A stretch of DNA of 64,000 bases, taken from positions 186,001 to 250,000 of the forward strand of contig NZ_BJTG01000005.1 in assembly GCF_013340205.1 (NCBI RefSeq). The letters are read 5' to 3'. Each line of letters starts with the position of its first letter. Position 1 is the first letter of the stretch. The notes below the pieces were generated by a model. The model was given only the letters and a program-made list of their open reading frames with translations, did not search any database and had not been told where the DNA came from. A program made the translations under genes and the position numbers. This DNA is from Anaeromyxobacter diazotrophicus (lineage in GTDB: Bacteria > Myxococcota > Myxococcia > Myxococcales > Anaeromyxobacteraceae). Of this stretch, positions 1-64,000 are shown in pieces.

Positions 1-988
1 CCACGCGCACGTGCTGGTCGCCGCGGGGGCCGCCGCCGAGGGTGGGGATGCCCTTGCCGCGCAGCCGGAAGACCTTCCCCGACTGCGTCCCGGCCGGGAT
101 CTTCATCGCCACCGGCCCGTCGAGCGTCGGCACCTGCACCTGCGCCCCCAGCGCCGCCTGCGCGAAGCTGATGGGCATCTCGCAGACGACCTCGGTCTCC
201 TCGCGCCGGAAGATGGCGTGCTCGCGGACCTGCACCACCACGTAGAGGTCGCCCGGCGCGGCGCCCGGCTGCGGCGCCGGCTCGCCCTCGCCGCCGAGCT
301 TGAGGCGCGTGCCGGTGTCCACGCCGGCCGGCACCTTCACCTCGACCTCGGCCTCCTCGCGCGTCATGCCGGCGCCGCCGCACCCCTCGCACTTCTCCAC
401 CAGGATGCGCCCGGCGCCGCTGCAGTGCGGGCAGGTGCGGGCGATGGCGAAGAAGCCCTGCTGCAGCCGCACCTCCCCGGCGCCGCCGCAGGTGGGGCAG
501 GTGCGGGGCTGGGTGCCCGGCTTCGCGCCCGAGCCCTTGCAGACCTCGCAGCGGCGCGGGCGCGGGATGCGGATGCGGGAGGTGGTGCCGAAGGCCGCCT
601 CCTCGAAGCCGATCTCGAGGTGGTAGCGCAGGTCGGCGCCGCGCGGGCGGCCACGGGCGCGGCGGCCGCCGGCCCCGAACATCTCGCCGAAGATGTCCCC
701 GAAGATGTCGTTGATGCTCGCCCCGGCCGCCCCGCCGAAGGGGAAGCCGCCCTCGAACGGGTTCTGGCCGTTGGCGTGGCCGAAGCGGTCGTAGCGGGCG
801 CGCTTCTCGACGTCGGAGAGGACCTCGTACGCCTCCGAGGCCTCCTTGAACCGGTCCTCGGCCTGCTTGTCGCCCGGGTTCTTGTCCGGATGGAACTGGT
901 GGGCGAGCTTGCGGTAGGCGGTCTTCAGCTCCTGCTCGCTCGCCTCGCGGCCGACGCCGAGGACCTCGTAATAATCGCGCTTTTCCAC
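1..988 (-). CDS. dnaJ: Chaperone protein DnaJ (Hsp40), 3' end outside the window
   Basis: DnaJ is the J-domain co-chaperone that delivers unfolded clients to DnaK and stimulates its ATPase. The first 329 codons are present and the C-terminus is cut by the window edge. Visible in order: a J domain starting [11 protein letters not shown] with the HPD motif (HQFHPDK) near residue 30, a Gly/Phe-rich linker (GGFPFGG), and four zinc-binding repeats ([32 protein letters not shown]), so this is a type I DnaJ. Part of the C-terminal client-binding domain follows. The start is a GTG at 988, because the conserved J-domain N-terminus begins exactly there; no strong ribosome binding site is visible. It lies 113 bp downstream of dnaK in the same direction, as the last visible gene of the heat-shock operon. 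Confidence 0.95.
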
Positions 989-1101
989 GTCGTTCCGGTA
1001 GGTTGGAGGGCCGGGCGCGCTGGCGCCGGCCGCAATGTAACGCACGGGCGGACGCTGGCAATCCGCCCGGGCGCCCGCGCCCGCGGGAGCGCCCCCGGCC
1101 G

Positions 1102-2922
<1,821 letters not shown>

Positions 2923-2935
2923 GTGTTCCCCACGC

Positions 2936-3628
2936 TCAGGTCCCCTCGGAGGGTGACCCACGCGCCCCCGCGGGCGCCTCGGCCGCGCTCGCCCCGGCCG
3001 AGACGACCACCGCCGCCGGCCGGATGAGCCGGTCGTGCATCGTGTACCCGCGCTGCTGCTCCTCGATCACCTGCCCCGGCGCGACGTCCGCGGTCGCGAC
3101 GGTCATGAGCGCCTCGTGCAGCCGCGGGTCGAACCGCTCGCCCTTGGCCGAGAAGCCCTTCACCCCGAAGCGCGACAGCGCGTCCTCGAACAGCCGCCGC
3201 GTCATCCCGACCCCGCTCGCCACCGGGTCGCCCTCGGGCGCGGCGGAGAGCGCGCGCTCCAGCGCGTCGAGCACCGGGAGGAGCTCCTTCACCAGCCGCT
3301 CGTTCCCGTAGCGCTGGACGTCGTCCTTCTCGCGCGCCGCCCGCTTCTTGTAGTTCTCCAGGTCGGCCGCGGTGCGCAGGAGCCGGTCGTGCTCGTCCTT
3401 GAGCTGCTCGAACACCTTGCGCGCGCGCTCCTGGGAGAGCTCCAGCTCGGCTCGGAGCCGCTCCACCTCGCCCGGCGCGGCGGCCGGCGCCGCCGCGGGC
3501 TCCACCTCCACCTCCAGCTCCGGCGCGAGGGCCGGCGCCGCGCGCCGCTCGACCGCCGCCAGCGCCTCCGCGACGGCATCCGCGGGGATGTCGGCCGAGA
3601 AGGCGCCTTGTTCCTTGCGATCGGGCAT
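2936..3628 (-). CDS. grpE: Nucleotide exchange factor GrpE
   Basis: GrpE releases ADP from DnaK and so resets the chaperone cycle. The protein is 230 aa. The first 70 residues are acidic and Ala/Pro-rich. A long coiled-coil helix follows ([13 protein letters not shown] to about [19 protein letters not shown]), then the compact beta domain with the family signature-like stretch [12 protein letters not shown] and [19 protein letters not shown]. Long N-terminal variation is normal for the family. The start at 3628 (MPDRKEQG) is favoured; the frame is open upstream but that part is not GrpE-like. It lies between hrcA and dnaK, the order common to many heat-shock operons. Confidence 0.95.
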
Positions 3629-3751
3629 GGAGTACCGAGGACGGGTGGCCCGCGCGGGCGGGACGGCGTCCTCATTGTGACATACGCTCCGAGCGGGGAA
3701 CAAGCCGCGCAACCCGGCGTCACCGCTCCGGATCCGCTCCGGCGGGGAGGG

Positions 3752-4807
3752 TCAGGGCTCCTCGCCCCCGGAGAGCGCCCGGGAGATCTCGCGCGCGGTG
3801 AGCGCGACGAGCGGGATCACGCGCTCGTACTTCATGCGGGTGGGGCCGATCACCGCCAGCGTCCCGAGCACCTGGTCGCCGCGGCCGTAGGGCGCCGCCA
3901 CCACCGAGACGTCCGGCACGCTCGCGAGCTCGCTCTCGGCCCCGATGAAGATCTGCACCTCGCGGGCGCGGAGCACCTTGTCGAGCACGCGCAGGATGCG
4001 GTCCTTCTCGGCGAAGGCGCGGAGCAGCGCGCGCGCCTTCTGCACGTCGGCGAACTCGGGCGCGTCGAGGAAGCTCTCCTCGCCGTCCACCAGCACCTCG
4101 CCGCCGGCCAGCGAGGCCGCCCCGAAGCTCCGCTCGGCCAGCGCGAGCGCCTTGGCGACGAGGCCCTGCAGGGCGCCCTGGTCCTCGCGCATGTCGGCCA
4201 GGATGCGGTCGCGCAGGGTCGCGAGCGGCCCGTCGCGCAGCTTCTCGTTGAGGTAGTTCGCGGCGCGCTCGAGCTCGCCCGCCGCCGCCGGCGCGTCGAG
4301 CTGCATGAGCTTGTTCGTGACGAGGCCCGCCTCCGACACGAACACCACCAGCACCCGGCTCTCGCGCAGCCGCACGAACTCGACCTGCCGGATCGGGTCG
4401 TCCACCGGCCGCGGGGTCGTCACCACGCCGGCGTGGTGGGTGAGCGAGTGGAGCACCCGCGCCGTCGACTCGAGCAGCGTGTCCACCGCCGCGGGGTCGT
4501 GCGCCACCTTCTCGATCTGCTCGCGCTCGGCGAGCGGCGGCGGGCGGATCTTGAGCAGCGCGTCGACGTAGAGCCGGTAGCCGGCCTGGGTGGGGATGCG
4601 GCCGGAGGAGGCGTGGGGCTTGGTGAGGAAGCCGAGCGCCTCGAGGTCGGCCATCACGTTGCGCACCGTGGCCGGGGAGCAGTCGAGCTCGTGCCGCGCG
4701 AGGAGCGGCTGGCTCGCCACCGGCTCGCCGGTGTGGATGTAGTCCTGCACCAGGACGCGCAGGATCTCGCGCGCTCGCTGGGAGAGGCTCGACGTCTCCG
4801 AGGCCAT
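3752..4807 (-). CDS. hrcA: Heat-inducible transcription repressor HrcA
   Basis: HrcA is the winged-helix repressor that normally binds CIRCE operators and shuts off dnaK and groE operons until heat shock. The protein is 351 aa, the usual family length. The N-terminal winged helix contains [16 protein letters not shown] and [16 protein letters not shown]; the rest is the GAF-like and dimerisation part, including a C-terminal [14 protein letters not shown]. The start is ATG 4807. The TPR lipoprotein gene ends only 7 bp upstream, so hrcA is probably the second gene of the operon rather than the first. No CIRCE palindrome (TTAGCACTC-N9-GAGTGCTAA) is visible upstream of this operon, which leaves its target unclear. 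Confidence 0.95.
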
Positions 4808-4814
4808 CGGCGAC

Positions 4815-5504
4815 CTAGGGCCCCTCGAGGTGCCGCGCCGCCGCCTGGGCGAGCGAGGTGAAGCGGCCGCGGGCGAGCTCGCGCCAGCGCGCCTGGGCGA
4901 GCGCCGCGTCGCCCGACGCCTCGGCCACGAGCGCGTCGAGGTGCTGGCGCGCCTCGGGGTAGAGGAAGACGAGCTCGCGGCGCGCGGCGCCGGAGCGGTC
5001 GGCGTCGAGCGCCGCCTGCAGCGCGGCCGCGGCGGCGATCCGGTCGCCGCGGGCGTCGGCGAGCAGCGCCAGCGCGTAGTGCGGCTCGGGGCGCGCCGGG
5101 TCGACGGCCCGCGCCGAGTCGAGGTGCGCCTGCGCCGCCGGCAGGTAGCCGTCGAGCGCGTAGAGCTCGGCCAGGTTCACGAGCGAGGCCTGCTGCTCGC
5201 GGGCTCCGCCGCGGGCGAGCGCCTCCTCGAACAGCTGCCGGGCGGCGTCGAACCGCTCCTGGGCGGCGTAGGTGACGGCGAGGTCGTTGAGCGCGCCGGG
5301 CGCCTCCGGGTCGCGCGCCAGCGAGGCCTCGAGCGCAGCCCGCGCCTCCTGCAGCCGGCCGCTCCGCAGCGCGGCGGAGGCGGAGGGGACCGCCACCGCC
5401 GCGGCGAGCGGCGTGCCCGCCGACGGGGGCGCGGGCGCGTCGAGCGCTCCGCCGCAGGCGGCCAAGACGAGGCCCAGGGCCGGGATGAGGCGCGCGGCGC
5501 GCAT
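4815..5504 (-). CDS. TPR-containing lipoprotein upstream of hrcA
   Basis: Predicted lipoprotein of 229 aa. The N-terminus is a lipoprotein signal with lipobox LAAC (Cys17). From about residue 45 there are helical pairs of the tetratricopeptide type ([22 protein letters not shown], then [22 protein letters not shown] and similar), a protein-interaction scaffold. No catalytic motif is visible. It is the first gene of the unit that continues into hrcA-grpE-dnaK-dnaJ, separated from hrcA by 7 bp, so it may be heat-shock co-expressed; a role in envelope quality control would be inference only. The start ATG 5504 fits the signal peptide, although no clear ribosome binding site precedes it. Confidence 0.8.
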
Positions 5505-5566
5505 GCGGGGGGAGGCTGCTCCTCTCGCGGGCCCGGCCCGTCCGAGCCAGGCGCCGCCTTGCGTTG

Positions 5567-5595
5567 AGTCTAGCGACCGCTCTCCAGCCGATCAA
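5567..5595 (-). promoter_or_regulatory. Predicted promoter of the lipoprotein-hrcA-grpE-dnaK-dnaJ operon
   Basis: On the minus strand a -35 box TTGATC (5595-5590) and a -10 box TAGACT (5572-5567) are separated by exactly 17 bp. Transcription would start near 5560, giving a leader of about 55 nt. The pattern is sigma-70-like. The rest of 5505-5885, between the divergent lipoprotein and mfd genes, holds no gene; a TAGAAT at 5741-5746 on the plus strand could be the mfd -10 but has no good -35. Confidence 0.55.
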
Positions 5596-5885
5596 GAAAG
5601 GGGGATGTCCGCGCACCACCGGGGCGGTGCTGCGGCGCGGTGCGGAATCCCCCGCCGGGTCGCCCGCGGTGCGACGGCACCGCCTGGCCCCACCCGGGAC
5701 GGCGCCGGGGAGGGGGCGGGCGCGCTCCGCGCCCGGGCGTTAGAATGTGAGAGGCACCCGGACGCGGCGTGGATCGGCGCGGGCGCATCCTCGAAGTCCC
5801 ACCGGACCTCGGCGACGCGGGCGCGGCGAAGGACGGCTCGCGACCGGGTGCTTTTTCGCGGCCGCCCGCCGGAACCTCACCTAAG

Positions 5886-9707
<3,822 letters not shown>

Positions 9708-9892
9708 CGCCGGGCCGGGGCGCGGAGCGCGGGCTCATGCCCGCCGCGGCCGCGCGCTTAGTTGATCCCTTGACCGGACTGTGCTTTTTGTTGCCGGCCC
9801 CGCCCCACCCGGGCCGGCCGCCGGAACAAGCCGGCCGGACCGCGCGTTTCAGGGGGTCGCCACTTCCTCACCCACCACAGGAGCATCGACCC

Positions 9893-10945
9893 ATGTTCCG
9901 TAGAGCCTCTCTCGTCCTCGCGCTCGCGGCTGCGCTGGCCTGCTCGAAGGGCCCCGCCAAGAAGGGCCCGGTCGTCGCCTCGGGCGGCGGCGTCACCATC
10001 ACCGCCGACGAGCTCAAGGCCCGCCTCGACGAGCAGTCGCCGATGATCCGCGCCAGCTTCCAGAGCGCCGACCGGAAGAAGCAGTTCCTCGACAACATGA
10101 TCCGGTTCGAGCTGCTGGCGAAGGCGGCCGAGAAGGAGGGCCTCGCGAACGACCCGGACGTCCAGTTCACGCTGAAGAAGGTGATGGTGTCGAAGTACTA
10201 CCAGCGCTTCTTCCAGCAGGACCCGGGCGCCGCCAAGGGCGTGCCCGACGCCGAGGTGCAGAAGTACTACGACGAGCACCCCGACGAGTATCACCGCCCG
10301 GCGCGCGTCCACCTGGCGCACGTGTTCTTCAAGGCCGAGCCGGGCAGCCCGGAGCGCGCCAAGAAGGCGGCCGAGGCGAAGAAGCTCCTCGCCAAGGTCC
10401 TCGTCGACGAGAAGAAGAACCCGACGGCGCTCTCGACCGCCGCGCGCGAGGCCTCCGAGGACGAGGCGACGAAGCAGGTGGGCGGCGACCTCGCCCTCAA
10501 GACCGAGGCCGAGCTCACGCAGGCCTACGGCAAGGCGTTCGCCGACGCGGCGCTCAAGCTGAAGGACAACGAGACCTCGCCGGTGGTGGTGGAGGGCGCG
10601 CACGGCCTGCACCTCGTCCGCGCGCTGGGCCGCCAGCCGGAGATGAACCGCACCTTCGAGGAGGTGAAGCCCCAGATCGCGGCCCGCCTCTCGAGCCAGA
10701 AGAAGACCAAGGACTTCGACGAGTTCGTGAAGAAGCTGCGCGAGGACGCCCACATCCAGGTGAACGACCAGGAGCTCGAGAAGGTCGCCGTCGCGGCCGC
10801 CCCCGCGGGCGGCGCCATGGGCGGGATGATGGGCGGCGCGATGATGGGCGGCCCCATGGGCGGCGCGCCGCACGGCGCGATGCCCCAGCGCCCGGGCGCG
10901 GCCACCGCGACCCCGGCGCCCGCCGCGCCGGCGCCGGCCCGGTAG
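9893..10945 (+). CDS. Parvulin-type peptidyl-prolyl isomerase lipoprotein with Met/Gly-rich tail
   Basis: Predicted periplasmic, lipid-anchored prolyl isomerase or chaperone of the PpiC/SurA family, 350 aa. The signal ends in a lipobox (LACS, Cys17). A SurA-like N-terminal helical region follows (ITADELKARLDEQ to KYYQRFFQ), then a parvulin domain from about residue 130 (RVHLAHVFFKA, QVGGDLALK, HGLHLVRALGR). After residue 300 there is a low-complexity tail with MGGMMGGAMMGG, then Ala/Pro repeats. The start ATG 9893 is preceded by AGGAG at good spacing. It is the first of three consecutive genes of the same superfamily, an arrangement that suggests duplication and shared work on outer-membrane proteins. 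Confidence 0.85.
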   Translation: MFRRASLVLALAAALACSKGPAKKGPVVASGGGVTITADELKARLDEQSPMIRASFQSADRKKQFLDNMIRFELLAKAAEKEGLANDPDVQFTLKKVMVSKYYQRFFQQDPGAAKGVPDAEVQKYYDEHPDEYHRPARVHLAHVFFKAEPGSPERAKKAAEAKKLLAKVLVDEKKNPTALSTAAREASEDEATKQVGGDLALKTEAELTQAYGKAFADAALKLKDNETSPVVVEGAHGLHLVRALGRQPEMNRTFEEVKPQIAARLSSQKKTKDFDEFVKKLREDAHIQVNDQELEKVAVAAAPAGGAMGGMMGGAMMGGPMGGAPHGAMPQRPGAATATPAPAAPAPAR

Positions 10946-10969
10946 GCGCGCGACGCCCGGAGGAGCGCG

Positions 10970-11920
10970 TTGCGCCCCGCAGCCCTCACCCTCGCCGCCC
11001 TCGCCGCAGCCGGCCTCGCCGCCGGCTGCGGACGCGGGGGCGACCGCTCCGCCGCCGCCGGTCCGAAGCCGGTGGCGACGGTGGACGGCGAGCCCATCTC
11101 GGCCGAGGCGCTGCGCCGGGAGCTCGACCACGCCCGCGCCCAGGGCGGCGAGGGCGGCTCGCCCGACGGCGTGCTGCGCCGGCGGCTGCTCGACGACGCG
11201 ATCGACCGCGCGCTCCTCCTGCAGGAGGCGAAGGCGCGCTCGATCGCGATCGGACAGGACCAGGTCGAGCGGGCGCTCCTGCGCGTGCGCAGCGAGTACA
11301 CCGGCTCGCACTTCGACGACCTGCTCGCCGAGGAGCGCACGAGCGAGGCCGAGCTCAAGGCGAAGCTGCGCGACCAGCTCACGGTGGAGCGGCTCTTCGC
11401 CGAGCAGGTCTTCCCGAAGGCGCAGGTGGACCCGGCGGAGGTCGCCCGCTACTACGCCGAGCACCCGCAGGAGTTCGAGCAGCCGCAGCAGGTGCGCGCC
11501 TCGCAGATCGTCGTCCGCACCCGCGAGGAGGCGCAGAAGCTCCGGGACGAGGTGCGCCGGCGCCCGCAGAGCTTCGCCGAGGTGGCGCGCCGCGCCTCGA
11601 TGGGCCCGGAGGCGAAGGAGGGCGGCGACCTGGGCTGGTTCGGCAAGGCCTCGGGCATGCCCGAGGTCTTCGACACCTGCTTCGCCCTGCCGCTGCAGGC
11701 GGTCTCGCAGGTGACGCCGTCGCCGTACGGCTTCCACCTGTTCAAGGTCACCGCGCGCCGCCCGGCGCAGCGGCGCCCGCTCGACGAGGTGCGGCCGGCC
11801 ATCCAGGAGCGGCTGGTGCGCGAGAAGCGCGCCCGCGCCCAGGAGGAGTACCTGGCCGCGCTGCGCGCCCGGGCGAAGATCCACGTCGACGAGCAGGCGC
11901 TGGGCGCGGTCGCGCCCTGA
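10970..11920 (+). CDS. Parvulin-type peptidyl-prolyl isomerase lipoprotein
   Basis: Second of three neighbouring SurA/PpiC-family genes, 316 aa. The signal peptide ends with lipobox AAGC (Cys20), predicting a lipid anchor. The N-terminal helical chaperone part contains VATVDGEPISAEALRRELD and LLDDAIDRALLLQEA; the parvulin domain spans about 170-270 with QVRASQIVVRTREEA, GGDLGWFGK and YGFHLFKV. The start is TTG at 10970, chosen because GGAGGAG lies 5 bp upstream and the signal peptide begins there. It lies 24 bp after the previous gene, so the two are probably cotranscribed. Likely role: folding of exported proteins. Confidence 0.85.
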   Translation: MRPAALTLAALAAAGLAAGCGRGGDRSAAAGPKPVATVDGEPISAEALRRELDHARAQGGEGGSPDGVLRRRLLDDAIDRALLLQEAKARSIAIGQDQVERALLRVRSEYTGSHFDDLLAEERTSEAELKAKLRDQLTVERLFAEQVFPKAQVDPAEVARYYAEHPQEFEQPQQVRASQIVVRTREEAQKLRDEVRRRPQSFAEVARRASMGPEAKEGGDLGWFGKASGMPEVFDTCFALPLQAVSQVTPSPYGFHLFKVTARRPAQRRPLDEVRPAIQERLVREKRARAQEEYLAALRARAKIHVDEQALGAVAP

Positions 11921-11936
11921 GCCGCCGACCTGCGCG

Positions 11937-11966
11937 CTGACGGCGCGGGCCCGCTCCGCGTACAAT
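11937..11966 (+). promoter_or_regulatory. Predicted promoter of surA (leaderless)
   Basis: CTGACG (11937-11942) and TACAAT (11961-11966) are separated by 18 bp. The first base of the -10 is 13 nt before the ATG at 11974, so transcription would start at or next to the start codon. There is no Shine-Dalgarno sequence, which fits a leaderless transcript. Confidence 0.5.
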
Positions 11967-11973
11967 GCGCCTC

Positions 11974-12984
11974 ATGATCCTCGCCCTCCTCCTCGCCGCG
12001 GCGGCGCCCGCGCCGGCCGCCGCCCCGCCGCCCGCGGCCGCGCCCGCGGCGCCGGCCGCGCCCGGCGTCGTCCTCGACCGCGTGGCCGCGGTGGTGAACG
12101 GCGACGTCATCACGCTGGGCGAGCTGGAGGAGCGGGCGGGCGCAGACCTGCGCCGCGCCGACGCCGAGCCGGCCGGCCCGGCCCGCGAGCGCGCCCGGGC
12201 GCGCGTCCTGCAGCAGGCCTTCGACAACCTGCTGGCCGAGAAGCTCTTCGGGGCCCAGGTGGCCGCGCTGGGCGTCGAGGTCAGCGAGGCCGAGGTGGAT
12301 CAGGTCATCGACGACGTGAAGAAGCGCAACCACCTCGACGACGCCCGCCTGGAGGAGGCGCTCGCCACCCAGGGGATGGACCGCGCCGCCTACCGCAAGG
12401 CGGTGAAGCGCGACCTCGAGTCGATGCGGATCATCCAGCTCAAGATCAAGAACAAGGTGAAGGTCTCGGACGAGGACGTGCAGAACTACTGGCAGACGCA
12501 CCCCCAGGAGTTCCGCTCCGACGAGGAGGTCCGCGTCCGCCACATCTTCCTCGCCCTGCCCGAGGGCGCCGGGCCGGCCGAGGTGGCGCGGGTGCGCGAG
12601 CGGGCGGAGAAGCTCGTGGCGCGGCTGCGGCGCGGCGAGGAGTTCGGGCTCCTGGCGCGGCAGGCCTCCGAGGGGCCGAGCGCGAGCGAGGGCGGCGAGC
12701 TCGGCTGGCTGCGCCGCGGCACGGTCCAGCCGGAGGTGGAGAAGGCCGCCTTCGGGATGCAGCAGGGCCAGATCTCCGACCCGGTGCGGACGCGCAGCGG
12801 CTACCAGATCCTCCAGGTCGAGGAGCGGCGCGGCGGCGGCCCGCGGCCGCTGGCCGAGGTGAAGGAGGAGATCCGGGACCGGCTCATGAACGAGCAGGCC
12901 GATCGCTACCGGAGCCAGTTCATCGCCGAGCTCAAGAAGGACGCGGTGCTCGACATCAAGCTGCCGGAGCTGAAGGCGGATTGA
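11974..12984 (+). CDS. surA: Periplasmic chaperone SurA (parvulin family)
   Basis: Periplasmic chaperone and prolyl isomerase for outer-membrane protein assembly. 336 aa from ATG 11974 (an in-frame ATG also lies at 11965). The signal peptide is followed by an Ala/Pro-rich stretch, then the SurA N-terminal domain (VVLDRVAAVVNGDVITLGEL, LQQAFDNLLAEKLF) and one parvulin domain (VRVRHIFLALPEG, ASEGGELGWLRRG, SGYQILQVEERR). E. coli SurA has two parvulin domains; only one is present here, as in many other bacteria. Unlike its two upstream neighbours it shows no lipobox, so it is probably soluble. The start at 11974 is chosen because a TACAAT -10 box would place the transcript start there. Confidence 0.88.
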   Translation: MILALLLAAAAPAPAAAPPPAAAPAAPAAPGVVLDRVAAVVNGDVITLGELEERAGADLRRADAEPAGPARERARARVLQQAFDNLLAEKLFGAQVAALGVEVSEAEVDQVIDDVKKRNHLDDARLEEALATQGMDRAAYRKAVKRDLESMRIIQLKIKNKVKVSDEDVQNYWQTHPQEFRSDEEVRVRHIFLALPEGAGPAEVARVRERAEKLVARLRRGEEFGLLARQASEGPSASEGGELGWLRRGTVQPEVEKAAFGMQQGQISDPVRTRSGYQILQVEERRGGGPRPLAEVKEEIRDRLMNEQADRYRSQFIAELKKDAVLDIKLPELKAD

Positions 12985-12989
12985 TCGAT

Positions 12990-13049
12990 CGGGGGCTGCG
13001 CCCCCGCCCCGCCGGCAAAGCCGTCGGGGCCCCACCCCAGCTCGGCGGG
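12990..13049. repeat. Two adjacent GC-rich hairpins between surA and pdxA
   Basis: GGGGGCTGCGCCCCC (12990-13004) is a tight stem-loop just after the surA stop. It is followed by a second inverted repeat around GCCCCGCCGGC and GCCGTCGGGGC. There is no T-tract, so a classical terminator is not proven; it could slow or end surA transcription. The rest of 13050-13136 is low-complexity GC-rich DNA with no gene. Confidence 0.4.
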
Positions 13050-13122
13050 GCCCTTCGCGCTTCGCGCCGGCCTCCGCCGGCTCGCGAAGCGCCTCCCGCC
13101 GCGCGGCCCGACGGGCGCGTGC

Positions 13123-13128
13123 TACGCT
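13123..13128 (+). promoter_or_regulatory. Possible -10 box of pdxA (leaderless)
   Basis: TACGCT lies 14 nt (first base) before the pdxA ATG, in the context GTGCTACGCTCCG that also occurs before the tRNA-Gln gene. No clear -35 is visible and there is no ribosome binding site, so a leaderless transcript is possible. Confidence 0.35.
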
Positions 13129-13136
13129 CCGCCGCC

Positions 13137-14183
13137 ATGGCCATCCGCATCGCGATCAGCATGGGCGATCCCTCCGGCATCGGCGCGGAGGTGACCGCGC
13201 GCGCGCTGGCGCGCCTGCGCGGCGCGCTCGTGCCGTACGTCTACGGCGACGCCGCCGTGTTCGCGGCGGCGGCCCGGCGCGCCCGGCTGGCGCTGCCCAC
13301 CGTGGCGCTGGGCGAGGCGCTCCCGGCCGGCGGCGCGCTCGTCGAGGTGACCCGGCTCGCCCGCGCCGCGGCGCTCCCCGGGAAGCCGGCCCGCGCCGGC
13401 GGCCCGGCCCAGCTCGCCTACTTCGAGGCCGCCTACCAGGCGGTGGCGAGCGGCGCGGCCGACGCGCTCTGCACCGCGCCGGTCTCGAAGGCGCAGGTCC
13501 AGCTCGCCGACCGCCACTTCGTCGGCCACACCGAGTGGCTCGAGGCGCGCACCGGCGCCCCGCGCTCGGTGATGATGCTGGCCGGGCGCCGGCTGCGCGT
13601 GGCGCTCGTCACGAACCACCTGCAGCTCGCCCGGGTGCCGCGCGCGGTGAGCGCGGGGGGCCTCCTGCAGACGCTCACCGTGACCGCGGCGGCCATGCGC
13701 GGCGACTTCGGGATCGCGAAGCCGCGCCTCGCCGTCTGCGCCATGAACCCGCACGCCGGCGAGGGCGGGGCCTTCGGGGACGAGGAGCGGCGGCTGGTGG
13801 CGCCGGCGCTCGCCCGCGCCCGGCGCCTCGGCCTCGACGCGAGCGGCCCGTACCCCGCCGACAGCGTCTTCGGGCGGGCGGCGGCGGGCGAGTTCGACGC
13901 GGTGATCGCGCTCTACCACGACCAGGGGCTCATCCCGGTGAAGCTGCTCGACGCCGTGCTCTCGGACGCGGCGGTGAACGTGACGCTCGGGCTCCCCATC
14001 GTCCGCACCAGCCCGGATCACGGCGTCGCCTACGACCTCGCCGGGAAGTGGAAGGCGAGCGAGAAGAGCATGATGGCCGCGCTGGCGCTGGCGGCCCAGC
14101 TCGCGGCGCGGCGGCGGCGGGCGAGGCGGCACGCCGCCGCGACGGCACGCGCGGGAGGGTCAGCGGCGGGGCGGGGCCGGTAG
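13137..14183 (+). CDS. pdxA: 4-hydroxythreonine-4-phosphate dehydrogenase PdxA
   Basis: Cytoplasmic NAD-dependent enzyme of vitamin B6 (pyridoxal phosphate) synthesis, acting on 4-phosphohydroxy-L-threonine. 348 aa, a normal length. The N-terminus IRIAISMGDPSGIGAE is the family hallmark. The metal-binding histidines are visible in FVGHTEWLE, MNPHAGEGG and YHDQGLIPVK, followed by RTSPDHGVAYDLAG. The last 30 residues are Arg/Ala-rich and look like a non-conserved tail. Start ATG 13137 is chosen because the frame upstream (to 12981) is not PdxA-like. It faces ychF, which ends 7 bp beyond its stop on the other strand, so the two genes converge tightly. Confidence 0.95.
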   Translation: MAIRIAISMGDPSGIGAEVTARALARLRGALVPYVYGDAAVFAAAARRARLALPTVALGEALPAGGALVEVTRLARAAALPGKPARAGGPAQLAYFEAAYQAVASGAADALCTAPVSKAQVQLADRHFVGHTEWLEARTGAPRSVMMLAGRRLRVALVTNHLQLARVPRAVSAGGLLQTLTVTAAAMRGDFGIAKPRLAVCAMNPHAGEGGAFGDEERRLVAPALARARRLGLDASGPYPADSVFGRAAAGEFDAVIALYHDQGLIPVKLLDAVLSDAAVNVTLGLPIVRTSPDHGVAYDLAGKWKASEKSMMAALALAAQLAARRRRARRHAAATARAGGSAAGRGR

Positions 14184-14190
14184 CCCCCGT

Positions 14191-15303
14191 TCAGACATTG
14201 AACCTGAAGTGCATCACGTCGCCGTCCTGGACGACGTACTCCTTGCCCTCGACGCGCATGAGGCCCTTCTCGCGGACCGCGTGCTCGCTGCCGAGCGTGA
14301 GCAGGTCCTCCACCCGCATCACCTCGGCCTTGATGAAGCCGCGCTCGAAATCGGTGTGGATGACGCCGGCCGCCTGCGGGGCGCGGGCGCCCTCCTTCAC
14401 GGTCCAGGCGCGGCACTCGTCCTCGCCGGCGGTGAGGAAGGTGATGAGGCCGAGCTCGCGGTAGCCGGCGTGCACCAGGAGGTTCAGCCCTGGAGAGGTG
14501 AGGCCCAGCTCGCGGAGGAACTCGATCCGCTCCGCCTCGGGCAGCTCGGCGATCTCGGCCTCGACCTTGCCGCACAGCACCACCGCCTCGTAGCCCTCCT
14601 CGGCCGCGAGCGCCTTCACCGCCTGCACCCGCGGGTCCTCGCCGGCGCGGGCGAGCTGCGCCTCGTCCACGTTGGCCACGTAGATGACCGGCTTGCTGGT
14701 GAGGAGGAACAGGTCGGCGATGGCGGCCCGGTCGTCCTCGGAGAGCTTCTGGGCGCGGACCGGCTTCCCCTGCTCCAGGCCCGCCTTGACCCGCTCCAGC
14801 GCCGCCAGCTCCGCCTTGGCGAGCTCGCCCGGCTTCCCGGGCGCCTTGGCGTTCTTCTGTGCCCGCTCGCGCCGCTTCTCGACCGACTCGAGGTCCTTCA
14901 GCATGAGCTCGGTCTCGACCACGTCGCGGTCGCCGCGCGGGTCGACCTTGCCCGCCACGTGCACCACGTCCGGATCGTCGAAGCAGCGCAGCACGTGGGC
15001 CACCGCGTCCACCTGCCGGATGTGCGACAGGAACTGGTTCCCGAGCCCCTCGCCCTTCGAGGCGCCGGCGACGAGGCCGGCGATGTCCACGAACTCGAGG
15101 GTGGTGGGGGTGGTCTTCTTCGGCTGGAAGAGCCGGGCCAGCTTCGCGAGCCGCTCGTCCGGCACCGGCACGACCCCGACGTTCGGGTCGATGGTGCAGA
15201 ACGGGTAGTTGGCGGCCTGCGCCTTGGCCGAGCCGGAGAGCGCGTTGAAGAGGGTCGACTTCCCGACGTTGGGGAGGCCGACGATGCCGATGCCGAGCGC
15301 CAT
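14191..15303 (-). CDS. ychF: Redox-responsive ribosome-associated ATPase YchF
   Basis: Obg-family P-loop protein that binds ATP rather than GTP and associates with ribosomes; in other bacteria it affects oxidative-stress responses. 370 aa, close to the usual 363. Visible: Walker A GLPNVGKST near residue 10, DIAGLVAGASKGEGLGN (G3), the NVDE motif in place of the GTP-specific NKxD (YVANVDEAQL, the reason for ATP preference), and a C-terminal TGS-like domain ending DGDVMHFRFNV. Start ATG 15303. It is transcribed away from atpF in the same direction, but a T-tailed terminator at 15321-15346 separates them. Confidence 0.97.
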   Translation of the reverse strand: MALGIGIVGLPNVGKSTLFNALSGSAKAQAANYPFCTIDPNVGVVPVPDERLAKLARLFQPKKTTPTTLEFVDIAGLVAGASKGEGLGNQFLSHIRQVDAVAHVLRCFDDPDVVHVAGKVDPRGDRDVVETELMLKDLESVEKRRERAQKNAKAPGKPGELAKAELAALERVKAGLEQGKPVRAQKLSEDDRAAIADLFLLTSKPVIYVANVDEAQLARAGEDPRVQAVKALAAEEGYEAVVLCGKVEAEIAELPEAERIEFLRELGLTSPGLNLLVHAGYRELGLITFLTAGEDECRAWTVKEGARAPQAAGVIHTDFERGFIKAEVMRVEDLLTLGSEHAVREKGLMRVEGKEYVVQDGDVMHFRFNV

Positions 15304-15320
15304 GGTGCGTTCCTTCTAAC

Positions 15321-15346
15321 GAAAAAGGCCCCGGCGGGCGGGGCCT
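15321..15346 (-). terminator. Rho-independent terminator after the Fo ATP synthase genes
   Basis: Read on the minus strand, an 8-bp stem AGGCCCCG/CGGGGCCT with a 5-nt loop is followed directly by TTTTT. It lies between the atpF stop and the ychF start, so it should end the atpZ-I-B-E-F transcript. Confidence 0.75.
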
Positions 15347-15350
15347 GCGT

Positions 15351-15425
15351 GCGAGCGCAGGGCTGGCCGGAGGAGGCCAGCCCGGAGCGAGCGGGGGGTA
15401 TGGGGGGCCGGAACGGCCCCCCCAT
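15351..15425 (+). repeat. Palindromic repeat element after atpF (copy 2)
   Basis: Gap-free partner of the element inside mfd (7871-7945). It begins GCGAGCGCAG and carries the central GGAGCGAGCGGGGGGT. Stem 1 is GGCTGGCC/GGCCAGCC around GGAGGA; stem 2 is GGGGGGCCG/CGGCCCCCC around GAA. The stem bases differ from copy 1 but remain paired, which suggests selection or amplification as a hairpin. It ends two bases before the last codon of atpF. Confidence 0.75.
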
Positions 15426-15427
15426 CT

Positions 15428-15955
15428 CTACGCCGCGCGCTCGGGGAGCTGCGCGATGTACTCCTCGACGAGCTTCCGCTGCGACTTCTCGTCGAGCGAC
15501 GACTGGATGAGGCGGCGCGCGGCGTCGATGGCGAGGTCGGCCACCTGGCCGCGCAGCTCGGCCACCGCCTTGGCCTTCTCGTCCTGGATCTGCTGGCGCG
15601 CCTGGGCGACGAGGTCGTCCGCCTCCTTGCGGGCGCGGGCGGTGAGCTCCGTGCGGAGCGCCTCCACCTCGGCCTTCGAGCGCTGGGCCATGGCCTGCGC
15701 CTCACGCTGCGCCCCGGCCAGCGAGGCCTTCTGCTCGGCGAGCATCTTCTCCGCCTCGGCCCGCTCCTTCTTCGCCTGCTCGATGGCGTCGCGGATGGTC
15801 CGCTCGCGCTCATCCAGCATCTTGACGATGGGGCCCCAGGCGAACTTCCCCAGCACGACGATCAGGACCAGGAAGGTGATGGCGGTCCAGAGCGTGAGCC
15901 CCGGGTTCAGGTCCAAGATCCCCGCGGCGAGGACCGGCGTGATGACGGTGTTCAT
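15428..15955 (-). CDS. atpF: ATP synthase Fo subunit b
   Basis: Peripheral stalk subunit that ties the F1 head to subunit a. 175 aa. One N-terminal membrane helix (LWTAITFLVLIVVLGKFAW, residues about 22-40) precedes a long charged coiled coil (ERERTIRDAIEQAKKERAEA to AIDAARRLIQ), as expected for the family. Only one b-type gene is visible in the two ATP synthase clusters, so a homodimer is likely. Start ATG 15955. It is the last gene of the Fo cluster and is followed by a repeat element and a terminator. Confidence 0.93.
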   Translation of the reverse strand: MNTVITPVLAAGILDLNPGLTLWTAITFLVLIVVLGKFAWGPIVKMLDERERTIRDAIEQAKKERAEAEKMLAEQKASLAGAQREAQAMAQRSKAEVEALRTELTARARKEADDLVAQARQQIQDEKAKAVAELRGQVADLAIDAARRLIQSSLDEKSQRKLVEEYIAQLPERAA

Positions 15956-16002
15956 CTGAGAGCTCCGTGAGAGGTGCGGGTCGAGGCGGTGCGGGCGGCC
16001 GG

Positions 16003-16233
16003 CTACTTGTTGATGGCGAGGAGCAGGCAGACCACGATGGCGAACAGCGTGGCGCCTTCGATGAGGGCGGCCGCGATGATCATCGAGGTGCGGATGTCGG
16101 CGGCGGCGGTCGGCTGGCGGGCCGAGCCCTCCAGGGCGGCGGCGGCGAGCTTGCCGATGCCGAGGCCGACGCCGATGACGGACATGCCGGCGCCGAGGCC
16201 GGCGGCGAGGTAACCGAGTGCGAGGCTGGTCAT
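16003..16233 (-). CDS. atpE: ATP synthase Fo subunit c (rotor ring)
   Basis: Forms the membrane rotor ring that carries protons. 76 aa hairpin: helix 1 with the glycine-rich packing motif GVGLGIG, the polar loop ARQP, and helix 2 with the ion-carrying glutamate in AALIEGATLFA (Glu59). The residue after the glutamate is Gly rather than Ser or Thr, and there is no Gln partner in helix 1, so the site looks like the proton type rather than the sodium type (inference from known sodium-binding c subunits). Start ATG 16233. It lies between atpB and atpF. Confidence 0.95.
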   Translation of the reverse strand: MTSLALGYLAAGLGAGMSVIGVGLGIGKLAAAALEGSARQPTAAADIRTSMIIAAALIEGATLFAIVVCLLLAINK

Positions 16234-16307
16234 TTCACTGACTCCGTGAGGCGTGGGGCGGGTTCTTGGACGGGCCGCCGTGGTCCCGTGGCGCGTACCG
16301 CGCTCGA

Positions 16308-17435
16308 CTACCCGTGGGCGGGAGCCTTCCCGTCCGCGTGAGAAGCGTGATCCTGCGAGCCCATGCCGGGGCCCGCGTGGCCGTGCTCGCCGGCCTCGCC
16401 GTGCTCCTCGTTCCCGTGGTGCACGAGCCCGGCGCCGATGAAGAGCGCCGACAGCATGGTGAAGATGTAGGCCTGCACGAAGGCGACGAAGAGCTCGAGC
16501 ATGAAGATGGCGAGCGCGAGCGCCACCGAGGCCGGGGCGACGAAGATCGAGATGGAGAAGATGAGGCCGAGCAGCGCCAGGATGACGAAGTGGCCCGCCA
16601 CCATGTTGGCGAAGAGACGGACGGTGAGGGCGAAGGGCTTCGTGAAGAGCCCCAGGAACTCGACCGGGATCATGATGGGCCACAGCCAGGCGAGCGACTT
16701 CGGCACGCCGCCGGTGAGGTGGGCGAGGTAGCCGCCCACGCCCTGGGCGCGGATCGCCGCGTACTGGGTGACGAAGAAGGTGAAGAGCGCGAGGCCCACC
16801 GTCACCGAGACGTTGGCGGTGGCGGTCGCCAGGAACGGCACCAGGCCGAGCAGGTTCAGGACCAGGATGAAGAAGAAGGCCGAGCAGAGGTAGGGCACGA
16901 ACCGGTCGGCGTCGCGCTTGCCGATGTTCGAGACGGCGATGTCGCGGACGAACTGCACCAGCAGCTCGAGGAAGTTGTAGAAGCCGCGCGGCACCAGCGC
17001 GCGCCGCCGCCCGGCGGTGCCGAAGACGAGCAGGAGCACGATCGCCCCCACCCACAGCATGACCACGTGCTTCGAGGGGGTCATGTCGACGGTGAGCCCG
17101 CCGAGGTGGAGCAGCCAGCCGCCGCCGGTGAGCTCGCGCAGGTTCACCTCGCAGTTCCACCGGAACTCGCCCTCGCAGACGCCGGGCAGCTCGAGCACCT
17201 CGCCGTTCGCGACGTGGTGCATCATCACCTCGGGCAGCGAGTGGCCGCCCTCGTGGCCGCCGGCGGCCGCGTGCTCGCCCGCGGCGCCGTGCTCGCCGGC
17301 GGGGGCGCCGTGCTCGGGCGCGGCCACCGTGCCGTGCTCGGCCGGCTCGCCCGGGCGGTCGGCGTGCGCGGCCGGCTCGGGCGCGGCCTGCGCGAGCGCC
17401 AGGGCGAGGGCGAAGGGGGCGAAGAGGCTCGTCAT
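16308..17435 (-). CDS. atpB: ATP synthase Fo subunit a with His-rich ends
   Basis: Membrane stator subunit that carries the two proton half-channels. 375 aa, long for the family (E. coli 271). A signal-like N-terminus is followed by a His/Glu/Ala-rich stretch at about 24-66 (repeats of the type EHGAxxGEH). Five or six membrane helices follow, including the essential arginine region [16 protein letters not shown] and the last helix [17 protein letters not shown]. The C-terminal 40 residues are again His-rich ([19 protein letters not shown]). The extensions account for the extra length. Start ATG 17435 overlaps the atpI stop by 4 bp (ATGA). Confidence 0.95.
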
Positions 17436-17806
17436 GCGGGGGTCCCGGAGCCGCGGCCGAGGCTGGCGACGTACCAGGCCTCGACGGCGGCGAAGAAGAA
17501 GTACGGCACGAAGAAGGCGACCACGAAGGCGACCACGCTGCCGCCGGTGCGGACCACGAGCACCGTGCCGAGCGCGACCACCAGGATGCGGAACAGGAAG
17601 GCGATCACCATGACGGCCAGCGCGGCCTTCACCGGGCTCCGCCCGCCGGCGAAGCGGCCCATGGCGAGGAGCGAGCCGAGCGCGGTGGCGCTGGCCGACG
17701 CGGCGCCGACCAGCGCGGCGCGGCGCGCGGCGTCCCCGCCGGCGACGGCGCAGAGCGCGAGGGCGAGACCGGCCGCGGCGGCCGCGACGGCGAGCTGGCG
17801 CGTCAA
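17432..17806 (-). CDS. atpI: ATP synthase assembly protein I (AtpI-like)
   Basis: Small hydrophobic protein (124 aa) encoded ahead of subunit a, as AtpI proteins are; AtpI helps assemble the c ring in other bacteria. Four membrane helices can be recognised ([77 protein letters not shown]). The start is TTG at 17806, because it overlaps the atpZ stop as TTGA and GAAGGA precedes it. It overlaps atpB by 4 bp, so translation is probably coupled across atpZ-atpI-atpB. Sequence conservation in this family is low, so the name rests partly on position. Confidence 0.75.
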
Positions 17807-18069
17807 GGGTCCTTCTTCCCCAGCACGGTCTTGAAGAAGCTCACGAATCCCACCAGCATCCCGACGCCCGCGCCGACGAGCAGGAGCCACGGCGTCGTGT
17901 GGCCCAGCTTCTTGTCACCCCACCAGCCGAGCGCGGTCATGAGCCCCACCGACGCGACCAGCTGCGTCGAGGCGCCCATGTACGGCGCCGCCTTGCGGTA
18001 GGCGTCGGCGAGGTTCGACAGCCCCTCGTCTGGCGGACCCCGGCGATCCTTGTCGTCGCTGTCGGGCAC
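17803..18069 (-). CDS. atpZ: AtpZ/AtpI-type small membrane protein
   Basis: First gene of the Fo operon, 88 aa. A charged, hydrophilic N-terminus ([16 protein letters not shown]) is followed by two membrane helices ([20 protein letters not shown] and [19 protein letters not shown]), the layout of the AtpZ/F0F1-ATPase subunit family, which has been linked to Mg/Ca transport and assembly. The start is GTG 18069, preceded by GGAGG at 7 bp; the frame upstream is not conserved-looking. It overlaps atpI by 4 bp. Confidence 0.75.
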
Positions 18070-18083
18070 GCTTCGCCTCCGAT

Positions 18084-18109
18084 GGCCCGCCGCAGCTCCG
18101 CGGCGGGCC
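18084..18109 (-). terminator. GC-rich hairpin in the atpZ leader
   Basis: A perfect 10-bp stem GGCCCGCCGC/GCGGCGGGCC with loop AGCTCC lies between hemL and atpZ, just upstream of the atpZ ribosome binding site. There is no T-tract. It could end hemL transcription or attenuate the Fo operon. The remaining intergenic DNA up to 18212 shows nothing else clear. Confidence 0.4.
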
Positions 18110-18212
18110 GCGCCCCCGGGCTCCCGCGTGCGGCCGGGGCCCGAATCCCTTGTGTTTCCGCGCTCCGGGAGGGCAGAGCCGTATAGCAGGCGCGACAAAA
18201 CGCGTCAATGGC

Positions 18213-19505
18213 TCAGGCGCCCCGCACCGCCTCCTGGAAGGCCTCGCGCGCCGCCGCGATCGTGGTCCGGATGTCCTCCGGCGAGTGGGCCGCCGAGACG
18301 AAGGCCGCCTCGAACTGCGACGGCGGCAGGTAGACCCCGCGCTCCAGCATGGCGTGGAAGAAGCGGCCGAAGCGCTTCGCGTCGCACTTGCGGGCGCTCG
18401 CCGCGTCGAAGACCGGCTCGCCGGAGAAGAAGACCGTCAGCATCGACCCGACGCGGTTCACCTGCACCGCGGCGCCCGCCGCGGCGGCCGCCTCCGCCAG
18501 GCCCGCGGCCAGGTCGGCCGAGAGCTGCTCCAGCTTGCGGTAGGTCGCCTCGGAGAGCTCGGAGAGGGTGGCGGTCCCGGCCGCCATGGCGAGCGGGTTC
18601 CCGGAGAGCGTGCCCGCCTGGTAGACCGGGCCGGCCGGCGCGATCTTCTCCATCACGTCGGCGCGCCCGCCGAAGGCGCCCACCGGCAGGCCGCCGCCGA
18701 TCACCTTCCCGAAGGTGACGAGGTCGGGCCGGAGGCCGTAGAGCCCGCAGGCGCCGCCCATCGCGAGCCTGAACCCGGTCATCACCTCGTCCACGATGAA
18801 CAGCGCGCCGTGCGCCTTGCAGATCCGGGCCAGCCCCTCGAGGAAGCCGGGCTTCGGGACGAGCACGCCCATGTTGCCCACCACCGGCTCGGTGATGACG
18901 GCGGCGATGGTCTTCCCGGTCTTCTCGAAGAGCCGCTCCACCGCGGCGAGGTCGTTCCAGGGCAAGGTGAGCGTGTGCTTCGCGAGGTCCGCCGGCACGC
19001 CGGGCGAGTCGGGGAGGCCGAGCGTCTCGACGCCCGAGCCCGCCTTCACGAGCAGCGGGTCGCCCGCGCCGTGGTAGCAGCCGTCGAACTTGAGGAGGTC
19101 GTCGCGCCCGGTGAAGCCGCGCGCCAGCCGGATGGCGGCGGTGGTGGCCTCGGTGCCGGAGGAGCAGAAGCGCATCCGCTCGAGCCAAGGCATGCGCTGC
19201 CGCACCAGCTCGCCGAGCCGGATCTCGCGCGGGCTGGGGGCGCCGAAGCTCGAGCCCTCCTTCAGCGCGTCCTGCACCGCCTGCATCACGTCGGAGTGGC
19301 AGTGACCGAGGATGAGCGGCCCCCAGGAGCCGACGTAGTCGAGGTAGGCGTTCCCGTCCACGTCCCACATCCGCGAGCCGCGACCCTTGGCGATGAAGCG
19401 GGGCGTCCCGCCCACGCCCTTGAACGCGCGGACGGGGCTGTTGACGCCGCCGGGGAAGAGGTCCTTGGCCTTCGCGAACAGCTTGTCGCTGTAGTCGGTC
19501 TTCAC
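18213..19505 (-). CDS. hemL: Glutamate-1-semialdehyde 2,1-aminomutase HemL
   Basis: Pyridoxal-phosphate enzyme that makes 5-aminolevulinate, the first tetrapyrrole precursor of the C5 haem pathway. 430 aa, the family length. Visible: [19 protein letters not shown] near the start, [30 protein letters not shown] (cofactor-binding Asp), and the catalytic lysine in [19 protein letters not shown], then [15 protein letters not shown]. The start is GTG 19505, matching the family N-terminus. It lies between the TPR lipoprotein and the Fo genes on the same strand, 57 bp after the lipoprotein gene. Confidence 0.97.
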
Positions 19506-19562
19506 GGTGGGTCCTTTCGCACTGGGGCTGCGCTCGCCGGGCTCGCGGGCCCGGGGAAGAGG

Positions 19563-20407
19563 TCACTCATGGCCAAAGGCGCTGGCGCGGTCGCCGGGGG
19601 CGGAGGTGCGCGAGCGCTCGCGCCGCGCCTTCACCTTGGCGAGCGCGAGCCGGAGGGTGTCGGGGCGGGGGTGGCCGTCGAGCGCCTGCTCGTAGAGCGC
19701 CAGCGCGCGGTCGAGCTTGCCGGCGTCGGCGGCGAGCCCGGCCTGCCCCTCCAGCGCGCGGGCCCGGAGCTCCGGACGCGGCCGGCGCTCGAGCAGCGCC
19801 TGGAAGGCGCGCTGCGCCTCGTCGCTGCGCTTCTCGAGCGCCCACGCCTGGGCGGTGAGGAGCTGCGCCTCGTCGGCGACGTCGGAGTCGGGCCAGCGCT
19901 CGCGCAGCAGCCGCGCCTCGGTGCGCGCTTGCTCGTAGTTGCGCAGGTCGAGGTAGGCGGTCGCCACCTTGAGCTGGTAGGCGGACGCCTCGGGGGCGTC
20001 GCCCTGGGCGATGTCGGCCCACTGGGCGATGGCGCCCATCGCGTCGCCGAAGCGCTGCAGGTAGATGTCGCCCGTCATGGCGCGCGCCTTCCAGGCCTCC
20101 TCGGTGCCGGGGTAGAGCGCCACCACACGGCGGTAGTACGAGACCGCCTGGGTGAAGTCGCCGAGCTCGAGGTAGGCCACGTCGCCCGCGCCGCGCAGCG
20201 CCTTGAGCCGGAGCGCCGCGTCGCCCTCCGGCAGCCGCCCCTCGCCCAGCTCGGCGAGCACCTCCTGGTAGCCGGCCAGCGCCTCGGCCGGCTTCCCGGC
20301 GCGCCGCGCCGCGTTCGCGCCGTCGAGCCGCCGCGCCGCCCCGCCGCAGGCGAGGAGCGCGGCCGCGAGCGCGACCAGGGCGCGCGCCCGGCTCGGCGGA
20401 GGCGCGA

Positions 20408-20411
<4 letters not shown>
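19563..20411 (-). CDS. TPR-repeat lipoprotein downstream of gyrA
   Basis: Predicted lipoprotein of 282 aa with lipobox LLAC (about residue 23). It contains several tetratricopeptide-like helix pairs, for example AGDVAYLELGDFTQAVSYYRR and ATAYLDLRNYEQARTEARLL, then ALYEQALDGHPRPDTLRLAL. Such tandem TPRs (Tol-Pal YbgF-like or BamD-like arrays) usually mediate protein contacts in the periplasm. The start is GTG 20411, which overlaps the gyrA stop as GTGA, indicating translational coupling with gyrA; this pairing has no obvious functional explanation. The frame is open far upstream because it runs antisense-like through gyrA, but that part is a shadow. Confidence 0.8.
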
Positions 20412-23116
<2,705 letters not shown>

Positions 23117-23175
23117 CGTGGGGGTCTTCGAGGCGTCCGGGCGGAGGCGATCCGGGGCGCGGCGGGGGAGGGCCT

Positions 23176-23204
23176 TTTATAGCCCTTGAGCCGCGGACTT
23201 TCAA
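23176..23204 (-). promoter_or_regulatory. Predicted gyrA promoter
   Basis: On the minus strand TTGAAA (23204-23199) and TATAAA (23181-23176) are separated by exactly 17 bp, close to the sigma-70 consensus and unusually AT-rich for this DNA. The start point would be near 23169, about 50 nt before the gyrA ATG. It overlaps the last codons of the upstream lipoprotein gene. Confidence 0.75.
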
Positions 23205-24001
23205 GGGTTTTCGGGTTCGGATGGGGCCGCCAGCGCCCCCTGCCGCGCGCCGAACGGCAGGCCCGCCAGCGCGGCGTCCACGAGCCCCGCCACGGCGCCC
23301 GCGTCGCGCGGATCCACCCCGCCGCGGAGCGTGCGGTGCCACCGCACCGCGCCCGTCGCCGGGTCGACCAGCTCGGCCTGGAGCTCCACCTCGTCCCCGT
23401 CGAACCAGCCGCGCGAGGCGAGCCACGCCTCGGCCGGCGGGAGCCCGGCGTAGGGCGGCGGCGGGCCCGCCGGCACGGCCACGTTCAGCCCGACGAAGAA
23501 GCCGAACCCGACCGGCGCCGGGACGTAGGGCCGCGGGGCGAAGTAGACCGGCCGGGCGCCGGGGGCGAACGCCGGCGCCGGGCCGACCCCGCGCGCCCCG
23601 CCGCCCCGCGGCGAGCGCGAGCCGGAGCGGGAGAGCAGCACCGCCGACACGACGATCGCCACGACGACGAAGACGATCCCCACCGCCGACCAGAGCTGCG
23701 CGTCCTTGCGCTCGCCGGTGCGGGCGATCGCGCGCGCCCGAACCACCAGCAGCGCCTCCGGCGCGGTGGCGTCGAGCCCGCGGCCTTCGAGCGCGGCGGC
23801 GAGCGCGGTCCGGCTCTGCGCCAGCGCGCGCGCCTCCTCGCCGGGGTCGATGGCGTGGGTGCCCTCCATCCACAGCTCGAGCTCGGGCGCGGCGAGGGCC
23901 ACGCGCGCCGGGAACGCCGGCGGCGCGTCCGAGCCTGACACCTGCTGGCGCGCGGTGGCGCACGCGAAGGCGAGGCAGGTGAGGAGGGCGACCAGGCGCA
24001 T
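23201..24001 (-). CDS. Predicted lipoprotein with a membrane helix, function unknown
   Basis: 266 aa. The N-terminus MRLVALLTCLAFACATA is a signal with a lipobox-like FAC (Cys14). The middle holds a clear membrane helix (LWSAVGIVFVVVAIVVSAVLL, about residues 105-125), then a Gly/Pro/Ala-rich segment and a C-terminal folded part (WFDGDEVELQAELVDP, VRWHRTLRGGVDPRDAGAV). I do not recognise the family. The C-terminal part resembles lipoproteins that score solute or peptidoglycan binding, but no motif supports a function. It is encoded just upstream of gyrA on the same strand, and the gyrA promoter lies within its end. Confidence 0.7.
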   Translation of the reverse strand: MRLVALLTCLAFACATARQQVSGSDAPPAFPARVALAAPELELWMEGTHAIDPGEEARALAQSRTALAAALEGRGLDATAPEALLVVRARAIARTGERKDAQLWSAVGIVFVVVAIVVSAVLLSRSGSRSPRGGGARGVGPAPAFAPGARPVYFAPRPYVPAPVGFGFFVGLNVAVPAGPPPPYAGLPPAEAWLASRGWFDGDEVELQAELVDPATGAVRWHRTLRGGVDPRDAGAVAGLVDAALAGLPFGARQGALAAPSEPENP

Positions 24002-24065
24002 GCGGCCCCAGGGTTGTAGGGCGGCGGGCGCGCCGCCGCCCGGTCCGGCGCGCCGGCCGGGGGCG

Positions 24066-24464
24066 CTACCGCCCGGCGACGCCGAGGCGCGAGGTGGCGC
24101 GGCGGACGCGGGCCGACTCGAGGGCGTGGTTCTGGTCCTGCTCGGTCATGGTGCGGAGCCGCTCGGTGGCCTCGTGGAAGGCGCGCTCGGCACGCTCCAC
24201 GTCGATCTCGTCGCGCCGCTCGGCCGAGTCGGCGAGCACCAGCACGCGATCCTGGTCCACCTGCAGGAAGCCGCCGCCGACCGCGAAGTGCTCCTCGCGG
24301 CCGCCGCTCACCACGGTGAGCCGGCCCGGCTCGAGGCCGGACATGAAGCTGGCGTGCCCCGGCCGGATGCCGAAGCCGCCCTGCGTGCCCGGCGCGCGGA
24401 CCTCGTCGCAGGTGAGCTGAGCGACCCGGCGCTCGGGCGTGACGATCTCGAGGGAGAGCGGCAT
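24066..24464 (-). CDS. atpC: ATP synthase F1 subunit epsilon
   Basis: Rotor subunit that links gamma to the c ring and can inhibit ATP hydrolysis. 132 aa. The N-terminal beta sandwich shows LSLEIVTPERRVAQLTCDEV, GGFGIRPGHASFMSGLEPG and FAVGGGFLQVDQDRVLVLAD, followed by a C-terminal helical hairpin (ERAERAFHEATERLRTM). Start ATG 24464 lies 2 bp after the atpD stop, so the two are coupled. It is the last gene of the F1 operon. Confidence 0.95.
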   Translation of the reverse strand: MPLSLEIVTPERRVAQLTCDEVRAPGTQGGFGIRPGHASFMSGLEPGRLTVVSGGREEHFAVGGGFLQVDQDRVLVLADSAERRDEIDVERAERAFHEATERLRTMTEQDQNHALESARVRRATSRLGVAGR

Positions 24465-24466
24465 GG

Positions 24467-28429
<3,963 letters not shown>

Positions 28430-28969
28430 CTACTGCTTCAGGGCGCGGCGCAGCTCCTCGAGCTGCGCGCGGACCGACCCGTCGTAAGTGAAGCTGCCCA
28501 CCTGGGCGACGACGCCGCCGAGGAGGGCGGGGTCGACCGCGCGGTCGAGGATCACCTGGGCGCGGGTGGCGTGGGCGAGCTTGTCGGCGATCGCCTGGGC
28601 GGCGGTGGTCTCGAGCGGCACCGCCGACACCACCCGGGCGCGCAGGCGCCCGAGCTGCCGATCGGCGAGCTCGCGGAAGACGTCGACCACCGCGCCGAGG
28701 TAGGCGAGGCGGTTGCGGTCGCCCAGGAGGAAGAGGAGGTGCGAGGGCTCGGGGTCGAGGCGCAGGGCCGCCGCCAGCTTCCCGCCGACCGCACGCCGCT
28801 GCTCGCGCGTGTAGATCGGGTTCACGAGCACGTCGTTCAGCTCCGGAGACGCGCCGACAGCCTCCTGGAGGGCGGCCAGGCTCTGGGACCAGGCCTCGAC
28901 CTTGCCCTGCTCGACCGCCAGGTCGAAGAGGGCCTTCGCGTATCGCCGCGCGATGGATCCAACGATCAT
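28430..28969 (-). CDS. atpH: ATP synthase F1 subunit delta
   Basis: Stator subunit at the top of F1 that binds alpha and the b stalk. 179 aa. The N-terminus [17 protein letters not shown] is typical, and the conserved C-terminal segment [20 protein letters not shown] is present. Start ATG 28969 is chosen over the in-frame codons 7 upstream because the family begins here. It heads the F1 cluster. No ribosome binding site is visible; TTGACC (29009-29004) and a weak TACTTG (28986-28981) 17 bp apart would place the transcript start within a few bases of the ATG. Confidence 0.92.
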
Positions 28970-29080
28970 AAGGGGCGGCCCAAGTAGCACGCCGGGACGG
29001 GTCGGTCAAGGGCGGCCTGCCGTTCATTCTCCTTGGACTCTCGGCAGTTACGGGGCCGGCGCGGCGGACTGTCGCGCCGT

Positions 29081-29108
29081 TTGACAGGGGTCAGGACCGC
29101 TTTACGTT
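29081..29108 (+). promoter_or_regulatory. Possible hsp20 promoter
   Basis: TTGACA (29081-29086) is a perfect -35 box. A weak -10 TACGTT (29103-29108) follows at 16 bp. The start would lie near 29115, about 35 nt before the hsp20 ATG. No CIRCE or other heat-shock operator is recognisable here. Confidence 0.45.
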
Positions 29109-29149
29109 GGCGTCACCCGGAGACGGGGAGAGAAAACGGAGGAAAGATC

Positions 29150-29587
29150 ATGACGATGCTCACGAGGTGGGATCCCTGGAGGGATCTGCAGAGGCTGCAG
29201 GAGGAGATGAGCCGCGGGTTCGACGACCGGCTGCTGGCGCGGGGGGGCGAGTCGGTGGGCTGGACGCCCAAGGTGGACATCTTCGAGGACGAGGAGGGCG
29301 TCGCGCTCCGCTTCGAGCTGGCCGGCGTCGAGCCGAAGGACGTCGACATCCGCTTCGAGAACGGGGTGCTGACGCTGCGCGGCGAGCGGAAGATGGAGCA
29401 GGAGGAGAAGAAGGAGAACTACCACCGCGTGGAGCTCTCCTACGGCACCTTCACCCGCTCCTTCTCGCTGCCGGGCACCATCGACGCCGAGAAGATCCGC
29501 GCCGAGTCGAAGAACGGCGTGCTGACCGTGCACCTTCCGAAGAAGCCGGAGGCGAAGCCGAAGTCGATCCAGGTGAAGATCAACTGA
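29150..29587 (+). CDS. Small heat-shock protein Hsp20/alpha-crystallin
   Basis: ATP-independent holdase that binds unfolding proteins as oligomers. 145 aa. A short N-terminal arm (MTMLTRWDPWRDLQRLQEEM) is followed by the alpha-crystallin domain from about residue 40: WTPKVDIFEDEEGVALRFEL, ENGVLTLRGERK, SFSLPGTIDAEKIRA, and the closing KNGVLTVHLPK, which is the family signature. The C-terminus ends KPKSIQVKIN with an IXV-type tail motif (IQV). Start ATG 29150 has GGAGGAAA at 7 bp. It stands alone, divergent from atpH and convergent with the bactofilin gene. Confidence 0.95.
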   Translation: MTMLTRWDPWRDLQRLQEEMSRGFDDRLLARGGESVGWTPKVDIFEDEEGVALRFELAGVEPKDVDIRFENGVLTLRGERKMEQEEKKENYHRVELSYGTFTRSFSLPGTIDAEKIRAESKNGVLTVHLPKKPEAKPKSIQVKIN

Positions 29588-29675
29588 CCGCGCCTGGCGC
29601 TCGCCCCACCCCCTCACGCCGCCGATGGGCGGCAGCCGCCTCGCGGGCGGCACCCCGGGTGGACGGCGGACGCGG

Positions 29676-29709
29676 AAAGGGGCCCCGCGCGCGAGCGCCG
29701 GGCCCCTTT
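29676..29709. terminator. Bidirectional terminator between hsp20 and bactofilin
   Basis: A perfect 10-bp stem AAAGGGGCCC (29676-29685) / GGGCCCCTTT (29700-29709) with a 14-nt loop. A-rich and T-rich ends on both sides allow it to work for hsp20 (plus) and for the bactofilin-parB-parA unit (minus), which converge here. Confidence 0.75.
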
Positions 29710-29739
29710 CTTCGGCGGACCGTAGTTACTGTAGGTGAA

Positions 29740-30264
29740 TTAGCCCTTGACCGCGGCGATCGGCGTCGCCGCCGGCTTCCGGTCGGCCGAGAGGTTCTCC
29801 ATCTTGGTCTGGCCCTCGAAGATGACGCCCTTCTCGACCATGAGCGAGGGGGTCTCGACGTTGCCGCGCATCTTGGCCGGGTGGTGCAGCTCCACCGCGT
29901 TCTTGGCGCGGACGTTCCCCGTCACCTCGCCGTGGATGATGATGGTCCCGCAGCTGATCTCGGCGGAGATCTTGGCGCCCTCACCGACGACGAGCACGTC
30001 GCCCGTGACGATGGTCCCGGTGAACTTCCCGTCGATGCGGACCGTCCCCTCGAAGGTCAGCTTGCCCTCGAACTCGGACCCGCGCCCCAGCAGGGCGTTG
30101 AGGTCGCTCGAGGCGGCGGGGGTGGAGGTGACGTCTTCACGCTTCAGCATGGCCATGGGCTGCGGCTCCTCGCGGTGTGGAGAGAGGGTGACGGGCTCGG
30201 CGCGCTCGGCGGGGCCGTGCGCGGGCGAGGGGCCGTCCTCTCGTGGCTTGTTCCAGAAAGGCAT
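29740..30264 (-). CDS. Bactofilin cytoskeletal protein downstream of parAB
   Basis: Bactofilins polymerise without nucleotides into beta-helical filaments. 174 aa from ATG 30264 (MPFWNKPRED); an upstream ATG at 30324 overlaps the parB stop as TAATG and would add 20 residues. After a disordered N-terminus the bactofilin core spans about 48-155 with repeated short beta strands: GRGSEFEGKLTFEGTVRIDG, GDVLVVGEGAKISAEISCG, IIIHGEVTGNVRAK, ELHHPAKMRGNVETPSL. The C-terminal tail is short. It directly follows parB. In Myxococcus xanthus bactofilins BacNOP with PadC organise the ParABS system; a PadC gene is not seen here. A paralogue lies at 35375-35803 beyond the parS array. Confidence 0.9.
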   Translation of the reverse strand: MPFWNKPREDGPSPAHGPAERAEPVTLSPHREEPQPMAMLKREDVTSTPAASSDLNALLGRGSEFEGKLTFEGTVRIDGKFTGTIVTGDVLVVGEGAKISAEISCGTIIIHGEVTGNVRAKNAVELHHPAKMRGNVETPSLMVEKGVIFEGQTKMENLSADRKPAATPIAAVKG

Positions 30265-30323
30265 GTCGCCTCGGGTGCTTCGCTTCGCCGCAGGGCCGCG
30301 AGGCCCGGACGGCACGGACTTCA

Positions 30324-31214
30324 TTACGCGCCAATCTTGCCGAGTATTCCGTCCAGCTCGTCGAGCGAGGTGTAGTCGAGCTCGAGCCGACCTGTCGAAT
30401 CGGACTTGGGGACCACCCGACAGCGGCACCCCAGGCGGCGCTGCAGGCGCGCGATCACCGCGCGCACGGCCGCCGAGTCGCCGGTCGCGCCGGCGGTGGG
30501 ACGCTTCTTCCCTCCGCCCGCCAGCTCGCGGACGAGCGCCTCGGTCGCTCGCACGGAGAGCTGCTCGCGGAGCACGCGCTGCGCCGCCCGGCGGATGGCC
30601 TCGGCCGCCTCCAGCCCGAGCAGCGCGCGCGCGTGGCCCATCTCCAGGCGGCCCTCGCGCACGGCGTCGCGGACGTCGCCGGGGAGCCGCAGCAGGCGGA
30701 GCGCGTTCGCCACCGTGGAGCGCTCCTTGCCCACCTTGTCGGCCACCTGCTCCTGGGTGAGCCCGTGCTCGTCCACCAGCGCCTGGTAGGCCTCGGCCTC
30801 CTCGATGGCGTTGAGGTCGGCGCGCTGGACGTTCTCGACCAGCGCGATCTGGAACGCCTGCGCGGGCGTCGCCTCGCGCACGATGGCGGGGATCTCCTTC
30901 AGCCCCGCGCGCTGCGCGGCGCGCCAGCGGCGCTCGCCGGCGACGATGCGGTACCGGGCGCCGTGGCGGCGGACCAGGATCGGCTCCACCACCCCGTGCT
31001 CGCGGATCGAGGCGGCGAGCTCCTCCAGCCGGTCCTCCTCGAAGCGCTTGCGCGGCTGCTCCGGGCTGCGCTCGATGGCCTCGACCGGCAGCGCGAGCAG
31101 CGCCTTGCCGGCGGCGGCGGCCGCGGCGCTGGTGGGCGCGGGGGCGGGGGCGTTCGAGAGGAGCGCGGCCATCCCGCGCCCGAGCGCGGGGCGCCGCTTG
31201 TCGGCGAGGCTCAT
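30324..31214 (-). CDS. parB: Chromosome partitioning protein ParB
   Basis: CTP-dependent DNA clamp that loads at parS and spreads. 296 aa. Visible: N-terminal KRRPALGRGMAALLS (the ParA-stimulating region), CTP-binding motif GERRWRA (93-99) with ENVQRADLNAIEEAEAY, a helix-turn-helix around 141-165 (LTQEQVADKVGKERSTVANA), and a C-terminal dimerisation domain ending LDYTSLDELDGILGKIGA. The start ATG 31214 lies 2 bp after the parA stop, so the two are coupled. Its binding sites are almost certainly the eight GTTCCACGTGGAAC-type palindromes at 32173-34653, upstream of parA. Confidence 0.97.
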   Translation of the reverse strand: MSLADKRRPALGRGMAALLSNAPAPAPTSAAAAAAGKALLALPVEAIERSPEQPRKRFEEDRLEELAASIREHGVVEPILVRRHGARYRIVAGERRWRAAQRAGLKEIPAIVREATPAQAFQIALVENVQRADLNAIEEAEAYQALVDEHGLTQEQVADKVGKERSTVANALRLLRLPGDVRDAVREGRLEMGHARALLGLEAAEAIRRAAQRVLREQLSVRATEALVRELAGGGKKRPTAGATGDSAAVRAVIARLQRRLGCRCRVVPKSDSTGRLELDYTSLDELDGILGKIGA

Positions 31215-31216
31215 CG

Positions 31217-31996
31217 TCAGGCCGCCTTCCCTAGCCGGTCGGCGCGCTTCACCACCTCGCGCGCCAGCTCGAGGTAGCTCTGGCACCCCTTCGACGCCAC
31301 GTCGTAGAGCAGGATGGGCTTGCCGTGCGAGGGGCTCTCGGAGAGCCGCACGTTGCGCGGGATGACGGTCTTGAAGACCTCGCGCCGGAAGTGCTTGCGG
31401 ATCTCGTCCTCCACCTGCTGCGCCAGGTTGTTCGCGGCGTGCATGGTGAGGACGATGCCGTCCACCAGCAGGCCGGGGTTCGCCTGCTCCTTCACGAGGT
31501 CGATGGTGCGGAGCACGTCGGCGAGGCCCTCGAGCGCGAAGTACTCGCACTGGAGCGGGATGATGACGCCCTGGGCGGCCACGAGGCCGTTCAGCGTCAG
31601 CAGGCCGAGCGAGGGCGGACAGTCGATGAGGACGTACTCGTACTCGGACGCGATGGCGGCCACGGCGTCGGCGAGCCGCCGCTCCCGGCCGGACACGTCG
31701 GCGAGCTCCAGCTCGGCGCCGACGAGGTGCCGGCTGGCGGGGGCGAGGTCCAGGAACTTGAGCTCGGTCTTGCGCACGACGTCGGCGAGGGGCACCCCGT
31801 CGAGGAGCGCCTCGTAGACGCTCGCCTCGACCTCGTCGCGGGCGATGCCCAGCGCCGACCCGGCGTTGCCCTGGGGGTCGACGTCGATGAGGAGCGTCCG
31901 CCGCTCGGCGGCCGCCAGCGACGCCGCCAGGTTGACGGCGGTGGTGGTCTTGCCGACGCCGCCCTTCTGGTTCGCGATGGTGATGATGCGCGGCAT
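31217..31996 (-). CDS. parA: Chromosome partitioning ATPase ParA
   Basis: Walker-type ATPase that forms a DNA-bound gradient and moves ParB-parS complexes. 259 aa. Deviant Walker A KGGVGKTT at 11-18 (with signature Lys11), then LLIDVDPQGNAGSALG, and DYVLIDCPP-like YEYVLIDCPPSLGLLTLN as Walker B. It lacks the long N-terminal DNA-binding extension of plasmid type Ia ParA, as expected for chromosomal (Soj-type) proteins. The start ATG 31996 is supported by GAGAGGAG 3 bp upstream; the frame is open to 33271 but that is repeat DNA. It begins at the edge of the parS region. Confidence 0.97.
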   Translation of the reverse strand: MPRIITIANQKGGVGKTTTAVNLAASLAAAERRTLLIDVDPQGNAGSALGIARDEVEASVYEALLDGVPLADVVRKTELKFLDLAPASRHLVGAELELADVSGRERRLADAVAAIASEYEYVLIDCPPSLGLLTLNGLVAAQGVIIPLQCEYFALEGLADVLRTIDLVKEQANPGLLVDGIVLTMHAANNLAQQVEDEIRKHFRREVFKTVIPRNVRLSESPSHGKPILLYDVASKGCQSYLELAREVVKRADRLGKAA

Positions 31997-32172
31997 GAGC
32001 TCCTCTCGGCGGGCAGCCCTACCGCGCGGCGCGGGGCGGCGCAAGGACGCGACCGCGGCGGCGGGGAAGAGGGGGGTGGAGGCGGGGCTCGGCTGGGGGA
32101 TCACGGGGCGGACCTCCGGGGACGGGGACGGCATTCTCGATCGCGGCCCTGACAGCGCCCGGAAGATCGCGG

Positions 32173-32188
32173 TGTTCCACGTGGAACA
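32173..32188. other. parS site 1
   Basis: TGTTCCACGTGGAACA, a perfect 16-bp palindrome and the myxobacterial form of parS (general consensus TGTTTCACGTGAAACA). It is the nearest full site to parA, 177 bp upstream of its start. Confidence 0.92.
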
Positions 32189-32210
32189 GGAACCGGGCCG
32201 CGGGCGGGGT

Positions 32211-32226
32211 TGTTCCACGTGGAACG
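32211..32226. other. parS site 2
   Basis: TGTTCCACGTGGAACG; 14-bp core palindrome GTTCCACGTGGAAC intact. It lies 38 bp (centre to centre) from site 1, the closest pair in the array. Confidence 0.9.
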
Positions 32227-32404
32227 GCACCGGCCTGTGGGTGGCGGCTCCTCTCCCTGCGGCGCGGGGAGTGTCGGGGAGAGGGGCCTCTCGAAGCCGC
32301 TCGCCGGGCCGACGGAGCTCGCCACCCGGAGCGGTCCGCACGCTTCGGGGCGACTGCCCCGCGAAGGCTCCACGGTGGGACGCTGCGGTCGCGGCGCGCG
32401 GCGC

Positions 32405-32663
32405 CGGCTGCGGGGTGGCCGCGGCCGCGGGGCTCCGGCCGCAGCTGGCTGTGCGCGCGTCGCGCGCACCTGCGGGGCGCTCGGCGCCGGCGCCATGCGG
32501 CGTGAGGCGGGGTCGCGCAGGATCGCAGGTGGTGCAGGCGCCGCCCGCGCGCCGGCGCACCACGGCGCCGGGGTCGCGCGGCCTCGTGACCCGCCAGGCG
32601 GCCTCCGCCAAGCGCGGCCGCGGCTCCCCCTCCGCCGGCACCTCTGGGATCGAGCCGCGGAAC
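32405..32663 (-). repeat. Centromere repeat R1
   Basis: About 259 bp, nearly identical to R2 (32914-33158) except for a 14-bp block present only here and scattered substitutions; inverted relative to R3 and R4. It lies between parS sites 2 and 3. Landmarks include GGCGCCGGCGCCATGCGGCG and GCGCGCCGGCGCACCACGGC. Confidence 0.85.
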
Positions 32664-32761
32664 GCGGGCGCCCGGGACTGCCGCTCTGGCTCCAGGGATC
32701 CTGAACCCACGGCGCCCCGCGCGGCTCTGGAGCCTGGTCGCGCCAACGGCGACCCTCGTCC

Positions 32762-32777
32762 CGTTCCACGTGGAACA
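32762..32777. other. parS site 3
   Basis: CGTTCCACGTGGAACA with the 14-bp core intact. Its flanks (GACCCTCG before, CCCGGGCG after) are shared with site 4, so the site was duplicated together with the repeat. Confidence 0.9.
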
Positions 32778-32913
32778 ACCCGGGCGCCGACGCGGGGGCG
32801 TCGCCCACCCGGCGCTCGGGCCGCTCGCCGGCGCGCCCCGGACCTCCTCGATATGGTGGGCGCTGCGGGAGGTCCCCCAGCTGCGACGGCACCCACTTCC
32901 CCTCGCGCGCCGC

Positions 32914-33158
32914 CGGCTGCGGGGTAGCCGCGGCCGCGGGGCTCCGGCCGCAGCTGGCTGTGCGCGCGTCGCGCGCACCAGCGGGGCACGCGGCGCCGGC
33001 GCCATGCGGCGTGAGGCGGAGCCGCGCAGGATCGCAGGCGGTGCAGGCGCCGCCCGCGCGCCGGCGCACCACGGCGCCTGGGTCGCGCGGCCTCGTGGCC
33101 CGCCAGGCGCGGCCGCGGCTCCCCCTCCGCCGGCACCTCTGGGATCGAGCCGCGGAAC
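32914..33158 (-). repeat. Centromere repeat R2
   Basis: About 245 bp, direct repeat of R1 in the same orientation; the two are separated by about 250 bp of less similar DNA. Each is followed at about 100 bp by a parS site with matching flanks, giving a repeat-plus-parS unit of roughly 500 bp. Confidence 0.85.
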
Positions 33159-33254
33159 ATCGGCCCCGATCCTGTCGGTGGGTCCCGAGGTCGCGGCCCT
33201 CCACCGGCGCCCGGTGCGGCTCGCGCGCTCGGGCGCTCCGAGATGACCCTCGCC

Positions 33255-33270
33255 CGTTCCACGTGGAACA
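33255..33270. other. parS site 4
   Basis: CGTTCCACGTGGAACA, core intact, with the same flanks as site 3. Confidence 0.9.
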
Positions 33271-33581
33271 CCCCGGGCGACGGCTGCGCGGGAACCGCGG
33301 CCGCACCCGAGCTGGCGCGGTACCCAGGGGCGCCGCCGGTCCGCGCCCGCCACGCGGGCGCGGCACCCCTTCGCCCCCCAACACCTGGGCGAGCTGGCGC
33401 CTCCGCCGCAATGTCCGCCCCTCGGAGTCACCTCCGGGCCGGTGGACCGGCGCCGCGACTCACTCCGGCTCGGTCGCGCTGCAGCGCTCCGCGGGCTCCG
33501 GGTCGGGCGGCGCGCGTGCGCCGAGGTGACCCGCCTGCGCTCCGCAAGCGAGCCATCGAGCAGGTGCAGGCGCTCTCATCA

Positions 33582-33597
33582 TGTTCCACGTGGAACA
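33582..33597. other. parS site 5
   Basis: TGTTCCACGTGGAACA, a perfect 16-bp palindrome identical to site 1, in the central part between the R1/R2 and R3/R4 pairs. Confidence 0.92.
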
Positions 33598-33790
33598 GCG
33601 GGCCGCGGCCGGCGGGTCTCGCGCAGTGCCCTCCAGGAGCGGAGGCGGGGGCGGAGCCGGCGGTGAGCACGATCCCGCTGCGACCGGCAGCCTCCCTCCG
33701 GCTCACCGACGTCCCCGCGCCAGCGCCCTTCCTCGGCGCGGCGGCGCCTCCCGGACCCGGCGGCGGCTCGGCGGGTTCCGCCCAGCGTTG

Positions 33791-33808
33791 TGGCTCCACG
33801 TGGAGCCA
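33791..33808. other. Variant parS-like palindrome (site 6)
   Basis: TGGCTCCACGTGGAGCCA is a perfect 18-bp palindrome with the central CTCCACGTGGAG. It differs from parS by a symmetric T-to-C change in both arms (GCTCC instead of GTTCC), so symmetry is kept. ParB affinity is uncertain. Confidence 0.6.
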
Positions 33809-34204
33809 CCCCTTGCACGCGCCGACTCCCCGCCGGGCGCGAATCCGGCTCGAGACGCGGGCTGCGGAGCCGCCTCCCATCGCCACCGCGGGCAGCGCGG
33901 CGGTGGCGCGCCCCGCGCAACCCAGGCCACCCGCGGAAGAAGCCGTGAGCGGCCGGGGCGAGGGCCATCAGACCGGGCACGCCCGCCCGACATCGGCGGT
34001 TCTCCCTCGCGATGCGACATCCACCAGACCGGGCACATGGGTCACAGGCCGCCGGCCGGCGACCCTCCGCGGCGGCGAGACGCGGAGCCGGCGCTGGCGA
34101 GGCAGGAACGCGGTGGACGGGGGGCGGAGCCCGGTCGCGACGTTGCATCGTCGCGCCGCTGCACGGAGATCCGTCGCCGAGACGGAGGGCGCACGCGTCC
34201 TCCA

Positions 34205-34220
34205 CGTTCCACGTGGAACG
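34205..34220. other. parS site 7
   Basis: CGTTCCACGTGGAACG, a perfect 16-bp palindrome, about 30 bp before repeat R3. Confidence 0.9.
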
Positions 34221-34248
34221 CACCTGCGCCGCCGCACTCCGGCGCCCC

Positions 34249-34549
34249 TCGGTCGTGGCGGCGGAGGGGGAGCCGCGCCCTCGCTTGGCGAAGGCCGCCT
34301 CGAGGCCCACGCGGCCGCGCGACGCCGGCGCCCAGGTGCGCCGGCGCGCGGGCGGCGTCTGCCGCGCCCGCGATCCCGCGCGGCTTCGCCTCACGCCGCA
34401 TCGCGCCGGCGCCGCGCGCGCCACCGGTACGCGCGACGCACGGACACCCCCGACGCGGCCGGAGCCCCGCGGCCAGGGCTACCCCGCAGCCGGCGCGGCC
34501 CAGCGCATCCCGGTCGAGCGGGCGCCCGCCGATCCTCCGACTCGGCAAG
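34249..34549 (+). repeat. Centromere repeat R3
   Basis: About 301 bp that match 34850-35150 (R4) at a constant offset of 601 bp, with about 9 differences and no gaps by eye (97%). The first 240 bp are the reverse complement family of R1 and R2, with more divergence. Confidence 0.88.
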
Positions 34550-34637
34550 CGGGTCTCGGCGCGGCCCTCCCTGGCCCTCCCGGCGGGGGAGCGGGTTCGT
34601 GAGCGAGGGCGACCCCCACATCGCGAGCACCGCGTTC

Positions 34638-34653
34638 CATTCCACGTGGAACC
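34638..34653. other. parS site 8 (one arm changed)
   Basis: CATTCCACGTGGAACC: the left arm reads ATTCC instead of GTTCC, the rest of the core is intact. It lies between R3 and R4, the last parS-type site in the array. Confidence 0.7.
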
Positions 34654-34849
34654 CGATGATGTGCAACTCGGCCCAGCCGCACACCTCGCGTCCCTCTGTA
34701 CAGCGCCGCCGGCACGGCGCGCGCGCCTGCTCCTCGTGTGGAGCCGCTGCGGGTGGCCACCTCTCCTCGGGATCGCGCTGGCGGTGGCAGAGATGTGCGG
34801 CGCGCCCCACGAGCACGTCCTTCGCGCTGAGCGGGCTACGTAGGGCAGC

Positions 34850-35150
34850 TCGGTCGTGGCGGCGGAGGGGGAGCCGCGGCCGCGCTTGGCGAAGGCCGCC
34901 TCGAGGCCCACGCGGCCGCGCGACGCCGGCGCCCAGGTGCGCCGGCGCGCGGGCGGCGTCTGCCGCGCCCGCGATCCCGCGCGGCTTCGCCTCACGCCGC
35001 ATTGCGCCGGCGCCGCGCGCGCCACCGGTACGCGCGAGGCACGGACACCCTCGACGCGGCCGGAGCCCCGCGGCCGCGGCTACCCCGCAGCCGGCGCGGC
35101 CCAGCGCATCCTGATCGAGCGGGCGCCCGCCGATCCTCCGACTCGGCAAG
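34850..35150 (+). repeat. Centromere repeat R4
   Basis: Second member of the R3/R4 direct pair. Unlike R1-R3 it has no parS site on its far side before the bactofilin gene. Confidence 0.88.
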
Positions 35151-35169
35151 AAGGTCTCGCGGTGCGGCC

Positions 35170-35210
35170 CCCTCTCCCTGCCGTCTCCCCCGGCGGGGGA
35201 GAGGGTCTTT
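35170..35210 (+). terminator. Terminator-like hairpin at the edge of the centromere region
   Basis: CCCTCTCCC (35170-35178) pairs with GGGAGAGGG (35197-35205), followed by TCTTT. An inner stem CTCCCCC/GGGGGAG competes with it. Similar CCTCTCCC...GGGGAG patterns end repeat R3 (about 34572-34600) and lie near site 2 (about 32246-32275), so it may be part of the repeat family. Confidence 0.4.
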
Positions 35211-35374
35211 GACTGGCAGGCCACCCGCGCGCCCGAGCGCCACCAAGACTGACAGCCCTGCCGCCCCTTCTGGCGACCCCGAGCGAGCCGGTTGTCCCCG
35301 GGTCGTGGGTCGACAGCAGGGGCCCGAGTCCTTACCTCCTCGGTGACTCCCCCCATCCCGACCACGAGGACCCC

Positions 35375-35803
35375 ATGGCCATGGCCAACCTGAAGCGCGA
35401 CGAGCTGCCCCCCGCCCTCGGCGGGACGAGCGACCTCCTGCTCGGCGCCGGCGCCGAGTTCGAGGGGAAGCTCACCTTCAAGGGGACGGTGCGGATCGAC
35501 GCCGTCTTCAAGGGGTCGATCATCACCGACGACGTGCTGGTGGTCGGCGAGCACGCCCGCATCGAGGCCGAGATCACCTGCGGCACGATCATCGTGCACG
35601 GTTCGGTGAAGGGGAACATCCGGGCCAAGAGCGCGGTCGAGCTGCACCACCCGGCCCAGGTCCGCGGAGACGTGCACACCCCCTCGCTCGCCGTGGAGAA
35701 GGGCGTCCTCCTCCACGGGATGGTGCACATGGAGAACCTCGACCGAGCGGCCCCGCCGCGCCCCGCCGCACCGCCGCCCGCGGCCCCCGCGGCCACCCCC
35801 TGA
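35375..35803 (+). CDS. Bactofilin on the far side of the parS array
   Basis: 142 aa, compact bactofilin: core from about residue 22 to 122 (GAGAEFEGKLTFKGTVRIDA, DDVLVVGEHARIEAEITCG, IIVHGSVKGNIRAKSAVELH, TPSLAVEKGVLLHGMVHMEN) and a Pro/Ala tail. It is clearly paralogous to the bactofilin at 29740-30264 over the whole core. Start ATG 35375; a second in-frame ATG follows two codons later. It is transcribed away from the parS region and converges with rsmG, whose stop lies 10 bp beyond its own. Flanking of the centromere by two bactofilin genes suggests that they scaffold the ParABS complex (inference from M. xanthus). Confidence 0.9.
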   Translation: MAMANLKRDELPPALGGTSDLLLGAGAEFEGKLTFKGTVRIDAVFKGSIITDDVLVVGEHARIEAEITCGTIIVHGSVKGNIRAKSAVELHHPAQVRGDVHTPSLAVEKGVLLHGMVHMENLDRAAPPRPAAPPPAAPAATP

Positions 35804-35812
35804 GCGGCGGGC

Positions 35813-36469
35813 TCAGCGCGCCCGGAAGCGCGCCACCGCCCGGGCGTGCCCGGAGCGGGGCAGCGTGAAGCGGTCGAGCGCCTCGAGCGCGAGCCCGTGC
35901 TCCGCGCCCAGCGCCGCCAGCTCCGCCTCGCCCCCCGCCTCGCGGCCCAGCATGGCGAAGAGCCGGCCCCCCGGCGCCAGGTAGCGGGCGCCGAGCGGCA
36001 GCCAGCGCGCCGGATCGGTGAAGGCGCGGCTCACCACCGCCTCGCAGCGCGGCAGCCCCTCCGCCTCCGGGTCGCCCGCCGCGCGCACCGCGCGGGCGCG
36101 CACCGGCAGGTCGAGCTCGGCGGTGACGGCCTTCAGGAAGGCGACCTTCTTCTGCACCACGTCGCAGCAGGTCACCTCGAGCCCCGGGCGCGCGCAGGCG
36201 AGCGCCACCCCGGGCAGCCCGGCGCCGCTCCCGACGTCGAGCAGGGTGGCGGCGCCGCCGAGGGTGCGCAGCAGGGCCAGGCTGTCCACGAGGTGCAGCT
36301 CCGCCACCTCGGCCGGGCCGGTGATGGCGGTGAGGTTCACCTTGCGGTTCCAGGCGAGGAGCCGCTCCGCGAAGGCGGCCAGCCGCGCGCGCGCGGCGGC
36401 GTCCACCTCGAGCCCCAGGGCGGCCAGGCCGCCCGCCAGCGCGTCGTCGAAGGCGGGTCCGAGCGGCAC
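35813..36469 (-). CDS. rsmG: 16S rRNA (guanine527-N7) methyltransferase RsmG
   Basis: Methylates G527 of 16S rRNA using S-adenosylmethionine. 218 aa, normal length. Visible: [20 protein letters not shown] and HLVDSLALL near the N-terminus, the SAM-binding motif [16 protein letters not shown] (about 75-90), [15 protein letters not shown], and [15 protein letters not shown]. Start ATG 36469. The gene is usually next to mnmG (gidA) and parA in bacteria; here mnmG is missing and a bactofilin gene plus the parS array lies between rsmG and parA. Confidence 0.93.
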
Positions 36470-36480
36470 GGCGCGCGGCC

Positions 36481-36702
36481 TCAGCCCGCCTTCGGTCCGC
36501 GGCCGAGCGCGGCCTCGACCTCGCGGCCGTGCGCCGCGAGGTAGGCGTCGACCTCGCTCGCCTCGAGCCCCAGGTCGCGCAGCACGCCCTCGTACACGAA
36601 GCGGAACTGCGCGCGGTGCTCGTCGCCGCGCAGCTCGAAGGAGCGCCGCAGCACCGCCGCCGAGAAGAGCTTGTCCTCCTTCGTCTTCGGGCGCGGCGCC
36701 AC
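36481..36702 (-). CDS. Small protein of unknown function between jag and rsmG
   Basis: 73 aa starting at GTG 36702 ([20 protein letters not shown]) 8 bp after the jag stop and ending 11 bp before rsmG, so it fits the operon. It is mostly helical and charged, with no Cys or membrane helix: [20 protein letters not shown], then [20 protein letters not shown] do not recognise the family. In many bacteria mnmE and mnmG occupy this place; the protein has no GTPase or FAD motif and is not a remnant of them as far as I can see. Codon use matches its neighbours. Confidence 0.55.
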
Positions 36703-36710
36703 GGTGCTCG

Positions 36711-37220
36711 CTACTCCCGCCCGCCCGCCCGCTCGGGGACGACGAGCAGGGTGCGGAACAGCCCCTCGCCCTCGCTGCGGGTCGAGACGCCCTCGGCGTC
36801 GACGAGCGCCAGGTGGATCTGGCGCCGCTCGCGCGCGGTGATGGGCGCGATGGCGATCACCTTCCCGGTGCGGCGCGCGGTGGCGGCGAGCCGCGCCGCC
36901 ATCGCCTTCACCACCGGGTCCTCCGCGTCGCTGAACCCGCCCACGTCGAGGTTCACCCACTTGCGCCCCTCGGCGCGCGGGTTCACGACGCGGTTCACGA
37001 GGTACTGCAGCGCCTCCACCAGCGCCGAGCCGAGCTCGATGGCGTTGCCCGGCTGCGGGCGCAGCGCCACCGCGATCGCCTCCGGCGACTCCTTCACCTC
37101 GACCGTCACCGCCGCGCCCATGCGGGCGAGGAGGCCCTCGCAGAACTCGCGGGCGGCCGCCACCTTCTCGGGCGCCTCGGCGGGGGGCGGGGACTCCGGG
37201 CGCTCTCGCTCTTCGGACAC
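36711..37220 (-). CDS. jag: Jag/KhpB-type RNA-binding protein (SpoIIIJ-associated)
   Basis: RNA-binding protein encoded after yidC in many bacteria; it combines a KH domain and an R3H domain. 169 aa from GTG 37220, which has AGGAG at 8 bp; a GTG nine codons upstream is in frame but less well placed. An N-terminal acidic Pro-rich segment replaces the usual Jag-N domain. The KH part covers about 25-95 ([32 protein letters not shown]), and the R3H part shows [20 protein letters not shown], then IHLAL. It follows yidC by 23 bp. Confidence 0.9.
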
Positions 37221-37243
37221 GGCGGTGCTCCTTTCCTGGTTCG

Positions 37244-38872
37244 TCACGCCTTCGCCGGGGCGGGGGCGGGCTGCTGCCGCTTCATGAGCCACTGCTGCTG
37301 GGCGATGGAGAGGACGTTGTTCACGAGGATGTACAGGGTGAGCCCCGACGGCAGCCGCAGCATGATGAAGGTGAAGAAGATGGGCATGAAGTACAGCAGC
37401 ATCTTCGCCTGCGCGTTGTCGGCCGGCTGCGGCGAGAGCCGCTGCATGAGGAAGCTCGAGACCCCCATCGCGAGCGGCAGCACGTAGAACGGGTCGAACT
37501 GGGTCAGGTCCTTGAGCCAGAGGAACGGCTCCCGGTAGAGCTCGACCGAGGTCTGCAGCGTGGCGTAGAGCGCGAACCAGATCGGCATCTGGATGAGCAT
37601 GGGGAGGCAGCCGCCGAGCGGGTTCACCTTGTGCTGCTGGTACAGCTGCATCACCGCCTGGTTGAGCTTCTCCTTGTCCTCGCCGTGCTTCGCCTTGAGC
37701 TTCTCGATCTCGGGCTGCAGCCGCCGCATCTCGTTCATCGACTGCATCGACTTGGCGGTGAGCGGGTAGAGGAGCGCCTTCACCAGCACGGTGAGGAGGA
37801 TGATGGCGACGCCCCAGTTGCCGACGAACCGCTCCAGGGTGCGCATCACGTAGAGGAGGATGCGGGCGAAGAAGGCGAACAGGTTCGTCACCGCGCCGTA
37901 GTCGACCGCCGTCTCGAGGTCGCGCCCGTAGACGCGGAGCAGGTCGAGCTGCTTGGGCCCGGTGTAGAGCGCGAACTTGACGTGGAGCTGGCCGTCCACC
38001 GGCAGCCGCAGCGCGGTGCCGCTCGCCCCGGCGGCCGGGCCGCGGAAGAAGACGCACTCGCCCATCTCCGGGGTGGGGACGAGCACCGAGACGAAGTAGT
38101 GCTGGTCGAGGCCCGCCCAGGCCACCGCGCCCGGCACCGCCTCCCGCGCCTCCTTGCCGCCGAAGCGGGCGGTCTTGCCGGCCGCGCGGCAGAGCGGCGT
38201 CAGGGTCTCGGCCACCTGCCCGCCCGAGAAGAAGCCCGGCTTGGGCGCGTCGGGCGACACGTACGCAGGGTAGAGGAGGGCCAAGTCGCCCTTCCGGTCG
38301 CTCTGGGCCGAGAGCTCGAGGCCCAGCTCGTAGGCCCGCTCGCCCACGAAGAAGCGCTTGCGCACCTGCGCCGCGCCGACGGTCCCCTCGAAGGTGACGC
38401 TGCGGGCGTCCTTCTCGACGAGCCGCATGCTGGCGCGCGCGGCCGGGTCGTCGGCCAGGCTGCCGGTGCCGCCCAGCTCCGGCGACGCCACCATCGCCAG
38501 CGGCCAGGGCTGGCCGGCGGTGACGTGCACGAGGTCCACCGGCGCGGGGTTGTCCTTCTGCTGGCGGCGGAACTTCTCGCCCTTGAGCTCGAGGCTCTTG
38601 AGGGCGCCGCCCAGCGTGCTGAAGGTGGCCTTGAGCTCCGGGGTCTCGAGGACCGCGGTCTCCTCCGGGGCGGCCGGCACCGGCGCGACCGCCGGGGCGG
38701 GGGCCGGCGCGGCCGGGGCCGGCTGCGCGGGCGAGGCCGCCGCGGGCGCGCCGGCGTCGGCGCCCGCGGGGGCGCGGCGCGCGCCGGTCTTGGTCTGGAA
38801 CGCCATGAAGCCGAACAGGATGGCCGCCGACAGGGCGGTCGCGAGCAGGATGCGGCGGTTCTCGGAACCCAC
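37244..38872 (-). CDS. yidC: Membrane protein insertase YidC
   Basis: Inserts and folds inner-membrane proteins, alone or with Sec. 542 aa, a Gram-negative type with a large periplasmic domain. Helix 1 is at about 6-22 (ILLATALSAAILFGFMAF), then a Pro/Ala linker, the periplasmic beta domain (about 60-330), and five conserved helices from about 340: WGVAIILLTVLVKALLYPLT with MKAKHGEDKEKLNQ-like coiled coil between, PMLIQMPIWFALY, and the closing LPSGLTLYILVNNVLSI. Start GTG 38872 is chosen because AAGGAG lies 6 bp upstream. It lies 20 bp after yidD. Confidence 0.96.
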   Translation of the reverse strand: MGSENRRILLATALSAAILFGFMAFQTKTGARRAPAGADAGAPAAASPAQPAPAAPAPAPAVAPVPAAPEETAVLETPELKATFSTLGGALKSLELKGEKFRRQQKDNPAPVDLVHVTAGQPWPLAMVASPELGGTGSLADDPAARASMRLVEKDARSVTFEGTVGAAQVRKRFFVGERAYELGLELSAQSDRKGDLALLYPAYVSPDAPKPGFFSGGQVAETLTPLCRAAGKTARFGGKEAREAVPGAVAWAGLDQHYFVSVLVPTPEMGECVFFRGPAAGASGTALRLPVDGQLHVKFALYTGPKQLDLLRVYGRDLETAVDYGAVTNLFAFFARILLYVMRTLERFVGNWGVAIILLTVLVKALLYPLTAKSMQSMNEMRRLQPEIEKLKAKHGEDKEKLNQAVMQLYQQHKVNPLGGCLPMLIQMPIWFALYATLQTSVELYREPFLWLKDLTQFDPFYVLPLAMGVSSFLMQRLSPQPADNAQAKMLLYFMPIFFTFIMLRLPSGLTLYILVNNVLSIAQQQWLMKRQQPAPAPAKA

Positions 38873-38892
38873 GGGTTCTCCTTGACTGCGAG

Positions 38893-39102
38893 TCACGGCA
38901 CCGGATCGATGCCGCCCTCGCACAGCGGGTGGCAGCGCGCCAGCCGCTTCACGGTGAGATAGGTGCCACGGAGCGCGCCGTGCCGGCGCACCGCCTCCGC
39001 CGCGTAGGCGGAGCAGGTCGGGTAGAAGCGGCAGGCCGGCGGCAGGAGCGGCGAGAGGAGCCGCCGGTACAGGCCGATGAGGCCGAGCAGGAGCGCGCGC
39101 AT
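38893..39102 (-). CDS. yidD: Membrane protein insertion efficiency factor YidD
   Basis: Small membrane-associated protein that assists YidC. 69 aa from ATG 39102, which overlaps the rnpA stop as TGATG. Conserved features: [35 protein letters not shown] and [17 protein letters not shown], with the three conserved cysteines. An in-frame GTG one codon upstream (39105) is an alternative start. Confidence 0.95.
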
Positions 39103-39434
39103 CACCGGGTGGCCCCGCCGGCGAGCGCGGCGAGCGCGCGCCGCGCCGCCTCCAGCCCGGCGCCCGGGGCGCTCGAGCGGGCGATCACCACCAGGTCGAC
39201 GGGGGGCAGCCGCGCCGCGGTGGCGCGGAACGCCTCGCGCACCCAGCGCTTCACCCGGTTGCGCGTGACCGCGTCGCCGACGCGCGACGACACCGTCACG
39301 CCCAGCCTCGGCTGGCCGCGATCGTTGTCGAGGGTGAGGAGGAGGTACGCGCCGGCGGGATGCTTCCTGCCGCGCTCCTGCACCGCGAGGAACTCGCGGC
39401 GCAGGCGGAGGCGTGCCGCCTTGCCGAGCCGCAC
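39102..39434 (-). CDS. rnpA: Ribonuclease P protein component
   Basis: Protein subunit of RNase P, which matures tRNA 5' ends. 110 aa. The basic core is visible: [19 protein letters not shown], then [20 protein letters not shown] with the RNR signature, and [20 protein letters not shown]. The start is GTG 39434, 14 bp after the rpmH stop; the frame is open upstream through rpmH but that part is not conserved. It overlaps yidD by one base. Confidence 0.92.
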
Positions 39435-39448
39435 GCCCGGGCAGCCGC

Positions 39449-39598
39449 CTACTTCTTGGGAGCGCTGGGCGTGAGGCGCGCGCGCCCCTTCGCCCGGCGG
39501 CGCTTCAGGACGTTCCGGCCGCCCGGGGTCCGCGATCGCTTCAGGAAGCCGTGCGTGCGGTTCCGCTTGGCCTTCTTCGGTTGGTAGGTCCTCTTCAT
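39449..39598 (-). CDS. rpmH: 50S ribosomal protein L34
   Basis: Ribosomal protein of the large subunit, 49 aa. [20 protein letters not shown] and the run [20 protein letters not shown] are the family signature. The gene heads the minus-strand unit rpmH-rnpA-yidD-yidC-jag and diverges from dnaA, the classical arrangement at bacterial origins. The tail [10 protein letters not shown] is slightly longer than in E. coli (46 aa). Confidence 0.96.
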
Positions 39599-39937
39599 GG
39601 CGCGGCAACCTCCCCGATCGGCCGCAGGCTGTCAAGGATCGGCACGCGATCGGGGCTCCGATCGCGCCCGCTCCCATCCACCGCCCTCGGGCCGTGCGCA
39701 AAACGTCGGTCATTCTCGCGGGCTCGGCGACGCCTCTTGATCCCCTCCGCCGGCCGGCGCTAAGTTCCGCGCCCGCTGCCCACGCCGCCGGATCCGGGCT
39801 CTTCGAGAGAGCCCGTCCTTTGTAACAACGAGCCTCATCTGCCGCTGGATCGAACGATCCATCGGCCGAGGCCGAATTGCGTCGATCGTACGTTGGGGGG
39901 ACCTCGCATGCCCGCCGCGAGCCCGAGGGGAACACCG
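39599..39937. other. rpmH-dnaA intergenic region, origin candidate
   Basis: Divergent promoter region of 339 bp with no gene. Nine GATC sites occur (39616, 39637, 39648, 39660, 39739, 39791, 39848, 39856, 39884), about ten times the number expected at this composition. A hairpin CGGGCTCT/AGAGCCCG (39795-39815) is followed by TCCTTTGT. No DnaA box TTATCCACA is visible, so origin activity is not shown. Confidence 0.4.
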
Positions 39938-41290
39938 ATGGCTGCCGAGGAGCACTGGTCGCGGATCGAGGCGCACCTGCGCTCGCGCCTGCGCCCCGAT
40001 CTCTTCGAGCGCTGGTTCGCGCCGCTGCGGCCCGGGCGGCTGGAGGGCGATCGGCTGGAGGTCTCGGCGCCGGACAAGTTCCACCGCGACTTCGTGGACG
40101 ACAACTACCGCTCCTTCTTCGAGGAGTTCGTGCCGGACCTCGTCGGCCGGCGCGTGGTCATCACCTTCGTGGTGGACGACGCCCCCGCCCGCCGGGCCGA
40201 GGGCGCCGCGCCCACCCCCGCCCCGCGGCCGGCGCTGACGCCGGCGCCCGGGGACGGCCCGCGCGACGGCCGCCCGAACCCGCGCTACACCTTCGACACC
40301 TTCGTGGTGGGCGAGTCGAACCGCTTCGCCTTCGCCGCCGCCCAGGCGGTCGCCGCCAAGCCCGGCCAGAACTACAACCCGCTCTTCTTCCACGGCGACT
40401 CCGGCCTCGGGAAGACGCACCTGCTCCACGCCATCGCGCACGACATCCTGCGCTCGAAGCCGGGCGCGCGGGTCGCCATCGTCTCCTCGGAGCGGTACAC
40501 GAACGAGTTCGTCGAGGCGCTCTCGCGCGGCGCCGGCGCCATGACCGACTTCCGCCGGAAGTACCGCGAGTGCGGCGCGCTGCTCGTGGACGACGTCCAG
40601 TTCCTGGCCGGCCGCGACAAGACCGCCGAGGAGTTCTTCCACACCTTCAACGCGCTCCACGATCACGAGGTGCAGATCGTCCTCTCGAGCGACCGCAGCC
40701 CCAAGGAGCTGAAGGGCCTGGAGGAGCGGCTCTGCTCCCGCTTCGAGTGGGGCATGCGGGTCCAGATCGACGTCCCCGAGTTCGAGACCCGCGCCGCCAT
40801 CCTCCGCAAGAAGGCGGAGGTGGAGCGCATCGAGCTCTCCGAGCCGGTGGCCTCGCTGCTCGCCACCCACATCAAGTCCAACGTGCGCGAGCTCGAGGGG
40901 GCGCTCATGCGCGTGGCGGCCTTCGCCTCGCTCAAGAGCGAGCCCATCAGCGAGAGCCTGGCCCGCGACGTGCTCGGCGACGTCATCCCCCCGCCGGGCT
41001 ACAAGCCGTCCATCGAGCGCATCCAGGAGGAGGTCGCGAAGTTCTACGACCTCACCGTGGCCAAGCTCACCAGCCCGAACCGCGAGCAGAAGATCGCCCT
41101 GCCGCGCCAGGTGGCGATGTACCTCTGCCGGACCCTGGCGGGCGAGACGCTCCAGCAGATCGCCGACAAGTTCAACAAGAAGGACCACACCACGGTCATG
41201 GCCGCCGAGAAGCGCATCCGCGAGCTGCTCGAGGCGGACGGCAAGGTCAAGGCCGAGGTGGAGACGCTCGCGGCCCGCCTGGCGCCCTGA
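39938..41290 (+). CDS. dnaA: Chromosomal replication initiator DnaA
   Basis: AAA+ protein that melts oriC. 450 aa. Domain I begins EEHWSRIEAHLRSRLRPDLF, a Pro/Ala linker follows (about 85-110), the AAA+ domain starts YTFDTFVVGESNRFAFAAAQ with Walker A GDSGLGKTHL (153-162) and Walker B GALLVDDVQFLAGRDK, and the C-terminal DNA-binding domain carries the signature KDHTTVMAAEKRI (about 415-427). The start ATG 39938 is chosen because GAGGGGAA lies 6 bp upstream; ATG 39908 and TTG 39893 are in frame but have no ribosome binding site. Confidence 0.97.
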   Translation: MAAEEHWSRIEAHLRSRLRPDLFERWFAPLRPGRLEGDRLEVSAPDKFHRDFVDDNYRSFFEEFVPDLVGRRVVITFVVDDAPARRAEGAAPTPAPRPALTPAPGDGPRDGRPNPRYTFDTFVVGESNRFAFAAAQAVAAKPGQNYNPLFFHGDSGLGKTHLLHAIAHDILRSKPGARVAIVSSERYTNEFVEALSRGAGAMTDFRRKYRECGALLVDDVQFLAGRDKTAEEFFHTFNALHDHEVQIVLSSDRSPKELKGLEERLCSRFEWGMRVQIDVPEFETRAAILRKKAEVERIELSEPVASLLATHIKSNVRELEGALMRVAAFASLKSEPISESLARDVLGDVIPPPGYKPSIERIQEEVAKFYDLTVAKLTSPNREQKIALPRQVAMYLCRTLAGETLQQIADKFNKKDHTTVMAAEKRIRELLEADGKVKAEVETLAARLAP

Positions 41291-41641
41291 GCCCCTCCCA
41301 GCCCCGCCTCACCACCTCCGTCCGGCCTCGCCGGCGACGAGGGCCGCGGCGCGTCCGGGGGCTGCCGGGCCCGGGCCGGCCGCCGCGCAAGGCCTGCGCT
41401 CGCTTCACCATGAGCGTACGTGAGCGAGTGCGTGGACAGCGGCCGGGAGAGCGTGCGGACTCGCTGTCGTGGCTTTGTTGACGGGCCGGTCGGCAGCGCG
41501 CTACACAACTTGTTCCGATCGGGATCCCACAGGCCGTCCCGATCGCTTTCCTTCGTGGTCGCGCGGCCTCAGGCTCGTTCTCCACATCTTCGCGTCGCCT
41601 ACGTCTACGACGAAGAGAAGAAGAAAAGAGGATCTCTTCTC
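41291..41641. other. dnaA-dnaN intergenic region, origin candidate
   Basis: 351 bp without a gene, less GC-rich than its surroundings, especially 41560-41641 which has purine runs before dnaN. One DnaA-box-like site TTCTCCACA (41578-41586) differs from TTATCCACA by one base. Four GATC sites lie at 41517-41634. I see no array of DnaA boxes, so this is only a candidate by position. Confidence 0.35.
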
Positions 41642-42772
41642 ATGGAACTGAAGATCGGCGTCCAGGAGCTCTCCCGCGCGCTCTCCCGCTCGCAGGGCAT
41701 CGTCGAGAAGAAGAGCACGATGCCCATCCTCTCGCACGTGCTGCTCGAGGCGACGAAGGGCGGCCAGCTCTCGGTCTCGGCCACCGACCTCGACATCTCG
41801 GTCTCGTCCGAGCACGCCTGCGAGGTCCTGAAGGAGGGCCGCGCCTGCGTGCCGGCCAAGCAGCTCTACGAGATCGTGAAGGCGCTCCCGGAGAAGGACG
41901 TCCTCCTCAAGCGCGCCGCCAACAACTGGCTCGAGGTGAAGAGCGGCTCGGCCGAGTTCCGCATCGTCGGGCTCGCGGCCGAGGACTTCCCGGCGCTACC
42001 CCGCTTCGAGAAGGTCCAGCTCGTCACGGTGCAGCCGCGGCAGCTGCTCGAGCTCATCGAGCTCACCTCCTTCGCCGCCTCCTCCGACGAGACCCGCTAC
42101 AACCTGAACGGCGTCTTCTTCGAGCCGGCCGACGGGTCGCTGCGGGCGGTCGCCACCGACGGCCACCGCCTGTCTCTCGCCGAGCGGCCGCTACCGGGCG
42201 ACTTCCACGTCAAGAAGGGCGTCATCCTGCCGCGCAAGGGCCTCACCGAGATGAAGAAGCTCCTCCTCGACACGGTCGAGGGCGAGACCAAGCTCGGCTT
42301 CATCGAGAGCTCGGCGGTGCTGCGCCGGCCCGGGGTGAGCCTCGCCATGCGCCTCATCGACGGCGCCTTCCCCGACTACCGCCAGGTCATCCCCAAGGCG
42401 GGAGAGAAGCGCTTCACGGTGGGCCGGGAGCGGTTCCTCGACACCCTGCGCCGCATCTCGCTGCTCTCCTCGGACAAGGCGCACGCGGTCAAGCTCGAGC
42501 TCGAGGCAGGCCGCCTGCGGGTCCTCTCCCAGAACCCCGACCTGGGCGAGGGGCGCGAGGAGGTGCCGGTCGAGTACCAGGGCGAGCCGCTCAAGATCGG
42601 CTTCAACGCCCGCTACCTCATGGACGTCCTCGGCGCGATGGTGAACCTCGAGCCGGTGGCGGTGCAGGACGTGGCGATGGAGCTCGCGGACGACCTCTCC
42701 CCCGGCGTGGTGAAGCCGGCCGGCGAGAGCGCCACCGCCTTCACCGCCGTCGTCATGCCCATGCGCATCTGA
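41642..42772 (+). CDS. dnaN: DNA polymerase III subunit beta (sliding clamp)
   Basis: Ring-shaped processivity clamp. 376 aa, normal length. Three clamp domains can be followed: MELKIGVQELSRALSRSQGI with TMPILSHVLLEA, the middle domain with EDFPALPRFEKVQLV and ATDGHRLSLAERPL, and the third with FPDYRQVIPKAG, ending VVMPMRI (typical VMPMRL). Start ATG 41642 has AGAGGA upstream; the frame is open to 41420 but that is intergenic. Confidence 0.97.
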   Translation: MELKIGVQELSRALSRSQGIVEKKSTMPILSHVLLEATKGGQLSVSATDLDISVSSEHACEVLKEGRACVPAKQLYEIVKALPEKDVLLKRAANNWLEVKSGSAEFRIVGLAAEDFPALPRFEKVQLVTVQPRQLLELIELTSFAASSDETRYNLNGVFFEPADGSLRAVATDGHRLSLAERPLPGDFHVKKGVILPRKGLTEMKKLLLDTVEGETKLGFIESSAVLRRPGVSLAMRLIDGAFPDYRQVIPKAGEKRFTVGRERFLDTLRRISLLSSDKAHAVKLELEAGRLRVLSQNPDLGEGREEVPVEYQGEPLKIGFNARYLMDVLGAMVNLEPVAVQDVAMELADDLSPGVVKPAGESATAFTAVVMPMRI

Positions 42773-42779
42773 GGGCGGT

Positions 42780-43886
42780 ACGCGGCTCCTCACCGTCGAG
42801 GTCCAGGACTTCCGGAACGTCGCGGAGGCGCGGCTCGCGCCGTCGCCGCGGGCGACCGTGCTCCTGGGCGAGAACGGGCAGGGGAAGACGAACCTCCTCG
42901 AGGCCGTCTACTTCGCCTGCACGCTGAAGCCGCTGCGCGCCGCACGCCTGGCCGAGCTGGTGCGCTTCGGCGCCGAGCGCGCGCTCGTGGCGGCCGACGT
43001 GGAGGGGCCCGGCGGGGCGCGCCGGGTGGCGGTCGAGGTCGCGGCCGGCGTCCGCACCGCCTCCCTGGACGGGAAGCCCCAGGAGCGGCTCGACGCCTAC
43101 TTCGAGGGCCTGGCGGCGGTCTGCTTCGCCCCGGACGACCTCCTGCTCGTGAAGGGCGGCCCCGACGCGCGGCGGCGCTTCCTCGACCGCGCCGCCTTCA
43201 ACCGCTGGCCGGCGGTGCTGGCCGAGGCGCGCGACTACGTCCGGGCGCTCCGGGCCCGCAACGCCGCCCTCCGCGCCTCGGCGCCGGAGGTCGAGGTGAG
43301 CTTCCGCGGGCCGCTCGTCCGCACCGGCGCGCGGCTCCTCCGCCGCCGGCTCGAGCTCCTCGGCGAGCTCGCCCCCCGCGTCGCGGGCGCCTACGCCGAG
43401 ATCTCGGGCCCAGGTGCGCCCTCCGCCCACCTCGGCTACCGCGCCGCCGCCGGCGTGGACGCGCAGGGCGACGAGGCGGCGCTCGCGGAGCAGCTCGCCG
43501 CCGCCCTGGAGGCGCGCGCCGGACGCGATCGCGAGCGGGGCTACACCTCGGCCGGCCCGCACATGGACGACCTCACCCTGGCCCTCGACGCGCGCGGCGC
43601 CCGCGCCTTCGCCAGCCAGGGCCAGCAGCGCGCGCTCGTGCTCGCCCTCAAGGTGGCCGAGATCGAGAACTTGCGGGCGGTGCTGGGGCGGCCGCCCTTG
43701 CTCCTCCTCGACGACGTCTCCTCCGAGCTCGATCCGCAGAAGAACCGCTTCCTGCTCGACTACCTGGGGCGCCTCCCGGGGCAGGCGTTCCTCACCACCA
43801 CCGACCGCCGTCTCCTCGAGCCGGCGGCGGGTCCGGACACCGCCTTCTACCGGGTGGTGGCGGGCGCCTTCACGCGCGAGGATTGA
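42780..43886 (+). CDS. recF: DNA replication and repair protein RecF (non-canonical start)
   Basis: ABC-type ATPase that helps load RecA at gaps with RecOR. Visible: RLLTVEVQDFRNVAEARLAP (first beta strand and FRN motif), Walker A GENGQGKTNLLEAVY, the signature TSAGPHMDDL and SQGQQRALVLALKVAE, and Walker B PLLLLDDVSSELDPQKN. The conserved N-terminus has no ATG, GTG or TTG; the only canonical start is GTG 42858, directly before Walker A, which would delete the first strands. I place the start at ACG 42780, which has GAGGG 4 bp upstream and gives 368 aa, the family length. An ATG changed to ACG by mutation or sequence error is equally possible. It follows dnaN by 7 bp. Confidence 0.88.
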   Translation, partial: TRLLTVEVQDFRNVAEARLAPSPRATVLLGENGQGKTNLLEAVYFACTLKPLRAARLAELVRFGAERALVAADVEGPGGARRVAVEVAAGVRTASLDGKPQERLDAYFEGLAAVCFAPDDLLLVKGGPDARRRFLDRAAFNRWPAVLAEARDYVRALRARNAALRASAPEVEVSFRGPLVRTGARLLRRRLELLGELAPRVAGAYAEISGPGAPSAHLGYRAAAGVDAQGDEAALAEQLAAALEARAGRDRERGYTSAGPHMDDLTLALDARGARAFASQGQQRALVLALKVAEIENLRAVLGRPPLLLLDDVSSELDPQKNRFLLDYLGRLPGQAFLTTTDRRLLEPAAGPDTAFYRVVAGAFTRED

Positions 43887-43933
43887 GCTGTCATTCCGGG
43901 CTGTTGCAGCCTGGGCCGGCGAGGGCTTCCGCC

Positions 43934-46475
<2,542 letters not shown>

Positions 46476-46505
46476 GCGGGGCCCCGCCCGACACCGGGCG
46501 TGACC

Positions 46506-46534
46506 TTGGCGATCCGCAGGCGCGCTGCTACGCT
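46506..46534 (+). promoter_or_regulatory. Possible promoter upstream of tRNA-Gln
   Basis: TTGGCG (46506-46511) and TACGCT (46529-46534) with a 17-bp spacer. The tRNA begins about 140 nt beyond the predicted start point, long for a tRNA leader, so the assignment is uncertain. Confidence 0.4.
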
Positions 46535-46682
46535 CCGGAGTTAAGGCAGGCCTGACGGCCGCGAGGCCGGTGCGGGTGCCCGCGGCGGGCGCCCGGGAGC
46601 GGAGCACGAGCGTGTCTCGCAAAGAGGGTGAGCCGCCGTCGGCCAGCCAGGGCGCGCGCGCCCCGCACGGTCCAACTCTTGA

Positions 46683-46756
46683 TGAGGCGTCGTCTAACGG
46701 CAGGACCGCGGACTTTGGATCCGCTCATGAAGGTTCGAATCCTTCCGCCTCAGCCA
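46683..46756 (+). tRNA. tRNA-Gln (anticodon TTG), CCA encoded
   Basis: The cloverleaf folds fully: acceptor TGAGGCG/CGCCTCA (7 bp, with the U1-A72 pair typical of tRNA-Gln), D arm GTC/GAC, anticodon stem GCGGA/TCCGC with loop CTTTGGA giving anticodon TTG, variable loop TCAT, T arm GAAGG/CCTTC with loop TTCGAAT, discriminator G, then encoded CCA (46754-46756). It is the only tRNA found in the window. Confidence 0.95.
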
Positions 46757-46809
46757 AGCCCGCGTCGGCCCGCCCCACCAACCAGCGCGCCGAGCTGCGC
46801 CCGCTGACC

Positions 46810-47340
46810 ATGCCGGCGCGGGTGACGGTGCTGGCGGTCGGCAGCGTCCAGCGCCCGCTGCTGGCCGAGGTCGGGGCCACGCTCACCCACACCTTCGGCC
46901 CGGCCAGCCACCTCGGTCCGTCGCAGGCGACGCCGGTCTACGCCTTCAACAAGGACCGGCAGCAGTACCACTCGACGGCGGTGCTGCGACGGCTGGCGCA
47001 GCTCTCCCAGGCGGCGCTCGGGCCGGTGGTGGCGGTCACCGACGTCGACCTGTTCGTGCCGGACGCGCCGTTCGTCTTCGGCGAGGCGGACCGCGACGCG
47101 CGCACCGCCATCGTCTCGCTGTTCCGGCTCGGCCACGGCCCCGACGGCCGGCCCGCCGAGCCGGAGCGGCTCCGCCGCCGGCTGCAGGCCGAGTCGATCC
47201 ACGAGCTCGGGCACCTGCTCGGCCTGTCGCACTGCCAGGACGCGCGCTGCGCCATGTTCCTCTCCCACAAGCCGTCCGACTCGGACCGCAAGCAGGCCGG
47301 CCTGTGCGCCGCGTGCCGGTCCGCGCTCGGGATGGGGTGA
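46810..47340 (+). CDS. Archaemetzincin-family zinc metalloprotease
   Basis: Putative metalloprotease of the archaemetzincin (AMZ) family, 176 aa. The extended zinc motif HELGHLLGLSHC (HExxHxxGxxHC) is followed by the family cysteines (CQDARCAMFLS, then GLCAACRSAL) that form the second zinc-binding site. The N-terminal half is a beta-alpha fold (VTVLAVGSVQRPLLAEVGAT). Start ATG 46810 is chosen at the domain start; the frame stays open upstream through the tRNA gene, which is a coincidence of composition. The family is common in archaea and patchy in bacteria, including myxobacteria. Physiological substrate unknown. It lies 54 bp after the tRNA. Confidence 0.9.
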   Translation: MPARVTVLAVGSVQRPLLAEVGATLTHTFGPASHLGPSQATPVYAFNKDRQQYHSTAVLRRLAQLSQAALGPVVAVTDVDLFVPDAPFVFGEADRDARTAIVSLFRLGHGPDGRPAEPERLRRRLQAESIHELGHLLGLSHCQDARCAMFLSHKPSDSDRKQAGLCAACRSALGMG

Positions 47341-47357
47341 GGCGCGCGATGGCCTCC

Positions 47358-47386
47358 GTAGGGCGGGGGCTCGTCCCCCACCGCGG
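47358..47386 (+). repeat. GTAGGGCGG hairpin repeat, copy 1
   Basis: 29 bp starting GTAGGGCGGGGGCTCGT and ending CCGCGG, with stem GGGGG/CCCCC around CTCGT. Identical but for one base to 48712-48740 and 63764-63792. It lies between the archaemetzincin and Cys-rich genes. Confidence 0.85.
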
Positions 47387-47392
47387 CTCGAC

Positions 47393-48232
47393 ATGAACCC
47401 GCTCTGCCAGCGCGGCCAGGCGAGCTGCGGCGCCTGCTGCGGGCTGTACAACCGCGCCGACCTCTCGCGCGAGGCCGCCGCCGCGCTGCTCGACCGGCGC
47501 ACCGAGGCGCTCGCCGGGGTGCCGCGCACCGTCGAGGCCTTCCGCGCCGCCGCGGCGCGCCTCGGCGAGGACGAGGAGGCGCCGCTCTTCCCCTCCGTCC
47601 GCGTCTGCCCGCTCCTCGGCTGGCTCGACGCCGCGCGGACGCGCGCCGGCTGCCTCGCCCACCCGCTCGCCACCGGCGGCGCCGACCTGCGCGACTGCGG
47701 GGTCTACGACGCGCGCATCTGCGACAGCTTCCTCTGCCCCTCGCACAGCTGGCTCTCGGAGGAGGAGGCGGAGCTCGCCGCGGAGGCGTGCGCCGGCGAT
47801 CCCTACCTCTACGGGCTCGTGGTGACCGACGTGCCGTTCCTGCGCGCCGCGCTCGAGGGGGTGGCCGCGCTCGCCGGCGCCCGGGTCGAGCGCCGCCACC
47901 TGCAGGACCCGCGCTTCCTCGCCGCGCTGCGGGCGCTGTTCGCGCTGAAGGAGGAGCTGGCGCCCGGGTCGGAGGGGCTCTTCGGCGCGTTCCGGGCCGG
48001 GCCGGACGGCGAGCCCTTGCCGCGCGCCATCGACTACGCCGCGCTCGGCCGGCCGGCGCCCTCGCCGCACGACGCCCTCCTCACCTGCGTCGGCGCCGAT
48101 CCCCGCTCGGGGAACGACCTCGACGCGCTGGAGGGCGAGGTGCGGGCGCGGCTCGAGGCGTGCGCGGCGGCACTCGAGGCGGCGGGCGCTCGGGACCGGA
48201 GGCCCGCCCTACAAATCCGGACCGATCCGTGA
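47393..48232 (+). CDS. Cysteine-rich protein of unknown function
   Basis: 279 aa, cytoplasmic by composition. The N-terminus carries a metal-cluster-like motif CQRGQASCGACCG (Cys5, 12, 15, 16), and further cysteines occur in RVCPLLGWLD, AGCLAHPL and RDCGVYDARICDSFLCPSH. This pattern resembles the YkgJ/UPF0153 group of putative zinc or Fe-S proteins, but the match is only to cysteine spacing. The C-terminal half is helical without recognised motifs. The last 12 codons overlap a variant, inverted copy of the GTAGGGCGG repeat (48181-48212), so its present C-terminus may come from the repeat. It is 15 bp upstream of the cyclic-nucleotide-domain gene and probably cotranscribed with it. Confidence 0.7.
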   Translation: MNPLCQRGQASCGACCGLYNRADLSREAAAALLDRRTEALAGVPRTVEAFRAAAARLGEDEEAPLFPSVRVCPLLGWLDAARTRAGCLAHPLATGGADLRDCGVYDARICDSFLCPSHSWLSEEEAELAAEACAGDPYLYGLVVTDVPFLRAALEGVAALAGARVERRHLQDPRFLAALRALFALKEELAPGSEGLFGAFRAGPDGEPLPRAIDYAALGRPAPSPHDALLTCVGADPRSGNDLDALEGEVRARLEACAAALEAAGARDRRPALQIRTDP

Positions 48233-48247
48233 TTCCATCCCCGGCCC

Positions 48248-48715
48248 ATGGCGGCAGACGACGTCAAGGCCCGGGCCGAGCTGCTCGACGCCACGCGCTG
48301 GGCGAACGAGTTCGCCTGGGCGGAGATCGAGAGCCTGGCGGTGCACCTGCGCGTCGAGCGGCGCCGCAAGGGCGAGGTGGTGTGCCGCGAGGGCGCCGCC
48401 GAGCCGTCGCTCTTCGTCATCGCCACCGGGTCGGTGTCGATCCTGAAGCAGGACACCGGGGAGCAGCCGAAGTTGCTGGCGCGCCTCGGGCCCGGGCAGA
48501 CCATCGGCGAGATGGCGCTCCTCGACGGCCAGCCGCGCTCGGCCACCGTCGCCGCCGCCGAGGACCTGGTGCTGCTCGTGCTCGACCGGGCGGCCCTGGA
48601 GCGGCTCGTGGACGAGAAGCCGCGGCTGGGCGTGAAGCTGCTCTGGAAGCTGGCCCGCTTCCTGTCGCAGCGGCTGCGCCAGACGAGCGGCAACCTGGCC
48701 GACAAGCTGAAGTAG
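48248..48715 (+). CDS. Cyclic nucleotide-binding domain protein (no DNA-binding domain)
   Basis: 155 aa, a single cNMP-binding (CAP-type) beta roll: RRKGEVVCREGAAEPSLFVI, ATGSVSILKQDTGEQPKLLA, RLGPGQTIGEMALLDGQPRS (phosphate-binding cassette with GEMALLDGQPRSA), and a C-terminal helix FLSQRLRQTSGNLADK. It ends there, so unlike Crp it has no winged helix and cannot bind DNA by that route. The arginine in QPRSATV is at the usual ligand phosphate position. It may regulate a partner, possibly the upstream Cys-rich protein. Its stop codon TAG lies inside the GTAGGGCGG repeat copy at 48712-48740. Confidence 0.85.
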   Translation: MAADDVKARAELLDATRWANEFAWAEIESLAVHLRVERRRKGEVVCREGAAEPSLFVIATGSVSILKQDTGEQPKLLARLGPGQTIGEMALLDGQPRSATVAAAEDLVLLVLDRAALERLVDEKPRLGVKLLWKLARFLSQRLRQTSGNLADKLK

Positions 48716-48740
48716 GGCGGGGGCTCGTCCCCCGCCGCGG
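48712..48740. repeat. GTAGGGCGG hairpin repeat, copy 2
   Basis: Identical to the copy at 63764-63792 and one base different from 47358-47386. It supplies the stop codon of the cyclic-nucleotide-domain gene and lies 2 bp beyond the 3' end of the convergent Fe-S oxidoreductase gene. With stem GCGGGGG/CCCCCGC it may act as a shared transcription end. Confidence 0.85.
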
Positions 48741-48742
48741 GG

Positions 48743-50833
48743 TCACTCCCGCTCGGGCGCCGCCTGCGCCGCGGGCGCCGTGGCGCCGCCGCCGGCGGGC
48801 CTGCCGAGCTGCACCAGCCCCGACGCCACGATCTCCGCCACGTCGAGCACCTGGAGCTTCTCCTCGCGCCCGGTCTCGTTCACGCCGTCGCGGAGCATGG
48901 TCATGCAGAACGGGCACCCGACGGCGACCACGCCGCCCGAGTCGCCCAGGGTGGCCGCGGCCTCGTCCACCCGGTGCTGGTTCACGCGGGTGCCGAGCTT
49001 CTCCTCCAGCCACATCCGCCCGCCGCCGGCCCCGCAGCAGAAGCCCTGCCGCCGGTTGCGCGGCATCTCCTGCACCGCGACGCCCACGCTCTCGAGCGCC
49101 GCGCGGGGCGCCTCGTACACGCCGTTGTGGCGCGCCAGGTAGCACGGGTCGTGGAAGGTGACCGGCTGGCCGGCGAGCCCCGGGGCGCGGCCGGGCGCGA
49201 GCCGCCCGTCGGCGACGAGGCGCGCGATGAGCTCGGTGTGGTGCACCACCTCGAAGCGCCCCCCGAACTGCGGGAACTCGTTCTTGAGGGTGTTGAGGCA
49301 GTGCGGGCACTGCACCAGGATCTTCTTCACCCCGTAGCCGTTCAGGAGGTCGACGTTGGCCTGCGCCTGCATCTGGAACAGGTACTCGTTCCCGAGCCGG
49401 CGGGCCGCCTCGCCGTTGCAGGTCTCCTCCTCGCCCAGGATGGCGAACGACACCTTCGCCTCGCGCAGGATCTGGACGATGGCGCGGGAGACCTTCTTCT
49501 GGCGGTCGTCGAAGGCGCCGGCGCAGCCGACGAAGAACAGGTACTCGAACTCCTTCGTCTCGCTGGCGCGCGGCAGCGCCAGGTCCTCGCACCACTCGGT
49601 GCGCCGGTTCGAGCCGATGCCCCAGGGGTTCCCCTGGGTCTCGATGTTCTTGAAGACGCGCGCCGCCTCCTCCGGGAAGTCGGAGTCGACGAGCACCTTC
49701 TGGCGCCGCAGGTCGACGAGGCGCGGGATGTTCTCGATGAAGACCGGGCAGGCCGTCTCGCACCAGCCACAGGTGGTGCAGGCCCAGAAGGTGGCGGGCG
49801 GCACCACCTCGGAGAGGGGCGGGAGCGCGGCGGCGGCGGCCTCCTTCGCCGCCGGGTCCTTCGCGCGCCACAGCGCCGCCAGCTCGGGCGCCTTCTCGAT
49901 GAGGTGGTGCTTCACGGCCCGGTTCACCTCCTTGTGGCTGAGGGGCTTCCCGGTGACGTAGGTCGGGCAGTGGGTCTGGCACCGGCCGCACTCGGTGCAG
50001 CTGTAGACGTCGAGCCCCTCCTTCCAGGAGAGGTCCTTCACGGTGGCGGCGCCGAAGGAGGCGTCCTCGCGCTCGAGGTCGAGCTTGCGCAGCGCCGAGG
50101 AGGCGGGCGGCAGCGCGCGCAGGTAGACGTTCGGGAGGCCGGTGATGATGTGGAAGTGCTTCCCGTACGGGAGGAAGTTGCCGAAGGTGAGGATGATGGC
50201 GAGGTGCAGCCAGAAGCCCGCCAGGCCGACCGCGCGCACCGCCCCCGCCGAGAGGCCGAGGCCGCGGTAGAGCTCGGCCGCGAGCGAGCCCGCCGGAGCC
50301 CAGAAGCTCGCCGCCTCGCCGGTCGCGATCATTCCGGCGCCGTCGAACATCATGTCGGTGACCATGAGCCCGGCGATGAAGCCGAGGATGAGGTTCCCCT
50401 CCCAGGAGAGCGTGATGCGGTCGGGCTTCGTGACGAGCCGCCGCCACAGGAACCCGAGCGCGGCCACGAGCGCCAGGAGCACCATCACGTCCTTCACGAA
50501 CGCGTAGCCGCGGCCGAAGGGCGAGTCGGGGGCGAGGAGCGGCAGGTGGAAGCCCTCGGAGAACCCCATCCCGAAGAGCGTCACGGTCCGGAGGGCCAGC
50601 ACCAGGAAGGCCGCGAAGATGACGACGTGCATGGCCCCCGGGCGGAACTCCTCCGGGTCGACCATGCGCCGCTGCCCGAAGCCGAAGCGCAGCAGCCCCT
50701 CGAGGCGCTCGCCGGCCCGATCGAGGCGGTCGACGCGCCTGAGCGCGAGGAGCGGCACGACGCGCCGCACCATCGTCCAGACGAAGAAGCTGCCTCCGGC
50801 GAGGAGCAGCAGGGTGGTGAGGAGCGGGCTCAT
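48743..50833 (-). CDS. Membrane-bound Fe-S oxidoreductase with CCG domains
   Basis: 696 aa. The N-terminal half has about six membrane helices (LLTTLLLLAGGSFFVW, VVIFAAFLVLALRTVTLF and others) and resembles the haem b-binding gamma subunit of nitrate reductase. Two 4Fe-4S motifs follow: CTECGRCQTHCPT (279-291) and CTTCGWCETACPV. The C-terminal half has two CCG domains of the heterodisulfide reductase HdrB/GlpC type (FVGCAGAFDD with CPHCLNTLKNEFP, and DPCYLARHNG with GFCCGAGGGRM). Such fused proteins are proposed to pass electrons from electron-transfer flavoprotein to menaquinone in deltaproteobacteria; that role is inferred. Start ATG 50833 is at the first membrane helix. Confidence 0.88.
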   Translation of the reverse strand: MSPLLTTLLLLAGGSFFVWTMVRRVVPLLALRRVDRLDRAGERLEGLLRFGFGQRRMVDPEEFRPGAMHVVIFAAFLVLALRTVTLFGMGFSEGFHLPLLAPDSPFGRGYAFVKDVMVLLALVAALGFLWRRLVTKPDRITLSWEGNLILGFIAGLMVTDMMFDGAGMIATGEAASFWAPAGSLAAELYRGLGLSAGAVRAVGLAGFWLHLAIILTFGNFLPYGKHFHIITGLPNVYLRALPPASSALRKLDLEREDASFGAATVKDLSWKEGLDVYSCTECGRCQTHCPTYVTGKPLSHKEVNRAVKHHLIEKAPELAALWRAKDPAAKEAAAAALPPLSEVVPPATFWACTTCGWCETACPVFIENIPRLVDLRRQKVLVDSDFPEEAARVFKNIETQGNPWGIGSNRRTEWCEDLALPRASETKEFEYLFFVGCAGAFDDRQKKVSRAIVQILREAKVSFAILGEEETCNGEAARRLGNEYLFQMQAQANVDLLNGYGVKKILVQCPHCLNTLKNEFPQFGGRFEVVHHTELIARLVADGRLAPGRAPGLAGQPVTFHDPCYLARHNGVYEAPRAALESVGVAVQEMPRNRRQGFCCGAGGGRMWLEEKLGTRVNQHRVDEAAATLGDSGGVVAVGCPFCMTMLRDGVNETGREEKLQVLDVAEIVASGLVQLGRPAGGGATAPAAQAAPERE

Positions 50834-50969
50834 GGCGGCGACGGTAGCCCTGCGGAAAGCGGTGCCGCAAGGGTTTAGGCGGGCCCCTGACGCGGTGCGC
50901 TGTGAGCTGGGACGCCGGGGGGGCCTCCGCGGATGACGCGCCGCGTGGTTTGCCATGCGTAAACCCCCG

Positions 50970-51010
50970 GTTGAATCCGACACATCTGGGGAGTCGATTC
51001 GGATATCAAC
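50970..51010. promoter_or_regulatory. Inverted repeat upstream of the lipase-FadL operon, possible operator
   Basis: GTTGAATCCGA (50970-50980) is the reverse complement of TCGGATATCAAC (50999-51010) with one extra base. It lies 80 bp before the lipase start in an otherwise featureless, less GC-rich stretch. Symmetry of this size fits a TetR- or GntR-type regulator site, as used for fatty-acid genes, but no regulator is encoded nearby. Confidence 0.4.
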
Positions 51011-51087
51011 AAGCGGCTAAACGGTTGCTCTCACCTTCGTCTGCCGTCCGCCGACACGCATCCGCTCCAACGTCGAGGAGACACCCC

Positions 51088-54045
51088 ATGCATCGTCGCC
51101 GCCTCCTGACCGTGGCGTCCGCCGCGGCCGCCCTCGCGGCCTGCGCGCCGTCGATCGACAAGCACACCAACCCGGCGAGCACGGACTACGTGCTCTTCGA
51201 CCCCTCGGTCTCGGAGATCCCGCTCCCGAACGACCTGGCGCTGCAGCCCACCTCGATCGCGGCCACCACCGGCGCGCAGCAGGAGCTGCTCCAGTCGTTC
51301 GCGGCGCAAGGCGGGTTCCCGAACGACCAGGAGGCGCCGATCACGATCGACGTGCAGCGCGACACGTACAGCGGGAACACCATCACGAAGGGCCCGCCGC
51401 CCGACGGGGTGGACCTCGCGACGGTGAAGCTCGTCGGGGCGGTGCCCTCGGGCGCGAACGTGGCCCTGTTCGAGAAGAAGGCGGGGGCGACGACGCCCGC
51501 GCCGGTGCCGCCCAACACCTACGCGGTGACCTACGTCCAGTCGGCCGACCGCGGGACGATCACCATCCGCAACAACCTGCACGACGTCACGCTCAGCCCC
51601 GGCGAGACGATCAAGAGCCAGCGCTGGAACGCGGGCTCGCAGTACATCGTCCTCGTCCGCGGCGGCGCGAGCGGCGTGAAGCTGAAGGGCGGCGGCGAGC
51701 TGGTGGCCCAGCCGACGATGTACCTCCTCACGCGCGGCGTGGACCTCTCGCTCGCCGAGAACGAGTACCTCCTGCCCGGCAGCGGCCGGGTGGGACGCGC
51801 CGCCACCGGCGCGCAGCTCGAGGCGCTCCGCCAGCAGTACCTGCCGCTCTTCGGCCTCGCCGAGCAGGCGTTCGGCGCCGGCGCCTCGAAGGACCTGGTC
51901 TCGGTGCAGACCTTCCAGATCGCGCCCGCCAAGGCGGGCGCGGCGGTGGTCACCGACGCCAGCGCCGGGGTGGTGCCGCTGCCCTCCGACCTGCTCCTCG
52001 ACCCGGCCACCGGGGGCAAGACCATCGTCAACAACCCGGCCTTCGGCGCGCTGGCGAGCGGGATCGCGACGCTCGACGGGTTCAGCACGACGGCGATGGA
52101 GCTCACCCAGACGAGCGCGCCGGTGGTGGCCTCGACCGTCAGCGCGAGCAGCGTGTTCCTCTACGACCTCTCGAACCCGGCCGCGCCCGTGCGCCTGAAG
52201 GAGGTCAAGGAGACGATCTCGGCGGGCGGGGCGGGAGCGGCCTTCGTGGCCGAGCCGTACCAGATGACGGTGAAGCCGACCGGCGCGACCACCACGGCCG
52301 CCTGCGGGCCGACGGACGACCCCGCGGGCTGCTTCTCGCCGGCGATCGGGCTGCAGCCGGCGGTGCCGGTGCCGCTGGGGGCGACGGGTCCGTACCTGGC
52401 GCTGCCGCCGCTCAAGGAGGGCACCGAGTACGCGGTGCTCATCACGGATGGCGTGCTGAGCGCCCCCGCGACCGTCGGCGGGGCGAAGCCGCCCCTGCAG
52501 GGCTCGACGCTCTCGCGCATCCTCCTCTTCGACAGCCCGCTCGTCGACAAGGACGGCAAGTCGCAGGTGCCGGGGCAGAGCGACGCCACCGCGGCCGGGC
52601 TGGAGCAGATCCGGCAGGGCGTGGGCGCGGCGGCGAAGGCGCTCCAGGCCGAGAAGGGGATCGCGAAGTCGCACGTCGTGCTCGGGTACACCTTCCGCAC
52701 GCAGACCATCACCGACGCCTCGCTGAGGCTCGCGGCCTACCCGTACTCGGCGGCCTCGAAGTTCGTGCCTGGGGCGAAGGTGGACGTCACGGCCACCTTG
52801 AAGGGCGCGGCGACCGCCAAGGGCATCCCGACCACCGGCGTCCAGGCGTTCTGGACGGTGCCCTTCTTCACCAAGAACCCCATCGACGTCGCCACCGGCG
52901 CGCTCAACCCCGACAACAGCAAGTGGACCGACGCCTCGCTCACGGCGCTGGTGGTGGTGCCGAACGGGCCGAAGCAGGGCGCCCCGCTGGTCGTCTTCCA
53001 GCACGGCCTCACGGGCGACAAGGGGAACGTGCTCGCCATCGCCAGCACGCTCGCCTCGGCCGGGTTCGTGACGGCCGCCATCGACGCGCCGCTGCACGGT
53101 GATCGGGCCTACTGCAAGGCGGACGCCGAGTGCGTGTGCGCCGCCGGCGGGACCGGCTGCAACCCGAAGTGCAACCTCTTCCCGGCCGGCGCGCAGGGCG
53201 ACACGGCCTCCGGCGTGTGCTCGGCCGGCGCCGTGCCTTGCAGCGGCACCCTGGTCTCGGCGGGCGCGTGCACCACCTCGGTCTCCGGCAACTTCTTCGT
53301 CAGCGGGAACCTCTTCCGCACCCGCGACGCGCTGCGCGAGTCGATCCTCGACACCTCCGCGCTCGTCCTGGCGCTCGCTCCGCCGAGCACGCCGAGCGGC
53401 ACCTTCGCCACGGACCTCGCGGCGGCCGGCGTCACCATCGACCCGAGCAAGGTCTACTGGGTCGGCCAGTCGCTCGGCGGCATCCTCGGCACGCTCAACA
53501 CCGCCGCCAACCCGCGCATCAGCAAGGCGGTCCTGAACGTGCCCGGCGGGACGCTGACCGACGTCTTCACCCAGTCGCCGACCTTCGCCCCGCAGCTCAC
53601 CCCGATCCTGACCTCGCTCGGCATCACGGTCGGCACGCCGCAGTACCTGCAGTTCCTCCAGGTCGCGAAGCTCGCGCTGGACGGCGGCGACCCGGTGAAC
53701 TTCGGGGGCCACCTCACGGGAGACACCGCGCACCCCACCCTGAAGGACCTCCTCGCCTCGAAGCCCAACCAGTCGGCGAAGAGCGTCTTCGGCCAGGTCG
53801 CGACGGGTGACACGGTGATCCCGAACCCGTTCAACTACGAGCTCCTCGGGAACGTGTTCACCTCACCGCAGCCCGACCTGACGAAGAGCGCGAGCAACGT
53901 CTCGACCTACTCGAGCGGTGGCGGCGCGGCGACGCACGGCTTCCTGCTCGACTTCACGAACCCGACGCTGACGCTCACCGCCCAGGGCGACGCGGCCGCC
54001 TTCCTCACCGCCGGCACCCTCCCTCCCGCCGCTCAGAACAAGTAG
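51088..54045 (+). CDS. VolA-like surface lipoprotein lipase
   Basis: 985 aa. A signal peptide with lipobox LAAC (Cys19) predicts a lipid anchor. The first 600 residues are beta-rich modules of the bacterial lipase N-terminal type (VLFDPSVSEIPLPNDLAL, repeated as VVPLPSDLLLDPATGG). The C-terminal part is an alpha/beta hydrolase: APLVVFQHGLTGDKGNVLAI (oxyanion region) and nucleophile elbow VGQSLGG with Ser795. Four or more cysteines around CKADAECVCAAGGTGCNPKC suggest disulfides. This layout matches Vibrio VolA/Pla-type lysophospholipases, and like volA the gene is followed 12 bp later by a fadL gene. Start ATG 51088 has GAGGAG at 7 bp. Confidence 0.82.
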   Translation: MHRRRLLTVASAAAALAACAPSIDKHTNPASTDYVLFDPSVSEIPLPNDLALQPTSIAATTGAQQELLQSFAAQGGFPNDQEAPITIDVQRDTYSGNTITKGPPPDGVDLATVKLVGAVPSGANVALFEKKAGATTPAPVPPNTYAVTYVQSADRGTITIRNNLHDVTLSPGETIKSQRWNAGSQYIVLVRGGASGVKLKGGGELVAQPTMYLLTRGVDLSLAENEYLLPGSGRVGRAATGAQLEALRQQYLPLFGLAEQAFGAGASKDLVSVQTFQIAPAKAGAAVVTDASAGVVPLPSDLLLDPATGGKTIVNNPAFGALASGIATLDGFSTTAMELTQTSAPVVASTVSASSVFLYDLSNPAAPVRLKEVKETISAGGAGAAFVAEPYQMTVKPTGATTTAACGPTDDPAGCFSPAIGLQPAVPVPLGATGPYLALPPLKEGTEYAVLITDGVLSAPATVGGAKPPLQGSTLSRILLFDSPLVDKDGKSQVPGQSDATAAGLEQIRQGVGAAAKALQAEKGIAKSHVVLGYTFRTQTITDASLRLAAYPYSAASKFVPGAKVDVTATLKGAATAKGIPTTGVQAFWTVPFFTKNPIDVATGALNPDNSKWTDASLTALVVVPNGPKQGAPLVVFQHGLTGDKGNVLAIASTLASAGFVTAAIDAPLHGDRAYCKADAECVCAAGGTGCNPKCNLFPAGAQGDTASGVCSAGAVPCSGTLVSAGACTTSVSGNFFVSGNLFRTRDALRESILDTSALVLALAPPSTPSGTFATDLAAAGVTIDPSKVYWVGQSLGGILGTLNTAANPRISKAVLNVPGGTLTDVFTQSPTFAPQLTPILTSLGITVGTPQYLQFLQVAKLALDGGDPVNFGGHLTGDTAHPTLKDLLASKPNQSAKSVFGQVATGDTVIPNPFNYELLGNVFTSPQPDLTKSASNVSTYSSGGGAATHGFLLDFTNPTLTLTAQGDAAAFLTAGTLPPAAQNK

Positions 54046-54057
54046 AGGACGACACCC

Positions 54058-55305
54058 ATGCGCACCTACGCACTCGCTGCCGCCCTCCTCCTCGCCCCGG
54101 CCGTCGCCCTCGCCGGCGGCTACGCCGTCCCCAACGTCAGCCCGCGCGACCTCTCCATGGCGGGCTCGCTCCACGCCGCCCAGGTGGACGCCGGCGCGGC
54201 CTTCGTGAACCCGGCCGCGCTGGCCAACCTCGACGGCCTGTCGCTGTCGCTCGGGGCCGGGCTCATCGACAACCGCAGCACCTGGACCGGCGTCGGCCCG
54301 GAGGCCGGCAAGAGCGCGAGCCAGTACGTGAAGCCGGCCTTCCCGCCCGCGGTCTACGCGGCGTATGGCCTGCCGCTCTCCGGCGACATGCGGCTCGGCG
54401 TCGGCGTGGGCATGACGGTGCCCTTCGGCGGCAACGTCAACTGGCCGGCCGGCTGGCCGGGCCGCTTCGACATCCTCACCGTCAACCGGCGCATCTACGG
54501 CACCTACTTCACGGCGGGCCTCCAGCTCGCGAAGTGGGTGCGCGTCGGCGGCGGGCTCATCTGGTACCGCGGGACGGAGAAGCTCACCCAGAACGTGAAC
54601 TTCTACCCGGAGACCGAGGCGCAGCTGTCGGCCTCGGGCAACAAGCTCTCCTACGACGTCTCGCTCGAGCTGCAGCCCATCGAGCCGCTCAAGCTCGCCT
54701 TCGACTACAAGCACAAGGCGGACATGTCGCTCACCGGCGACGCCACGTTCGGCGGGGCGCCGGCGCAGTTCGCCTCCCGCGCGCTCGATCAGGGCGTCAC
54801 CCACGACCTGACCATGCCGAACTACCTGGCGTTCGCGGCCGCGTACCAGGTGATGCCGGAGCTGCTCGTGACCGGCGCCTTCACCTGGGACCGCTTCATC
54901 GTCTACGACAAGGACGCGTTCATCGGCACCGCCGGCGCGGCGATCGTCGTGCCCCGCCACTACCACAACGGCTACACCTTCCGGCTCGGGGCCGAGCTCG
55001 CGCCCATGGAGAAGCTCAAGGTCCGCGCGGGCGTGCTGCGCGACATCACGCCGACGCCGGCGGAGTGGCTGTCGCCCACCATCCCCGACTCGGACGTGTG
55101 GGGCGCCTCGATCGGCGTCGGCTACACGGTCTCGCCCGGCCTCGACGTGAACCTGGCCTACTTCCACGCCTGGTTCGACGCGGTCACCACGCCGCCGGGG
55201 GCCGGCGGTCAGTACAACGTGCTCCCGGGCCGGTACACGCCCTTCGCGAACATCGCCAGCGTGGGCGTGAGCTGGGCGCCCGAGAAGACGTTCGGGAAGC
55301 TCTAG
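54058..55305 (+). CDS. FadL/OmpP1/TodX-family outer-membrane transporter
   Basis: 415 aa outer-membrane beta barrel for long-chain fatty acids or other hydrophobic compounds. A signal peptide (LLLAPAVALA) is followed by the FadL hatch-like N-terminus GGYAVPNVSPRDLSMAGSLH and AGAAFVNPAALANLDGLSLS with the conserved NPA motif. Many amphipathic strands follow, e.g. LKLAFDYKHKADMSLTGDAT and HYHNGYTFRLGAELAPMEKL. It ends VSWAPEKTFGKL rather than with the usual Phe. It is 12 bp downstream of the lipase gene, so released fatty acids could be passed directly to it, as proposed for VolA-FadL in Vibrio. Confidence 0.88.
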   Translation: MRTYALAAALLLAPAVALAGGYAVPNVSPRDLSMAGSLHAAQVDAGAAFVNPAALANLDGLSLSLGAGLIDNRSTWTGVGPEAGKSASQYVKPAFPPAVYAAYGLPLSGDMRLGVGVGMTVPFGGNVNWPAGWPGRFDILTVNRRIYGTYFTAGLQLAKWVRVGGGLIWYRGTEKLTQNVNFYPETEAQLSASGNKLSYDVSLELQPIEPLKLAFDYKHKADMSLTGDATFGGAPAQFASRALDQGVTHDLTMPNYLAFAAAYQVMPELLVTGAFTWDRFIVYDKDAFIGTAGAAIVVPRHYHNGYTFRLGAELAPMEKLKVRAGVLRDITPTPAEWLSPTIPDSDVWGASIGVGYTVSPGLDVNLAYFHAWFDAVTTPPGAGGQYNVLPGRYTPFANIASVGVSWAPEKTFGKL

Positions 55306-55325
55306 GTACCGCTCGCGGTGAAACG

Positions 55326-55357
55326 GGACCTCGCCCGCCTCGGCGCGGGCGAGGTCC
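55326..55357. terminator. Strong hairpin between the fadL-like gene and the convergent lipoprotein gene
   Basis: A perfect 13-bp stem GGACCTCGCCCGC (55326-55338) / GCGGGCGAGGTCC (55345-55357) with a 6-nt loop, followed by a short TCTGCTGTT. It is placed to end both transcripts. Confidence 0.6.
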
Positions 55358-55365
55358 TCTGCTGT

Positions 55366-56433
55366 TCAGCGGTCGTCGCGGGCGCGCTTGGCCGCGTCGC
55401 GGATTTCGTGCTTCTCGCCCGGCTCCTTCGAGCGGCCGCCGCCGTTGTCCTTCTTGGCCTGGCCGGGCGGCGTGCCGCCGTGGCCCGGCGGCGTGGCCGG
55501 CTGGCCCGCGGGCGCGAGGCTGCGGCCCGGGCCGGCGACGGTCTGCGCCGGGGGGGCGTAGGTCTGGCCGGGAGGCGTTCCACCGCGGCCCGGGGGCGTG
55601 AAGGCCTGGCCCGGCGGTGTGCCGCCGTGGCCGGGCGGCGTGAAGGCCTGCCCCGGCGGCGTCCCACCCTGCCCGGGCGGCGTCCCGCCCTGGCCCGGCG
55701 GTGGGTTGGGGCGGACGGTGGCGCCCCAACCGTTCGGCTGCGCCGGCCGCGGGGGGTAGGCGGGCTGCGGCTGCGCGTAGGGCTGCGGCGCCGGGCGCGG
55801 CGCGTAGGCCGGCGCGGGGGCCGGCGCGGGGGCCGGAGCCGGAGCCGGGGCGTAAGCGGGCGCCGGCGCCGGGCGGGGGGCGTAGCCAGGGGCCGGAGCC
55901 GGCGCGCGGTAGGCGGGCGCCGGCGCGGGCGCCTGGCGCGGGTCGTAGAAGCGCGCCGGCGCGGGCCGCACCCAGTAGCTGCGCGGCGGCTGCTGCGCGG
56001 CGCTGTACGGGCCGCGGTAGAGGTAGCCGCGGCCGGGGTGGAACGCCCAGTACGCGTCGCGCGGCGGCGCGTAGTCGTGGACGTGGGGGCCGCTGAGGTA
56101 GCACCACCCGCCGCCCGGGAGCGGGTGGCCGGCGTAGTAGGTCACCGCGACCGGCGCGCGCCAGGCGTAGTAGCCGTTCTCGACCACGAAGAGGTCGGCG
56201 CGCTCCGGGTAGTAGTCGTGCTCGTGCGGGCCGTCGAGGTAGCACCAGCCGCCGCCCGGGATGGCGTGCTCGCCGTAGTAGGCGACGCGCAGCGGCGGGG
56301 CCGGCGCCGGCGCGGGCTCCGCGTACACCGGCATGGGCTCGGGGGGCGGCCCGGCCGGCACGGTCGTGACCGTGCGGACGACGCAGCCGCCGAGGAGGGA
56401 CGCGAAGACGGGGAGGAGCAGGAGACGGCGCAT
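55366..56433 (-). CDS. Repetitive Pro/Ala/Gly-rich lipoprotein
   Basis: 355 aa from ATG 56433, with GAGG 7 bp upstream. The signal ends with lipobox LGGC (Cys17). Two copies of an aromatic module GGGWCYLxGPHxHDYxP lie at about 60-77 and 107-123, each preceded by a Y-Y-G/A-x-H segment. Then low complexity: a Pro/Ala/Tyr region (about 165-245, PAPAP and YAPRPAP) and tandem PPGQGGT/PPGHGGT repeats (about 255-340), and a basic end (KHEIRDAAKRARDD). No enzyme motif is visible. It could be a surface or cell-wall-spanning protein; the conserved Trp-Cys module suggests a small structural domain. Function unknown. Confidence 0.75.
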   Translation of the reverse strand: MRRLLLLPVFASLLGGCVVRTVTTVPAGPPPEPMPVYAEPAPAPAPPLRVAYYGEHAIPGGGWCYLDGPHEHDYYPERADLFVVENGYYAWRAPVAVTYYAGHPLPGGGWCYLSGPHVHDYAPPRDAYWAFHPGRGYLYRGPYSAAQQPPRSYWVRPAPARFYDPRQAPAPAPAYRAPAPAPGYAPRPAPAPAYAPAPAPAPAPAPAPAYAPRPAPQPYAQPQPAYPPRPAQPNGWGATVRPNPPPGQGGTPPGQGGTPPGQAFTPPGHGGTPPGQAFTPPGRGGTPPGQTYAPPAQTVAGPGRSLAPAGQPATPPGHGGTPPGQAKKDNGGGRSKEPGEKHEIRDAAKRARDDR

Positions 56434-56517
56434 GGGCACCCTCGCTGGTGGACGACCCGTTCTAGGACGTTCGCGGTCGAGCGTCCATTCACGGGCCCCG
56501 CCGCGCGATGTGCGCGC

Positions 56518-57186
56518 TCAGTGCACGGTGTGCTCGACGGTGGTCCCGGCGCGCTTCGCCAGGTACCGCTTCAGCACGGTGCGGTACTCGCGCAGGGAGC
56601 GCACCCCGGCCACCAGCCAGTCCTCGCCCACCACCAGCGAGGGGCCGAGCTCGACCCCGCGATCGCACGCGTCCTCGATGGAGGCGCGCACCGCGCGATC
56701 GGTGCCGGGCGCCTGGAACGCCGGGACGAAGCGGGCCATGTCGAGGCCGCAGCGGGAGGCGAGCTCCAGCACCACGTCGCTGCGCGACACGTCGAGCCCG
56801 CAGACCAGCGCGGCGGTGCGGAGCGCCTCGCGCAGGCTGGCGGCGGCGGCGGGGCCCTGCATGCGCGCGGCGGCCACCGCGAGGAGCGGCGGTGCCGAGG
56901 TGTGCGGGCCGCGCCCGTCCTCCCACAGCTCGGTGGAGAAGGGCGGCGCGTCGGCCTCGCGCGCGGCGCGCTCGAGCTCGCGCACGCGCTGGCGGCGCTC
57001 GGCCGCGGTGGGCGCGCGCGGGTCCCACCGCCGCGGCCAGGGCGCGCTGGCGAGCGGCGCGAAGCGGCCGTGCAGCTCGTCGGCGGCGGTGGTGATCCGC
57101 TGCTCGGCGAGCCAGGCCCAGGGGTCGAGCAGGTCGCCGTGGAGGACGAGGGAGATGAGGCCGGAGGTCGAGGTGCGGGGAGCCAC
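56518..57186 (-). CDS. DsbA-fold (FrnE-like) protein without the CxxC motif
   Basis: 222 aa. The N-terminus ISLVLHGDLLDPWAWLAEQR matches the beginning of FrnE/HCCA-isomerase-type thioredoxin-fold proteins, where CPWCY-like sequence is usual, but both cysteines are absent (DPWAW). A helical insertion follows (about 85-185), and the fold closes with GVELGPSLVVGEDWLVAGVR, the cis-proline-like GPS and the strand V-G-E. A redox role is therefore unlikely; ligand or glutathione-independent isomerase or binding roles remain. The start is GTG 57186, with GATAGT (57200-57195) 14 nt before it and no ribosome binding site, which suggests a leaderless message. Confidence 0.65.
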   Translation of the reverse strand: MAPRTSTSGLISLVLHGDLLDPWAWLAEQRITTAADELHGRFAPLASAPWPRRWDPRAPTAAERRQRVRELERAAREADAPPFSTELWEDGRGPHTSAPPLLAVAAARMQGPAAAASLREALRTAALVCGLDVSRSDVVLELASRCGLDMARFVPAFQAPGTDRAVRASIEDACDRGVELGPSLVVGEDWLVAGVRSLREYRTVLKRYLAKRAGTTVEHTVH

Positions 57187-57194
57187 GCGCGGGC

Positions 57195-57200
57195 ACTATC
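57195..57200 (-). promoter_or_regulatory. Possible -10 box of the DsbA-fold gene
   Basis: GATAGT on the minus strand matches the -10 consensus at four of six bases and begins 14 nt before the GTG start. The -35 (TTCTCC) is poor. Confidence 0.3.
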
Positions 57201-57266
57201 CGACGAGTGGGGCCCGTGGAGAAGAGCCGGGCGAGCGAGCCGAGCTGACCCACCCCCTCCGCCGGA

Positions 57267-58262
57267 CTAGATCAACCGGGCCTTCGACCAGCCGGCCGCG
57301 TGGGCGCGGGCGAGCTCCACCGCGTGCTCGACGTAGAGGCCCGCGATGTCCTGGCCGGTGACCTGCTCCAGCCCCTCGAAGCCGGGCGAGCTGTTCACCT
57401 CCATGATCTTCGGCCCCTCCTTCGACTCCAGCATGTCGACGCCCGCCACCTCCAGGCCGATGACCCGCGCCGCCTTCACCGCCGCCTCGGCGTAGGCGGG
57501 CGGCAGCTCGATCGCCTGCCCCTCGCCGCCCCGGTGGATGTTGGAGCGGAACTCGCCCTCGCGCGCGGTGCGGCGCATGGCCGCCACCACCCGGTCGCCG
57601 ATGACGAGCGCCCGCACGTCCTTGCCGCGCGACTCGGCGATGAGCTCCTGGATGAGGATCTCCTGGCCGAGGTGCCAGAGCGTGTCGAGCATCCCCTCGA
57701 CCTCGGTCATGGTGCTCGCGAGGAGCACGCCCACCCCCTGCGTGCCCTGGATGAGCTTCATGATGCAGGGCAGCCCGCCCACCTGCTCCACCGCGAGCGG
57801 CACCTCCTCGCGGTAGCGGCACATCACCGTGCGCGGGATGTCGATGCCGAAGCGCGAGAGGAGCTGCAGCGCGCGGAGCTTGTCGCGCGAGCGGGCGATG
57901 GGCACCGAGTTGTTGAGGGTGGGGACCCCCATCATGTCGAACTGGTTCACCACCGAGAGCCCGTACCCGGTGATGGAGGCGCCGATGCGCGGGATGACCA
58001 CGTCGATCCGCCCCACCTCCGCCCCGCGGTAGAAGACGCGCGGCGCGTCGCGGGCGAGCACGAGCTGGCAGCGCAGGGTGTCGAGCACCTTCACCGCGTG
58101 GCCGCGCTGCTTCGCCGCCTCGACCAGGCGCCGGGTCGAGTAGAGCTTCTTGTTGCGGGAGAGGACGGCGAGCCGCAGCCGCCCGTCGGCGCGGCGCCGG
58201 GACGGGCCGCGCGCCGGCTTCACGCGGGGTGCGCCTCGGGGGTCGGGGGCTCGGGCCGGCAT
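57267..58262 (-). CDS. rimK: RimK-family ATP-grasp ligase
   Basis: ATP-grasp enzyme of the RimK group, which adds glutamates to ribosomal protein S6 in E. coli; related enzymes make other alpha-amino acid chains. 331 aa from ATG 58262 (a GTG at 58223 is an alternative). The first 20 residues are basic and extra. Visible: RLRLAVLSRNKKLYSTRRL, DVVIPRIGASITGYGLSVVN, ATP-binding PCIMKLIQGTQGVGVLLA, RALVIGDRVVAAMRRTA, and the signature IMEVNSSPGFEGLEQVTG that coordinates Mg and the substrate. The gene diverges from ileS. The exact substrate is not shown by the sequence. Confidence 0.88.
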   Translation of the reverse strand: MPARAPDPRGAPRVKPARGPSRRRADGRLRLAVLSRNKKLYSTRRLVEAAKQRGHAVKVLDTLRCQLVLARDAPRVFYRGAEVGRIDVVIPRIGASITGYGLSVVNQFDMMGVPTLNNSVPIARSRDKLRALQLLSRFGIDIPRTVMCRYREEVPLAVEQVGGLPCIMKLIQGTQGVGVLLASTMTEVEGMLDTLWHLGQEILIQELIAESRGKDVRALVIGDRVVAAMRRTAREGEFRSNIHRGGEGQAIELPPAYAEAAVKAARVIGLEVAGVDMLESKEGPKIMEVNSSPGFEGLEQVTGQDIAGLYVEHAVELARAHAAGWSKARLI

Positions 58263-58380
58263 CGAAGGCGGGGAGCTTAGGCCCCGCGGCGCCGGTCCCG
58301 CAACCGCCGTCCCGCGGCGCCGCGTTCGTTGCTCCCCCCTCGCGCCGCTGCTACAAAACGTGTTTTCCACGAGGGTCCAC

Positions 58381-61224
58381 TTGGCTGCCGACTACAAGGA
58401 CACGGTCCACCTCCCGAAGACGGACTTCCCGATGAAGGCCAACCTGCCCCAGCGGGAGCCGGAGATCCTGCGGGCCTGGGAGGAGGAGGGCGTCTTCGAG
58501 AAGCTCGTCGCGCGCGCCGCGGCGCGGCCGGGCGCGCGCCGCTTCGTGCTCCACGACGGCCCGCCCTACGCCAACGGCGACATCCACATCGGCCACGCCC
58601 TCAACAAGATCCTGAAGGACGTGATCGTGAAGTACCACGCCATGCTGGGCGAGGTGGCGGACTACGTGCCGGGCTGGGACTGCCACGGGCTGCCCATCGA
58701 GCTCAAGGTGGACAAGGAGCTCGGGCCGAAGAAGCGCGAGATGGGGCGGGCGGACGTCATCCTGGCCTGCCGCCGCTACGCGCTCAAGTGGATCGAGAAG
58801 CAGCGCGACGCCTTCAAGCGGCTCGGCGTCTTCGGCCGCTGGGGCGAGCCGTACCTCACCATGGCGCGCGGCTACGAGGCGGACACCGTCCGCGTGCTGG
58901 CGCGCGCCGCCGAGCAGGGCTTCCTCTACCGGGGCAAGAAGCCGGTCTACTGGTGCATCACCGACCGCACCGCCCTGGCCGAGGCCGAGGTCGAGTACGC
59001 CGACCACGCCTCGCCCTCCATCCACGTCGCCTTCGACCTCGTCTCGCCGCTGCCCGGCGGGAAGCTCGCCGGCCGGAAGGCGCGGCTCGTCATCTGGACC
59101 ACCACGCCCTGGACGCTCCCCGCCAACCTGGCGGTGGCCGCGCACCCCGAGCTCGTCTACGTGGCGTACGACCTCGCCGGCACGGTGGTGGTGGTGGCGA
59201 AGGACCTCCTCGCGAGCTTCCTCGCCGCGGTCGCGCCGGGCGAGCTCGTCCCGACCGCGCCCCCCGCGCACGCGCCCCAGGCGCACGAGGCGATGACGAG
59301 CGGCGGCGGCACTGGCGCGGCGCTCGCCCACCCCGAGCGCGTCCTCGCCACCTTCCAGGGCAAGGAGCTCGAGGGGCTCGTCTACCGGCACCCCTTCATG
59401 GACCGCGAGGGCACGGTCATCCTGGGCGAGCACGTGACGCTCGAGGCCGGCACCGGCCTCGTCCACACCGCGCCCGGCCACGGCCAGGAGGACTACCAGG
59501 TGGGGCAGCAGTACGGCCTCGCCATCCTGAACCCGGTGGACGGGGCGGGCCGCTTCACCGCCGAGGCGGGCCCGTACGCCGGCCAGAAGATCTTCGAGGC
59601 GAACCCGAAGATCGTGGCCGACCTGGCCGCCTCGGGGCACCTCCTCTCCGATCCCAAGGCGCAGCTCCGGCACAGCTACCCGCACTGCTGGCGCTGCCAC
59701 AACCCGGTCGTCTTCCGGGCCACCGACCAGTGGTTCCTCTCCATGGAGCACGCCGAGCTCCGGAAGCGCACGCTGGAGGAGATCCGGCGGGTGCAGTGGA
59801 TCCCGAGCTGGGGCGAGGAGCGCATCTCGAACATGATCGAGAACCGCCCGGACTGGTGCCTGTCGCGCCAGCGCACCTGGGGCGTGCCCATCCCGGTCTT
59901 CTACTGCGAGCAGTGCGACGAGCCGCTCGTCTCGCCCGCGGTGATGCGGCGGGTGGCGGACGCCTTCGAGGAGGAGGGCATCGAGGCCTGGTACACGCGC
60001 GACGCCGCGCAGCTCGCCGGCGACGCGAAGTGCGGGAAGTGCGGCGGTCAGGCCTGGCGCCGCGAGCAGGACATCCTCGACGTGTGGTGGGACTCGGGCA
60101 GCTCCTGGGCGGCGGTGGCCGAGCGGCGCGGGATGGGCGTGCCGGTGGACCTGTACCTCGAGGGCTCCGACCAGCACCGCGGCTGGTTCCACAGCTCGCT
60201 CCTCACCTCGATGGCGGTGCGCGGGAGCGCGCCCTACAAGGCGGTCCTCACCCACGGCTTCGTCCTCGACGCGCAGGGCAAGGCCATGTCGAAGAGCGTC
60301 GGCAACACGGTGGCGCCGGAGGAGGTGCTGAAGAAGTACGGCGCCGACGTGCTCCGGCTGTGGGTGGCCTCCACCGACTACCGCGAGGACGTGCGGCTCG
60401 GCGACGAGATCCTGGCCGGCCTGGCCGAGGGGTACCGCAAGATCCGCAACACCGTGCGCTGGGCGCTCGGGAACCTCGACGGCTTCGACCCGGCCACCCA
60501 GAGCGTGCCGGTGGAGGAGCTGGAGGACATCGACCGCTGGGCGGTGTCTCGGCTCGTGGAGTGGGAGGCGAAGGTGAAGCAGGCCTACGCCGACTACGAG
60601 TTCCACCTCGCCTACCACGCGACCGTGCAGCTCTGCGCGGTGGAGCTCTCGGCGCAGTACTTCGACATCATCAAGGACCGGCTCTACACGGCGAAGAAGG
60701 ACGGGAAGGCGCGGCGGAGCGCCCAGACCGCGCTCCACCTCATCGCCGGCGACCTCCTGCGGCTGCTCGCCCCCATCCTCTCCTTCACCGCCGAGGAGGC
60801 GTGGGGCTTCCTCCCCGAGCCGCCGGCGGAGGACTCGGTGTTCTACGCCGGGTTCCCGGAGCGGACACGGCCGGCCGATGCGGCCGCGCTGGAGGCGCGC
60901 TACGGGCGGCTCTTCGCCGTGCGCGCGGTGGTGCAGAAGGCGCTCGAGGAGGCGCGGCGCGCGAAGCTCATCGGCTCCGGCCTGGAGGCGCAGGTCACGG
61001 TCCGCGCCGAGGGCGAGGAGCTGGCGCTGCTCGAGGCTTACCGGGCCGAGCTGCCGGTGCTCTTCATCGTCTCGAAGGTGCTGCTCGAGAAGGGCCCGCT
61101 CGCGGCCGAGGTGGCCAAGGCGCCCGGCGCGAAGTGCCCGCGCTGCTGGGGCGTCCACGAGGACATCGGCCAGGACGCGCGGCACCCCGAGCTGTGCGGC
61201 AAGTGCGCGGCGGCGCTCGCGTGA
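58381..61224 (+). CDS. ileS: Isoleucyl-tRNA synthetase
   Basis: Class I synthetase that charges tRNA-Ile and edits valine. 947 aa. Visible: DYKDTVHLPKTDFPMKANLP at the N-terminus, HIGH at 69-72 (DIHIGHALNKILKD), the editing domain with WTTTPWTLPANLAV, KMSKS variant KAMSKSVGN at 634-642, and C-terminal zinc cysteines in CPRCWGVHEDIGQ and LCGKCAAAL; a further CEQC/CGKC pair lies near 515-555. The start is TTG 58381: GAGGG lies 5 bp upstream and no nearer ATG fits. It overlaps lspA by 4 bp (GTGA), the usual ileS-lspA arrangement. Confidence 0.97.
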   Translation: MAADYKDTVHLPKTDFPMKANLPQREPEILRAWEEEGVFEKLVARAAARPGARRFVLHDGPPYANGDIHIGHALNKILKDVIVKYHAMLGEVADYVPGWDCHGLPIELKVDKELGPKKREMGRADVILACRRYALKWIEKQRDAFKRLGVFGRWGEPYLTMARGYEADTVRVLARAAEQGFLYRGKKPVYWCITDRTALAEAEVEYADHASPSIHVAFDLVSPLPGGKLAGRKARLVIWTTTPWTLPANLAVAAHPELVYVAYDLAGTVVVVAKDLLASFLAAVAPGELVPTAPPAHAPQAHEAMTSGGGTGAALAHPERVLATFQGKELEGLVYRHPFMDREGTVILGEHVTLEAGTGLVHTAPGHGQEDYQVGQQYGLAILNPVDGAGRFTAEAGPYAGQKIFEANPKIVADLAASGHLLSDPKAQLRHSYPHCWRCHNPVVFRATDQWFLSMEHAELRKRTLEEIRRVQWIPSWGEERISNMIENRPDWCLSRQRTWGVPIPVFYCEQCDEPLVSPAVMRRVADAFEEEGIEAWYTRDAAQLAGDAKCGKCGGQAWRREQDILDVWWDSGSSWAAVAERRGMGVPVDLYLEGSDQHRGWFHSSLLTSMAVRGSAPYKAVLTHGFVLDAQGKAMSKSVGNTVAPEEVLKKYGADVLRLWVASTDYREDVRLGDEILAGLAEGYRKIRNTVRWALGNLDGFDPATQSVPVEELEDIDRWAVSRLVEWEAKVKQAYADYEFHLAYHATVQLCAVELSAQYFDIIKDRLYTAKKDGKARRSAQTALHLIAGDLLRLLAPILSFTAEEAWGFLPEPPAEDSVFYAGFPERTRPADAAALEARYGRLFAVRAVVQKALEEARRAKLIGSGLEAQVTVRAEGEELALLEAYRAELPVLFIVSKVLLEKGPLAAEVAKAPGAKCPRCWGVHEDIGQDARHPELCGKCAAALA

Positions 61225-61850
61225 GCGCCCGCGGCCCGGACAAGTGGAAGCTCCTCGCCGCGCTGGCGGCGCTGGGGATCGCGCTCGACCAGTGGACGAA
61301 GTACCTGGCGGTGGAGCGGCTCACCAGCGCCTTCGCGCGGGTCGGCGCGCACGGGCTCGAGGCGCGGCTGGCGGCCTTCTTCCGGCTGCGCTACCTCGAG
61401 CCGCTCGCCACCGAGCCGTACTACGTGTTCAGGCCCTTCTGGCGCATGAACTACGTGGAGAACCCGGCCGCGGCGTTCAGCATGTTCTCGTTCGTGCCGC
61501 CCGACCTGCGCTACCGGCTGTTCCTGCTGGTGTCGGTGGCGGCGATCGGGTTCGTCTTCTACTACTACCGCCGCCTCGCGACCTCGCAGCGCTTCCTGCA
61601 GGTGGCGCTCGCCTTCGTGCTGGCGGGCACGGTGGGGAACCTCGTCGACCGGCTCGCCCGCCGGTACGTCATCGACTTCGTCGAGTGGTACTGGTGGAAC
61701 CGGCCCGACCTGCGCTGGCCCACCTTCAACGTGGCCGACTCGCTGCTCGTGGTGGGGATCGCCATGCTGCTCGTGCACCCCGCCCCGAAGGCGGCGCCGG
61801 GCAGCCTCGACCTCGGGCCCGGGAACAAGCGGACCGCCTCGCGGGTCTAG
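61221..61850 (+). CDS. lspA: Lipoprotein signal peptidase LspA with an internal insertion
   Basis: Inner-membrane aspartyl protease that removes signal peptides from prolipoproteins. 209 aa, about 40 longer than usual. Helix 1 with ALDQWTKYLAV is followed by an extra segment (about 35-75, LTSAFARVGAHGLEARLAAF to TEPYYVFRPFW) before the conserved NYVENPAAAFSMFS. The two catalytic aspartates are visible in AGTVGNLVDRLARRYVIDFV and WPTFNVADSLLVVG. The start is GTG 61221, overlapping the ileS stop. It is followed 6 bp later by lgt, so both lipoprotein-processing steps are encoded together. Confidence 0.95.
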   Translation: MSARGPDKWKLLAALAALGIALDQWTKYLAVERLTSAFARVGAHGLEARLAAFFRLRYLEPLATEPYYVFRPFWRMNYVENPAAAFSMFSFVPPDLRYRLFLLVSVAAIGFVFYYYRRLATSQRFLQVALAFVLAGTVGNLVDRLARRYVIDFVEWYWWNRPDLRWPTFNVADSLLVVGIAMLLVHPAPKAAPGSLDLGPGNKRTASRV

Positions 61851-61856
61851 TCTCCC

Positions 61857-62945
61857 GTGCTCCCCATCCTCTTCACCCTGACCGTCCCGGCGGGGCTGGC
61901 GCTGCCGCTGGCCGCGCTCGCCGTGGCCGTCACCGCCGCGCTGCGGGCGTGGGCGCTCCGCCGCCGGCTCGCGGCCGAGGGCGAGGCGCTCGGCTGGGGT
62001 GCGGCGCTGTGGGACGACCGCGGCACGATCGGCCTGCTCCTCGCCGCGCTCGCCGCCGCCGGCTGGCTCGGGCTCCTCGACGGCCCGGTCGCCCTGCCGC
62101 TCCACACCTACGGGCTCATGATCGCCGCCGGCTTCGTGGCGGGCGTCGCGCTCGCGCAGCGCGAGGCGAAGCGGCGAGGGCTCGACGGCGAGCGGGTGGG
62201 CGACCTCGCCTTCTACGTGCTGCTCGCCGCGCTCGTCGGGAGCCGGCTCTACTTCATCGGCGTGAACTGGCGCGACTACGTGGGCGAGAGCGCCTTCATG
62301 TCCTTCCACGGCCTGCGCCTGCCGCGCGCGCTCGCGCTGTGGGAGGGCGGGCTCGTCTTCTACGGCGGCTTCATCGCCGCCGCGCTCGCCGCCTGGGCGT
62401 ACCTGCGGCGCCACCGGATGGCGTTCTTGCCGTACGCCGACGCGCTCATCCCGTCGCTCGCGCTCGGCCACTTCTTCGGGCGGCTGGGGTGCTTCTCCGC
62501 CGGCTGCTGCTGGGGGAGCGTGTCGCACGCGCACCTGCCCTGGCTGGTGCGCTTCCCCCCCGAGTCGCTCGCCTACCAGACCTTCGCCGGCCGCGCGGAC
62601 GGCGCCGCGCTGCTGGCGGCCGACCGGCTGACCACGCTGCCGGTGCACCCCACCCAGCTCTACGAGGCCTTCGGCGAGCTCGGGCTCTTCGCCTGGCTCG
62701 CGCTGTGGGTCGGGCCGCGGCGGCGCTTCGACGGCCAGGTGCTGGCCGCCTGGCTCATGGCCTACGCGGTGCTGCGGACGGTGGTGGAGGTGTTCCGCGG
62801 GGACGTCGAGCGCGGGGTGGTGGCCGGGCTCGGGGTCGGCCAGTGGACGTCGCTCGTGATCTTCGCCCTCGGCGCCGGCGTGTGGGCGATCGGGCGCCGC
62901 CTGCGCACCCGCGCGGCGGCGGCGGGCCCGGCGCTGGCGGCCTAG
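61857..62945 (+). CDS. lgt: Prolipoprotein diacylglyceryl transferase Lgt
   Basis: Transfers diacylglycerol from phosphatidylglycerol to the lipobox cysteine. 362 aa, longer than E. coli (291) because of an N-terminal extension with an additional helix pair. Visible: PLHTYGLMIAAGFVAGVALA, the catalytic-region histidine LHTYG, GLVFYGGFIAAALAAW, the signature LGHFFGRLGCFSAGCCWGS, and HPTQLYEAFGEL near the end. Seven or more membrane helices are present. The start is GTG 61857, 6 bp after lspA; an ATG is not available near the conserved start. Confidence 0.95.
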   Translation: MLPILFTLTVPAGLALPLAALAVAVTAALRAWALRRRLAAEGEALGWGAALWDDRGTIGLLLAALAAAGWLGLLDGPVALPLHTYGLMIAAGFVAGVALAQREAKRRGLDGERVGDLAFYVLLAALVGSRLYFIGVNWRDYVGESAFMSFHGLRLPRALALWEGGLVFYGGFIAAALAAWAYLRRHRMAFLPYADALIPSLALGHFFGRLGCFSAGCCWGSVSHAHLPWLVRFPPESLAYQTFAGRADGAALLAADRLTTLPVHPTQLYEAFGELGLFAWLALWVGPRRRFDGQVLAAWLMAYAVLRTVVEVFRGDVERGVVAGLGVGQWTSLVIFALGAGVWAIGRRLRTRAAAAGPALAA

Positions 62946-62989
62946 GCGACCCCCGGGCGCGCGCCCTTCATCGGCCGCCGCGTTCCCGC

Positions 62990-62995
62990 TAGAGT
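62990..62995 (+). promoter_or_regulatory. Possible -10 box of the downstream hypothetical gene (leaderless)
   Basis: TAGAGT begins 14 nt before the GTG at 63004; TTCATC (62967-62972) lies 17 bp upstream as a weak -35. No ribosome binding site precedes the start. Confidence 0.4.
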
Positions 62996-63003
62996 GACGG
63001 CGC

Positions 63004-63738
63004 GTGGCGCGACCGCCCCAGAAGCCGGCGCTCGGCAACAAGCTCTCCGCTCAGGCGTCGCAGGATCCGCGCGCCCAGGAGGAGTCGGCGCGGCAGGACC
63101 GGCACCGGACCGACGACCTCGCCGAGACCTGCGGGCGGATCGAGGAGGACCTCGAGGCGCTGAAGGCGCGCTACGAGATGTACTTCCTCGGCATCGAGCG
63201 GCGCGAGCCCGCGCGCGAGCGCGACGAGATGAAGCGCCGCGTGGCACGCCTCCAGGGCGAGTTCATCCGCAACACCGGCCTGCGCTTCCGGGTGCAGACG
63301 CTGCACGCGCGCTTCCTGTCGTACGAGCGGATGTGGATGCGGAGCACGCGCGAGCGGGAGGAGGGCACCTACCAGCGCGACCTCAAGAAGCTGCGCCGCC
63401 GGGGGCCCGCCGAACCGGCCGCCGCCCAGCTCGCGGCGCCGGGTGCGCCAGCCGCGCCCACGCCCGCCGTGCCAGGACCCGCCGTCAAGCCGGCCGCGCC
63501 GCCTCCGCCGCCGGTCCCCGGGGCCTCCGAGGCGAAGCTGCGCGCCCTCTACGCGGAGTACCTCGCCGCGAAGCGGCAGTGCGGCGAGGACGTGTCGCGC
63601 TTTACCTACGAGGCGCTCGCCCGCACGGTCGCGAAGCAGGTGCCCGAGCTGATCCAGAAGTACAAGGCGAAGACGGTCGACTTCCGCGTCGAGGTGAAGG
63701 GCGGCCGCGCCGTGCTGAAGGTGCTGCCGCGGGTGTGA
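63004..63738 (+). CDS. Myxobacterial hypothetical protein (resembles the MXAN_5187 C-terminal family)
   Basis: 244 aa, no signal or membrane helix. N-terminal half: charged helical region with coiled-coil character (DLAETCGRIEEDLEALKARY, YFLGIERREPARERDEMKRR, TLHARFLSYERMWMRSTRER). A Pro/Ala linker (about 137-175) leads to a compact C-terminal domain (KLRALYAEYLAAKRQCGEDV, FTYEALARTVAKQVPELIQK, VDFRVEVKGGRAVLKVLPRV). From memory this resembles a domain family named after M. xanthus MXAN_5187; this could not be checked. Start GTG 63004. A link to the upstream lgt is not indicated. Confidence 0.65.
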   Translation: MARPPQKPALGNKLSAQASQDPRAQEESARQDRHRTDDLAETCGRIEEDLEALKARYEMYFLGIERREPARERDEMKRRVARLQGEFIRNTGLRFRVQTLHARFLSYERMWMRSTREREEGTYQRDLKKLRRRGPAEPAAAQLAAPGAPAAPTPAVPGPAVKPAAPPPPPVPGASEAKLRALYAEYLAAKRQCGEDVSRFTYEALARTVAKQVPELIQKYKAKTVDFRVEVKGGRAVLKVLPRV

Positions 63739-63763
63739 TGGCCCCACCCCGCGGTCTCGATCC

Positions 63764-63792
63764 GTAGGGCGGGGGCTCGTCCCCCGCCGCGG
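63764..63792. repeat. GTAGGGCGG hairpin repeat, copy 3
   Basis: Identical to 48712-48740, 25 bp after the stop of the preceding gene. Stem GCGGGGG/CCCCCGC around CTCGT. As with the other copies it sits just downstream of a gene. Confidence 0.85.
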
Positions 63793-64000
63793 CGCACCTG
63801 GTTCGACCCCCAGCAAAAGCCAGCGACAGCCCAGGAAGGGAGCGCTCGACCCTCGGTCGGGGGAAGAGGCGCCCCATCGGCCCGCGCCGCGCTGACCCCT
63901 GCCAGGCCGCGTTGCTCTCCGCGGGGCGGTGACGGTGGGTAGGGGTGTGGCTACCGTTCCGGTCGTGACCCTGGTCGGCCTGCGGAAGGGGGCGCGCGTG
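63793..64000. other. Window end without a recognisable gene
   Basis: No complete gene, RNA or repeat is visible. A GTG at 63965 opens a 12-codon frame (VTLVGLRKGARV) to the window edge that might begin a gene, but there is no ribosome binding site to support it. Confidence 0.5.

Follow-up and report, generated by a model that had tools for sequence, protein, structure and literature searches.

The window analysed here is a stretch of 64,000 nucleotides from Anaeromyxobacter diazotrophicus (contig NZ_BJTG01000005.1, positions 186,001 to 250,000 of the forward strand). It holds two adjacent genes on the forward strand, the first encoding a large predicted lipoprotein with an alpha/beta-hydrolase domain and the second an outer-membrane barrel of the FadL type (Table 1). 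The original prediction, made from the letters of the DNA, read them as a VolA-like surface lipase coupled to a FadL porin that scavenges membrane lipids, perhaps from prey or dead cells.

Table 1. Features of the lipase-FadL locus, in window coordinates
Feature	Position	Strand	Basis
VolA-like lipoprotein lipase gene, 985 aa	51088..54045	+	ORF translation, TIGR03502 match, alignment
Signal peptide of a lipoprotein with LAAC lipobox; Cys19 lipidated (codon 51142-51144), +2 Ala, +7 Lys	51088..51144	+	
N-terminal module 1 (Lipase_bact_N-like) with PND motif, residues 28-283	51169..51936	+	profile match to module 2, TIGR03502 positions 35-63, model
N-terminal module 2, residues 284-545, PSD and DGFSTT motifs, tandem copy of module 1 (by sequence)	51937..52722	+	hhalign
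Alpha/beta-hydrolase domain, residues 580-985	52825..54042	+	Pfam, TIGR03502, model, structural neighbours
Cys-rich insertion in hydrolase, residues 676-735	53113..53292	+	low model confidence, alignment
Nucleophile Ser795 codon in GQSLGG	53470..53472	+	invariant in 43/43
Asp908 codon, probable triad acid	53809..53811	+	invariant in 43/43
His950 codon, probable triad base	53935..53937	+	invariant in 43/43
Gap between lipase and FadL genes, 12 bp	54046..54057	+	stop ending 54045, ATG 54058
Gene of a 415-aa outer-membrane barrel, FadL type, with NPA motif (residues 51-53)	54058..55305	+	PF03349, model, Foldseek
Strong hairpin with a stem of 14 bp, lying 19 bases behind the fadL stop, without clear T tract	55325..55358	+	z -3.39

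The translation of the first gene begins with MHRRRLLTVASAAAALAAC and contains the lipobox LAAC with Cys19, and the serine of its GQSLGG motif is residue 795, in line with the lipoprotein originally described. In our lipase alignment of 43 members, window protein included, a lipobox is found by pattern in 41, and the remaining two show a Cys at this place by eye. In M. xanthus, eight of 12 lipoproteins of the inner membrane carry Lys at +2 and seven of ten lipoproteins of the matrix carry Ala at +7, the latter residue being required for export of FibA (PMC3222651). The window lipase has Ala at +2 and Lys at +7 and shows neither the inner-membrane nor the matrix feature; among the 41 members whose lipobox is picked up by the pattern, one has Lys at +2 and none has Ala at +7. 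Since both features are missing, the outer membrane is the expected place for the lipase.

Judged by sequence, the lipase is a divergent relative of VolA and Pla-1 and not a certified member of TIGR03502, the VolA/Pla-1 phospholipase model. This model matches the protein with an E value of 1.5e-33 and 116 bits (100.7 bits in the genome search); its cut-off of 383.9 was tested and not reached, and for this reason the lipase is not filed under it. The homology of the catalytic region is significant (residues 624-842 correspond to model positions 438-620), a fragment search aligned residues 28-56 with model positions 35-63, and all 43 alignment members match at E <= 1e-3. The VolA-like nature originally claimed is supported, as a distant homology to the VolA/Pla-1 family, by these matches to the catalytic domain and to the PND motif near the N-terminus. 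The claim that the N-terminal modules are lipase modules needs a finer reading. PF12262 (Lipase_bact_N) gave no match to the window lipase, up to E 1 for the whole protein and up to E 10 for fragments. It does match ten of the 43 members at E <= 0.01, and the match is placed on module 1 in L052 and on module 2 in L038. The lack of a lipase N-terminal domain match, which the original prediction had set as counter-evidence, is literally what was found for PF12262 in the window protein; since PF12262 matches relatives on either module, this does not overturn the idea.

The AlphaFold2 model of the lipase, built from the 43 sequences, has a mean pLDDT of 85.7 and a pTM of 0.86. The two N-terminal modules are a tandem duplication by their profiles: module 1 aligned to module 2 in hhalign with a probability of 99.8 and an E value of 4.1e-27, whereas controls of either module against the hydrolase domain gave 0.1-0.2. 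All 43 alignment rows cover both modules, the lowest coverage being 0.79 for module 1 and 0.73 for module 2. Far longer lipase relatives of about 1426 aa, with extra sequence, occur in one genus (g40; L046 2546-6823, L049 490-4770). Ser795, Asp908 and His950 likely form the catalytic triad. The Cys-rich stretch of 60 residues inserted in the hydrolase, in which Cys676 and Cys691 are invariant (43/43) and Cys711 is kept in 41/43, may be a lid.

Pfam finds alpha/beta-hydrolase and PAF-AH pieces in the lipase, PAF-AH_p_II with 20.4 bits lying barely above its cut-off of 20. In the structural look-up the hydrolase comes nearest to CE7 acetyl xylan esterases (6agq_A, Z 25.5, rmsd 3.6, 305 aligned), followed by Lp-PLA2, the plasma PAF acetylhydrolase (3f98_A, Z 20.9, rmsd 3.4, 257 aligned). 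The Lp-PLA2/plasma PAF acetylhydrolase chains share the hydrolase fold but, as aligned, are without such N-terminal modules and have 16-18% identity to the window lipase. These neighbours indicate the fold and not the substrate. As the structural look-up (VIA-align rows) spans mainly residues 433-984 and barely covers the N-terminal modules, no new fold is claimed for the latter.

The downstream barrel is a clear FadL. As predicted, its ATG lies 12 bp behind the lipase stop codon. It matches PF03349 (Toluene_X, OMPP1/FadL/TodX) with an E value of 2e-32 and 112.7 bits, well exceeding the cut-off of 29.7, and was modelled with a pLDDT of 90.7 and a pTM of 0.88. In a Foldseek search with this model ranks 1-18 were all FadL entries (3dwo, E 2.8e-27; 1t16_A, E 4.9e-22), and the barrel is nearer to FadL than to TodX entries. 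The FadL equivalog NF007988 (PRK10716) reached 40 bits, below its cut-off of 585. In a FadL alignment of 43 rows N51 and A53 are nearly invariant, and G116 is invariant; the latter lies in strand 112-128, which would correspond to the third, kinked strand of FadL. The window protein shares the N-terminal plug region, the NPA motif and a barrel TM of 0.8 with E. coli FadL (1t16) and the P. aeruginosa FadL homologue (3dwo), at 17-20% identity. In E. coli, fadL is not known to have a lipase gene beside it. FadL channels let their substrate out laterally, by an opening of the barrel at strand S3 (PMC7728783).

The hairpin behind fadL is possibly the end of a two-gene transcript; it is not among the predictions of the terminator scan. 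No sigma-70-like promoter was found in 50700-55600. An upstream operator, seen by eye as an inverted repeat at about 50970-51010, was dropped; it is absent from the repeat search and aligns poorly in four close relatives. Other genes in the window include, on the minus strand at 55366-56439, an ORF of 357 aa whose start resembles a lipobox (LLGGC) and which carries tandem repeats of the GGTPPGQ type with 21-bp and 42-bp periods; it had no Pfam match at E <= 0.001. On the plus strand, 46570-47340 encodes an M54 (archaemetzincin-like) metallopeptidase (PF07998, E 5.3e-13), and the ORF at 58332-61847 ends in signal peptidase II (PF01252, residues 979-1149), the lipoprotein-maturing enzyme; its placement is probably ordinary.

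The conserved pairing of the two genes is the strongest result for their coupling. In A. diazotrophicus itself, a search of the whole genome gave a single place each for TIGR03502 and PF03349, and these are adjacent. Across the order, lipase relatives are found in 127 of 145 genomes and FadL relatives in 114. Among the matches listed, the lipase lies directly upstream and on the same strand for 111/135 FadL places, in 101 genomes, and FadL lies directly downstream of 104/120 long lipase places (those of more than 2300 bases), with a median gap of 39 bases between match ends. Among the same listed matches, 16 of the 120 long lipase places are without FadL directly downstream; in two of these (G067, G035:C45) FadL is broken or cut by the contig end, and others are second lipase copies in their genomes. 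FadL places without a lipase number 24 of the 135 listed. In a set of 19 neighbourhoods, the window and 18 further loci, the only groups found in all 19 are the lipase, FadL and frames antisense to both; every other neighbour group is present in at most seven regions and consists mostly of shadow frames or of genes common to the closest relatives, so that no further conserved neighbour gene was found in these neighbourhoods.

Because lipase relatives occur in 127 of 145 genomes, mostly in the same gene order, the pair is not a chance arrangement, and its staying together while the flanks vary is strong evidence for joint function. The lipase/FadL correlation of pairwise identities (0.90 over 820 pairs) is uncontrolled and reflects only common descent; it was not used as evidence of co-evolution. 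In two genomes of the same family (L067, 6629-12573; L069, 1594-7570) the lipase has FadL-type genes on both sides, the one just upstream being a second, more distant FadL. The proteins P0001, L052 and L038 had no tblastn match in the plasmid collection.

A lipase gene beside fadL is already known from Vibrio. In Vibrio cholerae, volA (vca0863) and one of the fadL genes (vca0862) have adjacent locus numbers (PMC9496633), which places them side by side like the window pair, and VolA is likewise a lipoprotein with a PND-type N-terminus and, by TIGR03502, an alpha/beta-hydrolase. In the window lipase the stretch from the PND motif to the hydrolase is about 190 residues longer than in the TIGR03502 model (28-624 versus 35-438), which is consistent with an additional module. 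Furthermore, V. cholerae has the additional FadL genes vc1042 and vc1043 (PMC9496633), whereas A. diazotrophicus has a single PF03349 place. Docking predicted vca0862 to be without a channel inside the barrel (PMC9496633), so that even in Vibrio VolA and this particular FadL are putative partners.

In M. xanthus, a lipoprotein and a FadL with adjacent numbers, MXAN7039 and MXAN7040, are probably the counterpart of the window pair. This assignment rests on gene order, on annotation and on the presence of the pair in genomes of this order, many of which have a single FadL match. Both proteins were found in the outer-membrane fraction, MXAN7039 as 'putative lipoprotein' and MXAN7040 as 'FadL', with 34 and 13 peptides; the number for MXAN7039 is the second highest in the table of outer-membrane barrels (PMC3222651). 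The MXAN7040 fadL mutant LS3125 showed no incorporation of palmitate-alkyne, while its development and lipid bodies were reported as normal (PMC4048283), so that recycling of dead siblings is not needed for these. Another study, in which MXAN_7040 is called 'putative outer membrane protein P1', lists it as lower at a colony boundary (PMC6627406).

Taken together, the original interpretation is supported in part, and we consider it probable that the window pair is a two-gene lipid-uptake unit working like Vibrio VolA with FadL. The lipoprotein would sit at the outer membrane, most likely on its outward side, and would cut acyl esters of external lipids such as phospholipid, lysophospholipid or glyceride debris. 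Fatty acid released in this way would then enter the FadL groove, leave it sideways into the outer membrane and be activated to acyl-CoA, to be used in membranes or oxidised. Domains of the acyl-CoA-ligase and thiolase types are present in the genome, which is not specific. Outside the window, at about 318230-359067 of contig C5, a run of AMP-binding domains is spread over open frames of great length, which probably make up a large non-ribosomal peptide cluster. A more far-reaching version of the uptake unit, in which lipoprotein and barrel form one physical machine, with the modules docking the hydrolase over the FadL mouth and handing acyl chains into the channel, as the main lipid-import route of Myxococcota, seems rather unlikely to us.

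Many outer-membrane lipoproteins face inwards. If the lipase did so, either FadL would import hydrophobic esters or phospholipids of the inner leaflet of the outer membrane would arrive at the enzyme, which would then serve in housekeeping or in an import-then-cut pathway. This would agree with the outer-membrane location of MXAN7039, which leaves the side undecided (PMC3222651), and with the diverse hydrophobic compounds that FadL channels transport (PMC7728783). However, VolA, the relative that has been characterised, is exposed on the cell surface and keeps this exposure in E. coli (PMC5500766). We regard an inward orientation as unlikely, though worth keeping in mind.

A second alternative concerns the substrate: the enzyme might be an esterase acting on a non-lipid or short-acyl compound (acetylated polysaccharide, polyester, wax or aromatic ester), with FadL taking up the hydrophobic product. 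The rank of the CE7 esterases as best structural neighbours, a weak match of a PHA depolymerase NCBIfam model in 3/43 members and the membership of toluene channels in the Toluene_X family point this way. Yet the VolA/Pla-1 phospholipase model is the best sequence model in 43/43, PAF-AH, a phospholipase family, is matched in Pfam by 23/43 at E <= 0.01, the barrel is nearer to FadL than to TodX, and M. xanthus FadL is required for palmitate uptake (PMC4048283). A substrate of this kind is, in our judgement, distinctly improbable.

That the pair is a predatory weapon, its lipase attacking prey envelopes and its FadL taking in the products, is very improbable, the pair being equally kept in the family holding Anaeromyxobacter oryzae (L004), whose genus is not known for predation. 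Although the myxobacterial lipase ArEstA is lytic on E. coli (PMC10794672), the FadL-like genes MXAN_7040 and MXAN_6116 are reported to be down-regulated in co-culture with prey (PMC9548883), which also speaks against prey as the lipid source, as originally suggested.

Among the papers listed by the literature searches, no report of this lipase-FadL pair was found. Foremost among the new findings are the conserved pairing, the module duplication and the probable link to two M. xanthus outer-membrane proteins. If the reading as a lipid-uptake unit is true, surface lipid scavenging would be a general trait of one order, with the pair in 101 genomes among the matches listed. It would also give a testable role to MXAN7039, a protein named merely 'putative lipoprotein' in the outer-membrane table (PMC3222651).
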